This document shows, piece by piece, positions 1 through 64,000 of a stretch of 64,000 nt of DNA; the first letter of the stretch is position 1; the number at the start of each line of letters is the position of its first letter. The notes under the pieces were generated by a model. That model made no database searches and was not told where the DNA came from. It saw only the letters and a program-made list of their open reading frames with translations. The stretch is from Sideroxydans lithotrophicus ES-1 (GTDB taxonomy: Bacteria; Pseudomonadota; Gammaproteobacteria; Burkholderiales; Gallionellaceae): contig NC_013959.1 in assembly GCF_000025705.1 (NCBI RefSeq), positions 1,293,063 to 1,357,062 on the forward strand, given 5' to 3'. The position numbers were made by a program, and so were the translations under genes.

Positions 1-2
1 TT

Positions 3-608
3 GCCAGGGTCAAGCAGGAAGTGGATTTTCCCTATCTGGTGGAGGACATTCCGAACCTGTTGCAAGAATCGCAGGATGGATTGGCCAGGGTCAAGCGCAT
101 CGTGCAGGACCTGAAGGACTTTTCCCATGTCGACGAGTCAAATTGGCAGCATGCGAATATCGAGCATGGCATCGACAGTACCCTCAATGTCGTCAACAAT
201 GAGCTCAAGTACAAGGCGGAGGTGGTGAAGGAATATGCCGGACTGCCGGATGTGGAATGCATGCCGTCACAGCTCAACCAGGTGTTCATGAATCTGCTGG
301 TGAACGCGGCCCATGCGATAGACAAGCAAGGCACCATCACCGTTCGCACCGGCATCAAAGGTGATGACGAGATTTGGGTGGAAGTGCAGGACACCGGTAA
401 AGGCATCGCGCCTGAACATATCAACCGTATCTTCGATCCTTTCTTCACGACCAAGCCGGTAGGCCAGGGCACCGGTCTGGGGTTGTCGCTGTCATATGGG
501 ATCGTCCAGAAACACCATGGGCGCATTGAAGTGAAAAGCGAGGTGGGCAAGGGGAGCACCTTCAGGGTATGTCTGCCGGTACGCCAGGCTCCTGTGGAAG
601 AAGCTTGA
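3..608 (+). CDS. Sensor histidine kinase, C-terminal part (5' end outside window)
   Basis: The reading frame is open to the left edge, so only the end of a sensor kinase is present. What remains is the tail of the dimerisation helix (LARVKRIVQDLKDFSHVDE) and a complete HATPase_c domain. The N box is NQVFMNLLVNAAHAI, G1 is DTGKGI, the F box is FDPFFTTKP and G2 is GQGTGLGLSLSYGIV. The phospho-accepting His lies upstream of the window. The kinase core is of the HisKA/NtrB-like sort often joined to PAS sensors. No receiver or partner gene follows on this strand; the next genes run the other way. The input sensed cannot be told from here. Confidence 0.9.
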   Translation, partial: ARVKQEVDFPYLVEDIPNLLQESQDGLARVKRIVQDLKDFSHVDESNWQHANIEHGIDSTLNVVNNELKYKAEVVKEYAGLPDVECMPSQLNQVFMNLLVNAAHAIDKQGTITVRTGIKGDDEIWVEVQDTGKGIAPEHINRIFDPFFTTKPVGQGTGLGLSLSYGIVQKHHGRIEVKSEVGKGSTFRVCLPVRQAPVEEA

Positions 609-680
609 AAAGCTCAGAGCGGTCAGGCAATCCAGGCTTGGGGTCCTGCAGAGCAGTTCTGAGCGAGGTGCTTTAAGGCT

Positions 681-1229
681 TCAGAACCAAATCTCCGGAT
701 ACCGCCTCGATTCCGGAATGTTGTTAACCAGTAGCGCTACCAGCAGCATGATGAGGGGCCCTAGGGTGGAGGGTATCAGCACATACAAATATCCCAGCTT
801 GTGGATGCCCTCAGAACCGATCACTGCGATCAGACTGGTGGCGGCACCGGGGGGATGCAACGTTCGGGTGAGATGCATGAGCGCGATCGCAGTGCTTACC
901 GCCATCGCTTCCGCAAACCAGGGATACTGGTGGAACAGTTTCCAGCAGGTGACACCCACGATCGCTGACAGGATGTGTCCGCCCAGCAGGTTGCGCGGCT
1001 GCGCCAGGGGACTGCGGATAGCGCCGTAGATAAGTACAGCGGTGGCACCAAAGGAACCGATCATCAAGGACAGGTCGGTTCCTTCAAGAAATAGACGATT
1101 GACCCAGGCTACCGCAGCTATACCCAGGAAGCCGCCGATCCAGGACCAAATGATCTCGGAGGTGCTTACTCTTGGCGGCCCGCCGCGCGTGGTGCCGCGC
1201 ATCTTTTGAAAGTATTCGGTGATTTTCAA
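681..1229 (-). CDS. HPP family integral membrane protein
   Basis: This 182-aa protein has four to five hydrophobic segments and the family signature TLHPPGAATSL at about residues 124-134, which names the HPP family. In cyanobacteria and chloroplasts some HPP proteins take part in nitrite transport; elsewhere the substrate is unknown. Its start codon overlaps the stop of the upstream CBS-domain gene by 4 bases (ATGA), so the two are translationally coupled. In many proteobacteria HPP and CBS modules are fused in one chain; here they are split. The family is clear but the transported substrate is not. Confidence 0.85.
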   Translation of the reverse strand: MKITEYFQKMRGTTRGGPPRVSTSEIIWSWIGGFLGIAAVAWVNRLFLEGTDLSLMIGSFGATAVLIYGAIRSPLAQPRNLLGGHILSAIVGVTCWKLFHQYPWFAEAMAVSTAIALMHLTRTLHPPGAATSLIAVIGSEGIHKLGYLYVLIPSTLGPLIMLLVALLVNNIPESRRYPEIWF

Positions 1230-1855
1230 CGCAGATATTCCAGGTTAAATGCGGCAATGAAGTCCTTGCGCAACAGTATGCCAAGCAGGCGGCCGTCGCT
1301 GTCCACGATAGGGGTGCTGCGGCCGTCATGCTGGTGGAAGGCAGTAATGACCTCCCCGAAACCGGCATCTTTGGTCACCGTTATCGCCGGGGAGGTCATC
1401 GCTTCCTTGACGTGCGTCTCATGACAGCGGTGCTGGAATTCGAAGTCGTCATCAAGCATGTCCAGCAGCAACTCCAGGAAGGTATCTACCTTTAGCCGCC
1501 GCAAGAAATCGGTTTCGGTCAGCATGCCTGTGACACAGCCTTTTTCATCCACTACCGGCAGACTCTTCAGGCCGGAACGAACGATGGCTTTGATCGCCTC
1601 GTCGAGATACATGTCGGGAGATAAAGGCTCGATACCTGTGCGCATGAGATTGCAGGCTTTGAACTTGGCGAAGAGACGCGCTAATGCATGCCGATGGGCC
1701 AAGTGGTAGATCGTCCTGAAATCTTCTGTGGTGATGTCGAGGTAGCCTGGGATGTGCTGCATCGCATCCAGAATATCCTCGTCGACCAGTTCGACTTCCG
1801 CAACTTCATTTGTCGAATAGTTATTCTTTGGATCTTCTTTTGAAGTGCTATTCAT
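1226..1855 (-). CDS. CBS-domain-pair protein coupled to the HPP membrane protein
   Basis: This is a 209-aa soluble protein if started at the ATG at 1855 (MNSTSKEDPKNN); an in-frame start at 1888 would add 11 residues. The N-terminal part is acidic and unassigned. The C-terminal two thirds hold two CBS motifs: the first around AIVRSGLKSLPVVDEKGCVTG, the second around TAFHQHDGRSTPIVDSDG with LLGILLRKDFI. CBS pairs normally bind adenine nucleotides and gate a partner protein. The direct overlap with the HPP gene makes that membrane protein the likely partner. This is inference from gene order and from known HPP-CBS fusions. Confidence 0.85.
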   Translation of the reverse strand: MNSTSKEDPKNNYSTNEVAEVELVDEDILDAMQHIPGYLDITTEDFRTIYHLAHRHALARLFAKFKACNLMRTGIEPLSPDMYLDEAIKAIVRSGLKSLPVVDEKGCVTGMLTETDFLRRLKVDTFLELLLDMLDDDFEFQHRCHETHVKEAMTSPAITVTKDAGFGEVITAFHQHDGRSTPIVDSDGRLLGILLRKDFIAAFNLEYLR

Positions 1856-1997
1856 GCTGAGAATCCAACAAGTAAGTTTCAGGGGCACATATTATCAGCT
1901 TGCCCGTTCAACCAGTAACGCTGTTGGCGTAAATACCGGCTATCCAATTCAGACCCTGCTGCAAGAATGGGGAAGGAGGCGCTTTTTTCGTTTGGCG

Positions 1998-2029
1998 AAA
2001 AAATACCCTTGCCTCTTTCAAGACAAGGG
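1998..2029 (-). terminator. Rho-independent terminator of acnA
   Basis: Read on the minus strand just past the acnA stop, a stem with arms CCCTTG and CAAGGG is followed by TATTTTTT. A second A/T-rich hairpin (TTTTTTCG/CGAAAAAA) lies directly downstream at 1983-2003. The arrangement separates acnA from the CBS/HPP pair. Confidence 0.7.
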
Positions 2030-2056
2030 CTTCATGACATCGTTATGCCCAGCTAC

Positions 2057-4747
<2,691 letters not shown>

Positions 4748-4926
4748 GAGGTATGGCTCCGAAGTCCGAAACGAGAAAGATGGAGGATTATAGCGCGGCA
4801 GGCAGAGTGCTGGCATATGGAGTAAGCGTATGCGGTGCGTATTCCGTCGAGTGCCAGGCAAATGCTTCTGTGATATCGTTCATTTGACCAGTGCGATTCA
4901 CCGGGACCGAACAGCTTTAACTTGAG

Positions 4927-6573
4927 ATGACAAAACATTACGACAGATTTGGGCTGTTTCTCAGGTTCGCTCCCATTGCGGTTCTATTGGTCGGTTTGCT
5001 GCTGACCTGGTTCATCTGGGACATACTGAGACAGCATGCATTGCATGAACTGCAAAGCGAATTCAACAGTGAGGTCAAGGAGATCCACAACAGGATAGAC
5101 GACCGCCTGGATGACTACCGGAATCTGTTGAGGGGGACCGCGGGGCTGTTTGCCGCCAGCGGATCGGTCGAAAGAAAAGAATTTCATGATTATGTGACCG
5201 GTCTGGATCTGGAACAGACTTTTCCGGGTATTCAGGGTCTCGGTTTTGCACAGCTGCTCTCGCCACGGGAAAAGCAACGTTTGATAACGGCAATACGCCG
5301 GGAAGGTTTTCCCAATTTTTCCATCAAGCCGGAAGGCGTGCGCGATCAATATTCCGCCATCGTCTACCTGGAGCCGTTCGACTGGCGCAACCAGCGCGCT
5401 TTCGGCTATGACATGTATTCCGAACCGGTGCGCCGTGAGGCCATGCAGCGTGCGCGCGATGAGAATGCTGCCGCCATGTCCGGCAGGGTGGTGTTGCTGC
5501 AGGAGACGGCTACGGAAGTGCAAAGCGGCTTCCTGATGTACTTCCCCGTATTTCGCAACAACCGCCCTCATGCAACCATCGAAGAGCGCCGCAACAACCT
5601 GGTCGGTTGGGTGTACCAGCCATTCCGCATGAATGAATTGATGAACAAAGGTGTGCTGGGGCGCTACCTGGATACGGTCAGGGACGAACTGGATATCGAA
5701 ATCTATGATGGCACTGCCCGGCAAGCATCCAATATCATGTTCCATCTGGATCAGCCACATTCTGCAGATCAACCGCGATTTGTTTCTACGCATACCATTC
5801 GGTACTTTGGCCGCGACTGGACCGTAGTCGTGCGCTCTTTGCCCGCCTTCGAGGCGAAGCTGCAGACCGCACAGTTATTTGCAGTCGCAATCGGTGGCAT
5901 AGTCATCAGCCTGCTGCTGACTTTGGTTGTGTGGCTGCTGGCGACGACCAACACCCGAGCAATCGCGCTGGCGGAGAGGATGAGCGAGAAATTGGCGCGG
6001 ACCCTGGATCAGACCATCAGTGCCATGGCGGCAATCACTGAAATGCGCGATCCCTATACGGCAGGTCACCAGCGCCGTGCTGCCGACCTCGCCCGTGCTA
6101 TCGCGTCGGAACTGGATGTGGATGGCGAACGATACCGTGCCTTGAGTCTTGCGGCGATGACCTATGAGATCGGCAAGATCCAGATCCCGGCGGAGATCCT
6201 GAGCAAGCCTGGGCGGCTTGACGAGCTCGAATTCAATATGGTCAAGACCCATGCGCAGGCCGGTTTCGAGATATTGCAGGAGATCGACTTTCCCTGGCCT
6301 ATCGCAAAGATCGTGCAACAGCATCATGAGCGATTGGATGGTTCCGGTTATCCGCTGGGGCTCAAGGATGGCGAGATCATGCTGGAGGCGCGCATCATCG
6401 CGGTTGCGGATGTGGTGGAGGCCATGTGTTCGCACCGCCCCTATCGGCCTGCACTGGGGATTGCGGCGGCGCTGACCGAGATCATCGATCAGCGTGGAAC
6501 GCTATATGATCCGGCAGTGGTGGATGCCTGCGTCACCCTGTTCCGGGATCGCGGTTTCAGTTTTTCGCCCTGA
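4927..6573 (+). CDS. CHASE-domain membrane protein with an HD-GYP domain lacking the HD dyad
   Basis: This 548-aa protein has TM1 at residues 14-34, a periplasmic CHASE domain (about 60-270, with GLGFAQLLSPREKQ and FGYDMYSEPVRREAMQRARD), TM2 near 320-342, then an HD-GYP domain. HD-GYP domains hydrolyse c-di-GMP with metals held by an HD dyad. Here the expected HDIGKI reads YEIGKI (Y413, E414), while HHERLDGSGYP, KTH and AVADVVEAM are kept. The domain closely resembles the intact HD-GYP at 31552-32961. It probably senses a small periplasmic ligand; catalysis is doubtful, and it may act as a c-di-GMP binder or use altered metal ligands. Confidence 0.9.
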   Translation: MTKHYDRFGLFLRFAPIAVLLVGLLLTWFIWDILRQHALHELQSEFNSEVKEIHNRIDDRLDDYRNLLRGTAGLFAASGSVERKEFHDYVTGLDLEQTFPGIQGLGFAQLLSPREKQRLITAIRREGFPNFSIKPEGVRDQYSAIVYLEPFDWRNQRAFGYDMYSEPVRREAMQRARDENAAAMSGRVVLLQETATEVQSGFLMYFPVFRNNRPHATIEERRNNLVGWVYQPFRMNELMNKGVLGRYLDTVRDELDIEIYDGTARQASNIMFHLDQPHSADQPRFVSTHTIRYFGRDWTVVVRSLPAFEAKLQTAQLFAVAIGGIVISLLLTLVVWLLATTNTRAIALAERMSEKLARTLDQTISAMAAITEMRDPYTAGHQRRAADLARAIASELDVDGERYRALSLAAMTYEIGKIQIPAEILSKPGRLDELEFNMVKTHAQAGFEILQEIDFPWPIAKIVQQHHERLDGSGYPLGLKDGEIMLEARIIAVADVVEAMCSHRPYRPALGIAAALTEIIDQRGTLYDPAVVDACVTLFRDRGFSFSP

Positions 6574-6614
6574 TCGACTGTTCGCAATCGGACAACTATT
6601 CTTTTCCTGGTTAT

Positions 6615-8135
6615 CTATTCAGCACTGACTGCCGGTGCAGACGCCGCCGCGCCTTTCTTCGGCGTACGCACCAGCAGCAGCAACGGCAACATCATCACGA
6701 AATTAAGCGTGGCGAACCAGAAGCTGTCGATGTAGCCGATGTTCTGAGCCTGGTGCAGCACAGCCCTGGCAGCCATTGCGACGCCTTGCGGATCCTGCGC
6801 ACCGAGATGGAGCGGGGCAAGATAATTGCGTAGCGCCTCGCTGTACGGCGTGATGTCGCCGCGCAGCAGGCTCCAGCTTTGCTGGGTGCTGCGCGAGAAA
6901 TAGGTGGCCAGGATGGCGATGCCGAACGATGAGCCGACCGCACGGATCAGGCTGTAGATACCCGCGGCTTCGGCTGCCGTCTCCTTGGGCAGGGTGGTGA
7001 AGGCCAGCGTGGAGATGGGTACAAAGATCAGCCCCATGCCCATGCCCTGCAGCATCATCGGCACGATCAGGTCGTTCGCCGTGATGTCGCCGGTGAAGCG
7101 AGTCATCATGTAGTTGCCCAGGATGCTGGCGCAGATGCCGACGAAGATGAAATTGCGCGGCTGGATCCGGTTGACGAATTTGCCGACGAAGATCATCACC
7201 AGGAACGAGGCCAGGCCGCGTGGCGCCATATACAAGCCTGCCTCGAAGGTCGGGTAGCCGAGGAAATTCTGCAGGAACAGCGATTGCAGCAGCATGCCGC
7301 CGAAGAAGCCGATGCCGATGGTGGTCATGATCAGGCTGGCGACCAGGTAGTTACGGTCGCGGAAGATGCGCAGGTCGAACAGCGGATGGTGCTTGCCGGT
7401 GAGCGTGTAGACGATGAAAAAAATGAAGGCGGCAACAGAGAGCAGGGCCGCAAACACCAGCGTCTGCGAACTGAACCAGTCGTCCTGGTTGCCACGGTCG
7501 AGTATCAGCTGCAGTGCGCCTATGCCCAGACCAAGCGAAGCGAATCCAAGCCAATCCATGCGCCGCTCGCGCGTGGGCGTGTCATGCACATGACGCATGG
7601 CGAGGATGAAGGAAAGGATGCCGACGGGCAGGTTGATGTAGAACGTCCAGCGCCAGCTGATCTGCTCGGTGAGCCAGCCTCCCAGCGTCGGCCCCATGAT
7701 GGGGGCGACCATCACGCCCATGCTCCAGATCGCCATCGCCTTGCCGCGCTGTTCGCCGGGGAATATCTGCAGCATGATGGATTGCGACAGCGGCACCAGC
7801 GATGCACCGAACACGCCTTGCAGGAAACGGAACAGCACCATCTGCGCGAGGCTGGTGGCCATGCCGCATAGCGCCGAGGAGACGACGAAACCGGCGATGC
7901 TGATCAGCAGGAAGCGTTTCTGCCCGATGCGATCGGTGATGAAACCGGTGAGCGGCATGATGATGGCCGAGGCGATCAGGTAAGAGGTGAGTACCCAGCT
8001 GATATTGTCCGGTGTGGCATCAAGCTGGCCGATCATGTTCGGCAGCGCGACGTTGATGATGGTTGTGTCCAGCACCTGCATGATGGTCGCTGCCATCACG
8101 GCGATGCCGGTAAGTACACGATTAGAGTTCATCAA
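6615..8135 (-). CDS. emrB: DHA2-family (EmrB-type) drug efflux permease
   Basis: A 506-aa, 14-helix major facilitator. The N-terminal helix carries the DHA2 signature around MQVLDTTIINVALPNM, motif A is GFITDRIGQKRF and motif C lies around GPTLGGWLTEQISWRWTF. EmrB exports hydrophobic drugs and uncouplers by proton antiport, working with a periplasmic adaptor (EmrA) and an outer-membrane channel. It follows emrA by 121 nt, a spacing filled by a large imperfect hairpin. No outer-membrane factor gene lies nearby, so a TolC-type channel would have to come from elsewhere. The substrate is not predictable. Confidence 0.92.
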   Translation of the reverse strand: MMNSNRVLTGIAVMAATIMQVLDTTIINVALPNMIGQLDATPDNISWVLTSYLIASAIIMPLTGFITDRIGQKRFLLISIAGFVVSSALCGMATSLAQMVLFRFLQGVFGASLVPLSQSIMLQIFPGEQRGKAMAIWSMGVMVAPIMGPTLGGWLTEQISWRWTFYINLPVGILSFILAMRHVHDTPTRERRMDWLGFASLGLGIGALQLILDRGNQDDWFSSQTLVFAALLSVAAFIFFIVYTLTGKHHPLFDLRIFRDRNYLVASLIMTTIGIGFFGGMLLQSLFLQNFLGYPTFEAGLYMAPRGLASFLVMIFVGKFVNRIQPRNFIFVGICASILGNYMMTRFTGDITANDLIVPMMLQGMGMGLIFVPISTLAFTTLPKETAAEAAGIYSLIRAVGSSFGIAILATYFSRSTQQSWSLLRGDITPYSEALRNYLAPLHLGAQDPQGVAMAARAVLHQAQNIGYIDSFWFATLNFVMMLPLLLLVRTPKKGAAASAPAVSAE

Positions 8136-8158
8136 AAATTTCCAGGAAAAGACAACTG

Positions 8159-8237
8159 GCCACAGAGAACACAGAGATCACAGAGTAGAGAGGCGGATGG
8201 TTTTGATTTTCTCTGTGTGTTCTGTGTTCTCTGTGGC
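8159..8237. repeat. Long imperfect inverted repeat between emrA and emrB
   Basis: Two 27-nt arms (8159-8185 and 8211-8237) are inverted copies matching at 24 of 27 positions, around a 25-nt spacer. The arms are built of short ACAGAG-type units, starting GCCACAGAGAACACAG. The transcript would fold into a long hairpin in the middle of the efflux operon. It looks like a dispersed intergenic repeat rather than a classical terminator, because the T-run after the stem is weak on the emrA-to-emrB strand. Confidence 0.75.
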
Positions 8238-8256
8238 TTGAATTTGGATTTTGGGG

Positions 8257-9249
8257 TTACTTCAGCTGCACGCTCACGGTCGCCGTTGCACCGATGCGCA
8301 AGGGATGCTCGGCATCGGTCGGCGCAAGCTTGATGCGTACCGGCACACGCTGGGCGATCTTCACCCAGTTGCCCGTGGCGTTCTGCGGTGGCAACAGCGA
8401 GAAGGCCGTGCCGGTGCCGCCACTGATGCTTTCCACCGTGCCCTTGAAATGCTGGCCGGGATACATGTCGATCTCGATATCCACATCCTGCCCCGGATGG
8501 ATGCCGGGCAGTTCGGTCTCCTTGTAATTGGCATCGATATGGAAACTGTTGTCAGCGATGAGTGCGAACAGCGGCTCGCCGACGCCGACCAGCGAGCCTG
8601 CAGTCAACGAGAGGTTGCTGATCTGCCCATCCTGGCTGGCGACGACATGTGTGTGTTCCAGATCCAGCCTGGCCTGATCGATAGCGGCTTGTGCCTTGAG
8701 TACATCGCCGCGTTCGCCCACCTTGACGGGGGCCGAAAGTGCCTTGGTCAGCTTGGCGTGAGCCTGTTCCAGCGTTGCCTGCAACGCCTGCATGTGGGTC
8801 TGCGCATCGTCCAGTGACTGTTGCGAAAGGAAATGCTGCGCCACCAGTTCCTTGTCGCGGGTATAGGTGCTGCGCGCGTTGCCAAGATCGCTTTCGGCCT
8901 GAGTGACCATGGCTCGCGCGGCAGCAACTTCCGCATTGTCCTGGCGTGCGTTCTGCCGGGCTTGCGCCAGGTCGGCCTGTGCGCGTTCCAGGGCGATGGT
9001 GAACGGTTGCGGATCGATGTCGAATAGTGCATCGCCCTTGTGAACGTGCTGGTTGTCCTTGATATGCACGGCAACGACGCGACCGCTGACCTGGGCGGCC
9101 ACGTTCACCACATCTGCATTGATGTAGGCGTTTTCCGTGCTGCGCGAACGTCCATAGTAATAAGTGAAGGCAAGGATACCGGGCAAAGCGATGAGCAGCA
9201 GCCCGATGATGATCTTCTTCTTGTGCGCCTTGATGCTATCCATGTGCAT
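8257..9249 (-). CDS. emrA: EmrA/HlyD-type periplasmic adaptor of the efflux pump
   Basis: A 330-aa membrane fusion protein with a single N-terminal anchor (KIIIGLLLIALPGILAFTYYYG, residues 12-33). A biotinyl-lipoyl-like half motif follows (NVAAQVSGRVVAVHIKDNQ), then an alpha-helical hairpin rich in Gln and Ala (about 85-180), and the returning beta-barrel part with GTGTAFSLLPPQNATGNW, a stretch typical of EmrA. It bridges the inner-membrane EmrB permease and an outer-membrane channel. It starts 4 bases after the MarR gene, so the order of transcription is marR-emrA-emrB. Confidence 0.93.
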   Translation of the reverse strand: MHMDSIKAHKKKIIIGLLLIALPGILAFTYYYGRSRSTENAYINADVVNVAAQVSGRVVAVHIKDNQHVHKGDALFDIDPQPFTIALERAQADLAQARQNARQDNAEVAAARAMVTQAESDLGNARSTYTRDKELVAQHFLSQQSLDDAQTHMQALQATLEQAHAKLTKALSAPVKVGERGDVLKAQAAIDQARLDLEHTHVVASQDGQISNLSLTAGSLVGVGEPLFALIADNSFHIDANYKETELPGIHPGQDVDIEIDMYPGQHFKGTVESISGGTGTAFSLLPPQNATGNWVKIAQRVPVRIKLAPTDAEHPLRIGATATVSVQLK

Positions 9250-9253
9250 TCCT

Positions 9254-9682
9254 TTACTGCGGTGTCAGTTTGCTGCGGATGTTCTGCAATACCTTGAGTG
9301 CGGTGCTGATCTCTTCCATGCTCGATTCGGACAGTATCTCTTTGCGCAGTTCGGCGGCATTGCTGCGGATGCGCGCTACCGCTTTTTTGCCTTCGGCGGA
9401 GAGGTACAGGTGCTTCACGCGCCTGTCGGTCTCGCTGCCGCAACGTTTGAGCAAACCTTCCTGTTCCATGTGGTCGACCTGTTTGACCAGCGTCGCGGCC
9501 TCGATGCCCATTTGTTGTGCCAATTCGCAATGGGTGCAGCCGTCGTTGCGCGAAAGATGCAATAACAGCAACCAGCGCGAATGCGAGAATCCCAGTGGCC
9601 GCAGACGGCGATCCAGCTCGGTGCGCCAGGCATGCGCGACCTGATGGAGCGATTCGGCGAATTGTTCGTCCAGCGCTTTCAT
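9254..9682 (-). CDS. MarR-family repressor of the efflux operon
   Basis: This 142-aa protein has the MarR winged-helix layout: GFSHSRWLLLLHLSR (helices 2-3), THCELAQQMGIEAATLVKQVDHME (recognition helix) and the wing LLKRCGSETDRRVKHLYLS with the conserved DRR. MarR/EmrR proteins bind palindromes as dimers and are released by phenolic or hydrophobic compounds. It is first in the operon with emrA and emrB, and a perfect 12-bp palindrome sits 22 nt upstream of its start. Autorepression plus control of the pump is therefore the straightforward reading. Confidence 0.9.
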   Translation of the reverse strand: MKALDEQFAESLHQVAHAWRTELDRRLRPLGFSHSRWLLLLHLSRNDGCTHCELAQQMGIEAATLVKQVDHMEQEGLLKRCGSETDRRVKHLYLSAEGKKAVARIRSNAAELRKEILSESSMEEISTALKVLQNIRSKLTPQ

Positions 9683-9704
9683 GGAGTTGTTTGTGTACTA
9701 ATAG

Positions 9705-9716
9705 TTAGCATGCTAA
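9705..9716. promoter_or_regulatory. Palindromic operator candidate for the MarR regulator
   Basis: TTAGCATGCTAA is a perfect 12-bp palindrome in an A/T-rich stretch, 22 nt upstream of the marR start codon. Position, symmetry and size suit a MarR-dimer operator overlapping the promoter. No footprint is available; this is inferred from symmetry and place. Confidence 0.55.
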
Positions 9717-9768
9717 TCATTTTCATATAAACAGGCGGATTTGTCGAGAAGCTATATTTCCATGAGGG

Positions 9769-10809
9769 TTATAGCAGGGAGGTCGCTGCGGTACGTAGCG
9801 ACTCCTCGTCCAGATGCTCGAGCAGAAGCAATTTCGCTGCATCCAGATGAATGAAGTTATTGGCGGTAGATCGCCGATACGCGGGGTCGTAATGCTGGAT
9901 CAGGAGTTTTTCGACCAGTTCAGGCCAGGCGCCTAGCTCGGCCAATTGCTGCCAATGATCGAGTATCTGACGGCCGTGCAGCGGAAGCAGCGGGGTCAGC
10001 CGGGCGATGAGCAGCGCGGGATCGTTGAGGAAGTGCCGGTAATCTTCCATCAGCAAAGCTACACGCGCCTGGACAGGTGCCTCGATCAGCAGGCAATCCG
10101 AACTCCGAATCTTCTGCAGCAACGCTTCCGGCATACTGATGAGGCCGATCTTCTTGCTTTCTGCTTCAACGAACACCGGGCGTAGCGGATCGAAATGTCG
10201 CAACGCATCCCAGATACGGCTCTCGAACATCTTTTGCGCAGGCTGCGCTTCGTGCGGCAGGTTGCCGAGCAGGGAGCCGCGGTGCTGCGCCAGCGCTTCG
10301 AGATCGAGCACCTGTCCGCCTTGTCCGTGCAGCGCATGCAACAAGCGGCTCTTGCCCGAACCGGTCGGGCCGCATACCACGCGGAACTGCAAAACGTCCG
10401 GCAATGTTTCCAGATCGGCCAGAACCTGGCGCCGATAGGTCTTGTAGCCGCCTTCGAGCCTGCCGGTCGACCAGCCGACCTGGGCCAGGATGTGCGCCAT
10501 CGCGCCGCTGCGCTGGCCGCCGCGCCAGCAGTAAACCAGCGGTTTCCATCGTTTGGGCTTGTCGCAGAACAGGTTGTCGAGATGATGTGCGATGTTGCGG
10601 GCGATGAGCGTGGCGCCCAGTTTCTTTGCCTCGAATGGCGAAACTTGCGTGTACAGGGTGCCGACCTGGGCACGCTGTTCGTCGTCCAGCACGGGGGCGC
10701 TGATCGCGCCGGGGATGTGGTCTTCCGCATATTCGGCAGGTGAACGCACGTCGATGATTTCGTCGTAATCGGACAGTTGTGCTACGGTAGCGACCCTTGG
10801 ATTTTGCAT
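9769..10809 (-). CDS. selU: tRNA 2-selenouridine synthase
   Basis: A 346-aa MnmH/SelU protein that replaces sulfur by selenium at the wobble 2-thiouridine of certain tRNAs, using selenophosphate. An N-terminal rhodanese domain (residues 1-125) carries the catalytic Cys in VYCWRGGQRSGAM. A P-loop domain follows with Walker A GPTGSGKS. The size is usual for the family. It is divergent from selD, whose product supplies selenophosphate; the two start regions lie within 15 bases of each other and so share a very compact promoter region. Together they suggest selenium is used here at least for tRNA modification. Confidence 0.95.
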   Translation of the reverse strand: MQNPRVATVAQLSDYDEIIDVRSPAEYAEDHIPGAISAPVLDDEQRAQVGTLYTQVSPFEAKKLGATLIARNIAHHLDNLFCDKPKRWKPLVYCWRGGQRSGAMAHILAQVGWSTGRLEGGYKTYRRQVLADLETLPDVLQFRVVCGPTGSGKSRLLHALHGQGGQVLDLEALAQHRGSLLGNLPHEAQPAQKMFESRIWDALRHFDPLRPVFVEAESKKIGLISMPEALLQKIRSSDCLLIEAPVQARVALLMEDYRHFLNDPALLIARLTPLLPLHGRQILDHWQQLAELGAWPELVEKLLIQHYDPAYRRSTANNFIHLDAAKLLLLEHLDEESLRTAATSLL

Positions 10810-10822
10810 GGATAGTTATTGT

Positions 10823-11878
10823 ATGAACGACGCAATCAAATTGACACAGTATTCCCACGGTGGCGGTTGCGGCTGCAAGATCGCACCTGCGGTTTTGGCC
10901 GAGATGCTGGCTGCAATGCCACAACCGCCATCTTACCCGAACCTGCTGGTCGGCACCGAGAGCAGCGACGATGCGGCGGTATACAAGCTCAATGAATCAC
11001 AGGCGATCGTCGTCACCACCGACTTTTTCATGCCCATCGTGGACGATGCGCGCGACTTTGGCCGTATCGCCGCCACCAACGCGCTGTCCGATGTGTATGC
11101 CATGGGCGCGACGCCCATCCTCGCGCTGGCGGTGGTGGGGATGCCGGTCGCCAAATTGCCGCTGGACACCATACGCGAGATCCTTGCCGGCGGTGCAGCT
11201 GTGTGCGAAGCGGCAGGGATTCCGCTGGCGGGCGGCCATTCCATCGATGCGCCCGAGCCGATCTATGGTCTGGTCGGGGTGGGCGTGGTGCATCCCGATC
11301 ATGTCAAACGCAATGACCGTGCGCAAGCAGGCGACGTGCTGATCCTCGGCAAGCCGCTGGGTGTCGGCATCCTCAGTGCCGCATTGAAGAAAGGCGAACT
11401 CGATGCCGCAGGCTATCGGCAGATGGTGGATACGGCCACGCAGGTAAATCGTGTCGGTGCGACCCTGGGGGGTATGGACTGCGTGCATGCGATGACCGAC
11501 GTCACCGGTTTCGCGCTGCTGGGACATCTGCTTGAAGTATGCCGCGGTTCGAAACTGGGTGCGGAACTGGATTTCGATGCGCTGCCATTCCTGCCGGCGG
11601 CGTTAAAGTTGGCTGAACAGGGCTACAGTACGGGAGCGGCCGACCGCAACTGGAGCAGTTACGGTGCGGAAGTGGAACTGCCGCAGGGTTTTCCCGAGTG
11701 GCAGCGCAAACTGCTGTGTGATCCGCAGACCAGCGGCGGTCTGCTGGTGGCGTGTGCTGCTGGCGAGGCGGACAAGGTCTTGTCGATGTTTCACGAACAG
11801 GGCTTCGACGCAGCGTGCATCATCGGGAGAATGTTTTCAGAGCAGCCGCAAGTCGGGATTCGCGTCCTTCGCCGCTGA
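10823..11878 (+). CDS. selD: Selenide, water dikinase (selenophosphate synthetase)
   Basis: A 351-aa SelD that makes selenophosphate from selenide and ATP. The glycine-rich catalytic loop SHGGGCGCKI carries Cys, not selenocysteine, at the active site. AIRS-type ATP-binding motifs follow (TDFFMPIVDD, GRIAATNALSDVYAMGA, GGHSIDAPEPIYG). The ATG at 10823 (MNDAIKLTQY) is preferred, since it matches usual SelD N-termini; an ATG at 10808 would overlap the selU start codon. The 3' end overlaps the converging ankyrin gene by about 42 bases. No selenoprotein, selA or selB is seen in the window. Confidence 0.96.
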   Translation: MNDAIKLTQYSHGGGCGCKIAPAVLAEMLAAMPQPPSYPNLLVGTESSDDAAVYKLNESQAIVVTTDFFMPIVDDARDFGRIAATNALSDVYAMGATPILALAVVGMPVAKLPLDTIREILAGGAAVCEAAGIPLAGGHSIDAPEPIYGLVGVGVVHPDHVKRNDRAQAGDVLILGKPLGVGILSAALKKGELDAAGYRQMVDTATQVNRVGATLGGMDCVHAMTDVTGFALLGHLLEVCRGSKLGAELDFDALPFLPAALKLAEQGYSTGAADRNWSSYGAEVELPQGFPEWQRKLLCDPQTSGGLLVACAAGEADKVLSMFHEQGFDAACIIGRMFSEQPQVGIRVLRR

Positions 11879-12781
11879 TCCGGCGGGCGCCTGGTTCAGC
11901 AGCTCGACGATATCCAGATGTTTGGCCTTGATGGCCAGATCGAGCGGTGTGCTGCCATCCTGATATTTCGCAAATCGATTGGCACCTTTATCCAGCAGCA
12001 ACTTGACGACCTGGGTATGGCCATTGTTCGCGGCCTTGTGCAGTGACGTCCAACCGTCGGTGGATGTCGCGTTTACGTCGGCACCATGCGAAAGCAGGTA
12101 GGCGCATGCGATCAGATGCCCGCGGGTCGCAGCCTGCATCAGTGCCGTCCAGCCGAACTGGCTGGGCGTATCTGGTTCGGCACCTTTTTCGATCAGCATC
12201 TTCACCACTTCCACGTGGCCGTTGTAGGCTGCCCAGTGCAGCGGTGTATAGCCGTTCTTGTCCCGCGTCGAAACGCGTGCACCGCATTTGATCAGCAGTT
12301 TCGCAAAGTCCAGATTGCCGTTGAATGCGGAGACCATCAACGGTGTCCAGTTGCGGTCGTCGCGCACTTCCAGATCGACGCCGCAGGACAGGAAGAGCTG
12401 CACGGCATTCTGGTTGTTGTCGTCGACGGACTTCAGCAGGCCACTTGCATTGAAGTCGTAGCCGTACTGCATGAGCTCCTGGCGTTTGTATTCCGGGATG
12501 TCTTCCCAGGCTTTTACTTCCTTGCCGGCATTGCGCAACCGGTCGAGATAGTTGCTCAGGCGGATGATCTCGCTCGCTGCCTCTGGCGGGAAACCTTCCC
12601 TGTCGCCGCCGCGCTTGTCCACCATCAGATCCTGCAGATAGGCGTCGATATGCGGCGTCTGCCACAGTTCGAGCAGCTTGTTGAAGACGCGCGGGAACTT
12701 CTCCTCCAGTGTGCCTGGATACAGGTCCTCGTCGCGATCTAGCAGGTTGAACAGTCTTTCATTCATTGGTTTTCGATTCAT
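11837..12781 (-). CDS. Ankyrin-repeat protein
   Basis: A 314-aa protein without signal peptide. An N-terminal helical part of about 115 residues is unassigned. Then come about five to six ankyrin repeats with consensus pieces such as NWTPLMVSAFNGNLDFAKLLI, GYTPLHWAAYNGHVEVVKMLI, GWTALMQAATRGHLIACAYLL, GWTSLHKAANNGHTQVVKLLL and GSTPLDLAIKAKHLDIVELL. Ankyrin stacks mediate protein binding. The start overlaps the stop of the upstream HD-GYP gene by one base, so the pair is probably co-translated, and the ankyrin protein may be a partner of that c-di-GMP enzyme (inference). The tail runs into the converging selD. Confidence 0.9.
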   Translation of the reverse strand: MNRKPMNERLFNLLDRDEDLYPGTLEEKFPRVFNKLLELWQTPHIDAYLQDLMVDKRGGDREGFPPEAASEIIRLSNYLDRLRNAGKEVKAWEDIPEYKRQELMQYGYDFNASGLLKSVDDNNQNAVQLFLSCGVDLEVRDDRNWTPLMVSAFNGNLDFAKLLIKCGARVSTRDKNGYTPLHWAAYNGHVEVVKMLIEKGAEPDTPSQFGWTALMQAATRGHLIACAYLLSHGADVNATSTDGWTSLHKAANNGHTQVVKLLLDKGANRFAKYQDGSTPLDLAIKAKHLDIVELLNQAPAGSAAKDANPDLRLL

Positions 12782-14127
12782 CAGTCCTGGTATTGTCCGG
12801 CGATCTGCCGGAATTCATCCTGGATTTGTTGGAAAGCTTCGACAACATCGGGATCGAAGTGATTCCCTTCCCCCTGCAATATATATGCCATAGCATCTTC
12901 GTGCGACAAAGCCTCCTTGTAGATGCGGCGACTGATCAGCGCGTCATACACATCGGCTACCGCCATCAGGCGTGCGGAGATGGGGATCTCTTTGCCTTTG
13001 AGGCCTAGGGGATAGCCGCTGCCGTCCCATTTTTCGTGATGTCCGGTGGCGATCTCGCGGGCGATATGGAGGAAGCGGTTAGGTGTCGGCAAACCGCTCT
13101 CGGCCATGGCGATGGCATTGCCGCCGAGCAGGGGGTGCGTCTTCATGATCTCGAACTCTTCCATCGTGAGCTTGCCTTTCTTGAGCAGGATGGCATCCGG
13201 TATGCCGACCTTGCCGATATCGTGCAGCGGTGCCAGTTTGTAGAGCGATTCGATGTTGTCCTCGGTGAGGAAATCCTTGAAGTGCGGATGGTGGCGCAAC
13301 CTTAAGGCTAGTGCGCGGATATAGTTCTGGGTGCGCTTCAAGTGGTTGCCGGTTTCGTTGTCGCGCGTTTCGGCCAGCGACGCCATTGCCATGATGGTGA
13401 CGTCGCGGATCTGCGCGACTTCTTCGGTCTTGTGCTGCAGCTGTGCGGTACGTTCCTCGACCTTGTGCTCCAGCACGCCGTTCATCGAGGCGAGCTGTTC
13501 GGCCAGGGATTCGTTCTCGAAACGTTGCCGCAGCGACAGCATGATGAACTTGCTCAGGAAGTGGCCGGAGCTCAGCATCACCAGCAGGAACAGCAGCAGC
13601 ATGGCGCCCAGCGCGATATGCGTTTCATCCTGTTCCACCATCACGCGGAAGGTGAGCGGCACCATCAGGCTGAGGACATAGGCATAGAACGAGGGCGGAT
13701 GCATCGAATTCATGGTGGCCGCACCGGCGGTCAGCCCCATCAGCACGCACACCAGCAGCACCTGGGTGAGCAGGTCGGAGGGGAAGAAGAACATCGTGCC
13801 GACCCCCCACATCATCCCGAACACCAGTGCAAAGTTGAAAAGATCCTGGCTCCAGCGCTGGCACTCCTCGATATTGCCGAGATCCTCCCGGCGCTGGATC
13901 CAGAGCACCATCTCGGCCAGATGCAACAGATAGGCGGTTGACAGCCAGATCATGAGTTGCCGGTGCGAAGCGATATCCCACATCAGCCATATGTAAAGCG
14001 GCTCGATCACTATCTGGACGACCAGCATCAAGGGCAGCAGCTTCAGGCGAGCGCGCAACTGCTCGGCACGCACGAAGAGGTTCTCTTCGTCAATGTAGAA
14101 TCGCAGGTCGTCGAAGAATGAGTTCAT
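12781..14127 (-). CDS. Membrane-bound HD-GYP c-di-GMP phosphodiesterase
   Basis: A 448-aa protein with five to six N-terminal transmembrane helices (about residues 25-205) of no named sensor type that I recognise. A short coiled linker (LASMNGVLEHKVEERTAQLQ) and a complete HD-GYP domain follow. The catalytic motifs are intact: NHLKRTQNYI, LHDIGKVGIPD, KTHPLLG, GHHEKWDGSGYPLGL and AVADVYDAL. It should hydrolyse c-di-GMP. It is followed directly by the ankyrin gene with a one-base overlap. The divergent neighbour is a globin-type diguanylate cyclase, so synthesis and breakdown of the messenger are encoded back to back. Confidence 0.92.
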   Translation of the reverse strand: MNSFFDDLRFYIDEENLFVRAEQLRARLKLLPLMLVVQIVIEPLYIWLMWDIASHRQLMIWLSTAYLLHLAEMVLWIQRREDLGNIEECQRWSQDLFNFALVFGMMWGVGTMFFFPSDLLTQVLLVCVLMGLTAGAATMNSMHPPSFYAYVLSLMVPLTFRVMVEQDETHIALGAMLLLFLLVMLSSGHFLSKFIMLSLRQRFENESLAEQLASMNGVLEHKVEERTAQLQHKTEEVAQIRDVTIMAMASLAETRDNETGNHLKRTQNYIRALALRLRHHPHFKDFLTEDNIESLYKLAPLHDIGKVGIPDAILLKKGKLTMEEFEIMKTHPLLGGNAIAMAESGLPTPNRFLHIAREIATGHHEKWDGSGYPLGLKGKEIPISARLMAVADVYDALISRRIYKEALSHEDAMAYILQGEGNHFDPDVVEAFQQIQDEFRQIAGQYQD

Positions 14128-14286
14128 GAAAATAGAAGGAGTAACTCAAAGAAGTTTGCTCACAGTGGACATCAAAGCCTGTGGGCAGTCAACTGATCCA
14201 GCCGAAATGACCGCATCCGGGGAGTAATGTTGTGTGTTCAAGGGTTACAATGCTCAAGATGTACAGGGTTATTAAAAGGGTGTGTG

Positions 14287-15657
14287 ATGATCAAACATAG
14301 CAAGGTCGAGGATTTTGCTGCCGATTGGCAGCAACTGCATCAGCAAGTCCCCGAGTCAACGAAGAAGCTGATCTGCGACACGGTCGACCGATACGCTGGT
14401 GATCTGGCGACGCAGTTTTACGACTATATGCTGGCAGACAAGGAGGCGAACCCTTTTATCAGCCACGATATCGTGAGCCAACGACTGCATGCTTCAATGC
14501 AAGGCTGGTTGCGCGAACTTTTTTCCGTGCAGCAACATGATCCCAAGGAGATATACAAATACCAATGCCACGTCGGCGTGGTGCATGCGCGTATCCAGAT
14601 GCCGATCTCGCTGGTGTTGCGCGGTTCGCGGCTGTTGAAACAGGCGATCACTGAACATCTGGTCGAGACCGAACTGGATCGCGCGAAGCTGGTGCAGGCG
14701 ACACGCTTCGTCTCCGAAGTGATGGAATTGAGCATGTCGGCAATGACCGATTCATACGTTATCAATGTAGGTAAAAGTGTGCGCACCGACGAGTCGTACC
14801 GCATGTTCGCGCTTGGGCAGAACATGCTGGCTGAGCGCGAGCGCCAGCGCGCCGCGCTGTCGGAATGGGCGCAGCACATCCTGTTGCATCTGCTCGGGGA
14901 TGAGGGTACTGGCGTTCCGGAGATGAAACATTCCGAGTTCGGCCTGTGGCTGCAGCACAAGGCCAGCATCATCTTCCACGACGCCCCGGAACTGGAGCGC
15001 ATACGCGTTTGTGTCGAAAAACTGGAGCGTACGCTCCTGCCTGGCCTGATCGAGAAACGCCGCAATGGCGGTAATGCTCGCGAGGCGATGCGGCAGGTCG
15101 AGGCCGACATAGGGGAGGTCAAGTTTTTGCTGACAGGCCTGTTCGACCGCTTCATCGAAGTGGAGAGCGGGCGCGACAGCTTGACCCGCCTGCTCAATCG
15201 TCGCTACCTGCCGACCATCCTGATGCGCGAACTGGCCTTGGCCAGGAACAGCGATGTCCCGTTCGCAATCCTGTTGCTCGACATCGACCACTTCAAGAAC
15301 ATCAACGATACGCACGGGCATGACAGTGGCGACATGGTGCTGCAGCAGGCATCCGACCTGGTCACGTCCAGTGTGCGTGTGGGCGATTTCATCTTCCGCT
15401 ATGGTGGCGAGGAACTGCTGGTCGTGCTGGTGGAGATAGGCAGGGATCAGGCCCTGCAAGTGGCCGAGACCATCCGCGAGCGTTTTGCTGCCGAGCCGAT
15501 GCGCGTGGGCGACGGCAAGGTGATGCAGGTCACCGTGAGCATCGGCGTGGCTGCCTATAACGGGCATCCCGATTACGAAAGAATCGTCAAGGATGCCGAC
15601 GATGCGCTCTACCGCGCCAAGAACAGCGGGCGCAACCGCTGCGAATTGGCCGATTAG
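14287..15657 (+). CDS. Globin-coupled-sensor-like diguanylate cyclase
   Basis: A 456-aa protein started at 14287 (MIKHSKVEDFAADW) behind an AAGGG site. Residues 1-160 resemble a globin-coupled sensor: an all-helical domain with the motif VGVVHARIQMPISLVLRG, whose His is the proximal heme-ligand candidate. A middle helical region (about 205-285, with KHSEFGLWLQHKASIIF) recalls CZB or DosC-type linkers. The C-terminal GGDEF domain has LTRLLNRRYLP, LDIDHFKNIND and an intact active site YGGEEL. It probably makes c-di-GMP in response to oxygen or another heme ligand. Heme binding is inferred from the motif only. Confidence 0.85.
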   Translation: MIKHSKVEDFAADWQQLHQQVPESTKKLICDTVDRYAGDLATQFYDYMLADKEANPFISHDIVSQRLHASMQGWLRELFSVQQHDPKEIYKYQCHVGVVHARIQMPISLVLRGSRLLKQAITEHLVETELDRAKLVQATRFVSEVMELSMSAMTDSYVINVGKSVRTDESYRMFALGQNMLAERERQRAALSEWAQHILLHLLGDEGTGVPEMKHSEFGLWLQHKASIIFHDAPELERIRVCVEKLERTLLPGLIEKRRNGGNAREAMRQVEADIGEVKFLLTGLFDRFIEVESGRDSLTRLLNRRYLPTILMRELALARNSDVPFAILLLDIDHFKNINDTHGHDSGDMVLQQASDLVTSSVRVGDFIFRYGGEELLVVLVEIGRDQALQVAETIRERFAAEPMRVGDGKVMQVTVSIGVAAYNGHPDYERIVKDADDALYRAKNSGRNRCELAD

Positions 15658-17579
15658 TTCTTCGCGAAGAAGGCGACGGCTTCCGCCTCGTCGCGGGTGC
15701 GCTTGAACGGCGGCAGGCTTTGCCAGATGCGTTTACCGTAATGTTTGGAGATCAGGCGCGGGTCGCAGATCATCAGCACGCCGCGGTCGTTTTCGTCGCG
15801 TATCAACCGGCCCGCCCCCTGTTTCAGGTTGATGATGGCGCGCGGCAGCTGGAACTCCATGAAGGCGTTGTGTCCCTGCCGGTTCAGCTCGGCGATGCGC
15901 GCCGCCAGCACCGGGTCGTCCGGCGGGGCGAACGGCAGCTTGTCGATGATCACCAGCGACAATGCCTCGCCGCGCACGTCCACCCCTTCCCAGAATGACT
16001 GGCTGCCGAGCAGTACCGCGTTGCCGTGGTCGCGAAAACGCGTGAGCAGCTCATTGCGCGAACCTTCGCCCTGGATCAGCAGCGGGTATTTCAGGTTCTT
16101 GCGGTCGAACTCGGCCTGCAATATCTCGTAGGCGCGCTGCATCGCGCGCAGGCTGGTGAAGAGCATGAATGCGCGGCCTCGGCTGGCCTCGACCAGAGGC
16201 AATGCAGCCTGCACCACTGCATCGGTATAACCCTCGGTGTTTGGCTCAGGCAGGTTTTGCGGCACATACAGCAGTGCCTGTTCCTGATAGTTGAACGGGC
16301 TGTCCCAGCATGCGGTGCGCGCTTCCTGCAGTCCCATCTCGCCCTGGTAGTGTGAGAAGTTCTGTTTCACTGCCAGTGTCGCCGAGGTGAATATCCAGGC
16401 GCGCGGGTGGCCGCTGATCTGCTTCTTGAAGATGTCCGCGATGGACAGTGGTGTGGAGTTCAGCTGCAATGAATGGTGGAACACCTCCAGCCAGCGCACG
16501 GTTTCCGGCACATCGCCGGTCTGCCAGTGTTTCAGCTCCTGCACCAAGGTGCGTGCCCGTTGCCAGCAGTTCTCCAACCCTTCGCTGCGTTCCGCCTGCT
16601 TTTCCAGCAAGTCGGACAGTTTGGCCAGTTTTTCTGCCAGCACCTTCAGCGTCGGTTCGAAGTCCTTGATGTTGGCCGTCGCATCCGCTGCCATACGGCC
16701 TTCCTTCTTGAACGCCAGGCGCAGGTCGCGCGCGGCTTTCTCCAGTTCATCGCACGCCGCCGGCAGTGCCGCAAAGTCCTTGGCGCCGCTCAGCGCCTCG
16801 ATGCGCGCATCCTGCGACAGGTCGAACAGCTGCGAGGTGGACAGGCTCTCGCCGAAGAACAGGCTGGCCGTCTCCGGCAACTGGTGCGCCTCGTCGAAGA
16901 TCACCGTGTTGCAGGCGGGCAGCAGTTCCGCCACACCCTCGTCGCGCAGCATCACGTCGGCGAAGAACAGGTGGTGGTTCACCACCACCACGTCGGCTTC
17001 CATCGCCTCCTTGCGCGCCTTGAGTACGAAGCACTCGGTGTGCTGCGGACATTCCTGTCCCAGGCAGTTGTCGCGCGTCGAGGTCACGTGCATCCAGATC
17101 GGTGCGTTCTCCGGCACATCTGCCAGCCCGCTCTTGTCGCCGCTCTGCGTCACCTTGGCGTAGGTCACGATCTTCGCCAGATGCTTCACGTCCTCGCGCG
17201 TCTTGAACAGCCCGTTCGATTGCGCCAGAGACAAATGGTAGTGACACACATAGTTCGAACGCCCCTTGAGCAGCGCCACCGACACCGGCGCTTTCAGCGC
17301 ATCGCGCACCATCGGCAGGTCTTTCTGGAACAGTTGGTCCTGCAGGTTCTTGGTGCCGGTGGAGATCACCACCTTGCCGCCCGCCAGCAGTGCCGGCACC
17401 AGATAGGCGAAGGTCTTGCCCGTACCGGTGCCTGCTTCCGCCACCAGGATGGCGTTGTCGCGTATCGCCTCGGCCACGGCCAGCGCCATCTCGCGCTGCT
17501 GCGTGCGCGGACGGAACGAAGCGACTTCGGTGGCAAGCGGGCTTAGTTCGGAAAAGAAACGTTCTACTTCGACGGTCAC
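15654..17579 (-). CDS. DinG/YoaA-family ATP-dependent DNA helicase
   Basis: A 641-aa superfamily 2 iron-sulfur helicase. Walker A is AEAGTGTGKT (48-57), the DEAH box is VIFDEAHQLPE, and an Fe-S cluster region is formed by the Cys in NYVCHYH and three in NCLGQECPQHTEC. The closing motifs are GSQSFWEGVDVRG and QGAGRLIRDENDRG. Such enzymes unwind forked or RNA-DNA structures 5' to 3' in repair and replication-conflict rescue. Length and motif order fit the YoaA branch better than long DinG. It converges with the diguanylate cyclase gene, their stops sharing 4 bases. Confidence 0.93.
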   Translation of the reverse strand: MTVEVERFFSELSPLATEVASFRPRTQQREMALAVAEAIRDNAILVAEAGTGTGKTFAYLVPALLAGGKVVISTGTKNLQDQLFQKDLPMVRDALKAPVSVALLKGRSNYVCHYHLSLAQSNGLFKTREDVKHLAKIVTYAKVTQSGDKSGLADVPENAPIWMHVTSTRDNCLGQECPQHTECFVLKARKEAMEADVVVVNHHLFFADVMLRDEGVAELLPACNTVIFDEAHQLPETASLFFGESLSTSQLFDLSQDARIEALSGAKDFAALPAACDELEKAARDLRLAFKKEGRMAADATANIKDFEPTLKVLAEKLAKLSDLLEKQAERSEGLENCWQRARTLVQELKHWQTGDVPETVRWLEVFHHSLQLNSTPLSIADIFKKQISGHPRAWIFTSATLAVKQNFSHYQGEMGLQEARTACWDSPFNYQEQALLYVPQNLPEPNTEGYTDAVVQAALPLVEASRGRAFMLFTSLRAMQRAYEILQAEFDRKNLKYPLLIQGEGSRNELLTRFRDHGNAVLLGSQSFWEGVDVRGEALSLVIIDKLPFAPPDDPVLAARIAELNRQGHNAFMEFQLPRAIINLKQGAGRLIRDENDRGVLMICDPRLISKHYGKRIWQSLPPFKRTRDEAEAVAFFAKN

Positions 17580-17709
17580 GGCGGGGTATGGTTATTGGCT
17601 GGGGACGGCGTTATAGTGCGGCAGCGATTTTACGCGAGGCCACAGAGATGGGGGTGGATTTTTACCCGTTCTGCACTCTGCTCGCAGCCAATTCTCAAGG
17701 AATCATCTT

Positions 17710-18144
17710 ATGGAACACGCACCCGAAATCATCACTGTAGCCCAGGTCATCCAGCAGGCGGTTGCTCCGGTATTCCTGCTGACCGGGGTCGGAGCGGTCC
17801 TGAGCGTGCTCTCCGTACGGCTGGCCAGGGTGATCGACCGCTTTCGGGTGCTGGATACAGCCTCCAACAGCGAACGCGCCACACATGCGATAGAAATAGA
17901 TACCTTGATACTCAGGGCACGCTGGATACATTGGGCGATCAGCCTTTGCACCACTTGTGCTCTGCTTATTTGCATCGTAATCGCGGCACTGTTCATCGGT
18001 TCCGAGTTGGGCAAAGACCCCTCGACACCAATAGCCGTGTTGTTTATTGCTGCCATGCTGGCGCTGACTACCGGACTGCTGTGTTTTCTGCGCGAGATCG
18101 CGCTATCGACCAATATCATCAACTTCCCCAAGAGCCAGGAATAA
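17710..18144 (+). CDS. DUF2721 family membrane protein
   Basis: A 144-aa protein with three hydrophobic segments (about residues 14-36, 76-98 and 105-128) and a charged cytoplasmic stretch RLARVIDRFRVLD after the first. This layout is that of DUF2721, a family of unknown function common in proteobacteria. The start at 17710 follows an AAGGA site. It stands alone between dinG and a flavin reductase gene and gives no contextual hint. Confidence 0.8.
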   Translation: MEHAPEIITVAQVIQQAVAPVFLLTGVGAVLSVLSVRLARVIDRFRVLDTASNSERATHAIEIDTLILRARWIHWAISLCTTCALLICIVIAALFIGSELGKDPSTPIAVLFIAAMLALTTGLLCFLREIALSTNIINFPKSQE

Positions 18145-18216
18145 CCACTCTGCGAGGGAAGACAGTAATGGTTTGAAGAGGTCAGTTCCGATTTTCTTTG
18201 ATGAAAGGAGCGCTAA

Positions 18217-18753
18217 ATGGCCAAGAAGACTTTTCCGCTTTCCGAAGTCTATCGCCTGCTGGAGCCCGGCCCCGTGGTGATGGTGAGCACTGCACACAAG
18301 GGCAAGGCGAACATCATGACGATGTCGTGGCAGACGATGATGGAGTTCGCGCCGCCGCTGGTGGGGTGCGTGATCAGCGGACGCAACCACAGTTTCGATG
18401 CGCTGGTGGCGACCAGGGAATGCGTGCTCAATATTCCCTCGGTGGAAATGGCGAAGCAGGTGGTGGGGGTGGGCAACTGTTCAGGCAGCAAGGTGGACAA
18501 GTTCAGGAAATTCAAGCTGACGGCGATGCCTGCATCCAAGGTGGCGCCGCCACTGATCGACGAGTGTTTCGCCAATCTCGAATGCAGGGTCTACGACACA
18601 CGTATGGTGAACAAGTACAACTTCTTCGTGCTGGAGGTGGTGAAGGCGTGGATCGATCCCGCCAAGAAGAACCCGCGCACCTTGCATCACCAGGGCAAGG
18701 GATATTTTGCGGTGGATGGAGACACGATCAAGCTGTCTTCGAAGATGGCGTGA
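18217..18753 (+). CDS. Flavin reductase-like FMN-binding protein
   Basis: This 178-aa protein has the split-barrel FMN-binding fold of the flavin reductase/DIM6 family. Visible pieces are PVVMVSTAHKGKANIMTMSW, GCVISGRNHSFDAL and FANLECRVYDTRMVNKYN. Members bind FMN and act as NAD(P)H:flavin reductases or as flavoproteins of unknown partner. An AAAGGAG site six bases ahead of the ATG fixes the start. The specific substrate is unknown; no monooxygenase partner is adjacent. Confidence 0.85.
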   Translation: MAKKTFPLSEVYRLLEPGPVVMVSTAHKGKANIMTMSWQTMMEFAPPLVGCVISGRNHSFDALVATRECVLNIPSVEMAKQVVGVGNCSGSKVDKFRKFKLTAMPASKVAPPLIDECFANLECRVYDTRMVNKYNFFVLEVVKAWIDPAKKNPRTLHHQGKGYFAVDGDTIKLSSKMA

Positions 18754-18765
18754 TGGTTCGACCAG

Positions 18766-19161
18766 ATGAAAATGCGCTATTTAGCTGCCTGGTTCGTGAT
18801 GCTGGTGGTTGCGATGATCAATGGCGCGTTGCGCGACTTCACCTATGGCAGGCAACTTCCCGCGCTGCTGGCGAACCAGCTTTCCTGTGCGAGCGGCATC
18901 ATCTTGCTGGGCGCGGTGATCTACTTGTACCAGCGCCGCTGGGCATTCGCCTCGGCACGGCAGGCTTGGGTCATCGGCCTGTTCTGGATGGCGTTGACGA
19001 TGGCGTTCGAATTCCTGTTCTTCCATTACGCCGCAGGGCATCCATGGTCTGAATTGCTGGAGAATTACGATATAGTGCATGGACGTCTGTGGCCGTTGAT
19101 TCTGCTCTGGGTGGCGGTCGCGCCTTATTTCTTTTTTCGTCTGGCTGGCAAGCGCTGTTAG
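18766..19161 (+). CDS. Small four-helix membrane protein, function unknown
   Basis: A 131-aa hydrophobic protein with four predicted helices, around residues 4-20, 32-52, 64-84 and 104-124. It begins 12 bases after the flavin reductase gene and ends 17 bases before the yaiI start, so it likely belongs to the same transcript as both. I do not recognise a named family from the sequence. Codon use and hydrophobic periodicity look like a real gene. Confidence 0.7.
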
Positions 19162-19178
19162 CGCGTGGGGAATCAGTG

Positions 19179-19670
19179 ATGCAGATCTGGGTGGATGCCG
19201 ATGCGTGTCCGAAAGTGATCAAGGAGATTTTGTTCCGCGCGGCCGACCGGCGGCAGATGCAGGTGACGCTGGTGGCAAATAAGCTGCTGTATTGCCCGCC
19301 TTCGAAGTTCATCCGTGCCATGCAGGTGCCGGCCGGATTCGACGTTGCCGACAACAAGATCGTGCAGATGACGGAGGCTGGCGATCTGGTGGTCACCGCC
19401 GATATTCCGCTGGCTGCCGAGGTGATCGCGCGCGGAGGCCATGTGCTGAACCCGCGCGGCGAGTTCTACACCAAAGACACGATCCAGGAACGGCTGACCA
19501 TGCGCAACTTCATGGATGGATTGCGTAGCAGCGGGGTGGAAACTGGTGGGCCGCCGACACTCAGCCAGAGCGACCGCCAGGCATTTGCAAATCAGCTGGA
19601 CAGGTTTCTGGCGAAACACGTTCGCCCCTCGACAGGCTCAGTGCGAACGGACGTTTCCGGGGATGGCTGA
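19179..19670 (+). CDS. YaiI/YqxD (DUF188) family protein
   Basis: A 163-aa protein with the family N-terminus [20 protein letters not shown], a PIN/NYN-like nuclease-type core with [22 protein letters not shown], and [12 protein letters not shown]. The biochemical function of DUF188 is not established. The start at 19179 is fixed by the conserved N-terminus. The last 17 or so codons ([17 protein letters not shown]) are supplied by a dispersed palindromic repeat, so the C-terminal tail is probably an insertion product. Its stop overlaps the next ATG (TGATG). Confidence 0.88.
19619..19649. repeat. REP-like palindromic element inside the 3' end of the DUF188 gene
   Basis: Arms CGTTCGC (19619-19625) and GCGAACG (19643-19649) flank the core CTCGACAGGCTCAGT. 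This core is known to me as a dispersed repeat in many beta- and gammaproteobacterial genomes. Here it lies in frame within coding sequence rather than between genes and supplies the last residues of the protein. Confidence 0.65.
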
Positions 19671-20875
19671 TGGGCAAACTCGCTAAAGAGTCGCTTGCCA
19701 GGATTCCCAGCGGTGTATGGGTACTGGGTTTCGTCAGTCTGCTGATGGACGTGTCATCGGAAATGATCCATAGCCTGCTGCCGTTGTTCATGGTCACGGT
19801 GCTGGGGGCCAGCGCATTGACGGTCGGTGTGATCGAGGGCATCGCAGAGTCCACGGCGTTGCTGGTGAAGGTATTCTCGGGCGCGCTGAGCGACTATCTT
19901 GGCAAGCGTAAAGGGCTGGCGCTGTTCGGCTATGCCATGGGCGCGCTGACCAAGCCGATGTTCGCGCTGGCCTCCGGCGTGGGCATGGTGCTGGCGGCAC
20001 GCTTTCTCGACCGTATCGGCAAGGGGGTACGCGGTGCGCCGCGCGATGCCTTGATTGCCGAGATCACGCCAGCCGGGATACGTGGTGCAGCGTTCGGCTT
20101 GCGCCAGTCGCTGGATACGGTGGGTGCGTTCCTCGGGCCATTGCTGGGCACCGCCTTGATGCTATTGTGGCTCAACGATTTTCGCGCGGTGTTCTGGGTG
20201 GCGGTGATCCCGGGGTTGCTGGCTGTCGCATTGCTGTTGTTCGGCGTACACGAACCGAAAAGCGGGGAAGCGCAGCAGCCCAACAACCCGGTCAGCCGCG
20301 AGAATCTGCAGCGGCTTGGTAGCGATTATTGGTGGTTGGTCGGCATCGGCGCGGTGTTCACGCTGGCACGCTTTAGCGAAGCCTTCCTCGTGCTGCGCGC
20401 AGCACAGGGCGGGATTCCCGTCGCTTTGGTGCCGCTGGTGATGGTGGCGATGAATGTGATCTATGCCGCGTCGGCATATCCGTTCGGCAAGCTTTCCGAC
20501 GGCATGAGCCACACCAGGCTGCTGGCGATGGGGCTTGCGGTATTGATCGCGGCCGACCTGGTGCTGGCGAGCAACGACCATTGGGTGACGGTGTTGCTTG
20601 GTGTGGGGTTGTGGGGAGTGCACATGGGCATCACGCAGGGCTTGCTGGCGCGCATGGTGGCGGATGTGACACCCGAGGATCTGCGCGGTACGGCATACGG
20701 TTTCTTCAATCTGATGAGCGGGCTGGCGATGCTGGTTGCCAGCATGCTGGCGGGACTGCTCTGGGATCGCGTTGGCCCCTCTTTTACCTTTTATGCTGGC
20801 GTGGGTTTTTGTCTGATTGCAGGTTTTGCATTGGCCTGGAAGCCAGCAAGGGCGGGAGATTTAAGCAAGAATTAA
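19670..20875 (+). CDS. Major facilitator superfamily transporter
   Basis: A 401-aa, 12-helix permease. The loop between helices 2 and 3 carries GALSDYLGKRKG (motif A), and RIGKGVRGAPRDALIAEITP is a signature of an MFS subgroup often annotated as related to multidrug or siderophore-intermediate export. The central loop is short, with VHEPKSGEAQQPNNP. Its ATG overlaps the stop of the DUF188 gene. The substrate cannot be inferred. Confidence 0.88.
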   Translation: MGKLAKESLARIPSGVWVLGFVSLLMDVSSEMIHSLLPLFMVTVLGASALTVGVIEGIAESTALLVKVFSGALSDYLGKRKGLALFGYAMGALTKPMFALASGVGMVLAARFLDRIGKGVRGAPRDALIAEITPAGIRGAAFGLRQSLDTVGAFLGPLLGTALMLLWLNDFRAVFWVAVIPGLLAVALLLFGVHEPKSGEAQQPNNPVSRENLQRLGSDYWWLVGIGAVFTLARFSEAFLVLRAAQGGIPVALVPLVMVAMNVIYAASAYPFGKLSDGMSHTRLLAMGLAVLIAADLVLASNDHWVTVLLGVGLWGVHMGITQGLLARMVADVTPEDLRGTAYGFFNLMSGLAMLVASMLAGLLWDRVGPSFTFYAGVGFCLIAGFALAWKPARAGDLSKN

Positions 20876-21091
20876 GAATTCCTGCCTATAGTGCAGGAAT
20901 ACAACACTCCAGCTTGGAGAATGTAAAATTTAAGGTAAAATCCGCGCCGTTTTGTGCAGGACTTATAGTAACAATATCTGCCTTACCAATCGAGCAACGG
21001 GATTTTCCTTGGACGTGGTGCGCTGAGCTGATTAAAGTGATTGGCGCTTATCGACCAGGAATTCGTTTGTTTAACAATTTTCAGGTGGTGT

Positions 21092-21736
21092 ATGCAGCAA
21101 GTAAATGCAAATCATGCCGGCAAAGATGAACAGGCAGCAGTGAAGGTGTGGGACCGGTTCCTCCGGTTCTTCCACTGGACGCTGGTGCTGTGCTTTGCGA
21201 CAGCTTTCATTTCGGGTGAGGTGCACTTGTCCGAGATACATGTGCTGGTCGGGTATGTGCTGTGTGTATTGCTGGCGGCCAGGCTGTTTTGGGGATTCAA
21301 AGGCAGCGAATATGCGCGCTTCCGCGCCTTTATCTTTCCTGTCAGCGAGGCTATCGAGTATCTGCGCTCGATGCTCAAGGGTAACCCCAAACATTATTAC
21401 GGACATAACCCGGCAGGCGCATTGATGGTGTTCACGCTGTTCGGGTTGCTGGCGGCGATATTTGTGTCGGGCCTGCTTACTCTGGGTACCATAGACTTCG
21501 AAGGGCCATTGGTCTTCCTGGCGAACCGGGTGACTGACGAGTCCAGCTATGCGTTTCGCCATGTCCACGAATTTCTTCCCAACGTGGCACTTGCGTTGGT
21601 AGTACTGCACCTTCTGGGTGTATTGGTTGGCAGCATCCAGCACAAGGAAAATCTTGTGAGGGCGATGATCACCGGGAAGAAATCACCACCAAAGCAATCA
21701 AGTTCCAGCAGTCAAAACGATAAAGAGGAGAGTTAA
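21092..21736 (+). CDS. Cytochrome b561-type membrane cytochrome of the SHP/DHC operon
   Basis: A 214-aa protein with four transmembrane helices and heme-ligand histidines in the usual places: FLRFFHWTLVLCF (helix 1), SEIHVLVGYVL (helix 2), and FRHVHEFLPNVALALVVLHLLGVLVGS (helices 3-4). It is of the Ni-Fe hydrogenase/b561 type that passes quinol electrons to periplasmic cytochromes. The start at 21092 (MQQVNANHAGKDE) is preferred; upstream in-frame codons look non-coding. It is the first gene of a run of four with gaps of 0, 12 and 17 bases (to 21737, 22376 and 22798). Established homologous operons pair this protein with DHC and SHP. Confidence 0.92.
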   Translation: MQQVNANHAGKDEQAAVKVWDRFLRFFHWTLVLCFATAFISGEVHLSEIHVLVGYVLCVLLAARLFWGFKGSEYARFRAFIFPVSEAIEYLRSMLKGNPKHYYGHNPAGALMVFTLFGLLAAIFVSGLLTLGTIDFEGPLVFLANRVTDESSYAFRHVHEFLPNVALALVVLHLLGVLVGSIQHKENLVRAMITGKKSPPKQSSSSSQNDKEES

Positions 21737-22363
21737 ATGAAGGGCATCCAGTTTATGAGTGCCGCCGTGCTGTGCTTGGCGGCTCTATCCGGGACGGCGT
21801 TCGCGCAGGAGTCGGCTTTCGATATGCCGCTGACATCCAGTGCGTATGTGAAGGACTATGAATCGTTCAAGCTTGCGGCAGCGAACGATACCGAAGTATC
21901 CGTGAAGAAGTCGAACAGCGCCGCCCCAGTGGTAGCCGCGACTCCATTCGAGCCCCCGTTGATCACGGGCGGCAAGGTGCACCAGTATCTCGGTCTTGGA
22001 ACCATCGTCCTGGCGGGATTGACGGCAGTGACAGCGCCGGGCGAAGGCTGCGAGACCAACTGTACGGCGCAGGCAAACCAGCCGCGCCAGACCAACGGTA
22101 CGCACGCCAAGCTGGCAAAGGCGACCGTTGCGATGGCTGCAGCAGCCATCACCACAGGCCTGATCACGCACTGGGACGATTTCCATCTGGCGGACGGCAT
22201 CACCGATCCTGATAATCTGCATATACTGCTGGGCGTGACCGGCGCTGCACTGATGGCTTATGCCGTGAACAAGTCGAAGAATTCGACTGTGCCGGTCAGC
22301 CATGCAGGCATCGCCGAGATGGGCGCACTGGGCATGGTGGCTGCGATCAAGATCACCTGGTAA
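21737..22363 (+). CDS. Exported four-helix membrane protein with a His at each helix, unrecognised
   Basis: This 208-aa protein has a cleavable signal peptide (MKGIQFMSAAVLCLAALSGTAFA) and an Ala/Ser linker to about residue 70. Four hydrophobic helices each begin with His: VHQYLGLGTIVLAGL, THAKLAKATVAMAAAA, LHILLGVTGAALMAY and SHAGIAEMGALGMVAA. Helix 2 also ends in THWDDFH, and the helix 1-2 loop holds CETNC. The pattern resembles membrane b-type cytochromes, with paired His on one face, but I recognise no family. It starts one base after the b561 stop and precedes SHP and DHC. A quinol- or cytochrome-linked heme protein is the working guess; a structural subunit is the alternative. Confidence 0.75.
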   Translation: MKGIQFMSAAVLCLAALSGTAFAQESAFDMPLTSSAYVKDYESFKLAAANDTEVSVKKSNSAAPVVAATPFEPPLITGGKVHQYLGLGTIVLAGLTAVTAPGEGCETNCTAQANQPRQTNGTHAKLAKATVAMAAAAITTGLITHWDDFHLADGITDPDNLHILLGVTGAALMAYAVNKSKNSTVPVSHAGIAEMGALGMVAAIKITW

Positions 22364-22375
22364 CGGAGAGTGAGA

Positions 22376-22780
22376 ATGAAACCACTATTCACATTGATGG
22401 CGTTGATCGGCACGCTGGTCATGGCTTCCGCCGCATCGGCGACCCCCGCCAGCGACGAGCTGTTTGCCCGGTACAAGTCTGAGGGGGCTTCCGGTTTCGA
22501 CGCTGAACGCGGCAAAGCGGACTGGGCCAAAGAGGGCAAGGTCGAGGATGGCGTGAAGATGAATTGTTCGACTTGCCACGGCGACGACCTGCGCAAGCCT
22601 GGCAAGCACAAAAAGACCGGGAAGGTCATCGAGCCGATGGCTCCCAGCGTCAATCCGGAGCGCTTCACGGATGCCAAGAAGATCGAAAAATGGTTCAAGC
22701 GTAATTGCAATGACGCTTGGGGTCGCGAATGTACAGCGCAGGAAAAGGGCGATGTCCTTAAGTTCCTGCTGAGCAAGTGA
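22376..22780 (+). CDS. SHP-type (sphaeroides heme protein, DUF1924) cytochrome c
   Basis: A 134-aa periplasmic monoheme cytochrome: signal peptide ending SAASA, heme site CSTCHG, then KTGKVIEPMAPSVNPERF and EKWFKRNCNDAWGRECT. This strongly recalls Rhodobacter sphaeroides SHP, including the RNCN segment that provides the unusual Asn sixth ligand and the disulfide-forming cysteines. SHP binds oxygen and NO at its reduced heme. The ATG at 22376 with GGAGA seven bases ahead is preferred. Together with DHC and b561 it forms an electron chain from the quinone pool to a ligand-binding terminal heme. Confidence 0.9.
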   Translation: MKPLFTLMALIGTLVMASAASATPASDELFARYKSEGASGFDAERGKADWAKEGKVEDGVKMNCSTCHGDDLRKPGKHKKTGKVIEPMAPSVNPERFTDAKKIEKWFKRNCNDAWGRECTAQEKGDVLKFLLSK

Positions 22781-22797
22781 GGATCGGAGAGATGATG

Positions 22798-23355
22798 ATG
22801 CAAAATAAATTCAAAGCAGCTCTGTTGGCTGCAGCATTGCTGATGAGCAGCGGGGCAGCGATGGCGGAACAGAACTTCTGGCAATGGTTGGGCAACTTCT
22901 CGCGTCAAAAAGGCGTGCAACCGGTCGATAACAAGACCTACTCGGACGAGTGCGGCTCATGCCACTACGCCTACCCACCCGGCCTGTTGCCGAGCAAATC
23001 GTGGGCGAAGCTGCTGGACGAAAAGGCCTTGAACGATCACTTCGGCGAGAATGCTTCGCTGGACAAGGACACCCTGAAGACCATCTACGATTACGCGATG
23101 GACAATGCCGCGGAGAAATCCTGGTACAAGCGTTCGCGCAAGATCGCGCTGGCGACCGAAGACGGCGATGCTCCGATACGTATCACCGAGGTGAGTTACA
23201 TCAAGCGCAAGCACCACGACATCCCGGAGAAGATGATCAAGGGCAACAAGGATGTCAAATCCCTGAGCTACTGCAACGCATGCCACACCAAAGCTGACAA
23301 GGGCATCTTCGACAGCGACACCGTGTCCATCCCGAACTATCCTGACTGGGATTGA
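22798..23355 (+). CDS. Diheme cytochrome c (DHC)
   Basis: A 185-aa periplasmic protein: signal peptide ending GAAMA, first heme site CGSCHYAYPPGLLPSKSW, second heme site CNACHTKADKG near the C-terminus. The YPPGLLP and KRKHHDIPEKM segments are typical of DHC, the known electron donor to SHP. Three ATGs lie in a row at 22792, 22795 and 22798; spacing from GGAG favours the last (MQNKFK). It is the last gene of the four-gene run and is followed by a terminator 24 bases on. Confidence 0.92.
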   Translation: MQNKFKAALLAAALLMSSGAAMAEQNFWQWLGNFSRQKGVQPVDNKTYSDECGSCHYAYPPGLLPSKSWAKLLDEKALNDHFGENASLDKDTLKTIYDYAMDNAAEKSWYKRSRKIALATEDGDAPIRITEVSYIKRKHHDIPEKMIKGNKDVKSLSYCNACHTKADKGIFDSDTVSIPNYPDWD

Positions 23356-23378
23356 TGCAGCTTAGATGTGTAAACATG

Positions 23379-23405
23379 AAGGGCAGCCTGGGCTGCCCTT
23401 TTTGT
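23379..23405 (+). terminator. Rho-independent terminator of the cytochrome operon
   Basis: The stem AAGGGCAGCC / GGCTGCCCTT is followed by a run of T on the plus strand. It lies between the DHC stop and the hslO promoter region. Confidence 0.85.
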
Positions 23406-23441
23406 TTCTGAGCCACTGGCTCGGTGTTATCATCGCGCGCC

Positions 23442-24326
23442 ATGAAGACTTCATCCGATTCCCTGCGACGTTTTCTGTTTGAACATGCACCGATACGCGG
23501 CGAGATAGTGCGCCTCGATGCAGTTTGGCAGAGCGTGATCGAACGCCACAATTACCCGGCTGTGCTGCGCGACCTGATGGGGGAGTTGTGTGCCGCCACT
23601 GCATTGCTGGCGGCGACGCTCAAGCTGCAAGGATCCATGGTGTTGCAGATACACGGCAAGGGCGCGGTGAAACTGCTGGTAGTGGAATGTTCCGGCGATC
23701 TGGAGATGCGCGCAACCGCGAAATGGGAAGGCGATCTGGCGCAAGGTACGCTGCAGGATCTGGTCGGGGGTGACGGGCGCTTCGTCATCACGCTCGACCC
23801 CAAGGACGGCAACCAGGCTTATCAGGGTATCGTCGCCCTGGAAGGCGATAGCATCGCCGAGATCCTGCAGAACTACATGACGCGCTCCGAGCAGTTGGAG
23901 ACTCGCCTCTGGCTGGCAGCAGACGGCAAGCATGCGGCAGGCATGTTGTTGCAGAAGCTTCCCGCACAGGCGGAACTGCACGATGATGACCCGTGGGAGC
24001 GCGCCGTGCTGATCGCCAATACGCTCAAGCCCGAAGAGTTGCTGAACGTTCCTGCAAGTGAGTTGGTGCATTTTCTGTATCACGAGGAAGATATACGCTT
24101 GTTCGATGCGCAGGAGGTGGTGTTCCGTTGCACTTGCTCGCGCGAGAACGTGGGGCGCATGTTGCGCATGCTTGGTCGGGAAGAGGTGGATTCGATACTG
24201 GCCGAGCGTGGCGACGTCGAGGTGCACTGCGAGTTCTGCAACCAGCGCTATGTGTTCGATCGCGTGGATGCCGATGCGGTGTTCGCCGATATCATCGTGA
24301 TGGCGGCAAGCGACACGCGCCACTAG
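23442..24326 (+). CDS. hslO: Hsp33 redox-regulated holdase chaperone
   Basis: A 294-aa protein with the N-terminal Hsp33 fold (LMGELCAATALLAATLK, GSMVLQIHGKGAVKLLVVEC) and the C-terminal zinc switch formed by CTCSRENV and CEFCNQRYVF (CxC plus CxxC). Under oxidation the four Cys form disulfides, zinc leaves and the chaperone is activated. The start at 23442 (MKTSSDSLRRFLFEH) suits the family better than an upstream codon. It converges with the FAD-dehydrogenase gene, sharing 4 bases at the stops. Confidence 0.96.
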   Translation: MKTSSDSLRRFLFEHAPIRGEIVRLDAVWQSVIERHNYPAVLRDLMGELCAATALLAATLKLQGSMVLQIHGKGAVKLLVVECSGDLEMRATAKWEGDLAQGTLQDLVGGDGRFVITLDPKDGNQAYQGIVALEGDSIAEILQNYMTRSEQLETRLWLAADGKHAAGMLLQKLPAQAELHDDDPWERAVLIANTLKPEELLNVPASELVHFLYHEEDIRLFDAQEVVFRCTCSRENVGRMLRMLGREEVDSILAERGDVEVHCEFCNQRYVFDRVDADAVFADIIVMAASDTRH

Positions 24327-25921
24327 GCCTTTTGCTGCATATCCAGTCCGACTGCTTCTGCCACCTCGATGCCGTCCACCGCCGCGGAAAGGATCCCGCC
24401 CGCATAACCTGCGCCTTCGCCGGCCGGATACAGTCCCTTGATGTTGATACTCTGGAAATCATCGCCGCGCCTGATGCGTACGGGCGATGATGTGCGTGTC
24501 TCGACCCCGGTCAGCACGGCATCGTCCATGGCAAATCCCTTGATCTGTTTATCGAATGCGGGCAATGCTTCGCGGATGGCGGCGATGGCGTAATCGGGCA
24601 AGGCGGTGGAGAGATCGGTGGGTGTCACGCCGGGCGTGTAGGAAGGCACGACTTCGCCGAGATGGGAGGAGGGACGCCCGGCGAGGAAATCGCCGACGCG
24701 TTGTGCCGGAGCTGCGTAACTTTTGCCGCCCAGTTCGAAAGCGCGCGCTTCCCATTTGCGCTGGAACTCTACGCCCGCCAGTACATCGCCCTCGTAGTCA
24801 GCCGGGGTAATCCCCACGACAATCCCGCTGTTGGCGTTGCGTTCGTTGCGCGAATACTGGCTCATGCCGTTGGTCACCACACGGCCTTCTTCGGAGGTCG
24901 CCGCCACCACCGTACCACCGGGGCACATGCAGAAACTGTATACCGAGCGCCCGTTGCTGGCGTGGTGCACCAGTTTGTAGTCGGCCGCGCCCAGCAGGGG
25001 ATTGCCGGCGTTGGGGCCGAGACGAGCGCGGTCGATGACGGCCTGCGGGTGTTCGATGCGGAAGCCGATGGAGAAGGGCTTGGCCTCCATGTAGACGCCG
25101 CGTTCATGCAGCATCTCGAAGGTGTCGCGCGCGCTGTGGCCGACTGCCAGCACTACATGCTTTGTCGCGATGCGCTCGCCATTCACCAGAACTACACCGC
25201 ACACCTGTCCGTCTGTAATCTCTATATCCGTCACGCGACTCTGGAAGCGTATCTCGGCACCCAGCGCTTCCATGTTATAGCGCATCTCTTCAACCATGCC
25301 GACCAGGCGAAAGGTGCCGATGTGCGGCTTGCTCACGTACATGATCTCTTCCGGTGCACCGGCCTTGACAAATTCGGTGAGCACCTTGCGTCCATAGAAT
25401 TTCGGATCCTTGATCTGGCTGTGCAACTTGCCATCGGAGAACGTGCCCGCGCCACCCTCGCCGAACTGCACGTTGGATTCGGGGTTGAGCTTGCCTTTGC
25501 GCCACAGGCCCCAGGTGTCCTTGGTACGTTCGCGTACTTCCTTGCCGCGTTCGAGGATGATCGGTCGGAAGCCCATCTGGGCCAGCAGCAGGCCGGCAAA
25601 GATGCCGCAGGGACCGGTGCCGATGACTACAGGACGCTCGCTCAGGCCCTGCGGTGCATGAGCCACGAAACGGTAGCTCATGTCGGGCGCCGGGTTCACA
25701 TGCGAAATGTTCTTCTTGAGCAATGCGGATTCGTTCTTTATCTCTGCATCCACGGTGTAAACCAGCACGATGGCATTGCGCTTGCGTGCGTCATAACCGC
25801 GCCGGAAGATCGTATAGCCGATCAATTCGGGTGCGGCGATGTTCAAACGCTTCAAGATGGCTTCGGATAGAGCTTCTGCGGGATGGTCGAGCGGAAGACG
25901 GATTTCAGTGAGACGTAACAT
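24323..25921 (-). CDS. FAD-dependent dehydrogenase of the COG2509 type
   Basis: A 532-aa flavoprotein. A ferredoxin-like N-terminal part (residues 1-95, RRGYDARKRNAIVLVYTVD) precedes a Rossmann FAD site VIGTGPCGIFAGLLLAQMG and ERGKEVRERT. The motifs NVQFGEGGAGTFSDGKL and FCMCPGGTVVAATSE are characteristic of this uncharacterised but widespread group. The FAD is closed by GLYPAGEGAGYAGGI. The substrate is unknown. It stands alone on the minus strand. Confidence 0.88.
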   Translation of the reverse strand: MLRLTEIRLPLDHPAEALSEAILKRLNIAAPELIGYTIFRRGYDARKRNAIVLVYTVDAEIKNESALLKKNISHVNPAPDMSYRFVAHAPQGLSERPVVIGTGPCGIFAGLLLAQMGFRPIILERGKEVRERTKDTWGLWRKGKLNPESNVQFGEGGAGTFSDGKLHSQIKDPKFYGRKVLTEFVKAGAPEEIMYVSKPHIGTFRLVGMVEEMRYNMEALGAEIRFQSRVTDIEITDGQVCGVVLVNGERIATKHVVLAVGHSARDTFEMLHERGVYMEAKPFSIGFRIEHPQAVIDRARLGPNAGNPLLGAADYKLVHHASNGRSVYSFCMCPGGTVVAATSEEGRVVTNGMSQYSRNERNANSGIVVGITPADYEGDVLAGVEFQRKWEARAFELGGKSYAAPAQRVGDFLAGRPSSHLGEVVPSYTPGVTPTDLSTALPDYAIAAIREALPAFDKQIKGFAMDDAVLTGVETRTSSPVRIRRGDDFQSINIKGLYPAGEGAGYAGGILSAAVDGIEVAEAVGLDMQQKA

Positions 25922-26070
25922 TTTGTCATTCTAACCCGCGGGGATTCCAGTTTGCGACTTTGCAGGGTCTTTTAACTATGGTTGGAGAGTGGTTTTGATG
26001 GTATGTTGTCAAAAAACGATTTCGTTTCATATTGCTCAAACGAATTCAGAATAAATATAAAGGCTTGTCC

Positions 26071-29000
26071 ATGTCATCCAGTAATGCCACATTGCGGCAC
26101 ATGATCTGGTTCTTGTCGGCTCTGACTGTGTTGTTCGTCGTTGTCTGGCAAGCGCCCGCGTTTTACGTCGTGGAAGGACTGGCCAACTATCTGCCGCTGC
26201 ACATGTTTGCCGAAACTTTCTCCATCGTCGTATCCATGATGGTATTCGGCGTCGCCTGGAACGTCTACAGCAAGGAGCGTCCGGGCAATATCGTGATCCT
26301 TGCCTGTGCGCTGCTGGCAGTTGGGTTGATCGATTTCGCCCACATGTTGTCGTTCAAGGGCATGCCCGAGTTCATCACTCCCAGCAGCCCGGAAAAAGCC
26401 ATCAATTTATGGTTGTCAGCCCGCTTGATTGCAGCGTTGGCTCTGCTCACTACGGTGCTGCGGCCATGGCGACCTTTGCAGGATTCGTACACTCGCTACT
26501 GGTTGCTTGCAGGCAGTCTCGCTATCGCGACAACGGTGATATGGTGGGGGCTGGCATATCCGCAAGACTGGCCGCACACCTTCATTGCCGGACAGGGGCT
26601 GACGTCGTTCAAGATAGGCGCTGAATACACGATCATTGCCGCACTGACGGTCCCCGCTGCAATGTTCTACCTGCGGGCAAGGCAACCGCAACCCTATGAT
26701 GCAGCCAGTCTGTTCGCCGCATCTGTCATCACCATCCTGAGCGAACTGAGCTTCACGCTGTATTCTGATGTTTCCGACGTCTTCAATCTGCTCGGGCATC
26801 TGTACAAGATCGTGGCTTATATCTTCATTTACCGCGCGGTGTTCATGGGCAGTGTGCGTGAGCCGTTCCAGCGACTGGATACCGAATTCACCGAAAACAA
26901 ACGGATCGCACAGGAGTTGCATGCAGCATCGCTCTATACCCGCAGCCTGATCGAAGCGAGCCTGGACCCGCTGGTGACCATCAGTGCAGAAGGCAAGGTC
27001 ACGGATGTCAACAAGGCGACGGAAGTAGTAACCGGCAGAAGTCGTTCCGAATTGATAGGAACGGATTTTTCCGACTACTTCACCGAACCGGGCAGGGCGC
27101 GCGAAGGATATCGGCAAGTGTTTCAGCAAGGCTTCGTCACCGATTATCCTTTGGCCATCCGGCGCAAGGATGGGCATATTACAGACGTGCTGTACAACGC
27201 CGGCGTTTATCGCAATGAAACAGGTGAGGTGCTGGGAGTGTTTGCCGCAGCGCGTGACATCACCGAACGCAAACGGGCCGAACTCAAGCTGCGCGAAAGC
27301 GAACAGGCATTTCGCATGCTGGCAGAGAATTCACCCGATGTCATCGTGCGTTATGACAGGGAAGGTCGACGTACCTATGTCAATCCGGAGTTCGAACGGG
27401 TAAATCATCTGTCAGCCGAGCAGGTTTACGGCAAGAAGCCGCTCGAACTTTCAACAGAACTTAAACCTAGAGCGGATGAATTCACCGGCAAGCTCATGCA
27501 GGCGATGGAGTCCGGAACCGTTACCAAAGTGGATATGGACTGGATCGGCAATGACGGCAAGCTGATCTGCTGGTTTGTGCGCGTCGTGCCAGAGTTCGAT
27601 GCGGGGGGGGATGTGGTCAGCGCCCTGACAATCTGGAGCGACATTTCGGATCGCAAGCGGGCGGAACAGGAATTGCAGGAACAGGATCGGCATTCCCAAT
27701 CTTTGCTTCGTCTTTCCAGGAATTTGGAAAGGTCACAGGCTTATTCGGAGGTGGTGAATGCCGCGCGGAGCGAAGTCAGGGAAATCCTTGGTTATCAGAA
27801 CTTGTGGACATATCTCCTGAGCGATGACAGAAAGTACTTCACCGCGCTGGTCGCCAGCGGTCCCGAATCGGACACGGTCATGTCAGAGGAAGGAACAGCC
27901 AGGCTCACCATCGAAGGTGATCGCATGCTGGAGGAGATCGCAGAAGCCAAAGAGATCGTGATCGTCGCGGATGCAAGGACCGACGAGCGGGTGAACAAGG
28001 AGATCGTGGCGCAATTGGGGAACAGAACGATCGTGAATGTACCGATCGCCCTGTTCGACCGGCACTTGGGCACGGTAGGCATGGGCACCTTCGGTGACGA
28101 GGGAGTACGCATCCCTTCAGTGTCCGAGCAGAAATACCTGATGGCACTGGCGAGTCATATGGCGGCAGCGATCGATCGTATCCACTTGCTGGCAGAGCGC
28201 AAGAAGGCCGAAAAGGAACTGCGCGAACTCAACAACGATTTCGTCACTCTGCTGGAAAATACGGGCGACTTCATCTACTTCAAGGACAAGGACGGTCGAT
28301 TCCGTTTTTGCAGCCAGACGCTGGCGAGCGTCACCGGCCACCGCAACTGGCGCGACATGATCGGCAAGCACGATCTGGAGGTTTTTCCTGCGGATACGGC
28401 GCGCATCTATTACGAGGAGGAATTGCCAATCTTTCAGGAGGGCAAGCCTTTACTGAACAAGACGAACCCTTATTACGATGATAAAGGCAGGCAAGGCTGG
28501 GTGAATACCAACAAATGGCCGGTATTCAGCGATGACAAAAAAAGCGTCATCGGAATATTCGGGATCAGCCGCGATGTCACTGAACTCAAGCAGGCTGAAG
28601 ACAGGATCATGGCGCTCAATCGCGATCTGGAACGACGAGTGGCTGAGCGTACGGCGCAACTTGAAGTTGCCAATAAGGAGCTGGAGGCATTTTCGTATTC
28701 AGTCTCGCACGACTTGCGTACGCCGTTGCGTGCCATTGATGGCTTCTCGCATATCTTGCAGGAAGACTATGCAGGCAAGCTGGACGATGAAGGCAAACGG
28801 CTGCTGAAAGTGGTGCGGGACAACGCAAACAGGATGGGACTGCTCATCGACGATATCCTGAAATTCTCGCGTGCAGGCCGAATCGAGATCAGCTTTTCCG
28901 AGATCGACATGGAGAAGCTGGCTCATGAGGTTTTCGACGAGCTGCGGCTCGCAATCGCCGGAGGAGGCCTGGAAATGGACATTGGACACATTCCATCTGC

Positions 29001-29358
29001 CAGGGGGGATCGTGCCATGATGCATCAGGTGTTCGTCAACCTGCTTTCCAATGCCATCAAGTTCAGCCGCAATCGGGAGCCCGCCCGAATCGAAGTTGGG
29101 GCCACGACGGGCTCGGATGAGACCATTTACCATGTGAAGGACAACGGCGCCGGTTTCGATATGCAATATGTAGACAAGCTTTTTGGCGTATTTCAGCGTC
29201 TGCACAGCATGGAAGAATTCGAGGGTACCGGTATCGGGCTCGCCATCGTAAAACGCATCATCACCCGGCATGGTGGCAGGGTGTGGGCGGAGGGCAAGAT
29301 CAACGAAGGTGCGACGATCTATTTTGCATTGCCGGCCAAGATTGCTGAACGAGGCTGA
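26071..29358 (+). CDS. MASE3-PAS-PAS-GAF-PAS hybrid-type sensor histidine kinase
   Basis: A 1095-aa kinase. Residues about 10-245 form a multi-helix MASE3-type membrane sensor ([31 protein letters not shown] split over helices). Two PAS domains follow (about 265-390 and 400-535), a GAF domain (about 555-700, ending [26 protein letters not shown]), a third PAS (about 710-835), a coiled coil, and a phytochrome-like kinase core with [20 protein letters not shown] (His880) and [21 protein letters not shown]. The upstream TTG at 26032 is less likely than the ATG at 26071. It heads a four-gene signalling cluster. MASE3 ligands are unknown. Confidence 0.9.
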
Positions 29359-29442
29359 TGCCTTGAAGCGCACGCTTGGGAAATGGCAATGTTTTGATTC
29401 GAGAGTAAATGTCAATGTACGATCGTGCTGACGGTGGCCAGT

Positions 29443-31101
29443 ATGCCTGCCAATAAGCAGTTATCCCGATTTTCCCTCAGCCTGTTGCTGACGATAGGCA
29501 TGTTTGTCATATTCGTCATTGTTTTTGCCTTTTACGTTCGTGCAGAGAAGCGGATCGACCATGCCAATGAATTGCGCTATCGATCCTATGTTCTTGCTGA
29601 CGTATTGCGCCAGTCTTCTGACGATCTCACGCGTATGGTGCGCTACTATGTGGCTACGGGTGATGCAATTTACAAGAGGCACTATCAGGAAATCCTCGAT
29701 ATCCGCGATGGCAGGAGACCACGTCCCGTCGGTTACGAAGGGGTCTACTGGGATCTGGTGCTGGATGACGATCGGCGTCCACTTCCTGATGGCGAGGCGG
29801 TTTCCCTGCTGGAACTGATGCGGCAAGCCGGTTTCACCGAAGAGGAATTTTCCAGGTTGGCGCAAGCCAAGGCCAAATCTGACGCACTGACCAGGACCGA
29901 ATTCGCCGCCATGTCGCTAATCGAGTCCACGAAACCGACTACTCAAGCGAACAGGCTCAAGGCGACCTTGATGCTGAACGACTCTTTCTATCATCGGGCC
30001 AAGGCGGACATCATGCGACCGATCAGCGAGTTTTACCGGATGGTGGACCGACGCACACTGGAGGCAGTCAAGGATGCGGAGAGTGCGGCAGCACTGGTAC
30101 AAGCGATGCTGATCGTATTCGGTGCCATTCTGATGCTGGCATTATGGAACGCTTATCGGGCTTTATATTCCACGCTGGGTTGCTCGGTGGATGAACTGCA
30201 AGGCCGCATCGCCCGCATGGGCAGCGGAGATTTTTCATCGCTCATGCAAACTCCAAAGGGCATGGAGAACAGCATACTGGCCTGGCTGTCGGAGACCCAG
30301 ATCAATTTTGCCCGTATTGAAGCTGAGCGCATGGAAGCCAGGGCTGAGCTATCCCGGTTGAATTCCGAACTTGAGCGGCGGGTAGCAGAGCGTACTGCAG
30401 AACTTGAGACCGCACTCTATGACCTTGAGAATTTCACCTATTCGGCCTCGCATGATCTGCGTATACCGTTGCGTGCGATCGACGGGTTCTCAAGGATTCT
30501 GCAGGATGAATATTCGCAAAAGCTTGATGGCGAGGGCATGCGGCAGCTGAATGTGGTGCGCGACAACGCCAGGAAGATGGCGCAGTATATCGACGACATG
30601 CTGGCCTTTTCTCGTGCCGGGCACATGGCGATGACCCCGGCCAGAATCGACACGGAAGAACTCGTGCGTGCGGTATGGGAGGAGTTGAAACCTGTTAGGG
30701 CCGATCGCGAAGTGAAGTTCGAGATGGACAAGCTGCCCAGCCTGTTCGCCGACCCGGTGATGATGCGGCAGGTATTCGTCAACCTGTTGTCCAATGCCAT
30801 CAAGTTCAGCCGCAATAAGAAGATGGCAAGTATCTTGGTGGGTGGATCCATGGAGGGTGAAGAAGCTGTGTGTTATGTCAGGGATAACGGCGCCGGTTTT
30901 GACATGCAGTATGCCAACAAGCTGTTCGGCGTGTTCCAGCGGTTGCATACTGTGAGTGAGTTCGAAGGCAACGGAATCGGTCTTGCTATCGTCAAGCGTA
31001 TCATCAACCGTCATGGCGGCAGGGTGTGGGCTGAAGGCAAGGTCGATGTGGGAGCAACGGTCTATTTTGCTTTACCGAAAAAGGAGACGGGCAATGGATG
31101 A
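29443..31101 (+). CDS. Sensor histidine kinase with periplasmic domain, second kinase of the cluster
   Basis: A 552-aa protein with TM1 at residues 9-30, a periplasmic helical domain (about 31-215), TM2 at about 216-238, a HAMP-like/coiled linker, and the same phytochrome-like kinase core as the preceding gene. His337 lies in [20 protein letters not shown]; the ATPase has [21 protein letters not shown] and [13 protein letters not shown]. The close match of the two cores suggests duplication with sensor exchange. The alternative GTG at 29425 adds six residues. The end overlaps the following receiver gene by eight bases. Confidence 0.9.
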
Positions 31102-31549
31102 CTCAGTGAAAGAAGTGGAGATACTGCTGGTGGAGGACAATCCTACCGATGCAGAACTGGCGATCCGGGCACTGAAGAGAAGTAATCTGGCCAACAAGCT
31201 GGTATGGGTGAAGGATGGCGCTGAAGCGCTGGATTTCATATTTGCAAAAGGAGCATATTCCGATCGCCAAGTGGCGAACGGTCCCAAAGTCATCTTGCTG
31301 GATCTTCGTCTGCCTAAAGTGGACGGCATGGAGGTCTTGCGCATGGTCAAGGCTGATGCACGCACGCATACCATTCCGGTCGTGGTGTTGACATCCTCCA
31401 AGGAAGATCGGGATGTGGCAGAAAGTTACCAGCTCGGCGTCAACAGTTACATCAGCAAGCCGGTGGAATTCGACGAATTCGCCAAGACGGTATCCGAACT
31501 TGGACTTTATTGGCTGCTGGTGAATCGACCGCCGGTCTCGACAAAGTAA
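31094..31549 (+). CDS. Single-domain response regulator (Rcp1-like)
   Basis: A 151-aa stand-alone receiver. The acidic pocket is [11 protein letters not shown], the phosphoacceptor is Asp70 in [14 protein letters not shown], the switch Thr/Ser is [11 protein letters not shown] and the conserved Lys is SYISKPVEF. Receivers of this Rcp1 type are the normal partners of phytochrome-like kinases such as the two encoded just upstream. It has no output domain and so probably shuttles phosphate or acts by binding. Its ATG lies inside the end of the kinase gene (8-base overlap), so it is translationally coupled. Confidence 0.93.
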
Positions 31550-31551
31550 TC

Positions 31552-32961
31552 ATGGAGCAGGAAGCAATGACTCAACAGTTGAAAGTCTTGATGCTGGAAG
31601 ACACGCCCACCGATGCCGAACTGGAGGAGCGTGAACTGCGCAAGGCGGGTATCGCTTTCACTTTGATGCGTGTCGAGACACGGGATGCATTTATCCGGGC
31701 GCTCGATGAATTCCAGCCTGATATCATCCTGTCGGATTACAGTCTGCCAGACTTCAATGGCATGTCCGCGCTGGAGTTCGTGCGGCACAACCATCCGGAG
31801 ATCCCGGTGATCATGGTCACCGGTGCGCTCAGCGATGTCGAGGCGGTCGGGCTGATCCATGCCGGAGCCAAGGACTACGTGTTGAAAGACAGGCTGGCGC
31901 GTCTTGGATCTGCGGTGCAGCATGTGCTGTCGATGGAGCAGGGTATCCGCGCGCGCAAGGCGGCGGAGAAATCGCTGCGTGAGAGCGAGGCCAAGTTCCG
32001 CTCATTGGTGGAATCCACCAGCGACTGGATATGGGAAGTCGACGAGCGCGGCATTTACACTTATTCCAGTCCGCAAGTGTATGAGTTGCTGGGTTATACG
32101 GCAGAGGAGGTGGCCGGCAAGACTCCGTTCGATCTGATGACACCAGCGGCAGCAGAGCAGCTCAAGGAGAAGTTCAATTCCATCATGAGTGAGAGGAAGA
32201 AATTCCAGCTTCTGGAGAACGTCAATCAGCACAAGAATGGCCGTGAGGTGTTTCTGGAAACCAGCGGGGCACCGATATTTGATGCTCAGGGTGTCTTCAG
32301 GGGGTATCGGGGTATCGACCGAGATATCACCGATCGCAAAGAGGCTGAGAGGGAACGCCACGCCAATGCGGAGAAACTGCAACAGACGCTTTTGCAGACC
32401 ATCGAGGCCATCGCCTCCACAGTCGAAGCGCGTGATCCTTACACTGCCGGCCACCAGCGAAGGGTGGCGATTATAGCCAGTGCCATCGCCCGTGAAATGG
32501 GACTGACGGATGAAAGGATACATGCTCTGTATCTGGCAGCCAGCATCCACGATCTGGGAAAGATACGCATTCCCGCCGAGATACTCAGCAAACCCGGCAG
32601 GCTCAATGCTATCGAATACGAACTGGTCAAGAGCCATCCCAAGACAGGCTATGACATCATCAAGGACATCCAGTTTCCATGGCCTATCGCGCAAATGGTC
32701 TTGCAGCATCATGAGCGAGCGGATGGTTCGGGATATCCGCAAGGGCTGAAATCCGATCAGATCATGCTGGAGGCGATGATCATCGCTGTGGCCGATGTGG
32801 TGGAGGCGATGTCCTCGCACCGCCCCTACCGGCCCGGTCTGGGCCTGGATGAAGCGCTGGAGGAGATCACCAGGCAACGTGGCACGCTTTACGATCCTGC
32901 CGTGGTGGATAGCTGCATCTCGATGTTCAGGGAAAAGAGGTTTGTCCTTGAATCAAAGTAA
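31552..32961 (+). CDS. Response regulator REC-PAS-HD-GYP, c-di-GMP phosphodiesterase
   Basis: A 469-aa protein: receiver (residues 8-125, phosphoacceptor Asp62 in LSDYSLPDFNGM), PAS (about 140-262, with SDWIWEVDERGIYTYSSPQ), and an HD-GYP domain (about 280-469). The HD-GYP domain has all catalytic motifs: AGHQRRVAIIA, SIHDLGKIRIPAEIL, KSHPKTG and QHHERADGSGYPQGL. It begins 2 bases after the receiver gene; an ATG at 31567 behind AGGAAG is an alternative start. It is the natural output of the two upstream kinases: phosphorylation would change c-di-GMP breakdown. Its HD-GYP domain is a close paralogue of that at 4927-6573. Confidence 0.93.
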   Translation: MEQEAMTQQLKVLMLEDTPTDAELEERELRKAGIAFTLMRVETRDAFIRALDEFQPDIILSDYSLPDFNGMSALEFVRHNHPEIPVIMVTGALSDVEAVGLIHAGAKDYVLKDRLARLGSAVQHVLSMEQGIRARKAAEKSLRESEAKFRSLVESTSDWIWEVDERGIYTYSSPQVYELLGYTAEEVAGKTPFDLMTPAAAEQLKEKFNSIMSERKKFQLLENVNQHKNGREVFLETSGAPIFDAQGVFRGYRGIDRDITDRKEAERERHANAEKLQQTLLQTIEAIASTVEARDPYTAGHQRRVAIIASAIAREMGLTDERIHALYLAASIHDLGKIRIPAEILSKPGRLNAIEYELVKSHPKTGYDIIKDIQFPWPIAQMVLQHHERADGSGYPQGLKSDQIMLEAMIIAVADVVEAMSSHRPYRPGLGLDEALEEITRQRGTLYDPAVVDSCISMFREKRFVLESK

Positions 32962-33064
32962 AACCGCGTTCTGCTGAGCGGTTATTCATCCCGCTGACCG
33001 TAGCGAAATGGGGGCAATGCTGGTAGATTGCCCGCCTTCCTCCAGATGTGCTGAATCGATTCGA

Positions 33065-34426
33065 ATGGCAAAGGCAAAAACGATCTATAGCTGCACCGAA
33101 TGCGGCGGGCAATCGCCAAAATGGCAAGGCCAATGCCCGAACTGCGGCGAATGGAACACGCTGGTGGAGTCGGTTGCGGAAGCATCTGCGCCTGCCGGCA
33201 AGAATCGCTATAGCGCATTGGCTGCATCCGGAAAATTGCAGCAGCTGGCCGAAGTGGAGGCGAGCGAGGTGTCGCGCACGCCGACCGGGATCGCCGAATT
33301 CGACCGCGTACTGGGCGGCGGGCTGGTCGAAGGTGGGGTGGTGCTGATCGGCGGCGATCCCGGCATCGGCAAATCCACCCTGTTGCTGCAGGCACTAGCA
33401 CATCTCTCCACGACGAAGAAAGTCCTCTACGTCAGCGGCGAAGAGTCCGCGCAGCAGATCGCGCTGCGGGCCAAGCGGCTTTCGCTGGACGCACGCGAAG
33501 TCCATCTGCTGCCGGAGATACAGCTGGAGAAGATCCAGGCAACCGTTGCGCATGAAAAGCCGGATGTAGTGGTCATCGATTCCATCCAGACCGTGTATTC
33601 CGAACAGTTGACCAGTGCACCTGGCTCGGTGGCGCAGGTGCGCGAATGTGCGGCGCAACTCACCCGTATCGCAAAGAGCGCTGGGGTGACCATGATCCTC
33701 GTCGGCCATGTCACCAAGGAGGGTGCTCTGGCCGGGCCGCGCGTGCTGGAGCACATCGTCGATACCGTGCTGTATTTCGAGGGCGACACGCATTCCAGTT
33801 TCCGCCTCATCCGCGCGTTCAAGAACCGCTTCGGTGCGGTGAACGAGCTGGGTGTATTTGCCATGACCGAAAAGGGGCTGCGCGAAGTGAGCAACCCGTC
33901 CGCATTGTTCCTGTCGCAGCATGGTACGCAGGTGCCGGGTTCCTGCGTGATGGTCACCCAGGAAGGCTCGCGGCCATTGCTGGTGGAGATACAGGCGCTG
34001 CTCGACGAGGCGCATTCGCCCAGTCCGCGCCGCCTGTCTCTCGGTCTGGAACAGAACCGTCTGGCCATGCTGCTGGCAGTGCTGCATCGCCACGCGGGCA
34101 TCGCCTGTTTCGACCAGGATGTGTTCATCAATGCCGTGGGCGGGGTGAAGATCACCGAACCGGGTGCCGATCTCGCCGTCCTGCTCGCGATCGTTTCATC
34201 GCTGCGCAACAGGCCGCTGCCGGAAAAGATGGTGGTGTTCGGCGAAGTGGGGCTGGCAGGCGAGGTGCGACCCGTGCAGCGCGGGCAGGAGCGCCTGAAA
34301 GAAGCCGCCAAGCTCGGCTTCACCCATGCCATCATCCCCAAAGCCAACGCGCCCAAACACAAGATCGACGACATGGAGATCATCGCTGTGGAGCGGGTGG
34401 ATGAAGCAGTAGCGAAGATGCGCTAA
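33065..34426 (+). CDS. radA: DNA repair protein RadA (Sms)
   Basis: A 453-aa RecA-like branch-migration factor. The N-terminal zinc finger is CTECGGQSPKWQGQCPNC, Walker A is GDPGIGKST, the KNRFG motif is FKNRFGAVNELG, and a Lon-type C-terminal domain ends the chain (GVKITEPGADLAVLLAIVSS, FGEVGLAGEVRPV). The start at 33065 (MAKAKTIYSCTECG) follows the family. It helps process recombination intermediates. It stands alone on the plus strand, after a 100-base gap containing a short non-T-tailed inverted repeat. Confidence 0.97.
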   Translation: MAKAKTIYSCTECGGQSPKWQGQCPNCGEWNTLVESVAEASAPAGKNRYSALAASGKLQQLAEVEASEVSRTPTGIAEFDRVLGGGLVEGGVVLIGGDPGIGKSTLLLQALAHLSTTKKVLYVSGEESAQQIALRAKRLSLDAREVHLLPEIQLEKIQATVAHEKPDVVVIDSIQTVYSEQLTSAPGSVAQVRECAAQLTRIAKSAGVTMILVGHVTKEGALAGPRVLEHIVDTVLYFEGDTHSSFRLIRAFKNRFGAVNELGVFAMTEKGLREVSNPSALFLSQHGTQVPGSCVMVTQEGSRPLLVEIQALLDEAHSPSPRRLSLGLEQNRLAMLLAVLHRHAGIACFDQDVFINAVGGVKITEPGADLAVLLAIVSSLRNRPLPEKMVVFGEVGLAGEVRPVQRGQERLKEAAKLGFTHAIIPKANAPKHKIDDMEIIAVERVDEAVAKMR

Positions 34427-34491
34427 GCCATATCGATATCCGCGAGAGACAAAACTTTTCGCGCGGTTGGAAATCTTAAGAGACGGATAAT

Positions 34492-35445
34492 ATGTCACAT
34501 CAACATTCACACGATCACAGCGGACACGCGCATGGGCATCACCACCACGGTGATCCGAACAATCATGGACGCGCTTTCGTTGTTGCGATCGCACTGAACA
34601 CGGCTTTTGTCGCAGTCGAACTTGCCTACGGCTTCATTGCCAATTCGACCGCGCTGATGGCCGATGCCGGCCATAACCTGTCCGATGTGCTGGGTCTGTT
34701 GCTGGCATTGGGTGCGGCGATCCTCGCGCGCAGAACCCCGAGCGGGCGCTTTACTTACGGACTGCGCAGCACGTCGATCCTGGCAGCGCTGGCAAATGCC
34801 ATGTTCCTGATGACGGCGTGCGGGGCCATCGCGCTGGAGGCCATGGAACGTTTTTCGCAACCTCACGAGGTGGCAGGGCTGACAGTCTCCCTGGTTGCAT
34901 GCGTGGGAATCGCCATCAATGGCCTGTCGGCATGGCTTTTCGTCAAGGGCAGCAAGGGCGACCTGAACATCCGGGGCGCCTATCTGCACATGCTGGCCGA
35001 TGCAGCTGTCTCGCTCGGTGTTGCCGTTGCTGGCGTGCTAATACTGTTCACGGGTTGGTACTGGCTCGATCCGCTGGTTAGCCTGGCGATCGTGGTGGTG
35101 ATCATGATCGGAACCTGGGGCCTGCTGCGCGAGTCGCTGGAACTGGCATTGAATGCTGTCCCTGCGCATATAGATGCACCGGGTCTGGAGTCTTACCTGC
35201 GTCAATGCCGCGGTGTCGCTGATATCCATGATCTGCATATCTGGGGCATGAGCACGACAGAAAGTGCCCTGACTGTGCATCTGGTGATGCCGGAAGGCTA
35301 TCCCGGCGATGCCTACATGGACGACATCATGTGTACGCTGAAGGAACGCTTCTCCATCCAGCACAGCACGCTGCAAGTCGAGCAGGGCACGACCAGTCAT
35401 GCCTGCGTGCTTCACTCAAACGCTGATGCTGCACATGTTCACTGA
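34492..35445 (+). CDS. Cation diffusion facilitator, zinc-type exporter
   Basis: A 317-aa CDF transporter with six helices. The cytoplasmic N-terminus is a His-rich metal-binding tail (HQHSHDHSGHAHGHHHHGD). The helix 2 site is ADAGHNLSDV (HxxxD) and the helix 5 site is HMLADAAVSLG (HxxxD), which together make the tetrahedral zinc site of CzcD/ZitB proteins. A ferredoxin-like cytoplasmic domain with DIHDLHIWGMSTTESAL closes the chain. It exports Zn(II), perhaps also Co or Cd, by proton antiport. No metal-responsive regulator is adjacent. Confidence 0.94.
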   Translation: MSHQHSHDHSGHAHGHHHHGDPNNHGRAFVVAIALNTAFVAVELAYGFIANSTALMADAGHNLSDVLGLLLALGAAILARRTPSGRFTYGLRSTSILAALANAMFLMTACGAIALEAMERFSQPHEVAGLTVSLVACVGIAINGLSAWLFVKGSKGDLNIRGAYLHMLADAAVSLGVAVAGVLILFTGWYWLDPLVSLAIVVVIMIGTWGLLRESLELALNAVPAHIDAPGLESYLRQCRGVADIHDLHIWGMSTTESALTVHLVMPEGYPGDAYMDDIMCTLKERFSIQHSTLQVEQGTTSHACVLHSNADAAHVH

Positions 35446-35568
35446 CGCATGTTCGGGACGATTAAGTATTCTACGGTGCCGCATTTGATATTAAAATCAC
35501 GGCTTGCGAGATATTCCCGATGCGGATCCCCAACGATTTTACCTATCTGAGATTCTGTTTACCTGCCC

Positions 35569-36264
35569 ATGGATAACTTTACATTTTTGACATCTTTAAC
35601 GAATGATATTGCCAGTTTCATAGTGAGTGCATTGTTGATCGTCGCGTACCACGTCTACCTCCGGCACAAGATCAAGATCGACCCGGCATATTCCGTGCAG
35701 TCGGTTAATAGGATCGTGCGGACCGCATGGGCGGAGACCATCATGCAAGACGAAAAGAATGGCGTGCTGGCGGTGCAGACACTGCGCAACTCGACCATGG
35801 CGGCCACTTTTCTTGCCTCGACTTCCGTGCTTCTGATCATTGGCGTGCTGACGCTCAGCGAGCAGGGCGAGAAGCTGGAAGCTCACTGGCATGTGCTGAA
35901 TTTGGTGGGTTCGATCAATCCGGTACTCTGGATGGTGAAGCTTCTGCTGTTGCTGCTCGACCTGTTCGTCGCTTTTTATACTTTTTCAATGTGTATTCGT
36001 ATCTACCATCATGTGGGTTTCATGATCAATATCCCGCTACGCTTGAATCACAGAATGATAACGCCGGCACATGTGGCGGCGCATTTGAACCGGGCGGGTC
36101 ACTTCTACAGTCTGGGCATGCGTTCCTATTATTATCTGATCCCGCTGGTGTTCTGGCTGTTTGGGCCGCATTTCATGCTGCTTGCGACCATAGGCATGCT
36201 GATGGTTTTGTACCGCATAGATCGCGCCCCCGAGATCACGCCCTTGGAATTCAGCGATGTATAA
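35569..36264 (+). CDS. DUF599 family membrane protein
   Basis: A 231-aa protein with four hydrophobic segments (around residues 10-30, 82-102, 118-140 and 185-215) and the YHVYLRHKIKIDP / RTAWAETIM region typical of DUF599. The function of this family is unknown. It is followed by a strong 18-bp hairpin, and otherwise stands alone. Confidence 0.82.
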   Translation: MDNFTFLTSLTNDIASFIVSALLIVAYHVYLRHKIKIDPAYSVQSVNRIVRTAWAETIMQDEKNGVLAVQTLRNSTMAATFLASTSVLLIIGVLTLSEQGEKLEAHWHVLNLVGSINPVLWMVKLLLLLLDLFVAFYTFSMCIRIYHHVGFMINIPLRLNHRMITPAHVAAHLNRAGHFYSLGMRSYYYLIPLVFWLFGPHFMLLATIGMLMVLYRIDRAPEITPLEFSDV

Positions 36265-36320
36265 CCAGCATCTATCTGGTCCCGATTCCATCAAGCAGTA
36301 ATCTTCTCTCCGAGGCGCAG

Positions 36321-36361
36321 AATGCAGAACGGCCTGACATGAAGTCAGGCCGTTCTGCATT
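36321..36361. terminator. Perfect 18-bp hairpin after the DUF599 gene
   Basis: Arms of 18 nt starting AATGCAGAACGG pair perfectly around the loop ATGAA. The T-tract is poor on both strands, so it may be a terminator acting in both directions or an RNA-stability hairpin. It lies between the DUF599 gene and the small minus-strand ORFs. Confidence 0.6.
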
Positions 36362-36399
36362 TGTCGCTTGCGAAAACGAGTTTCAAATTTAGCAGTGCG

Positions 36400-36477
36400 C
36401 TACTCACCCGCAAACAAGATCATCAGCGACAGCACGATGAATGGGGAAAAGATGAAGAAAAATGGTAGAGAGATCAC
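36400..36477 (-). CDS. Small 25-aa hydrophobic membrane peptide
   Basis: A GTG at 36477 is preceded by a consensus AGGAGG at 36485-36490, seven bases away. It opens a 25-codon frame, MISLPFFFIFSPFIVLSLM followed by ILFAGE, then TAG. The peptide is one hydrophobic helix with an acidic end, like the small subunits or regulators of membrane complexes (KdpF or CydX class by shape only). The frame is open upstream, but only this start has a ribosome site. There is no homology claim. Confidence 0.5.
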   Translation of the reverse strand: MISLPFFFIFSPFIVLSLMILFAGE

Positions 36478-36719
36478 GATAACACCTCCTGGTTGAGTTG
36501 AGGGAATCTGAATCTGCCATACCAAGTCGTGTTCGATCATGTTAGCTGACCATGAGTCTGGGTCGGCTAGAAGAGGGTGGTATGGTGCGTCCATAGTGTC
36601 ACCACTTGGACGGGAAGGCAAGGTCGGGCTGGCAGTCAGGTTTCAGGCGGACATGCCATAGCTCCTGCTGGGAGCCTTGTGGATTGCCAGGGTTGCCGGC
36701 CCAGTGTGCACCCAGACGA

Positions 36720-36911
36720 TCATTTGCGGTGGCTGCGTATTTTCAGAAAATCGAGAATCATCTGGAATGTCCGCTTTCCTTCGGTGCTGGTTCGATATGC
36801 CGGCCAGCTGAACTCGTTATGACTTTCCTCGTCGACCAGATGAAGCGTGGAAATGTCCTCTGGTTCGACGGATAGAAGCAGGCCGTGTGAATATGATTGC
36901 TGATCTTTCAT
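36720..36911 (-). CDS. Small 63-aa hypothetical protein
   Basis: The start ATG at 36911 (MKDQQSYSHGLLLSVEPED) has AAGGGTGG upstream at a fair distance. The product is soluble, mixed in charge and ends in KIRSHRK. A 15-bp palindrome lies about 80 bases upstream on the same strand. I do not recognise it; it could be a lineage-specific gene or a chance frame. There is no overlap with any other gene. Confidence 0.4.
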   Translation of the reverse strand: MKDQQSYSHGLLLSVEPEDISTLHLVDEESHNEFSWPAYRTSTEGKRTFQMILDFLKIRSHRK

Positions 36912-36990
36912 TGTCGCCACCCTTTTCGAGTTGCGGTATCGGCGAATCACGAAACCGTATAAACAGTATATACAGTAATACCGTTATAGT

Positions 36991-37005
36991 AAATTGTAAC
37001 AATTT
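36991..37005. promoter_or_regulatory. Palindrome AAATTG-TAA-CAATTT in an A/T-rich stretch
   Basis: Perfect 6-bp arms around a 3-base centre lie upstream of the 63-aa gene (minus) and 250 bases before the COG4705-like gene (plus). It has the shape of a dimeric repressor site. The regulator is unknown. Confidence 0.35.
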
Positions 37006-37256
37006 GCTGTCCGGTTTCGTCTGATGCAAGGCTGAATGTCAAATATTGGTTAAATGCGGTGAGTCGTCCGCACTTCCTGCATTGCTCTTAAGCATGATTT
37101 AAGAACGGTCACACATGATGCGGGCGTGAAACTTTTATAACGTCAGTATTGCCGGGCGGGGGGAATTGTTATGATGTATTCGAAATCGGTTGGATTGTCC
37201 GCTTCATTTGATGAATGTATGGAAGCGGAGAATCAAGAGTGGTGGAGGCTTGTCTT

Positions 37257-38018
37257 ATGAACAAGAATATCGAGCACGTTTTGACCAAGGTGCCGGAAGT
37301 CACGCTGACTTTCTGGATCATCAAGATCGCTGCAACCACCCTTGGCGAAACCGGCGGCGACGCAGTGTCCATGTCGATGCAGCTGGGGTATCTTGTTGGC
37401 ACGGTCATCTTCGCAGCAGTCTTTCTGGTTGCCGTGATGGCCCAGGTCAAAGCGAAGCTGTTTCACCCTTACCTGTACTGGGCGACCATAATTGCCACGA
37501 CGACCGTAGGTACGACGCTTGCCGATTTTGCCGACAGGTCTCTGGGAATAGGCTATGCCGGCGGTGCCACATTGTTGTTCTTCCTGCTGATGGCATCATT
37601 GGCTATCTGGCACAGGGTACTCGGATCTGTTTCCGTCAATACCGTGAGCACCCCGAAAGAAGAGATGTTCTATTGGGTGACCATCATGTTTTCCCAGACT
37701 CTGGGTACAGCGTTGGGGGACTGGACGGCCGATACGGCCGGGCTTGGCTACGAAGGAGGTGCGATCATCTTCGGCATCCTTTTGGCAATTGTGGCGGCAG
37801 CCTATAAATGGACGAACTTGAACAGGACGCTACTGTTCTGGGCGGCGTTCATCCTTACCCGGCCCCTTGGCGCTGTGGTGGGGGATTTCCTCGACAAACC
37901 GCTGAGTGCCGGTGGCCTTGCATTAAGTCGTTTTTCGGCGTCGGCGACGCTCATCATAATGATCATTGCCTGCATCATGCTTTTTCCGCAGCGCGCCGGG
38001 AAAAGTACCGGGCACTGA
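37257..38018 (+). CDS. COG4705-like membrane protein with internal repeats
   Basis: A 253-aa protein with about eight hydrophobic segments. Four repeat units share a motif: FWIIKIAATTLGETGGD, YWATIIATTTVGTTLADF, YWVTIMFSQTLGTALGDW and FWAAFILTRPLGAVVGDF. Units 2 and 3 continue with GIGYAGG and GLGYEGG. This is the layout of the uncharacterised COG4705 membrane-anchored proteins. The start at 37257 follows GGAGG. Function is unknown; transport is suggested only by the repeated helix-pair architecture. Confidence 0.8.
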   Translation: MNKNIEHVLTKVPEVTLTFWIIKIAATTLGETGGDAVSMSMQLGYLVGTVIFAAVFLVAVMAQVKAKLFHPYLYWATIIATTTVGTTLADFADRSLGIGYAGGATLLFFLLMASLAIWHRVLGSVSVNTVSTPKEEMFYWVTIMFSQTLGTALGDWTADTAGLGYEGGAIIFGILLAIVAAAYKWTNLNRTLLFWAAFILTRPLGAVVGDFLDKPLSAGGLALSRFSASATLIIMIIACIMLFPQRAGKSTGH

Positions 38019-38065
38019 GGTGACTTCCGATTGACTCCATCCACGAATTGACTGCGAGGGATCCG

Positions 38066-38752
38066 ATGGCTATCACGCTTGCATTTGATGTCTATGGAAC
38101 GCTGATCGATACACATGGCGTCATATCGGCGCTGGAGAGATATGCAGGCAAGGATGCCGCCGCCTTTTCGCGCACCTGGCGGGAGAAACAGTTGGAGTAT
38201 TCTTTTCGCCGCGGGCTGATGCAGAATTATGAGAATTTCGCCGTATGCACCAGCAATGCGCTGGATTACACCAGTTCGTATTACCAGGTGCCGCTTTCCG
38301 CAAAAGACAAGGAAGCGTTGATGGGGGTATACAGATCGCTGCCGGCATTTTCCGACGTGCAGGCGGGACTTTCCCTGGCCGGGCAGGCAGGCTTCAGAAT
38401 GTTCGCATTCTCGAACGGGAGTCTCGATGCGGTCGAGGCATTGCTCAGGAATGCCGGACTCAGAGACTACTTTCTTGGGGTGGTCAGCGTTGACGAGATG
38501 AAATCCTTCAAACCGAATCCCGCTGTATATAGTCACTTCCTGAGAAGGACTGGTGCCGTTGGGGCTGATGCCTGGCTGGTATCGAGCAACCCGTTTGATG
38601 TCATCGGGGCGATCTCTGCCGGCATGCGGGCTGCATGGGTCAAGCGCACTACCGATGCGATATTCGATCCGTGGGGGATAGAACCGACGATAACGGTGAA
38701 TAGCCTGGCGAACCTGGCTGAAAGGATTGAGCAGGAAGGCAAATCAGAGTGA
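38066..38752 (+). CDS. Haloacid dehalogenase type II (HAD hydrolase)
   Basis: A 228-aa HAD-superfamily protein. The nucleophile loop is FDVYGTLIDTHG, motif II Ser/Asn lies in FAFSNGSLDAV, the Lys is in EMKSFKPNPAVY, and the late acidic/SN motif is LVSSNPFDVIGAISAGMRAAWVKR. These match (S)-2-haloacid dehalogenases, which hydrolyse 2-chloro-acids to hydroxyacids. True dehalogenase activity versus a general phosphatase cannot be settled by motif alone. The ATG at 38066 with GAGGGA upstream is chosen. Confidence 0.88.
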   Translation: MAITLAFDVYGTLIDTHGVISALERYAGKDAAAFSRTWREKQLEYSFRRGLMQNYENFAVCTSNALDYTSSYYQVPLSAKDKEALMGVYRSLPAFSDVQAGLSLAGQAGFRMFAFSNGSLDAVEALLRNAGLRDYFLGVVSVDEMKSFKPNPAVYSHFLRRTGAVGADAWLVSSNPFDVIGAISAGMRAAWVKRTTDAIFDPWGIEPTITVNSLANLAERIEQEGKSE

Positions 38753-38784
38753 CCAGGCGTTAACGATACGGGCTGGAGGGAGTC

Positions 38785-39045
38785 ATGCATAAACTGAAGA
38801 ATGAAGCAGCCTTATTCAAGGCCGCGCTGATCGAGGGCATGAAATATGCCGAGGGGCGCGGTGTGGTCAAGTTCGAGCCGGGCGATTCGGCAAGCGAGCG
38901 GCTGTTATACATCTACAGGTTGCTGGTTCACGACAAGGTCATCCAACCCTTGCCGGAAGATCAGGTCGCGGAAAAAACATTGCGCCACAAACTGGCGATC
39001 TGGTATGCGAAGCAGTTGCCCGAGGATCATCCGTTGCTGAAGTAA
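38785..39045 (+). CDS. Small conserved hypothetical protein (DUF5062-like)
   Basis: An 86-aa soluble helical protein starting MHKLKNEAALFKAALIEGMK, with RLLYIYRLLVHDKVIQPLPED. The N-terminus recalls DUF5062, a family without known function; I am only moderately sure of this. GGAGG lies eight bases before the ATG. It follows the HAD gene by 32 bases and may share its transcript. Confidence 0.7.
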   Translation: MHKLKNEAALFKAALIEGMKYAEGRGVVKFEPGDSASERLLYIYRLLVHDKVIQPLPEDQVAEKTLRHKLAIWYAKQLPEDHPLLK

Positions 39046-39104
39046 CCACGAGCCCGGCACGCGCTTCAACCTGCCCAGGCTGCCGATCATTCGAGGTGGA
39101 ATTG

Positions 39105-39410
39105 CTACCCGGTTATTGCCATCCATCCTTGCCTCAGTCCGCGCAAGACCGAGGCCGAAAAGTGCGGATTCAGATTGTCGAGAGCCATGACCACCAGAAA
39201 GCCGACGATAAATGGCTGGATCAGGAAAAAAACGGCAATGAGAAATGCCTCCATATAGAACCGGATAAATCTGCGGGATCGATAGAGGTACGCCAGATTC
39301 GATCGGATATTCAACAAGGGTTTGCGGAGCAATACGATCTCGCTGACCATCAGGAAGAACGACAGCACAGTCCCGGCCATAATGGCGACGTACAGTTCTA
39401 TATTCATCAT
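39105..39410 (-). CDS. Small two- to three-helix membrane protein
   Basis: A 101-aa protein with hydrophobic segments at residues 6-26 and 52-76, separated by a basic loop (RKPLLNIRSNLAYLYRSRRFIRF) that obeys the positive-inside rule. The ribosome site is weak. I do not recognise a family. The membrane topology makes a real gene likely, but a chance frame is not excluded. Confidence 0.5.
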   Translation of the reverse strand: MMNIELYVAIMAGTVLSFFLMVSEIVLLRKPLLNIRSNLAYLYRSRRFIRFYMEAFLIAVFFLIQPFIVGFLVVMALDNLNPHFSASVLRGLRQGWMAITG

Positions 39411-39698
39411 TCGCTTTCAGCTTGGATGTCTGGATTGTATTCTTGTCTCGCCAAACTGCAATTATGCGACGTTGCATTTGACCGAATACGACTGAATCCG
39501 TATATTCCATCGCCATGCATACGCAACAACCCATCTCTGCCGATACCATCATCGCCAAGCGACTGTGGCAGGTATTGCCAGCCCACTGCCGCAGCGCGTT
39601 CCTGTTTTAATGTTTCATTTGTTTAACCGGGCAACTGCGGGTCGACCGCGTTGCTTCTGCCTGAGACCCGCATAGCCAGAACTTTGGGGTCTTACATC

Positions 39699-40625
39699 AT
39701 GGCAAATCTTGCAGGCAGTACCTCCGCTCACCGGGATGTGTTCCTCGGTGTCGTCTTTGCGCTGCTCGCCGCAGTCGGATTTTCGGCCAAGGCCATCCTT
39801 GTCAAGCTGGCGTATCTCGACAATGTGGATGCGGTGACGCTGCTGGCCTTGCGCATGGTGTTCTCGGTGCCGTTCTTCATCGGTGTGGCGATCTGGGTGC
39901 GGCGGCATCATGCCGCGCCGCTGAATGTTCATGACCGTTTGCTGGTGTTGGGATTGGGCCTGATCGGCTACTACTGCTCCAGCTTTCTCGACTTCCTGGG
40001 CTTGCAATACATCTCTGCCGGACTTGAACGCCTGATCCTGTTCCTCTATCCGACCATGACAGTGATCCTCTCGGCGCTGCTCTACAAACGCGCCATCGGC
40101 AGGAAAGTCATGGCGGCGATGTTGCTGAGCTATGCCGGGATCGCACTGGTTTTCCTGCACGACGTGGGTGCAAAAGAGGGCGGTATCGTGCTGGGCGCAT
40201 CGCTGGTGTTTGCCAGCACGCTTTCCTATTCGATCTATCTGGTGGGTGCGGGGCATGCCATTGCGCGCATCGGCACCTTGCGCTTCACCTCCTATGCGAT
40301 GGTGGTGGCGTGCGCAGCCAGCCTGCTGCAGTTCGGCGCGATGCGCCCATTGAGTGCGCTCGACCTGTCGTGGCACGTGTACGGGCTGTCCATCGCCATG
40401 GCGATATTTTCCACAGTGCTGCCGGTGTTCCTGCTGTCTTTCGCCATCCGGCGCATCGGCTCGGGCAGCGCGTCACTGATCGGTTCCATCGGCCCGGTCA
40501 GCACGATCTACATGGCGTATGCGATCCTGGGCGAGGAAATTTCATTGTTGCAAATAGCGGGATCGTCGCTGGTTCTTGCCGGTGTGCTGGTCATCAGCCT
40601 GAACAGCAAGCGCGAAGTGAAATAA
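39699..40625 (+). CDS. EamA/DMT-family transporter
   Basis: A 308-aa, ten-helix protein with two EamA repeats (about residues 14-150 and 165-300). Helices are recognisable in VFLGVVFALLAAVGFSAKAIL and in SFLDFLGLQYISAGLERLILFLYP at the first repeat end, and in GSASLIGSIGPVSTIYMAYAILGE at the second. DMT proteins export amino acids, nucleosides or metabolites. The start at 39699 is placed by the family pattern. The substrate is unknown. Confidence 0.88.
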   Translation: MANLAGSTSAHRDVFLGVVFALLAAVGFSAKAILVKLAYLDNVDAVTLLALRMVFSVPFFIGVAIWVRRHHAAPLNVHDRLLVLGLGLIGYYCSSFLDFLGLQYISAGLERLILFLYPTMTVILSALLYKRAIGRKVMAAMLLSYAGIALVFLHDVGAKEGGIVLGASLVFASTLSYSIYLVGAGHAIARIGTLRFTSYAMVVACAASLLQFGAMRPLSALDLSWHVYGLSIAMAIFSTVLPVFLLSFAIRRIGSGSASLIGSIGPVSTIYMAYAILGEEISLLQIAGSSLVLAGVLVISLNSKREVK

Positions 40626-40661
40626 GCAAGCCGGAAGGATAGGCTGCCTGAATCCGCTTCC

Positions 40662-43166
40662 TTAGCCTGAGCGACCCAGTGCGCGCAAGCCGATCTTCCC
40701 GGCATCGAGCAACAGCACTGTACCAATGCCGCTGGCGAAGGCCGCCAGCCAGTGCTGCAACGTTGGCGGCTGGAATGCAAAGGCTTGCGCGATGGAGGGG
40801 ACGCCGGTGATGAGCGCCAGCCCGGACAAGGTGCCGGCGAGTACCCATAGCGCGACCGTCGAGGGAGCGGTAAACATCTGTTGCCAGTTTCGATGCGTGG
40901 AGCGAACGGAAAGGATCAGCGCAGCATTCGCCGTAACCAGCACGATGAATGCCAATGCGCGCGCTTCTTCGGCAACGATGCCCGCCCGCAGACTGAGCAT
41001 GTAGAAGATCGCGATGGACAGGGTGGCCATAACACCTTGAGCCAGTCCTCCAAGAAGATGGGGTGTGGCGATCAAGTGTTCGGTATGCGGGCGGGGCGGC
41101 TGCTGCATCAGGCTTCGGCTTCCTGCCTCGGCTTCGAACACGATCGAGCAGGCGGGGTCGATGATCAATTCCAGAAAGGCGATGTGTATCGGTGCCAGCA
41201 CCAGCGGCAGGCCGAAGAACAACGGGATGATGGAGAGGCCGATGATCGGGACATGTACGGCCAGCGTATAGACCACTGCCTGGCGCAGGTTGGCGAAGAT
41301 GCGGCGGCCGAGACGGATGGCGGCGACGATGGCAGTGAAGTCGTCTTCCAGCAACACCAGCGACGCCGCTTCGCGCGCGACGTCGGTGCCGCGCTTGCCC
41401 ATGGCGATGCCGATGTGGGCCGCTTTCAGTGCCGGTGCATCGTTCACGCCGTCGCCCGTCATGGCGACGATGTCGCCATTGGCTTTGAGCGCCTCGACGA
41501 TGGCGAGCTTCTGCTGCGGCGTTACGCGGGCGAAGACGTTCACCGATGAGATGCGCTGTGCCAGTGCCCCGGCATCCATGTTGGCCAGTTCGTCGCCGGT
41601 GAGCAATGTGCTGCCATCAATACCGGCACTGGCGGCGATGGCGCGCGCGGTGCGCGGATGGTCGCCGGTGATCATGACGACGCGAATCCCGGCGCGGTGG
41701 CATTCGGCGACCGCGCCGGATACTTCGGGACGGAGCGGATCGGCGAGTCCTGCCAGGCCGACGAACTCGAACTCGAATTCATGCTGGATGTCCGGCCAGG
41801 TTTCGTGGATGCTGTGCTTCGCCTTGGCCACGCCCAGTACGCGCAAGCCGCGATCCGCCATCGACTCCGCGTCCCTGCTCATGCGCAACCGCGCATCCTC
41901 CGGCAAGTGGCAAAGATCGGCGATGGCCTCCGGCGCTCCCTTGGTGGCGACGATATCCTGCTTGCCGGAATCGTTGCGCCACAGGTGCGACATAGCCAGC
42001 AGCTCGGAAGATATCTCATATTCACGTGCCAGCGACCAGTCCGGATGCAGGTGTTCCGTGTTGGCCAGATATTCGCGGGCAAAGCCATGGAAAGCCAGTT
42101 CCATCGGATCATGGGGATCGATCTCGCTGGCGAGCACCGCGTATTCAAGCAACTCGTGATAGGTCTCCGGCAGTTCGCAGCCTGAAATATCCGCGGTTTC
42201 CAGAAATTGCCCGCCGACCGACAGGCTGGTCACCGCCATGCGGTTCTGGGTCAATGTTCCGGTCTTGTCTACGCACAGCACGGTCGTTTCGCCCAGCGTT
42301 TCGATGGCATTGAGTCGTCGTGTCAGCACGCGCTGATTGGCGATGCGGCGCGCACCCAAGGCAAGGAACACGATCATGATGACGGGAAATTCCTGCGGCA
42401 GAATGCCCATCGCCAGCGTGATGCCAGCGAGCAGGGCATCGAGCCAGCCACCTCGCAAGATCCAGAAAAGCGCCGCCAGAGCGAGGCACAGACCGATGCC
42501 GATCAGCGCGAGGTGCCGGGTCAGCAGGGCGATCTCGTCGCGCAGCGGCGAAGATTCGGCAACGATATCCTGCAGCGATTTGCCGATGCTTCCCAGTTCG
42601 GTCCGGCTGCCGATGGCTGTGACACGCATCAAGCCCTGGCCGCGCACGATCAGCGTTCCGGCAAAGACTTCGCCGCGTTCGGGAAATTTTTCCACAGCCA
42701 CGGACTCGCCGGTCAGCATCGACTCGTCGGCAGCCAGTTCGTGGGCCTGCAATACGATGCCATCCGCCGGTACGCGGTCGCCTTCGACCAGGATCAGGAT
42801 ATCGTCGCGCACTACCTCGCAACCGGCGATCCGCTTCGGCACGCCGTCGCGGATCACCAGTGCGCGCGGGCTGGAGAGGTCGCGCAACGCTTCAAGGGCT
42901 TTTTCGGTGCGCCGCTCCTGCAGGATGGTGACGGCCATGATGATGACGACGAAGCCGAGCAGGATGAGGGCTTCATGTGCGTCACCCATGGCGAGATAGA
43001 TGGCTCCGGCACCCAGCAGTAGCAGGAACATCGGCTCGCGTGCCACTTCGCCGGCGATGGTCGGCAGGGTGCGGCGCTGGTCTGTGCCAAGCTCGTTCGC
43101 TCCTTCCGCAGCCAGTCGCGCACTTGCTGCTTCGTGGCTCAAGCCTGATGGGAACGTCGTGGTCAT
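40662..43166 (-). CDS. Cation-transporting P-type ATPase
   Basis: An 834-aa P2/P3-like ATPase. The actuator loop is LTGESVAVEKFP, phosphorylation occurs at Asp in CVDKTGTLTQNRM, and the hinge is MTGDGVNDAPALKAAHIGIAMG. Helix 4 carries PQEFP in place of the PEGLP of Ca/Na pumps, and helix 6 has DPACSIVFEAE. There is no N-terminal metal-binding CxxC and no CPC, so heavy-metal (P1B) transport is unlikely. The ion is unknown; a divalent cation is a guess. Single gene, with no adjacent regulator. Confidence 0.9.
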   Translation of the reverse strand: MTTTFPSGLSHEAASARLAAEGANELGTDQRRTLPTIAGEVAREPMFLLLLGAGAIYLAMGDAHEALILLGFVVIIMAVTILQERRTEKALEALRDLSSPRALVIRDGVPKRIAGCEVVRDDILILVEGDRVPADGIVLQAHELAADESMLTGESVAVEKFPERGEVFAGTLIVRGQGLMRVTAIGSRTELGSIGKSLQDIVAESSPLRDEIALLTRHLALIGIGLCLALAALFWILRGGWLDALLAGITLAMGILPQEFPVIMIVFLALGARRIANQRVLTRRLNAIETLGETTVLCVDKTGTLTQNRMAVTSLSVGGQFLETADISGCELPETYHELLEYAVLASEIDPHDPMELAFHGFAREYLANTEHLHPDWSLAREYEISSELLAMSHLWRNDSGKQDIVATKGAPEAIADLCHLPEDARLRMSRDAESMADRGLRVLGVAKAKHSIHETWPDIQHEFEFEFVGLAGLADPLRPEVSGAVAECHRAGIRVVMITGDHPRTARAIAASAGIDGSTLLTGDELANMDAGALAQRISSVNVFARVTPQQKLAIVEALKANGDIVAMTGDGVNDAPALKAAHIGIAMGKRGTDVAREAASLVLLEDDFTAIVAAIRLGRRIFANLRQAVVYTLAVHVPIIGLSIIPLFFGLPLVLAPIHIAFLELIIDPACSIVFEAEAGSRSLMQQPPRPHTEHLIATPHLLGGLAQGVMATLSIAIFYMLSLRAGIVAEEARALAFIVLVTANAALILSVRSTHRNWQQMFTAPSTVALWVLAGTLSGLALITGVPSIAQAFAFQPPTLQHWLAAFASGIGTVLLLDAGKIGLRALGRSG

Positions 43167-43326
43167 GTCACATCAAGTGTGTCGATCGTTGTTTGTTGGC
43201 AGCCCGTTTCAACTATAGCAAACTCGAATCAAAGGCGTTCACCTGAATTCCTGCATACCAGGTAGTTCAGTTATTTGCCCGGGCGTATACTTCGGCAGGA
43301 AGGCGGCATCCATGGAGGGAGGACAT

Positions 43327-43626
43327 ATGTTCTGTAGACTGATTACCATCGTACTGTTCATTTTGATCGGGAGCATCGGAGTTGCAGGTGCCCAGCCGAT
43401 GCGAGATCCTCAACGAGGAGAGCTGTTGTATTCGACCCATTGCATAGCCTGCCATAACACCAAGATACATTGGCGCGACCAGAAACTTTCCAAAGACTTC
43501 AAGAGTCTGTCTGCTCAAGTGGATCGCTGGCAAAAATTGGCAGGGCTGGGTTGGGATAGTCATGACATTACTGCGGTGGCACGCTATCTCAATGTCCTTT
43601 ATTACCATTATCCAGAATCATACTGA
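43327..43626 (+). CDS. Small periplasmic monoheme cytochrome c without Met ligand
   Basis: A 99-aa protein with a signal peptide ending GVAGA and one heme site, STHCIACHNTKIHWRDQKLSKD. No Met follows the heme site, so the sixth ligand must be His, Lys or absent. The WRDxKL...VxRWQ...ARYLNxLYYxYP pattern matches a small betaproteobacterial cytochrome group of unknown role. The ATG at 43327 is chosen because it gives a normal signal peptide. It lies 50 bases before gloA; a functional link is not evident. Confidence 0.85.
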   Translation: MFCRLITIVLFILIGSIGVAGAQPMRDPQRGELLYSTHCIACHNTKIHWRDQKLSKDFKSLSAQVDRWQKLAGLGWDSHDITAVARYLNVLYYHYPESY

Positions 43627-43677
43627 GCCTGTGTGCCCGACGCCGGGCCATCATTGCCATCATTCAGGAGCAACCAG

Positions 43678-44064
43678 ATGCGAATACTGCACACGATGAT
43701 CAGGACGGGCGACCTTGAGCGCTCCATCGATTTCTATACCAAAGTCATGGGCATGAAGCTGCTGCGGCAGCAGGATTATCCGGCCGGGAAATTCACGCTG
43801 GCCTTTCTCGGCTACGGTGACGAAAGCGAGCAGGCGGCGATCGAACTGACCTATAACTGGGGCGTCGACCACTACGATCTTGGCACCGGTTACGGCCATA
43901 TCGCCCTTGAAGTGGATGATGTCCACGCGGCCTGCGACCGCATCAAGCAACTTGGCGGAAAAGTGGTTCGAGAAGCCGGCCCGATGAATGGCGGAACGAG
44001 GATCATTGCATTCGTCAGCGATCCGGACGGCTACATGATCGAGCTGATCGGCAGGAAGGCTTGA
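43678..44064 (+). CDS. gloA: Lactoylglutathione lyase (glyoxalase I)
   Basis: A 128-aa GloA converting the methylglyoxal-glutathione hemithioacetal to S-lactoylglutathione. The metal ligands are visible as His in [10 protein letters not shown], Glu in AIELTYNWG, His in [11 protein letters not shown] and Glu in [10 protein letters not shown]. The short length is that of the Ni/Co-dependent bacterial type. The start at 43678 gives the canonical N-terminus. It is convergent with an aldo/keto reductase gene, another aldehyde-handling enzyme. Confidence 0.95.
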
Positions 44065-44180
44065 GGAGAGGTTTGTCCGGAAGATGGCTGGTCTTCGGCC
44101 ATAGCGGATCAGATCAACCTGCCCCTGACGTGTCTGCTTAAAACTAGGCAGAGGTTGTCAGGTGCTCAACTTCTCACGCC

Positions 44181-45050
<870 letters not shown>

Positions 45051-45295
45051 CTAGCCAGAATGGTACTGCGTATCGCGCATTGTTCATACACAAGGTCTGA
45101 CGATGGACGCGATGACAAGTTGGCCGGCCACTCGGCGCGGAAGTATGTGGTGGTGCTCAGCATGTCCGCAATACTGAGCAGTGCAGAAGTTTCAGCGGCC
45201 CATCCCGGACTTCCGCTACGGCCGATTAAGAGATGAATGCATTGGATTTCTGCCGAGACCGCCTCTTGTTCGTCTTGGTAAGAAAGTCTCGATCG

Positions 45296-45748
45296 CTACA
45301 GGATGATGGCGACGAAGTCGCCTTCGAACTCGCCGACCTTTTTCCCTTCGCAATACAACGAGGATTGGACGCTGATGCGGGCGCGCTTGTGCTTCGACAG
45401 CGTGGCAAGGAAGCGTTGCCATTTCTCGGGAGCGGGAACTACAGCCTCAGCGGTGAAATCGGTGGGCATGGGCAGGTCATAGCTCATGCTGTTCTTCTGG
45501 ATGACGAGGCGCGCCTTGATATCTGCATCCAGCAGGCTGACGTGCAGCAGCGCCCAAGCCGAGAGGATGGCGACGGCAGATACGCTGCCACCGAATACGG
45601 TGTCGCGATGGTTGATGTTGGGTGCGAGCGGAGCGGCGAGGCAGACGCCTGCAGGGCTGGCAGTTCTGACCTCCACGGCCATCGCTTTCGACAGCGGGAT
45701 GTGGGCGTGGAGGTAGTCCTGTAACGCTTGCGGCGTGGGGGCGGGCAT
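45296..45748 (-). CDS. YiiD C-terminal-type thioesterase domain protein
   Basis: A 150-aa hot-dog-fold protein with INHRDTVFGGSVSAVAILSAWALLHV, the signature of the YiiD C-terminal thioesterase domain. In Enterobacteria this domain is fused to an acetyltransferase; here it stands alone. The substrate is not known. Its start codon overlaps the folD stop, so it is the last gene of the ppa-folD run. Confidence 0.85.
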   Translation of the reverse strand: MPAPTPQALQDYLHAHIPLSKAMAVEVRTASPAGVCLAAPLAPNINHRDTVFGGSVSAVAILSAWALLHVSLLDADIKARLVIQKNSMSYDLPMPTDFTAEAVVPAPEKWQRFLATLSKHKRARISVQSSLYCEGKKVGEFEGDFVAIIL

Positions 45749-46602
45749 TACTTGCCGGCCGCGCGCTCTGCTGATTGCACGGTGTTCGCCACCAGCATGG
45801 TGATGGTCATCGGGCCGACGCCGCCGGGGACGGGAGTGATCCAGCCGGCGACTTCCTTGGCTGAATCGAAATCCACATCGCCGCAGAGCTTGCCGTTTTC
45901 CATGCGGTTGATGCCGACGTCAATGACTGCAGCGCCCGGTTTGATCATGTCGCCGGTGATCATCTTCGGTTTGCCGGTGGCGACCACCAGGATGTCGGCG
46001 TCGCGCGTGTGCTTGGCGAGGTCGCGGGTCTTGGAGGTGCAGATGGTGACGGTGGCGTGGTGCTGCAACAGCAGCTGTGCCATCGGTTTGCCGACGATGT
46101 TGCTGCGGCCCACCACCACGGCATGCTTGCCTTCGATATCCACGCCGCTCTTTTGCAGCAGGATCAGCGAGCCGTAAGGCGTGCAGGGCGCGAAGCGCAT
46201 GCTGCCGGTGGCCAGCGCGCCGACGTTCATCGGATGGAAGCCGTCCACGTCCTTGTCCGGGCTGATGGCGTTCAATATCTTGTCGCTGTCGATGTGCCTG
46301 GGCACCGGCAGTTGCACCAGCAGGCCGTGGATATTCGGGTCGGCGTTCAGTTCGGCGATCTTCGCCAGTAGCGTCGCTTCGCTGGTGTCGGCGGGCAACG
46401 CGATGTGTTCGGAGTACAGGCCCAACTCGGCGCAGGCCTTCACTTTGTTGGCGACGTAGACCTTGGAGGCAGGGTCTTCGCCGACGATGATGACCGCCAG
46501 CCCCGGCGTGATGCCGCGTGCCTTGAGGGCGTCGGCACGCACTTTCCATTCGGCGCGCACTTCCTGCGCGATGGCTTTTCCATCAATGATGCGTGCGGTC
46601 AT
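45748..46602 (-). CDS. folD: Bifunctional methylenetetrahydrofolate dehydrogenase/cyclohydrolase
   Basis: A 284-aa FolD for one-carbon interconversion of 5,10-methylene-THF to 10-formyl-THF. Substrate-binding [13 protein letters not shown] with its catalytic Lys, [20 protein letters not shown]-binding [14 protein letters not shown] and terminal [10 protein letters not shown] are all present. The length is standard. It lies 18 bases after ppa and touches the thioesterase gene, so the three are probably co-transcribed. Confidence 0.97.
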
Positions 46603-46620
46603 CTTTGTCTCCTGAAAAGT

Positions 46621-47169
46621 TCAGAACTGCGGTTTGTCGGAACTGTTCTCGTAATTCTTGACGCCAGCCATGATTTCCTTGCGCGCTTCTTCCACGCCTT
46701 CCCAGCCGCCGATCTTGACCCACTTGTTGGGCTCGAGGTCCTTGTAGTGGGCGAAGAAGTGTTCGATCTGTTTCAGCACGATCTCGGGCAGTTCGGTGTG
46801 GCTCTTCAGGCCGCGATAGAGGGTGGAAAGCTTGTCCACCGGTACCGCCAGCACCTTGGCATCGAAACCGGATTCGTCTTCCATCTTCAGCACGCACAGC
46901 GGGCGGCAACGCACCACGACTCCGCTGTTCAATGGCACCGGGGTGATGACCAGCACGTCGACAGGATCACCGTCGTCGGACAATGTGTGCGGGATATAGC
47001 CGTAGTTGCACGGATAGTGCATCGCGGTGTTCATGAAGCGATCCACGAAGATCGCGCCGGAATCCTTGTCCACTTCGTATTTGACCGGCTCGCCATGCAT
47101 CGGGATCTCGATGATGACGTTGAAGTCGTTGGGAAGGTCTTTGCCGGAGGGGACTTTGTTCAAGCTCAT
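46621..47169 (-). CDS. ppa: Inorganic pyrophosphatase, family I
   Basis: A 182-aa soluble pyrophosphatase. The signature [14 protein letters not shown] carries the metal-binding aspartates, and [16 protein letters not shown] and KVLAVPVDK are as in E. coli Ppa. It hydrolyses PPi without conserving energy. The window also encodes a PPi-using proton pump (hppA) and PPi-dependent PFK, so cellular PPi is contested between wasteful and conserving enzymes. Confidence 0.96.
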
Positions 47170-47259
47170 GGTGCGACGCCTTTACGTGAAAATTGAAAGG
47201 CGCGAATTGTATCACCGAGCGGCAGTCTGCCAAAGACCGCCGCCCGGGAACGATCGGGA

Positions 47260-48327
47260 TCAGTAGTCGGTATAGCCCTTTTCCCCCGGGGTATAGAACG
47301 TGCTGGAATCCGGTGCGGTCAGTGCAGTCCCGTTTTGCAGCTTGTGTACCAGGTCCGGGTTGGAAATGAACGGGCGACCGAATGCGACCAGATCGCCGCG
47401 TTGTGCTTCGAGGTCGGTATTCGCGCGTGCCAGGTCATAGCCGCCGGAGAGGATGTATTTGCCTTTGAAGTTGGCGCGTATCTTGGCTTTCAGCTCCGGG
47501 CTGACTTCCGGCGCACCCATCGAGCTGTGATCGACGATGTGGATATACACCAAGCCGAGCTTGTTCAGTTCCTCGATCAGCCGCAGGTATAACGCATCCA
47601 TCTTGGCGTCGGAAACGGTGCCATTGAACGCACCATAAGGCGAGATGCGCATGCCGACGCGTTCCGCTCCGATGGCGGCAACCGTTGCCTTGGCCACCTC
47701 AGTAGCAAAACGGACGCGGTTCTCGACGCTGCCGCCCCATTTGTCGGTACGCTGGTTGGTGGCGGTATTGAGGAACTGGTCGATCAGGTAGCCGTTCGCC
47801 GCATGCAATTCGACTCCGTCGAATCCGGCTTCGATGGCTCGCTTCGAAGCAGAAGCGTATTCGGCGATCGCGTGCTCGATATCGGCTTCGCTCATTTCGG
47901 CTGGAGCCGGATGCGGCTGCATGCCGCTGCTGTCGGTCCACATCTCGCCCGGAGCGGCGAGGGCAGAGGGTGCCAGTATCCTGGTGCCTGGCTGCATGTT
48001 GGCAGGGTGGCTGACGCGTCCGGTGTGCATCAGCTGTATGAATATCTTGCCGCCGGCTTTGTGTACGGCATCGTTCACGCGCTTCCAGCCTTGCACCTGG
48101 GCGTCGGAGAACATGCCGGGAATGCGCGCGTATCCCAGACCATTCGCAGAAGGGGAGGTGCCTTCGGTGATGATAAGGCCCGCACCGGCGCGCAGTTGGT
48201 AATATTTTTCCATCAGTTCGTTCGGCACGTTGTCGGTGGCGCGAGATCGCGTCATCGGTGCCATGACGACACGGTTCTTCAGTTGCAGTCTTCCCAGCGT
48301 GGTGGGGGTGAACAGTGTGTTGCTCAT
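47260..48327 (-). CDS. Old-yellow-enzyme family ene-reductase (NADH:flavin oxidoreductase)
   Basis: A 355-aa FMN-dependent TIM barrel. FMN segments include VVMAPMTRSRATDNVP, and the substrate site HxxN is in DGVELHAANGYLIDQFL. Further matches are NQRTDKWGGSVENRVRF and LSGGYDLARANTDL. Such enzymes (NemA-like) reduce activated C=C bonds and nitro-compounds with NAD(P)H. It is the last of the pirin/YceI/YceI group and lies 90 bases upstream of ppa. A role against electrophiles is likely by family. Confidence 0.94.
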   Translation of the reverse strand: MSNTLFTPTTLGRLQLKNRVVMAPMTRSRATDNVPNELMEKYYQLRAGAGLIITEGTSPSANGLGYARIPGMFSDAQVQGWKRVNDAVHKAGGKIFIQLMHTGRVSHPANMQPGTRILAPSALAAPGEMWTDSSGMQPHPAPAEMSEADIEHAIAEYASASKRAIEAGFDGVELHAANGYLIDQFLNTATNQRTDKWGGSVENRVRFATEVAKATVAAIGAERVGMRISPYGAFNGTVSDAKMDALYLRLIEELNKLGLVYIHIVDHSSMGAPEVSPELKAKIRANFKGKYILSGGYDLARANTDLEAQRGDLVAFGRPFISNPDLVHKLQNGTALTAPDSSTFYTPGEKGYTDY

Positions 48328-48390
48328 GTCGTGCTCCTTGCAAGCTGTGCCAATGACTCCTTCTTCCCGGAGGAAGAAGGAGGTTGGGCA

Positions 48391-48957
48391 TTATTGTTTG
48401 ATGGATTCTACCGGGATGGTCAGGGTCACTTCATCGCTGACCAGCGGTGCATACTTGGCCATGTTGAATTCGGAGCGTTTGATTTGGGCAGTGGCGTTTG
48501 CTCCACAGGCTTCTTTCTTCATCATCGGGTGGGGCATGCACATGAAAGAGGTCACGGTCAGCGTCACCGGTTTGGTGATGCCCTTGATGGTCAGGTTGCC
48601 TTCCACTGCAGCTACCTTGTCGCCGTTGAATTCGACCTTGTCGGACTTGAACGTGATGGTGGGATATTTTGCGGTATCAAAGAAGTCATCTCCCTGCAGG
48701 TGACCGTTGAACAGGGGATATCCGGTATCGACGGACTTGGCGTCGATCTCCACATCCACAGATCCGGTCTTGGCGGCGCGATCGATCGTGATCGAGCCTT
48801 TCACGGTATCGAAACGGCTGAGCTGGGTGGAATATCCCATATGGTTGTATTCGAATCGCGGCTTGGTGTGATTGGTGTCGATCATATATGTTTCGGGTGC
48901 CGCATATGCTACGGAAGACAGCGACGCGGCGAGGGTCAGGGCAACTAATCTATTCAT
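48391..48957 (-). CDS. Periplasmic YceI-family lipocalin-like protein
   Basis: A 188-aa protein with signal peptide MNRLVALTLAASLSSVAYAA. The YceI barrel is recognisable: YMIDTNHTKPRFEYNHMGYS, RFDTVKGSITID, DDFFDTAKYPTITFKSDKVE and VEGNLTIKGITKPVTL. YceI proteins bind polyisoprenoid lipids or ubiquinone-type molecules. It is one of two neighbouring YceI genes; the two differ enough to bind different ligands. It is followed 63 bases later by the ene-reductase gene. Confidence 0.93.
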   Translation of the reverse strand: MNRLVALTLAASLSSVAYAAPETYMIDTNHTKPRFEYNHMGYSTQLSRFDTVKGSITIDRAAKTGSVDVEIDAKSVDTGYPLFNGHLQGDDFFDTAKYPTITFKSDKVEFNGDKVAAVEGNLTIKGITKPVTLTVTSFMCMPHPMMKKEACGANATAQIKRSEFNMAKYAPLVSDEVTLTIPVESIKQ

Positions 48958-48989
48958 GGTGTTCTCCTTGTTGGTTGGTTAAGGTCAAA

Positions 48990-49568
48990 CTACTTCCTAG
49001 CAGGTGATGCATTCACTACGACGTGAAACTTGATTTGGACTTCGTTGGCGACCGAGCTGACATCGGTCCATTCGCCTTCGCCTATCATGTAGTCGAGGCG
49101 CTTGATGGAGAAGGTGCCGTCGAAGGTGCCGCGTGTCCCTTCCGACTGGAAGGTGACGGGTGCGGCGACATCAAGCGTCTTGCCCTTGATGCTGAGTTTG
49201 CCGGTTGCCTGATAACGGTTGCCACCCAGTGCCTTGAGGCCGGTGGAGACAAAAGTTGCGGTGGGATAGTCTTTGGCGTTGAACCATTTCTTTCCAACCA
49301 CCTCTTCATTGCCTTCGTTCGAGCCGGTGTCTATGCTGGCGACATTCACTTCGATGCGAGCTTGTGCTTTGGCAAGTTTGGCTGGGTCGAAATAAAGTTC
49401 GGTCGCGAATTTCCTGAATGTGCCTTCAAGCGGCGCACCCATCAGCGTAAAACCAAACGTCACTACGCTCTGTTCCGGCTGCGCCAGCTTGTATTCAAGG
49501 GCAGATGCCGGGCTAGTCAGCAGCAACAGCATGGAAATTCCAGACAGGCACTTGGCGGGGATGTTCAT
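48990..49568 (-). CDS. Second periplasmic YceI-family protein
   Basis: A 192-aa YceI protein started at 49568 (MNIPAKCLSGISMLLLLTSPASA), which yields a proper signal peptide. The barrel motifs are VVTFGFTLMGAPLEGTFRKF, KKWFNAKDYPTATFVSTGL and ATGKLSIKGKTLDVAAPV. It lies 32 bases ahead of the other YceI gene, so they form a tandem pair by old duplication. In proteobacteria YceI genes often accompany cytochrome b561; here the partners are a pirin and an ene-reductase. Confidence 0.92.
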   Translation of the reverse strand: MNIPAKCLSGISMLLLLTSPASALEYKLAQPEQSVVTFGFTLMGAPLEGTFRKFATELYFDPAKLAKAQARIEVNVASIDTGSNEGNEEVVGKKWFNAKDYPTATFVSTGLKALGGNRYQATGKLSIKGKTLDVAAPVTFQSEGTRGTFDGTFSIKRLDYMIGEGEWTDVSSVANEVQIKFHVVVNASPARK

Positions 49569-49601
49569 TGTTTTCCTTGGAATGGTTCGCATGAATTCGA
49601 T

Positions 49602-50468
49602 TCAGGCCAGGCGTCCGTGACGAAAATCGTCCAGAGCCTGGTGTATCTCCTCCTGCTTGTTCATCACGAACGGCCCATACTGCACGATGGGCTCGTTGAG
49701 CGGCTTGCCCGCAACCAGGATCAGGCGGGAATCTTCCGCCGTGGCGACAGTGATGCCATCGGCTTCCGGCTTGTTGCTCAGGATGGCCATGCGCTGCGAG
49801 TCCACTTGTGTTTCTCCAACTTTCACTGCGCCGCGATAGACGAAGATGAATGCGTTATGCGTGTGCGGTAACGCGGTCGTGAATGAAGTTCCGGCAGGAA
49901 GGTGGATGTCGAGATACAGCGGTTCCGTGACCTCGCGCGTCACAGCGCCTGCCACACCGTTGCTGTCGCCGGCGATCACGCGTACGGTAACGCTATTTGC
50001 AGTGACATATTCCGGTATCGTCGCGCTGGCGAAATCCTTGTACCAGGGCTCAGCCATTTTTGCTTTTGCCGGCAGGTTGAGCCAAAGCTGGAAACCTTCC
50101 ATCACGCCATCCTCTTGTTCCGGTATCTCCGAGTGGATCACGCCGCGACCGGCGGTCATCCACTGTACTCCGCCGTTTTCCAGCAAGCCTTCATGTCCAG
50201 CGCTATCGCGGTGGCGCATGCGTCCGGCAAGCATGTAGGTCACCGTTTCAAAACCACGATGAGGATGATCGGGAAATCCCGCGATGTAATCGTCCGGATC
50301 GTCGCTGCCGAATGCATCCAGCATCAGGAAGGGGTCGAGTCGGCGTTGCAAATGTCCGGTGAGTACACGGGTCAGTTTCACGCCCGCACCATCCGAAGTG
50401 GCGATGCCTTCGACGATGCGCTCGACAGTTCGCGATTGCAGCCGGGTTTGTTGAATAGTGGTGTTCAT
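49602..50468 (-). CDS. Pirin family protein
   Basis: A 288-aa bicupin pirin. The N-terminal cupin carries the metal ligands in FPDHPHRGFETVTYMLAGRMRH and GVIHSE; the C-terminal cupin has LPHTHNAFIFVYRGAV. Bacterial pirins may act as quercetin dioxygenases or modulators of central enzymes. The second ATG (50468) is chosen because AAGGAG lies six bases before it. It is divergent from the LysR gene (91-base gap) and opens the pirin-YceI-YceI-ene-reductase run. Confidence 0.93.
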   Translation of the reverse strand: MNTTIQQTRLQSRTVERIVEGIATSDGAGVKLTRVLTGHLQRRLDPFLMLDAFGSDDPDDYIAGFPDHPHRGFETVTYMLAGRMRHRDSAGHEGLLENGGVQWMTAGRGVIHSEIPEQEDGVMEGFQLWLNLPAKAKMAEPWYKDFASATIPEYVTANSVTVRVIAGDSNGVAGAVTREVTEPLYLDIHLPAGTSFTTALPHTHNAFIFVYRGAVKVGETQVDSQRMAILSNKPEADGITVATAEDSRLILVAGKPLNEPIVQYGPFVMNKQEEIHQALDDFRHGRLA

Positions 50469-50558
50469 GTTCATCTCCTTAGTGGAGTAAAGTGGTTGCA
50501 TATTAGGCGTCTCGAAATATTAGATAAAGCCATGAATACGAGATAGACTGTCCCATAA

Positions 50559-51464
50559 ATGGAACAAAAGAATATTTCTGCCGATGATTACATCTTGTTC
50601 GCTGCCATTGCCGAGCAGGAAAGTCTGGTGCGTGCAGCCGAGCATCTGGGCATGCCAAAGGCGACTGTTTCACGGCGTTTGACCAATCTCGAGACGGTTC
50701 TGGGCCAGCGGTTGCTGTTGCGCACGACGCGACGCCTGACGCTCACCGAATTCGGACAGGAATTCCTCGATCATTGCCGCCGCGTGGCCGAAGAAGTCGC
50801 CACTGCCCAGGATTTTGTGCGCAGCCAGGATGTGAAGCCGCATGGCCGCTTGCGCGTCTCCATGCCTGAAGACTATGCCAAGCAGAATCTGTCGCGGGCG
50901 CTTGCCACCTTTATCGAGTCCTATCCGGAGATCCATCTGGATCTTGATCTGAGTTCGCGCCTCGTCGATCTGATCGGGGAACGTTTCGATCTTGCCATCC
51001 GCATGGGGACATTGGAGAACGATTCGACCCTGGTCGCCCGCAAGATAGACGAACAACACTTCGGCCTGTATGCCAGTCCAATCTATCTGGGACTGCATCC
51101 GGCGCCGAAACATCCGGAGGAGCTACTGCAGCACACTACGCTCAGGATGCTCTCCGACCAGGGGCAATTGATCCCATGGAAACTGTCACGAGGTAAATCC
51201 AATTGGGAAGGCGTGCCACCGGGGCGGCTGGCGTTGAATTCCATCGGCGTCATCCAGCAATTGCTGCTGGACGGCGCCGGCATCGGTGCGTTGCCCGACC
51301 GATTCACCCTGGAAGACGTGCGCCGCAATCGTCTTGTCCGGGTGTTGCCGGAATGGTGCCTGCCCTCCGTACCGGCATGGGCGGTGATGCCGATGCGCCG
51401 CTATCTACCCGCGAAGACCCGTGTTTTTCTCGATCATCTCGAGAGGTTTATGGAAAGAGGTTGA
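50559..51464 (+). CDS. LysR-family transcriptional regulator
   Basis: A 301-aa LTTR. The winged helix-turn-helix is in LFAAIAEQESLVRAAEHLGM and KATVSRRLTNLETVLG, followed by the linker helix and an effector domain with SMPEDYAKQNLSRALATF and AIRMGTLENDSTLVARK, typical of the CrgA/DsdC-like subclass acting on aldehydes or quinones. By position it should control the divergent pirin-YceI-YceI-ene-reductase run. An inverted TCTCG/CGAGA pair (50510-50543) in the gap is a weak candidate site. Confidence 0.93.
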   Translation: MEQKNISADDYILFAAIAEQESLVRAAEHLGMPKATVSRRLTNLETVLGQRLLLRTTRRLTLTEFGQEFLDHCRRVAEEVATAQDFVRSQDVKPHGRLRVSMPEDYAKQNLSRALATFIESYPEIHLDLDLSSRLVDLIGERFDLAIRMGTLENDSTLVARKIDEQHFGLYASPIYLGLHPAPKHPEELLQHTTLRMLSDQGQLIPWKLSRGKSNWEGVPPGRLALNSIGVIQQLLLDGAGIGALPDRFTLEDVRRNRLVRVLPEWCLPSVPAWAVMPMRRYLPAKTRVFLDHLERFMERG

Positions 51465-51681
51465 AAGGATTCAGTAACAGGAAGTGCATTGCATCGGATA
51501 TTGACGTCAGCGATCCTCAAACGATTCCTCCCCGGCCCTGGCGAATATCGCCGTTGTAATATTGGAACTTGAAACGCGGATTTGATCGAACTTGTAACAC
51601 ATCATGAATATTCCTGATCTGGAAAACAGCTACAATCACCAAATGATTCCACCAACGAATCGACCATGAAGGGGCTTAATC

Positions 51682-52788
51682 TTGAATTACATGCGGAAAT
51701 GTCTGGCAGTTGTTTTCATTCTGATCTGTGCACCTGCGTTCGCCGAAAGCACTAACGACCCATTCCAGGAGGTCGTCACTAAATACCTGGCGGCGAAACC
51801 CAAGCCGGTGTTGTCCGAAGAGGCGCACAAGTACAAGGTCCAGGCTGAATTCATGGTGCAACAGAAGCAACCTGGCAAGGCAATGGAACTCTATGGCAAG
51901 GCTTTGAATATCGCCCCCTGGTGGCCGGAGGGACACTTCCGGCTTGCCTTGCTGCTTGGTGATACAAATAAGTATCGTGATGCAACACAGGAAATGAAAC
52001 GCTATCTGATGCTTGCTCCAGATGGCCCCGATGCGCGTGCAGCGCAGGACAAGATATACCAATGGGAATTGGTGGTCGTACCGGAAGCCGGCAAGACTTC
52101 AAAGGACTGCCCGGAATGTCCGGAAATGGTGGAGATACCGGCAGGCAGTTTCGATATGGGTTCGAACGATGGAGAGCCGGACGAGAAGCCTGTACATCAT
52201 GTGACCATTGCGAAACGCTTCGCCATTGGCAAGACTGAGGTGACACAGGCGCAATGGCATGCGGTGATGGGTAGCGATCCGAGCTATTTCACTGGCTGTG
52301 GCGACAACTGCCCCGTGGAGCAGGTCAGCTGGGATGATGCCCAGGCGTTCATCCACAAGCTCAATGCCAAGACTGGAAAGAATTATCGCCTGCCTTCCGA
52401 GGCCGAATGGGAATATGCCTGCCGTGCCGGAAATCAGCAGGAGTTTTGTGGCAGTGACAATGGGAACGCCGTGTCGTGGACCAGTTTCAATAGCGGCAGT
52501 TTCTTCTTCAATACCCCCCATCCGGTTGCAACCAAGCAAGCCAATGCTTTCGGCCTATACGACATGAGCGGCAACGTATGGGAATGGGTCCAGGATACCT
52601 ATCACGATAGTTACACGGGTGCTCCCATAGATGGCAGTGCATGGGATGGCGATTCGTCCATGCATGTGCTTCGCGGGGGATCGTGGGGGTACGACCAGAA
52701 ATTCAGCCGCGCGGCTTCGCGTTCCAAGTTCGGTCCGAATTACCGTTACTATAGTTATGGTTTCCGTCTGGCAATGACGCTGCCTTAG
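51682..52788 (+). CDS. Exported SUMF1/FGE-domain protein without the catalytic cysteines
   Basis: This 368-aa protein has a signal peptide (MRKCLAVVFILICAPAFA), a TPR-like pair of helices (about residues 50-125, KAMELYGKALNIAPWWPEG), then a SUMF1 domain: MVEIPAGSFDMGSNDGEPDE, LPSEAEWEYACRAGNQ, GLYDMSGNVWEWVQD, RGGSW and YGFRLA. In formylglycine-generating enzymes two Cys lie before the GFR motif; here RGGSWGYDQKFSRAASRS has none. A structural or binding role is more likely than sulfatase activation. TTG at 51682 fits AGGGG spacing; ATG at 51691 is the alternative. Confidence 0.85.
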   Translation: MNYMRKCLAVVFILICAPAFAESTNDPFQEVVTKYLAAKPKPVLSEEAHKYKVQAEFMVQQKQPGKAMELYGKALNIAPWWPEGHFRLALLLGDTNKYRDATQEMKRYLMLAPDGPDARAAQDKIYQWELVVVPEAGKTSKDCPECPEMVEIPAGSFDMGSNDGEPDEKPVHHVTIAKRFAIGKTEVTQAQWHAVMGSDPSYFTGCGDNCPVEQVSWDDAQAFIHKLNAKTGKNYRLPSEAEWEYACRAGNQQEFCGSDNGNAVSWTSFNSGSFFFNTPHPVATKQANAFGLYDMSGNVWEWVQDTYHDSYTGAPIDGSAWDGDSSMHVLRGGSWGYDQKFSRAASRSKFGPNYRYYSYGFRLAMTLP

Positions 52789-52807
52789 CAGAAGTGAAAC
52801 TGAAAAC

Positions 52808-52835
52808 AAAAAAGCCGACTTGCGTCGGCTTTTTT
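52808..52835. terminator. Bidirectional terminator between the SUMF1 and cytochrome genes
   Basis: AAAAAAGCCGAC and GTCGGCTTTTTT form a 12-bp stem with a 4-base loop and T-runs on both strands. It serves the plus-strand SUMF1 gene and the minus-strand cytochrome gene. Confidence 0.88.
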
Positions 52836-52851
52836 GTTATTGGTGCAAAAC

Positions 52852-53229
52852 TTACTTGGCGAGACCCAAGATAAACTCGACCAATTCCTTCATGTCGCCT
52901 TGCTTCTTGCCGGATGGGTCATTAGGAACCATCGCTGCGGAACCCCAGTTACCATGGCCGCCCTTGGAAACCTTCACCATCAGGCCTTCAACCAGAGGAT
53001 ATTCCTTGGCATCGGCAGCTGCCGAACCGTTGTTCGAATACTTGTATGTTGTAGCGCCCTTGTACTTCTTGGCTACATCAGCCCAAGCTGGGCCAACCAC
53101 CTTGTGATCGATTGCGTGGCAAGCTGTACAGCCATTTTTCTTGGCTACAGCAGGCATCTCGGCTGCCATTGCGCTACCTGCAATCATCAAGCCTGCTGCT
53201 ACTGTTATGTTTACGATAAAAGATTTCAT
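52852..53229 (-). CDS. Periplasmic class I cytochrome c (c551/c552 type)
   Basis: A 125-aa protein with a signal peptide ending GSAMA, heme site GCTACHAIDHKVVGPAW and the Met-ligand region GGHGNWGSAAMVPNDPS, both typical of cytochrome c551/c552. It carries electrons between periplasmic oxidoreductases and terminal oxidases. It is a single gene with a bidirectional terminator at its 3' end. Its A/T-rich upstream region lies in a 437-base gap. Confidence 0.94.
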   Translation of the reverse strand: MKSFIVNITVAAGLMIAGSAMAAEMPAVAKKNGCTACHAIDHKVVGPAWADVAKKYKGATTYKYSNNGSAAADAKEYPLVEGLMVKVSKGGHGNWGSAAMVPNDPSGKKQGDMKELVEFILGLAK

Positions 53230-53666
53230 TGTTTCCCCTGATTGTTTAAATTACGAAAGATTAACTTTCTGATCTGTCGTCTATCTTAATTTGTCGATTT
53301 ATCACAAAGATATGAGTTTGTGATGCATTTTGGATAGTTCGACGCCGCATATCCTAGCAATGAGTATGTTAATAAAACGTAAATTAATCATTAAATGGAG
53401 GTTAAATTAGCGTTTAATGCAACACGCCCGGATGAGAATGTTAAATGGAAACAAAACCCAAATATTTGGCCTAAGTGCTTGAATAAAACACTTGGGTATG
53501 TATAGTTGAATATGCGAGAACAGCAAGTATTCTGGTTGTCGCGCATGTCGCAGCTCCTGCAAGAGGGACAAATGCGTAGTGATGACATGCGAATTACGCG
53601 ATATCGGGTTGATCCAAGCGCCAGACTACTCCTGCATGTACTTTCTTCTGCAGAAGGGAGGCTACC
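53230..53666. other. 437-base intergenic region, A/T-rich
   Basis: It contains the cytochrome promoter side (minus) and the leader of the 131-aa gene (plus). I see A/T-rich stretches at 53275-53460, a short imperfect hairpin CCTAAGTG/CACTTGGG near 53470-53500, and a good ribosome site GGGAGG just before 53667. No convincing gene; open frames here look like chance. Confidence 0.5.
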
Positions 53667-54062
53667 ATGGCTGCATTCTTTGGAATTGACGAATTCAAAG
53701 CACAAGGTTTCATCGACAGGAGTGTCGTATGCATCCCGCACGATGGAGATGGGCGGCCGGATTTGCACGCCATCGTTGCGCCGATCAAGAACGAAGACAT
53801 CGTTTTCATCAAGCAGTGTACACCGCAATTGGAATTGCATATCAAGGCTATCGGTATCGTTCAGTCCGATTATCCAACCGAGAGCATCCTGGGTATGTGC
53901 TTGCCGGTGAATTGGGTATGGCAAGGGGAGAAAGTGCCTGTCAATGTCGATGAATCTTCGTCTTTGTGCGGTGCGGCGCTTTACGAAGAGCACAGTATTT
54001 CCGTGCAAAAGGAGATCATAGACCTGCTTCCGGAGAAGCACCGTATGCCGCAAGAGTGGTAA
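53667..54062 (+). CDS. Hypothetical soluble protein
   Basis: A 131-aa protein with no signal peptide, starting MAAFFGIDEFKAQGFIDRSV after a GGGAGG site. It is acidic and mixed alpha/beta in composition, with LELHIKAIGIVQSDYPTESI and VNVDESSSLCGAALYEEHSI. I do not recognise it. The strong start and absence of overlap support a real gene. It is followed 39 bases later by a 29-aa membrane peptide on the same strand, perhaps one transcript. Confidence 0.65.
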   Translation: MAAFFGIDEFKAQGFIDRSVVCIPHDGDGRPDLHAIVAPIKNEDIVFIKQCTPQLELHIKAIGIVQSDYPTESILGMCLPVNWVWQGEKVPVNVDESSSLCGAALYEEHSISVQKEIIDLLPEKHRMPQEW

Positions 54063-54101
54063 ATCCTTTATGAGGTACAGACCGAACAAAAGGAGAATAT
54101 G

Positions 54102-54191
54102 ATGAGTAGCGTATGGAGCAGTATTTTGACTTTCTTCGCGATCACTTTGGTGCTCGTCTTGATAGGTGTGCTGTTCTTCGCCTCACATTGA
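54102..54191 (+). CDS. Small 29-aa single-helix membrane peptide
   Basis: AGGAG at 54091-54095 precedes two adjacent ATGs (54099 and 54102). The second gives MSSVWSSILTFFAITLVLVL followed by IGVLFFASH and TGA: a 29-aa peptide with a hydrophobic helix of about 20 residues. The strong ribosome site with good spacing argues for translation. It lies just after the 131-aa gene, so it may be its membrane partner. Other frames across this stretch look like chance. Confidence 0.55.
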   Translation: MSSVWSSILTFFAITLVLVLIGVLFFASH

Positions 54192-54384
54192 GGGTCAATT
54201 GGATCCATGACCGGCTTTCAGGAAAGAGGCAGTGCAGGGCAATAGGCACGCTGGAAGGGATGGAGTCTTTGGCGAAATTCGGTCTTGTTGCTGGCCAGGG
54301 TAAACTGTGACATCGTTTGAACCGATGTTGCCAATATGTCCTGCAGGCAATTCGCTCTGTGGGCCGAGTGTGAAAGGATGCTGC

Positions 54385-54585
54385 ATGACTTCAAGATTTG
54401 CTGTCGGGGGGATGCTGTTGCTGCTCTGTTTTGGCGCGTTCGCAGCCGGTGCTCCCTGGTATAAATGGAAGAACAGGACGGACGGAACGATCATCTGCGC
54501 GCAAATATCTCCCGGAGAGGCATGGTATAGATTTCAGGGGCCATATATGGAATCGCGCTGCAGCAAGCTTGGCAATCCGCAATGA
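54385..54585 (+). CDS. Small exported hypothetical protein
   Basis: A 66-aa protein with signal peptide MTSRFAVGGMLLLLCFGAFA and a mature part of about 45 residues with two Cys (IICAQISPGEAW and ESRCSKLGNPQ) that may form a disulfide. AAAGGA lies six bases before the ATG. The mature region GAPWYKWKNRTDGTIICAQ is of a kind often seen in short secreted hypotheticals. No family assignment. Confidence 0.65.
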   Translation: MTSRFAVGGMLLLLCFGAFAAGAPWYKWKNRTDGTIICAQISPGEAWYRFQGPYMESRCSKLGNPQ

Positions 54586-54664
54586 TCAGTTGATCGCGTG
54601 GAGACGGATCAAATGCTTCCGGATTGATGCGAAAACAGCCGGGTGTATTCGACGACTTGGATAA

Positions 54665-54691
54665 AAGGGGCCGACGATTCGCCGGCCCCTT
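54665..54691. terminator. Hairpin terminator after hppA, usable from both sides
   Basis: AAGGGGCCG / CGGCCCCTT arms form the stem, with TTTTT shortly downstream on plus and TTTTAT on minus. It ends the pfp-hppA unit on the minus strand and probably the small exported gene on plus. Confidence 0.8.
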
Positions 54692-54719
54692 GGTTTTTGA
54701 TCAACAGCGAGAGCTGTGA

Positions 54720-56765
54720 TTACAGTAGCGGAACGATCATCAGCGCAACGATGTTGATGATCTTGATCAGCGGGTTCACCGCCGGACCGGCAGTATCCTT
54801 GTAGGGGTCGCCCACGGTGTCACCGGTCACAGCCGCCTTGTGCGCTTCCGAGCCTTTGCCGCCGTAGTTGCCTTCCTCGATATATTTCTTCGCGTTGTCC
54901 CATGCGCCGCCGCCGGTGGTCATCGAGATCGCAACGAAAATGCCGGTGACGATGGTGCCGACCAGCACGCCGCCCAGAGCCACCGGGCCGAGGATCAGGC
55001 CTACGATGACGGGTACGGCAACAGGCAACAGCGAAGGAATAATCATCTCCTTGATCGCGGCTTTGGTCAGCATGTCCACGCAGGTGCCGTATTCCGGTTT
55101 GCCGGTGCCCTCCATGATGCCGGGGATTTCCTTGAACTGGCGGCGCACTTCAACCACCACGCTACCTGCCGCGCGGCCCACCGCTTCCATGCCCATCGCG
55201 CCAAACAGGTATGGCACCATGCCGCCGATGAACAGACCGATGATGACCATGTGATCGGACAAGTCAAAGAGCATGCCTGGGTGATTGGTGGAAAGTGCGT
55301 GGGTGTAGTCGGCAAACAGTACCAGCGCGGCCAGACCGGCGGAACCGATGGCGTAGCCTTTGGTAACAGCCTTGGTGGTGTTGCCCACGGCGTCGAGCGG
55401 GTCGGTGATGTTGCGGATGGACTCATCCAGACCGGCCATTTCCGCGATACCGCCAGCGTTGTCGGTGATCGGGCCGTAAGCGTCGAGTGCCACGATGATG
55501 CCGGCCATGGAGAGCATCGAGGTTGCAGCGATGGCGATGGTGTACAAGCCACCATGTTCTCCACCCAGTGAGTAAGCGGCATAGATCGCCAGACACACGG
55601 CCAGCACTGGTGCCGCAGTGGATTTCATGGAAACACCCAGTCCAGCGATGACGTTGGTGCCATGGCCGGTGGTGGAAGCTTGTGCGATATGCCTTACCGG
55701 GCTGAATTCGGTGGCGGTGTAATATTCAGTGATCCACACCATTGCTGCTGTCAATGCGAGACCGATCAGCGAAGCCAGGTACAGATTCATCGACGATACC
55801 AATGTGCCGCCAATCATCACGCCATCGCCGAGTATCCATTTGGTCACTGGATAGAACGCGACGAGTGCGAGTACTGCGGAGACGGTCAGGCCGCGATACA
55901 AGGCGTTCATGATCTTGCCGCCTTCGCGGGCATGGACGAAGAAGGTGCCGACTATCGAAGCAATGATGGAAACTCCGCCCAATACGAGGGGATAAATCAC
56001 CGCATTGGGTGAGTCGCCCGAGATCATCAGGCCGCCCAGCACCATGGTGGCGATGATGGTCACCGCGTAGGTCTCGAACAAGTCGGCTGCCATACCAGCG
56101 CAGTCACCGACGTTGTCGCCCACGTTGTCGGCGATCACGGCTGGGTTGCGAGGGTCATCTTCCGGGATACCGGCTTCGACTTTACCGACCAGGTCGGCAC
56201 CAACGTCTGCACCCTTGGTGAAGATGCCGCCACCGAGACGGGCGAAGATGGAGATCAGCGATCCGCCGAAGCCCAATCCTACCAAGGCATGTGTAGCCTG
56301 CGTCGTGGTCTCGCCCATGCTGGTGAGAAAGATATAATACCCCGCCACGCCGAGCAGACCCAGGCCAACCACCAGCAAGCCTGTGATCGCGCCACCCTTG
56401 AATGCGACATTCAAGGCGGCATTAAGTCCGTTTTTGGCTGCCTCCGCAGTGCGTACATTGGCGCGAACCGAGACGTTCATGCCGATGAAGCCGGTCAAAC
56501 CCGAAAGGAGAGCGCCGATGGCGAAGCCCACCGCAGTCTGCCAGTGGAGCGCATAGAAGATGGCGATGAACAAAGCAACACCGACCCAGGCGATGGCAGT
56601 GTACTGACGTTTCAAATAGGCGGAGGCTCCCTCTTGTACCGCAGCTGCGATGCTCTGCATCTTCTCGCTGCCGGTCGATAATCCCAATATCCACTTACTC
56701 GAAATTACGCCATACAGAATCGCTGCAATCGCACAAAACAGTGCAAAACCCAAGCCACCTGCCAT
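54720..56765 (-). CDS. hppA: K+-independent proton-translocating membrane pyrophosphatase
   Basis: A 681-aa, about 16-helix pump that couples PPi hydrolysis to proton export. The active-site motif [23 protein letters not shown] and the C-terminal [22 protein letters not shown] are present. The segment [10 protein letters not shown] has Lys at the position that in K+-dependent pumps is Ala, so it should be K+-independent and H+-specific. The start at 56765 ([14 protein letters not shown]) is behind GAGGAG; a longer frame to 56945 overlaps the PFK gene. It lies 53 bases after pfp, so the two form one unit. Confidence 0.96.
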
Positions 56766-56818
56766 GATCTTCTCCTCAAGTAAAAACCGCTCCTTGGGGA
56801 GCGGCGGGTTAACGGCAA

Positions 56819-58072
56819 TTAAATCTTGAACTCTGCCAATTTCTTTGCGACGGCTATATTTTTCAATTGCACATATTGTGGCAATCCGTCCTTGTATGGC
56901 GGGTAATCCTCGCCCTTGATGAGTGGCGTGAGATAGGCGCGGCATTTTTCGGTGATGCCGAAGCCGTCAGGTGTAATGAAATTGCGCGGCATGAATTTTT
57001 CGACGTTGGCGACTTTCGACAGCGGAGCGACGCCGACCTTCCATTTGTATGGCTTGTCTGAAATGCGCTCCACCGTCGGCATCACGGCATTCTGGCCTTT
57101 GAGTGCCAGCTCGACTGCGGATTTGCCCAGCGCATAAGCCTGTTCGACGTCGGTCTTGGAGGCGATGTGGCGTGCGGCGCGTTGCAGATAATCGGCTACA
57201 GCCCAATGGAACTTATGCCCCAGCGCCTCCTTGACCATATTGGCGACCACGGGGGCAGCCCCACCGAGTTGGGCGTGCCCGAAGGCATCGCGCGTGCCCT
57301 GTTCGGCGAGGAACTTGCCATCCGGGTAATGGCAGCCTTCCGACACCACCACGCTGCAATAGCCGTGCTTCTCCACCATCGCACTGACCTTGGCGAGGAA
57401 CTTCTTCTGGTCGAATTCGATCTCCGGGAACAGGATGACCACCGGAATTCCTTGCTCTTCGGCGAGCCCCCCGGCTGCGGCGATCCAGCCGGCATGGCGG
57501 CCCATCACCTCCAGCACGAACACCTTGGTCGAAGTCTTGGCCATAGAGCGTACATCGAAGCTGGCCTCCAGCGTGGAAACGGCGATGTACTTGGCGACAG
57601 AACCGAAACCGGGGCAGCAATCGGTGATCGGCAGATCGTTGTCAACGGTCTTGGGTACATGGATGGCCTGCACCGGATAACCCATGGTTTCGGACAATTG
57701 CGATACCTTGTAACAGGTGTCGGCCGAATCGCCGCCGCCGTTGTAGAAGAAATAGCCGATGTTGTGTGCCTTGAATACTTCGATCAGGCGCTCGTATTCG
57801 CGCTTGTTCTGTTCCAGTGATTTGAGCTTGAAGCGGCAGGATCCGAATGCACCGGAAGGTGTGGTGCGCAGCGCAGCGATGGCTTTGGCGGATTCTTTGG
57901 TGGTGTCGATCAGGTCTTCGGTGAGGGCGCCGATGATGCCGTTGCGCCCCGCGTATACCTTGCCGATCTTGTCTTTGTGATTGCGGGCGGTCTCGATGAC
58001 GCCGCAGGCTGAAGCATTGATGACGGCTGTGACGCCGCCGGATTGTGCATAGAACGCGTTCTTTTTAGCCAT
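56819..58072 (-). CDS. pfp: Pyrophosphate-dependent 6-phosphofructokinase
   Basis: A 417-aa PFK-A-type enzyme. The motif at the phosphoryl-donor site is [14 protein letters not shown]: Asp follows the third Gly, the position that makes PFKs PPi-specific, while the preceding Asp of ATP-type enzymes is replaced by Gly. [13 protein letters not shown] contains the catalytic Asp and Lys of PPi enzymes. It catalyses reversible F6P + PPi to FBP + Pi. With hppA downstream (53 bases), PPi made in the gluconeogenic or Calvin-cycle direction could drive the proton pump, as described for methanotrophs with a pfp-hppA operon. Confidence 0.93.
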
Positions 58073-58254
58073 ATTCTGCTCTCCATCAGTAATTGTGATG
58101 TAACCGTCCGGGTCGCGATGCCGGAGCTATCTTAACGCTTTTCGAGGATGCAGGTGTTACTGAAGGAAATCACGGCCTGTCGGCTTGGCCCAGACTCAAG
58201 TAGAATGGCGCCGCACAGGATGTGAAATCAATAGAATTTAGGGGGAAGAAGCAG

Positions 58255-59031
58255 ATGGCCATCGAATTGTTCAATAACGGCAAACACCAATGTCTGATGT
58301 TCGACGACTTGGTGGATGACTCCGCCGGGGAGGCGGTACAGGCCAACCAATTCCTGATCGTCGATAACGGGCAGGGTGCGCTGGTCGACCCGGGCGGCAA
58401 CATGACCTATAACGGCCTGTTGATGGAGATGCACAATTACTTCCCGCCGAAGAAACTCAAATATATCCTGGCTTCTCATGCAGATCCAGACATCATCGCC
58501 TCGGTCAACAAATGGATGATCCACTCCGACTGCCAAGTGATGATCTCCAAACTATGGGTGCGCTTCGTGCCGCATTTTTGCAGCGGAGACAATTCTGCCG
58601 GGCGCGTGCAGGGCATTCCGGACGAAGGCATGAATCTGTCTTTGGGCGATTCCTTCATCAAGGCGATTCCGGCGCACTTCATGCACTCTGAAGGCAATTT
58701 CCAGTTCTACGATCCGGTCAGCAAGATACTTTTTTCGGGCGACATGGGGGCTTCTCTGGTGGGGCATACCGAAGCGGACAAACCGGTGGAAAATTTCAAG
58801 TCGCACATCCAGTACATGGAAGGTTTCCACAAACGCTACATGATCTCCAACAAGATTTGCCGTTTCTGGGTCAACATGGTTCGCCAGCTGGACGTCGAGG
58901 CCATCGTACCCCAGCACGGTCGAGCTTTCGTGGGCAAGAAGATGGTGAACGAGTTCCTTAACTGGATCGAAGCCTTGCCTTGCGGTATCGACCTGCTGAC
59001 GCAGGAAAACTACCGCATTCCAGCAAACTGA
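58255..59031 (+). CDS. Stand-alone oxygen-binding diiron (ODP/flavodiiron-like) protein
   Basis: A 258-aa metallo-beta-lactamase-fold protein of the ODP family, the diiron half of flavodiiron proteins without a flavodoxin domain. Ligand segments are SHADPDIIAS (HxDxD in place of the usual HxExD), PAHFMHSEGNF, FSGDMGASL and VPQHGRAF. Fully active flavodiiron proteins reduce O2 or NO; stand-alone ODP domains can act as oxygen sensors. The start at 58255 (MAIELFNNGKHQCLMFDD) is chosen by the family. Divergent from pfp and followed by a strong terminator, it is a single-gene unit. Confidence 0.9.
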   Translation: MAIELFNNGKHQCLMFDDLVDDSAGEAVQANQFLIVDNGQGALVDPGGNMTYNGLLMEMHNYFPPKKLKYILASHADPDIIASVNKWMIHSDCQVMISKLWVRFVPHFCSGDNSAGRVQGIPDEGMNLSLGDSFIKAIPAHFMHSEGNFQFYDPVSKILFSGDMGASLVGHTEADKPVENFKSHIQYMEGFHKRYMISNKICRFWVNMVRQLDVEAIVPQHGRAFVGKKMVNEFLNWIEALPCGIDLLTQENYRIPAN

Positions 59032-59051
59032 GTATTGCAGATCCATCCGGA

Positions 59052-59085
59052 CGGGCATCATCCGTAAAGGGTGATGCCCGTTTTC
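59052..59085 (+). terminator. Rho-independent terminator of the ODP gene
   Basis: A 12-bp stem with one wobble pair (arms starting CGGGCATCA and ending TGATGCCCG) around GTAAA, followed by TTTTC. It lies 20 bases after the stop. Confidence 0.88.
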
Positions 59086-59137
59086 ATTCGACAGGATTTG
59101 AGCGAGTCAGGCTTAGCTGAAGAGGCGCTTTATAAAA

Positions 59138-59536
59138 TCACAGCGCGTTCGCGCCGGCCTGGGCGATCTGTCCATCCTGAAAGGATCGTACGCCGCTGAT
59201 GCCGAGTCCGCCGACAATGAGGCCGTCGCGCATCAGTGGCACACCGCCTTCAGCCGGAATCACGCCGGGCAAGGCGAGGTGGATGAGGCGTCCGCTCAGT
59301 ACCGCATCTTCCGATGCTTTGGTTGGACGCTGGAACGCTACTGCGGCATGCGCCTTGGCGATCGCCGTCTCGACACTGCCGAATTGCGTGTCGTGACTGC
59401 GTTGCAGATAGAGCAGGTGGCCGCCGTCGTCCACCACGGCGATGACGACCTTCCATGCGTTGGCTTGCGCTTCCGTATCGGCAGCGGCAGCCACGCGCTT
59501 GGCATCTTCCAGTGTGAGGATGGGTTTGGTTGCCAT
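59138..59536 (-). CDS. GlcG/HbpS (DUF336) heme-binding-type protein
   Basis: A 132-aa protein: LTLEDAKRVAAAADTEAQAN, VAVVDDGGHLLYLQRSHD-like segment and GVIPAEGGVPLMRDGLIVGGLGISG, which define the GlcG/HbpS family. Members bind heme or act in propanediol and glycolate pathways; the role here is unclear. The ATG at 59536 lies just after the adk stop, so it is co-transcribed as the last gene of the lpxK-kdsB-adk block. Confidence 0.9.
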   Translation of the reverse strand: MATKPILTLEDAKRVAAAADTEAQANAWKVVIAVVDDGGHLLYLQRSHDTQFGSVETAIAKAHAAVAFQRPTKASEDAVLSGRLIHLALPGVIPAEGGVPLMRDGLIVGGLGISGVRSFQDGQIAQAGANAL

Positions 59537-59538
59537 GC

Positions 59539-60973
<1,435 letters not shown>

Positions 60974-60977
<4 letters not shown>

Positions 60978-61159
60978 AGCGCTTCGACCTCTTTCAACGA
61001 GAGTTCGCGCGCCTCGTCTGCCAGCATCACAGGGATATCGTCCTTGATTGCGAAGGCCAGCCGGTCTGCCTTGCAGATCAGCTCTTGTTCGGCCTTGTGG
61101 TAGATGAGCGGAGATTTGCACAGAGGGCAAACCAATATATCGAGAAGTTTTGCGTCCAT
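60974..61159 (-). CDS. ycaR: Trm112/YcaR-family small zinc-type protein
   Basis: A 61-aa protein starting [20 protein letters not shown], with the family's CPxC knuckle, and ending KEVEAL. A second CxxC pair is not visible ([11 protein letters not shown] has one Cys). It is a conserved companion of lpxK and kdsB in proteobacteria. The function is unknown; Trm112 relatives activate methyltransferases. The ATG at 61159 is chosen over 61183. Confidence 0.93.
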
Positions 61160-61307
61160 TCGTGTGTACTCCAATAAATTCATTTTGATAGCGAATCGCC
61201 GCGTCGCGTGCTCGCTCTTTCCTCGCCTACCTCTGTGGTATGTCTCGTCATTCGCTGTGCGGCTCCTTGCGCTTCATCACTCAAAAGTGAATTTCTTGGG
61301 AGACACA

Positions 61308-62291
61308 CTATGGCGTGACCTTTTTCAGGATAAGTTGGGTGAGAGCCGGACTGACTTGCGCATCCACGCGCAGCACCCAGCATCTCTCGGTGGCGAAGCG
61401 GGAGCATTTTACCGCATCTTTTTCGGTCATGAGTATCGCCTCCGCATCTTCGAGGGCAATATCGTCGGCAGCGTAGCGGTGGTGATCCGGGAAAGCATGC
61501 TGCTGAACAACCAGGCCAAGATGCTCCAGGTGCGAAAAGAAACGCTTGGGATGTCCAATGCCGGCAATAGCATGCAAATTTTTTCCGGCGAAATCGCCCG
61601 CAGGCAATATTGTGCCGGGATTGAGCAGGTTGTAGAAAAGGGAACCATTAAGGGTCATGGCAAATTCATGCTTTTGCGCATCGCCACCGTTGATCACGAT
61701 CGCGTCCGCATGGCGCATGCGCGACACCGGTTCGCGCAGCGGTCCGGCAGGCAGCAGCAATCCGTTGCCGAAACGCCTTGCGCCGTCCACGACGACGATC
61801 TCTGCGTCGCGCTGCAAGCGGTAATGCTGCAGACCGTCATCGCTCAGGATGATGTCGCATTCGGGATGTGCCTGCAGCAGGGCGCTCGCTGCTGCAGGAC
61901 GGTCGCGGCCGATCCACACGGGACAAAGTGCGCGCTGCGCCATCAGCAGCGGCTCGTCGCCGACTTCGTCTGCGGCATCGTCGATAGAGACTTCACGAGC
62001 GGTTTTCCTGCGCTTCCCGTTTTTTGTGTATCCACGGCTGACGATGCCGGGATGCCAGCCGTTCTCGATCAGCTGCTGAGCCAGCCACAAGGTGAGCGGC
62101 GTCTTGCCTGTTCCGCCCACGCTAATGTTGCCGACGATGACGACCGGGGCGGGCAGCCTGACTGAAGCCAGTATTCCGCTGCGGTAGAGCAGGCGCCGCG
62201 AAAAAACGAGCGCACCGAAAAACAGGCTAAGGGGAAACAGCAGCAGGTGAAGCGGCGTGATGCGATACCAATGGTGTTGCAGCCGCTCCAT
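61308..62291 (-). CDS. lpxK: Tetraacyldisaccharide 4'-kinase
   Basis: A 327-aa inner-membrane-anchored kinase that phosphorylates lipid IVA precursor at the 4' position. N-terminal membrane helix LLLFPLSLFFGALVFSRRLLY, P-loop VGNISVGGTGKTPLTLWLAQ, and ILSDDGLQHYRL are the family marks. It lies 10 bases after exbD and 148 bases before ycaR. With kdsB it makes this block part of lipopolysaccharide synthesis. Confidence 0.96.
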   Translation of the reverse strand: MERLQHHWYRITPLHLLLFPLSLFFGALVFSRRLLYRSGILASVRLPAPVVIVGNISVGGTGKTPLTLWLAQQLIENGWHPGIVSRGYTKNGKRRKTAREVSIDDAADEVGDEPLLMAQRALCPVWIGRDRPAAASALLQAHPECDIILSDDGLQHYRLQRDAEIVVVDGARRFGNGLLLPAGPLREPVSRMRHADAIVINGGDAQKHEFAMTLNGSLFYNLLNPGTILPAGDFAGKNLHAIAGIGHPKRFFSHLEHLGLVVQQHAFPDHHRYAADDIALEDAEAILMTEKDAVKCSRFATERCWVLRVDAQVSPALTQLILKKVTP

Positions 62292-62300
62292 GCCGATCGG

Positions 62301-62723
62301 TTATTTATTCTGGTTCTGCGTGGTGAAAGTGATGCGACCGAAACCGGCTACGCGAGCGGCTTCCATGATGTTGATGACCGACTGGTGGGTGGCTTTTCCA
62401 TCTGCGTTGATGATGATGGTCGGATCATCCTGCCCGGCGGCGGCCTTGCGCAGGACTTCGCTGAAATCAGCCGGATTTTTGAAAGCTGTTCGCACGCTGT
62501 TCACGGCATAATGTTCCGAGGCATCGACGGCGACATTGATCGGTTTGCCGGCTGCGGACACGCCTTCATCGCCTGCCGCTTGCGGGAGATTGATCTGCAA
62601 GTGGGCAAAATTGGAGTAGCTGGTGGTGACCATCAAAAAGATCAGGATCACCAGCAATACGTCGATCATCGGGATCAGGTTGATCTCCGGCTCGTCGCGA
62701 GATTGTCCGCGTCGAAAATTCAT
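62301..62723 (-). CDS. exbD: ExbD/TolR-type biopolymer transport protein
   Basis: A 140-aa protein with one N-terminal helix (EINLIPMIDVLLVILIFLMV, with the essential Asp) and a periplasmic domain. It forms a proton-driven motor with the TolQ/ExbB protein encoded next. The unit precedes lpxK, a frequent arrangement in betaproteobacteria. There is no TonB or TolA gene within the window, so the energised partner is unknown. Confidence 0.93.
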   Translation of the reverse strand: MNFRRGQSRDEPEINLIPMIDVLLVILIFLMVTTSYSNFAHLQINLPQAAGDEGVSAAGKPINVAVDASEHYAVNSVRTAFKNPADFSEVLRKAAAGQDDPTIIINADGKATHQSVINIMEAARVAGFGRITFTTQNQNK

Positions 62724-62732
62724 ATCAGCCCC

Positions 62733-63338
62733 TTATTTCCGCTCGCCATGCACGATCTCGACCAGTTTGATCGCCTGCTGTTCCATTTCGATAGTCAGGC
62801 TATCGACCTGGGCACGGAAATGCCGGTAAGCGATCATGCTGGGCACGGCCACGATCAGGCCGTACGCGGTGTTGTACAGGGCGACAGAGATGCCGTGGGC
62901 AAGCTCGGTGGGCGCAGCACCGCCCGCGTTCTGGGAGCCGAATATCTCGATCATGCCGATCACCGTTCCGAACAGGCCGAGCAGCGGACTGATCGAAGCG
63001 ATGGTTCCTAGAGTGGTAAGGAAGCGTTCGAGGTCGTGTGCGGCACTGCGTCCGGCTTCCTCTATGGACTCTTTCATCACCTCGGGCGCGCTCTTGATGT
63101 TCTTCAGCCCGGCAGCGAAAACTTTGCCCAGCGGCGAACCTTCGCTCAATTTTGCAAGCATCTGCAGGCTGACGCCGCGCTGCTTGAGTTCCTGCACCAC
63201 TTCGTCCAGCAGGGTGGGGGGCACGATCTTCTTGCTACGCAGATAAAGGGCTCGTTCAGTGATGAGTGCGACAGCTACCAGGGATGCAATGAGGAGTAAA
63301 TAGATCGGCCAACCAGCCGCTTCAATGAGTGTGATCAC
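62733..63338 (-). CDS. exbB: MotA/TolQ/ExbB-type proton channel protein
   Basis: A 201-aa three-helix protein: TM1 GWPIYLLLIASLVAVALITE, TM2 IASISPLLGLFGTVIGMIEIF and TM3 ISVALYNTAYGLIVAVPSMIAY, the last two being the signature of the TolQ/ExbB/MotA family. The GTG start at 63338 (MITLIEAAGW) sits behind GGAGACG; longer frames are not family-like. It precedes exbD by 9 bases. Divergent xseA begins 404 bases away. Confidence 0.93.
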   Translation of the reverse strand: MITLIEAAGWPIYLLLIASLVAVALITERALYLRSKKIVPPTLLDEVVQELKQRGVSLQMLAKLSEGSPLGKVFAAGLKNIKSAPEVMKESIEEAGRSAAHDLERFLTTLGTIASISPLLGLFGTVIGMIEIFGSQNAGGAAPTELAHGISVALYNTAYGLIVAVPSMIAYRHFRAQVDSLTIEMEQQAIKLVEIVHGERK

Positions 63339-63742
63339 GCAACGTCTCCAGGAAATTATGCTTAAATTCGAAGGCGGCACTGTATCTTGTAGGCCATGTT
63401 TGAGCAAGGAGGGAGATATGTCCTTAGCGCTAACTGATAGCAGTATAAGCAAATTGTTTTCTTATGCACAAAAACTGTGGATAACTTTGTGCATGAATAT
63501 CCGGGATGGCTGTCTTAGGCCTTGTACTGTAGCCATTTTCGCTGGATTGCTCAAAAAACACGCCGCAACAAAATACATATAAAACAATACGATATCGTAA
63601 GTTGTCATTCTTTCGTGATCTCACCTTCATGGAAAGTGGCGAATTTACTGGGGTTGTGGATTGAAATGATTTGTCAATATGCCATTTGGCCTATTCGATG
63701 AAAAAAATTTGCATGGACGAATGTGAAAAACAGGGAAGTCTG
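63339..63742. other. 404-base intergenic region between exbB and xseA
   Basis: It holds promoters for both directions. A 54-codon frame at 63418-63582 (MSLALTDSSISKLF) has a strong GGAGGGAGAT site, but its sequence looks unlike a protein and I do not call it a gene. It contains the symmetric element at 63464-63494 described separately. Confidence 0.45.
63464..63494. promoter_or_regulatory. 31-bp symmetric element with a DnaA-box-like centre
   Basis: Inverted 9-bp arms ATGCACAAA (63464-63472) and TTTGTGCAT (63486-63494) enclose 13 bases that contain TGTGGATAA, a DnaA-box match. It lies in the exbB/xseA gap. It may be a regulatory site; one box alone is not an origin. Confidence 0.4.
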
Positions 63743-64000
63743 ATGGACAAGAACCATGTATTGAGTGTGCGCGAACTGAATCTCGCGGCGAAACAATTGA
63801 TTGAGGGAGGATTGCCGTTGTTGTGGGTGCGCGGCGAGATATCCAATTTCGTCAGCGCAGCTTCTGGACACTGGTATTTTTCACTCAAGGACGAGCAGGC
63901 GCAGGTGCGTTGCGTGATGTTCCGGCATAAAAGCCAGTACTTGGAATTCAAGCCGAGCAACGGCATGCAAGTAGAGGTGCTGGCGCTGGCGACATTGTAT
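63743..64000 (+). CDS. xseA: Exodeoxyribonuclease VII large subunit, N-terminal part
   Basis: The first 86 codons of XseA, cut by the window edge. The N-terminal OB fold is visible as [36 protein letters not shown] and [19 protein letters not shown]. The enzyme degrades single-stranded DNA from both ends and works with XseB. The ATG at 63743 ([12 protein letters not shown]) matches the family; an in-frame ATG at 63698 would add 15 residues. It is divergent from the exbB block. Confidence 0.93.

Follow-up and report, generated by a model that had tools for sequence, protein, structure and literature searches.

The window analyzed here, a stretch of 64,000 nucleotides from Sideroxydans lithotrophicus ES-1, contains four closely spaced genes followed by a hairpin that resembles an intrinsic terminator (Table 1). 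The genes and the terminator lie at the positions and on the strand given in the initial annotation, and the gaps between the genes (0, 12, and 11 nt in the order b561-IrcC-SHP-DHC) agree with the operon-like spacing it described. ATG starts were chosen, and the list of open reading frames also holds earlier TTG or GTG starts for the IrcD, IrcB, and IrcA genes. A terminator scan returned 7 terminator-like sites against a mean of 3.1 in shuffled sequences, and the hairpin behind the IrcA gene has the longest stem. Upstream of the b561 gene, a scan with a simple consensus found no sigma-70-like site, and an inverted-repeat search of the gap upstream of the cluster gave nothing decisive. The four genes are best read as a single operon for electron transfer in a microaerophilic Fe(II) oxidizer, presumably expressed as one transcript; the microaerophilic habit that had been proposed for the host is described in the available text of PMC3770913. 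The Hsp33 gene 3' of the terminator was considered as a further member of the unit and rejected, as the terminator separates it from the cluster in the window. Read from the coordinates, 24 of 77 IrcC loci have Hsp33; it adjoins the cluster at 6 of these, lies within 1 kb at 1, and is some 2–2.5 kb away at 17.

Table 1. Genes, conserved residues, and terminator of the irc locus, in coordinates of the window
Feature	Position	Strand	Match or conservation
IrcD (Slit_1321), prokaryotic cytochrome b561-type membrane cytochrome	21092..21736	+	PF01292, E 4.3e-27
IrcC (Slit_1322), 208 aa, signal peptide, four predicted helices, five invariant His	21737..22363	+	no Pfam family over cut-off
IrcC His82, near start of helix 1, predicted periplasmic side	21980..21982	+	96/96 rows
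IrcC His123, start of helix 2, predicted cytoplasmic side	22103..22105	+	95/95 readable rows
IrcC His145, end of helix 2, predicted periplasmic side	22169..22171	+	95/95 readable rows
IrcC His162, near start of helix 3, predicted periplasmic side	22220..22222	+	95/95 readable rows
IrcC His189, just before helix 4, predicted cytoplasmic side	22301..22303	+	95/95 readable rows
IrcB (Slit_1323), SHP-type monoheme cytochrome c, CSTCH heme site	22376..22780	+	DUF1924, E 3.3e-43
IrcB Asn110, aligned to SHP heme ligand Asn88	22703..22705	+	65/65 readable rows
IrcA (Slit_1324), periplasmic diheme cytochrome c (DHC)	22792..23355	+	PF09626, E 3.3e-35
Intrinsic-terminator-like hairpin with T tail	23378..23401	+	10-pair stem

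The cluster is already known. Slit_1321–1324 are ircABCD, the “iron responsive cluster” of Sideroxydans (the name ircABCD is used in PMC12442390), with genes and gene order identical to those in the window, and grcI and grcJ of Ghiorsea count with it among the closest known systems. In PMC8788666, Slit_1321 is described as a cytochrome b, Slit_1322 as a hypothetical extracellular protein, Slit_1323 as a monoheme cytochrome c, Slit_1324 as a diheme cytochrome c, and Slit_1325 as a heat shock protein, and Slit_1321–1325 are reported to be highly expressed and induced by Fe(II). Co-located irc genes have been reported in 50 Gallionellaceae genomes (PMC10734462). Proteomics detected all four Irc proteins, with values of 0 for Slit_1321 and Slit_1322 in one of eight table columns (PMC12016527). 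In cells grown on lactate and able to oxidize iron, irc is raised; homologues occur in Leptothrix cholodnii, Rhodoferax, and several Zetaproteobacteria; and the irc genes have been proposed as markers of iron-oxidation activity (PMC12442390). The available text of these accounts describes IrcB only as “monoheme class I” and IrcC as “hypothetical”. The term SHP does not occur in the available main text of PMC12442390, neither the SHP identity of IrcB nor a function for IrcC was found in the available main texts of the open-access papers on the cluster, and the accessible sections of PMC13390432 and PMC12607638 yielded no mention of irc. New in this analysis are the SHP identity of IrcB, the five-histidine pattern of IrcC, the IrcC-DHC pair, and the layouts that have no b561 gene.

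Three of the four proteins belong to families already assigned to them, and SHP and DHC also match solved structures. IrcB scores 146.4 bits against the DUF1924 cut-off of 22.5 and matches Rhodobacter sphaeroides SHP (PDB 1dw0, E 5.1e-25) and cytochrome c'' (1e8e, E 6.6e-17). The first Asn of its RNCN motif aligns with residue 88 of the solved SHP and so stands at the heme-ligand position, as the initial annotation had it, and it is retained in all readable rows of an alignment of the SHPs near IrcC (66 rows including ES-1, one of them cut). Cys111 and Cys119 are also retained (65/65 readable rows). IrcB is thus a true SHP by sequence, with Asn at the ligand position and the cysteines of the expected disulfide present. 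With this make-up, IrcB may be able to bind O2 or NO, in which case it might do more than shuttle electrons. IrcA scores 122 bits against the PF09626 cut-off of 22.2, carries CXXCH motifs at residues 54 and 161, and matches solved DHCs over both heme sites (3u99, E 6e-33). IrcD scores 95.5 bits against the PF01292 cut-off of 30.1, and its His28, His50, His105, His159, His173, and His184 are invariant in a 26-row alignment.

IrcC is the extra gene outside the classic SHP/DHC/b561 trio, as had been noticed. The SHP/DHC/cytochrome b operon of Rhodobacter, Shewanella, and Allochromatium, as presented in the available part of PMC2909971, shares with the window the Asn at the SHP ligand position, the DHC, the PF01292-type cytochrome b, and the tight spacing. 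The window differs in the additional membrane gene and in having no sensor kinase beside it. Its gene order, b561-IrcC-SHP-DHC, also departs from that of the mapped relatives of the same order without IrcC, which is SHP, DHC, b561 where b561 was found. In Allochromatium, the DUF1924, DHC, and b561 genes rise on pyrite together with a neighboring gene for a “membrane protein-like protein” (PMC11267869).

Histidines, predicted topology, and kinship of IrcC

The mature part of IrcC was modeled with AlphaFold2 from 78 rows at a pLDDT of 91 and a pTM of 0.82. The predicted helices span residues 78–98, 122–144, 158–182, and 190–207, and one more helix covers the signal peptide at the N-terminus; the earlier label of a four-helix protein is true for the mature protein. 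The mature part has 151 residues, of which 12 are invariant, and five of these are histidines; in ES-1 this mature part has six histidines. The enrichment corresponds to a hypergeometric P of 7.5e-6, which serves as a guide only, since the rows share ancestry. The five histidines were invariant already among 28 close homologues and remained so at 78 and then 96 rows; in the largest alignment one row (L131) is cut and two rows are DNA duplicates. Glycine residues stand four or seven positions after a histidine (Gly86, Gly169, and Gly196) or four before one (Gly141), a spacing that in our judgement could leave room for heme. Asp148 and Asp159 are invariant, and Asp157 is found in 75 of 77 readable rows. 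Cys105 and Cys109 were rejected as a conserved redox pair of the family, being present in 54 and 53 of 96 rows.

Published predictions conflict on the location of IrcC, which is placed outside the cell in PMC8788666 and in the inner membrane in PMC12442390. Whether or not the signal peptide is cleaved, the chain would enter the periplasm before helix 1. Three of the histidines (His82, His145, and His162) would then face the periplasm and the other two (His123 and His189) the cytoplasm. The loop charges give this topology partial support. A strongly acidic loop joins helices 2 and 3, which suits its outside position. The loop from helix 1 to helix 2, however, also carries a net negative charge although the topology puts it inside, and the one from helix 3 to helix 4 is close to neutral. 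The hydrophobicity of helix 3 is mild, with a mean of 0.28.

Five invariant histidines at helix ends suggest a membrane b-type cytochrome. They could also hold a metal, such as iron or copper, in a membrane protein or sensor that might, for example, report Fe(II) or protect the periplasmic cytochromes. The clustering of His82, His145, and His162 with Asp148, Asp159, and Asp157 on the predicted periplasmic side would suit such a protein, as would a host that lives on Fe(II) and an operon described as Fe(II)-responsive (PMC8788666). We regard a metal-binding role as fairly unlikely, given that the invariant His123 and His189 lie at the opposite helix ends, as for a second heme, and that the constant partner of IrcC is a c-type cytochrome rather than a regulator or transporter.

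Comparisons of IrcC with known families gave weak matches at best. The ES-1 protein has no Pfam match over cut-off. The commonest weak matches among 78 members are to multi-helix membrane families, namely PF03188 (25), DUF420 (12), PF01292 (11), and DUF4079 (8), three of which are cytochrome-b-like. Membership in PF03188 is not supported: the ES-1 protein has no match, and the best member reaches E 0.0019 and 18.9 bits against a cut-off of 23. Moreover, the 25 PF03188 matches (at E up to 1) are aligned in differing registers, and homology is therefore not proven by them. A bacterial PF03188 set for profile comparison, drawn from 249 genomes, gave 7 with weak matches (4 over cut-off) and was left unused. 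PF01292 membership is likewise unsupported, at 14.4 bits against 30.1, and homology to the neighboring IrcD was rejected, with an hhalign probability of 0.6% and only chance matches in BLASTP.

Structural comparison gave a similar picture. Profile searches of the PDB with IrcC found no cytochrome b, and Foldseek searches with two IrcC models gave no match with E <0.1. Cytochrome b561 was absent among the best 50 of 392 and the best 50 of 276 Foldseek matches, all of them weak, and the top matches are multi-helix chains that bind no heme, among them oxidase subunit III and TRPV channels. The likeness to eukaryotic-type cytochrome b561 (PF03188) is one of histidine order. The order of the histidines at the helix starts is the ligand order of the two-heme TM2-TM5 core of that protein; the fifth histidine, located where the second core helix ends, also resembles that core; and the step of 22 residues from His123 to His145 is reminiscent of the step from a heme ligand to the substrate-side histidine in human Dcytb. 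Against this likeness stand the scores below cut-off, the shifting register, and the lack of a b561 among the fold matches listed. IrcC likely works like a membrane cytochrome b, but its membership in the b561 family is unsupported by the sequence and fold tests.

Genomic partners and distribution of IrcC

The neighborhood of IrcC was surveyed at 77 loci with profile models of the four Irc proteins. The layout of the window, b561-IrcC-SHP-DHC, is found at 38 loci, followed by SHP-DHC-b561-IrcC-DHC (12), SHP-b561-IrcC-DHC (6), and IrcC-DHC only (5). The layouts b561-IrcC-DHC, IrcC alone, and b561-IrcC-SHP occur at three loci each and SHP-IrcC-DHC at two, and five other layouts occur once each. 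At 70 of the 77 loci, DHC is found downstream of IrcC in the same orientation and no more than 1 kb away, either directly or after SHP. Five of the seven misses (L088, L096, L110, L119, and L131) are contig ends less than 600 bases away, so that the true exceptions are L090 and L103 and the pair is present at 70 of 72 testable loci. Of the 77 loci, 65 have SHP and 64 have b561, some of the absences being contig ends; for SHP, the 12 absences comprise 5 contig ends and 7 loci with at least 3 kb on both sides. Four of the five loci with IrcC and DHC only have at least 4.6 kb on each side, and the fifth, L130, has 0.7 kb downstream.

The constant partner of IrcC is DHC, not SHP or b561. The initial annotation had treated IrcC as a gene inserted into a constant trio. 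The survey reverses this, since it is IrcC and DHC that are constant while b561 and SHP come and go, and in the second commonest layout the IrcC-DHC pair follows a complete SHP-DHC-b561 trio rather than lying inside it. The related concern that IrcC homologues might occur mostly away from SHP and DHC was not borne out by these counts. The cluster could still be an ordinary SHP pathway, running from quinol through b561 and DHC to SHP for O2 or NO chemistry or detoxification, with IrcC as a minor lineage-specific addition. SHP, DHC, and b561 are all orthodox, a quinol-to-SHP chain has been published (PMC2909971), and in the family of the window 71 of 74 genomes with IrcC also have SHP. Near IrcC, however, SHP is not found at 12 and b561 at 13 of 77 loci while DHC is missing at only 2 of 72 testable ones, so the IrcC-DHC pair needs no SHP beside it, and we consider the ordinary pathway highly improbable as an account of the cluster.

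The Mariprofundaceae bear on the role of b561. Among 18 loci from 24 genomes (two of which, L158 and L170, repeat L128 and L138), b561 adjoins IrcC at 4, is missing from about 1 kb or more upstream at 12, and falls on a cut contig at 2; 12 of 16 testable loci thus have no b561 just upstream. SHP follows IrcC at 18 of 18 loci, and DHC is present at 16 of 16 where the contig allows. IrcC can therefore be the sole local membrane component. Judged by position, 8 of the 24 genomes have a PF01292 gene adjoining IrcC, and 23 have one somewhere, so b561 could still act from afar. IrcC might then be free of heme and serve as an anchor or assembly factor that keeps DHC (and SHP) at the membrane, with b561 carrying out all membrane electron transfer. 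The strict pairing with DHC and the absence of detectable kinship to known cytochromes b would agree with an anchor. It is nevertheless rather improbable in our view, because so many testable Mariprofundaceae loci have no adjoining b561 and because an anchor does not need five invariant histidines at its helix ends.

The distribution of IrcC is narrower than that of its partners. Across a sample of 250 genomes of the order, DUF1924 was found in 67 and IrcC in 5, each time directly before a DUF1924 gene; most SHP genomes of the order are therefore without IrcC. The family of the window (158 genomes) has IrcC in 74, one of them (G368) by a weak partial match only (E 7.9e-5), DUF1924 in 123, and Cyc2 in 117. 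SHP is present in 71 of the 74 family genomes with IrcC and in 52 of the 84 without. For Cyc2 the figures are 66 of 74 and 51 of 84 (Fisher P 4.8e-5). Neither comparison is corrected for kinship or genome completeness. Cyc2 was rejected as the sole explanation of the IrcC distribution, as the two are associated yet Cyc2 is more widespread.

Within the phylum, 398 genomes were searched with a profile and 26 of them have IrcC; these fall into two families, the window's own (2) and the Mariprofundaceae (24). The second family was named from contigs titled Mariprofundaceae, through DNA identity of L158 to L128 over 3150 bases and of L170 to L138 over 3549 bases. In a sample of 61 genomes around one of its members, IrcC occurs in 20 of 37 genomes of this family and in none of 24 others. 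The titles of the 77 loci are mostly Gallionellaceae, Gallionella, Sideroxydans, and bins of Nitrosomonadales and Proteobacteria, with Mariprofundaceae (2), Oxalobacteraceae (1), Ectothiorhodospiraceae (1), and several Gammaproteobacteria bins among the rest. IrcC is therefore not strictly confined to the two families.

A possible electron route through IrcC

On balance we lean towards IrcC being an inner-membrane four-helix b-type cytochrome that serves as the dedicated partner of IrcA, the two being encoded in one irc operon. That IrcA, IrcB, and IrcD are all cytochromes supports the assignment of IrcC as one. Heme binding, the ligand pairs, the topology, and a contact with quinone are proposed here. 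His82 and His162 would hold a heme near the periplasm and His123 and His189 a second heme near the cytoplasm, and His145 would sit beside the periplasmic heme. Electrons probably enter or cross the cell membrane by way of IrcC, and in this arrangement they would pass between IrcA and the membrane, by way of the quinone pool or across the bilayer. IrcD would offer a second, optional entry at the membrane, and IrcB an optional O2- or NO-reactive end point that receives electrons from IrcA.

The initial annotation had electrons pass from quinol to b561, DHC, and then SHP, which agrees with the proposal published for the trio (PMC2909971). In an Fe(II) oxidizer, the IrcC-IrcA pair could instead run in reverse, from the periplasm to quinone. 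The R. sphaeroides DHCs are termed low-potential in a title cited in PMC2909971, which tells against a ready downhill flow of electrons from Fe(II) to IrcA.

A bolder version of the cytochrome reading can be put forward, though as a whole it is unlikely. IrcC would be the founding member of a new family of two-heme b-type cytochromes that span the membrane, and its pair with DHC would form a branch devoted to microaerophilic Fe(II) oxidation, moving electrons between periplasmic cytochromes and the quinone pool (an uphill route for NADH and CO2 fixation), common to two distant classes of iron oxidizers and independent of b561 and SHP. 

The proposed pathways of neutrophilic iron oxidizers have a gap at the step in which electrons from Fe(II) move from the periplasm to the quinone pool. 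As the constant partner of DHC, with a ligand set like that of a membrane cytochrome, the “hypothetical” IrcC gains a concrete candidate role, and ircC and ircA together form a candidate marker pair.

Elsewhere in the ES-1 genome, a second SHP-DHC pair lies at 991 kb beside genes for a response regulator and a histidine kinase and has no IrcC, which fits SHP-DHC being a module that may or may not be combined with IrcC. A third DHC is found at 2.61 Mb.

IrcC genes apart from their partners and the loop cysteines

The locations of the features are collected in the table. L090 and L103 are fetched loci in which the IrcC gene stands alone. A helicase-like gene lies upstream of IrcC in both L090 and another IrcC locus, L083, and since the IrcC-DHC pair is still present in L083, the absence of DHC from L090 may reflect a loss. 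In the alignment of IrcC homologues, Cys105 is found in 54 of the 96 rows and Cys109 in 53; both are frequent among near relatives and absent from many distant homologues.

Features and their locations
Feature	Location	Strand	Basis
IrcC gene without DHC, SHP or b561 nearby	L090 5926-6585
IrcC gene without DHC, SHP or b561 nearby	L103 5962-6567
Cys105 and Cys109, IrcC loop between helices 1 and 2	window 22049-22063
Monoheme cytochrome c, signal peptide, 125 aa	window 52852-53229	-	sequence
Small protein (104 aa), signal peptide and single CXXCH	window 43312-43626	+	sequence
Second SHP-DHC pair, same genome as window	L150 3573-6664 (G000:C1 about 989-992 kb)	-	
Three tandem Cyc2-like cytochrome-porins, window's genome	L153 3590-8680		motif and position

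Second SHP-DHC pair and Cyc2-like genes

The second SHP-DHC pair is followed by a response regulator and a histidine kinase, assigned by reading the proteins, and no IrcC or b561 relative was found in the 12-kb stretch around it. The tandem trio in L153 is presumed to encode Cyc2-like cytochrome-porins. Three genomes of genus g3 in the window's own family (G221, G260 and G261) have a Cyc2 homologue without DUF1924 or IrcC.

Monoheme cytochrome c gene

Judged by its position, the monoheme cytochrome c gene may be Slit_1353, which PMC8788666 describes as an iron-responsive cytochrome with high expression.
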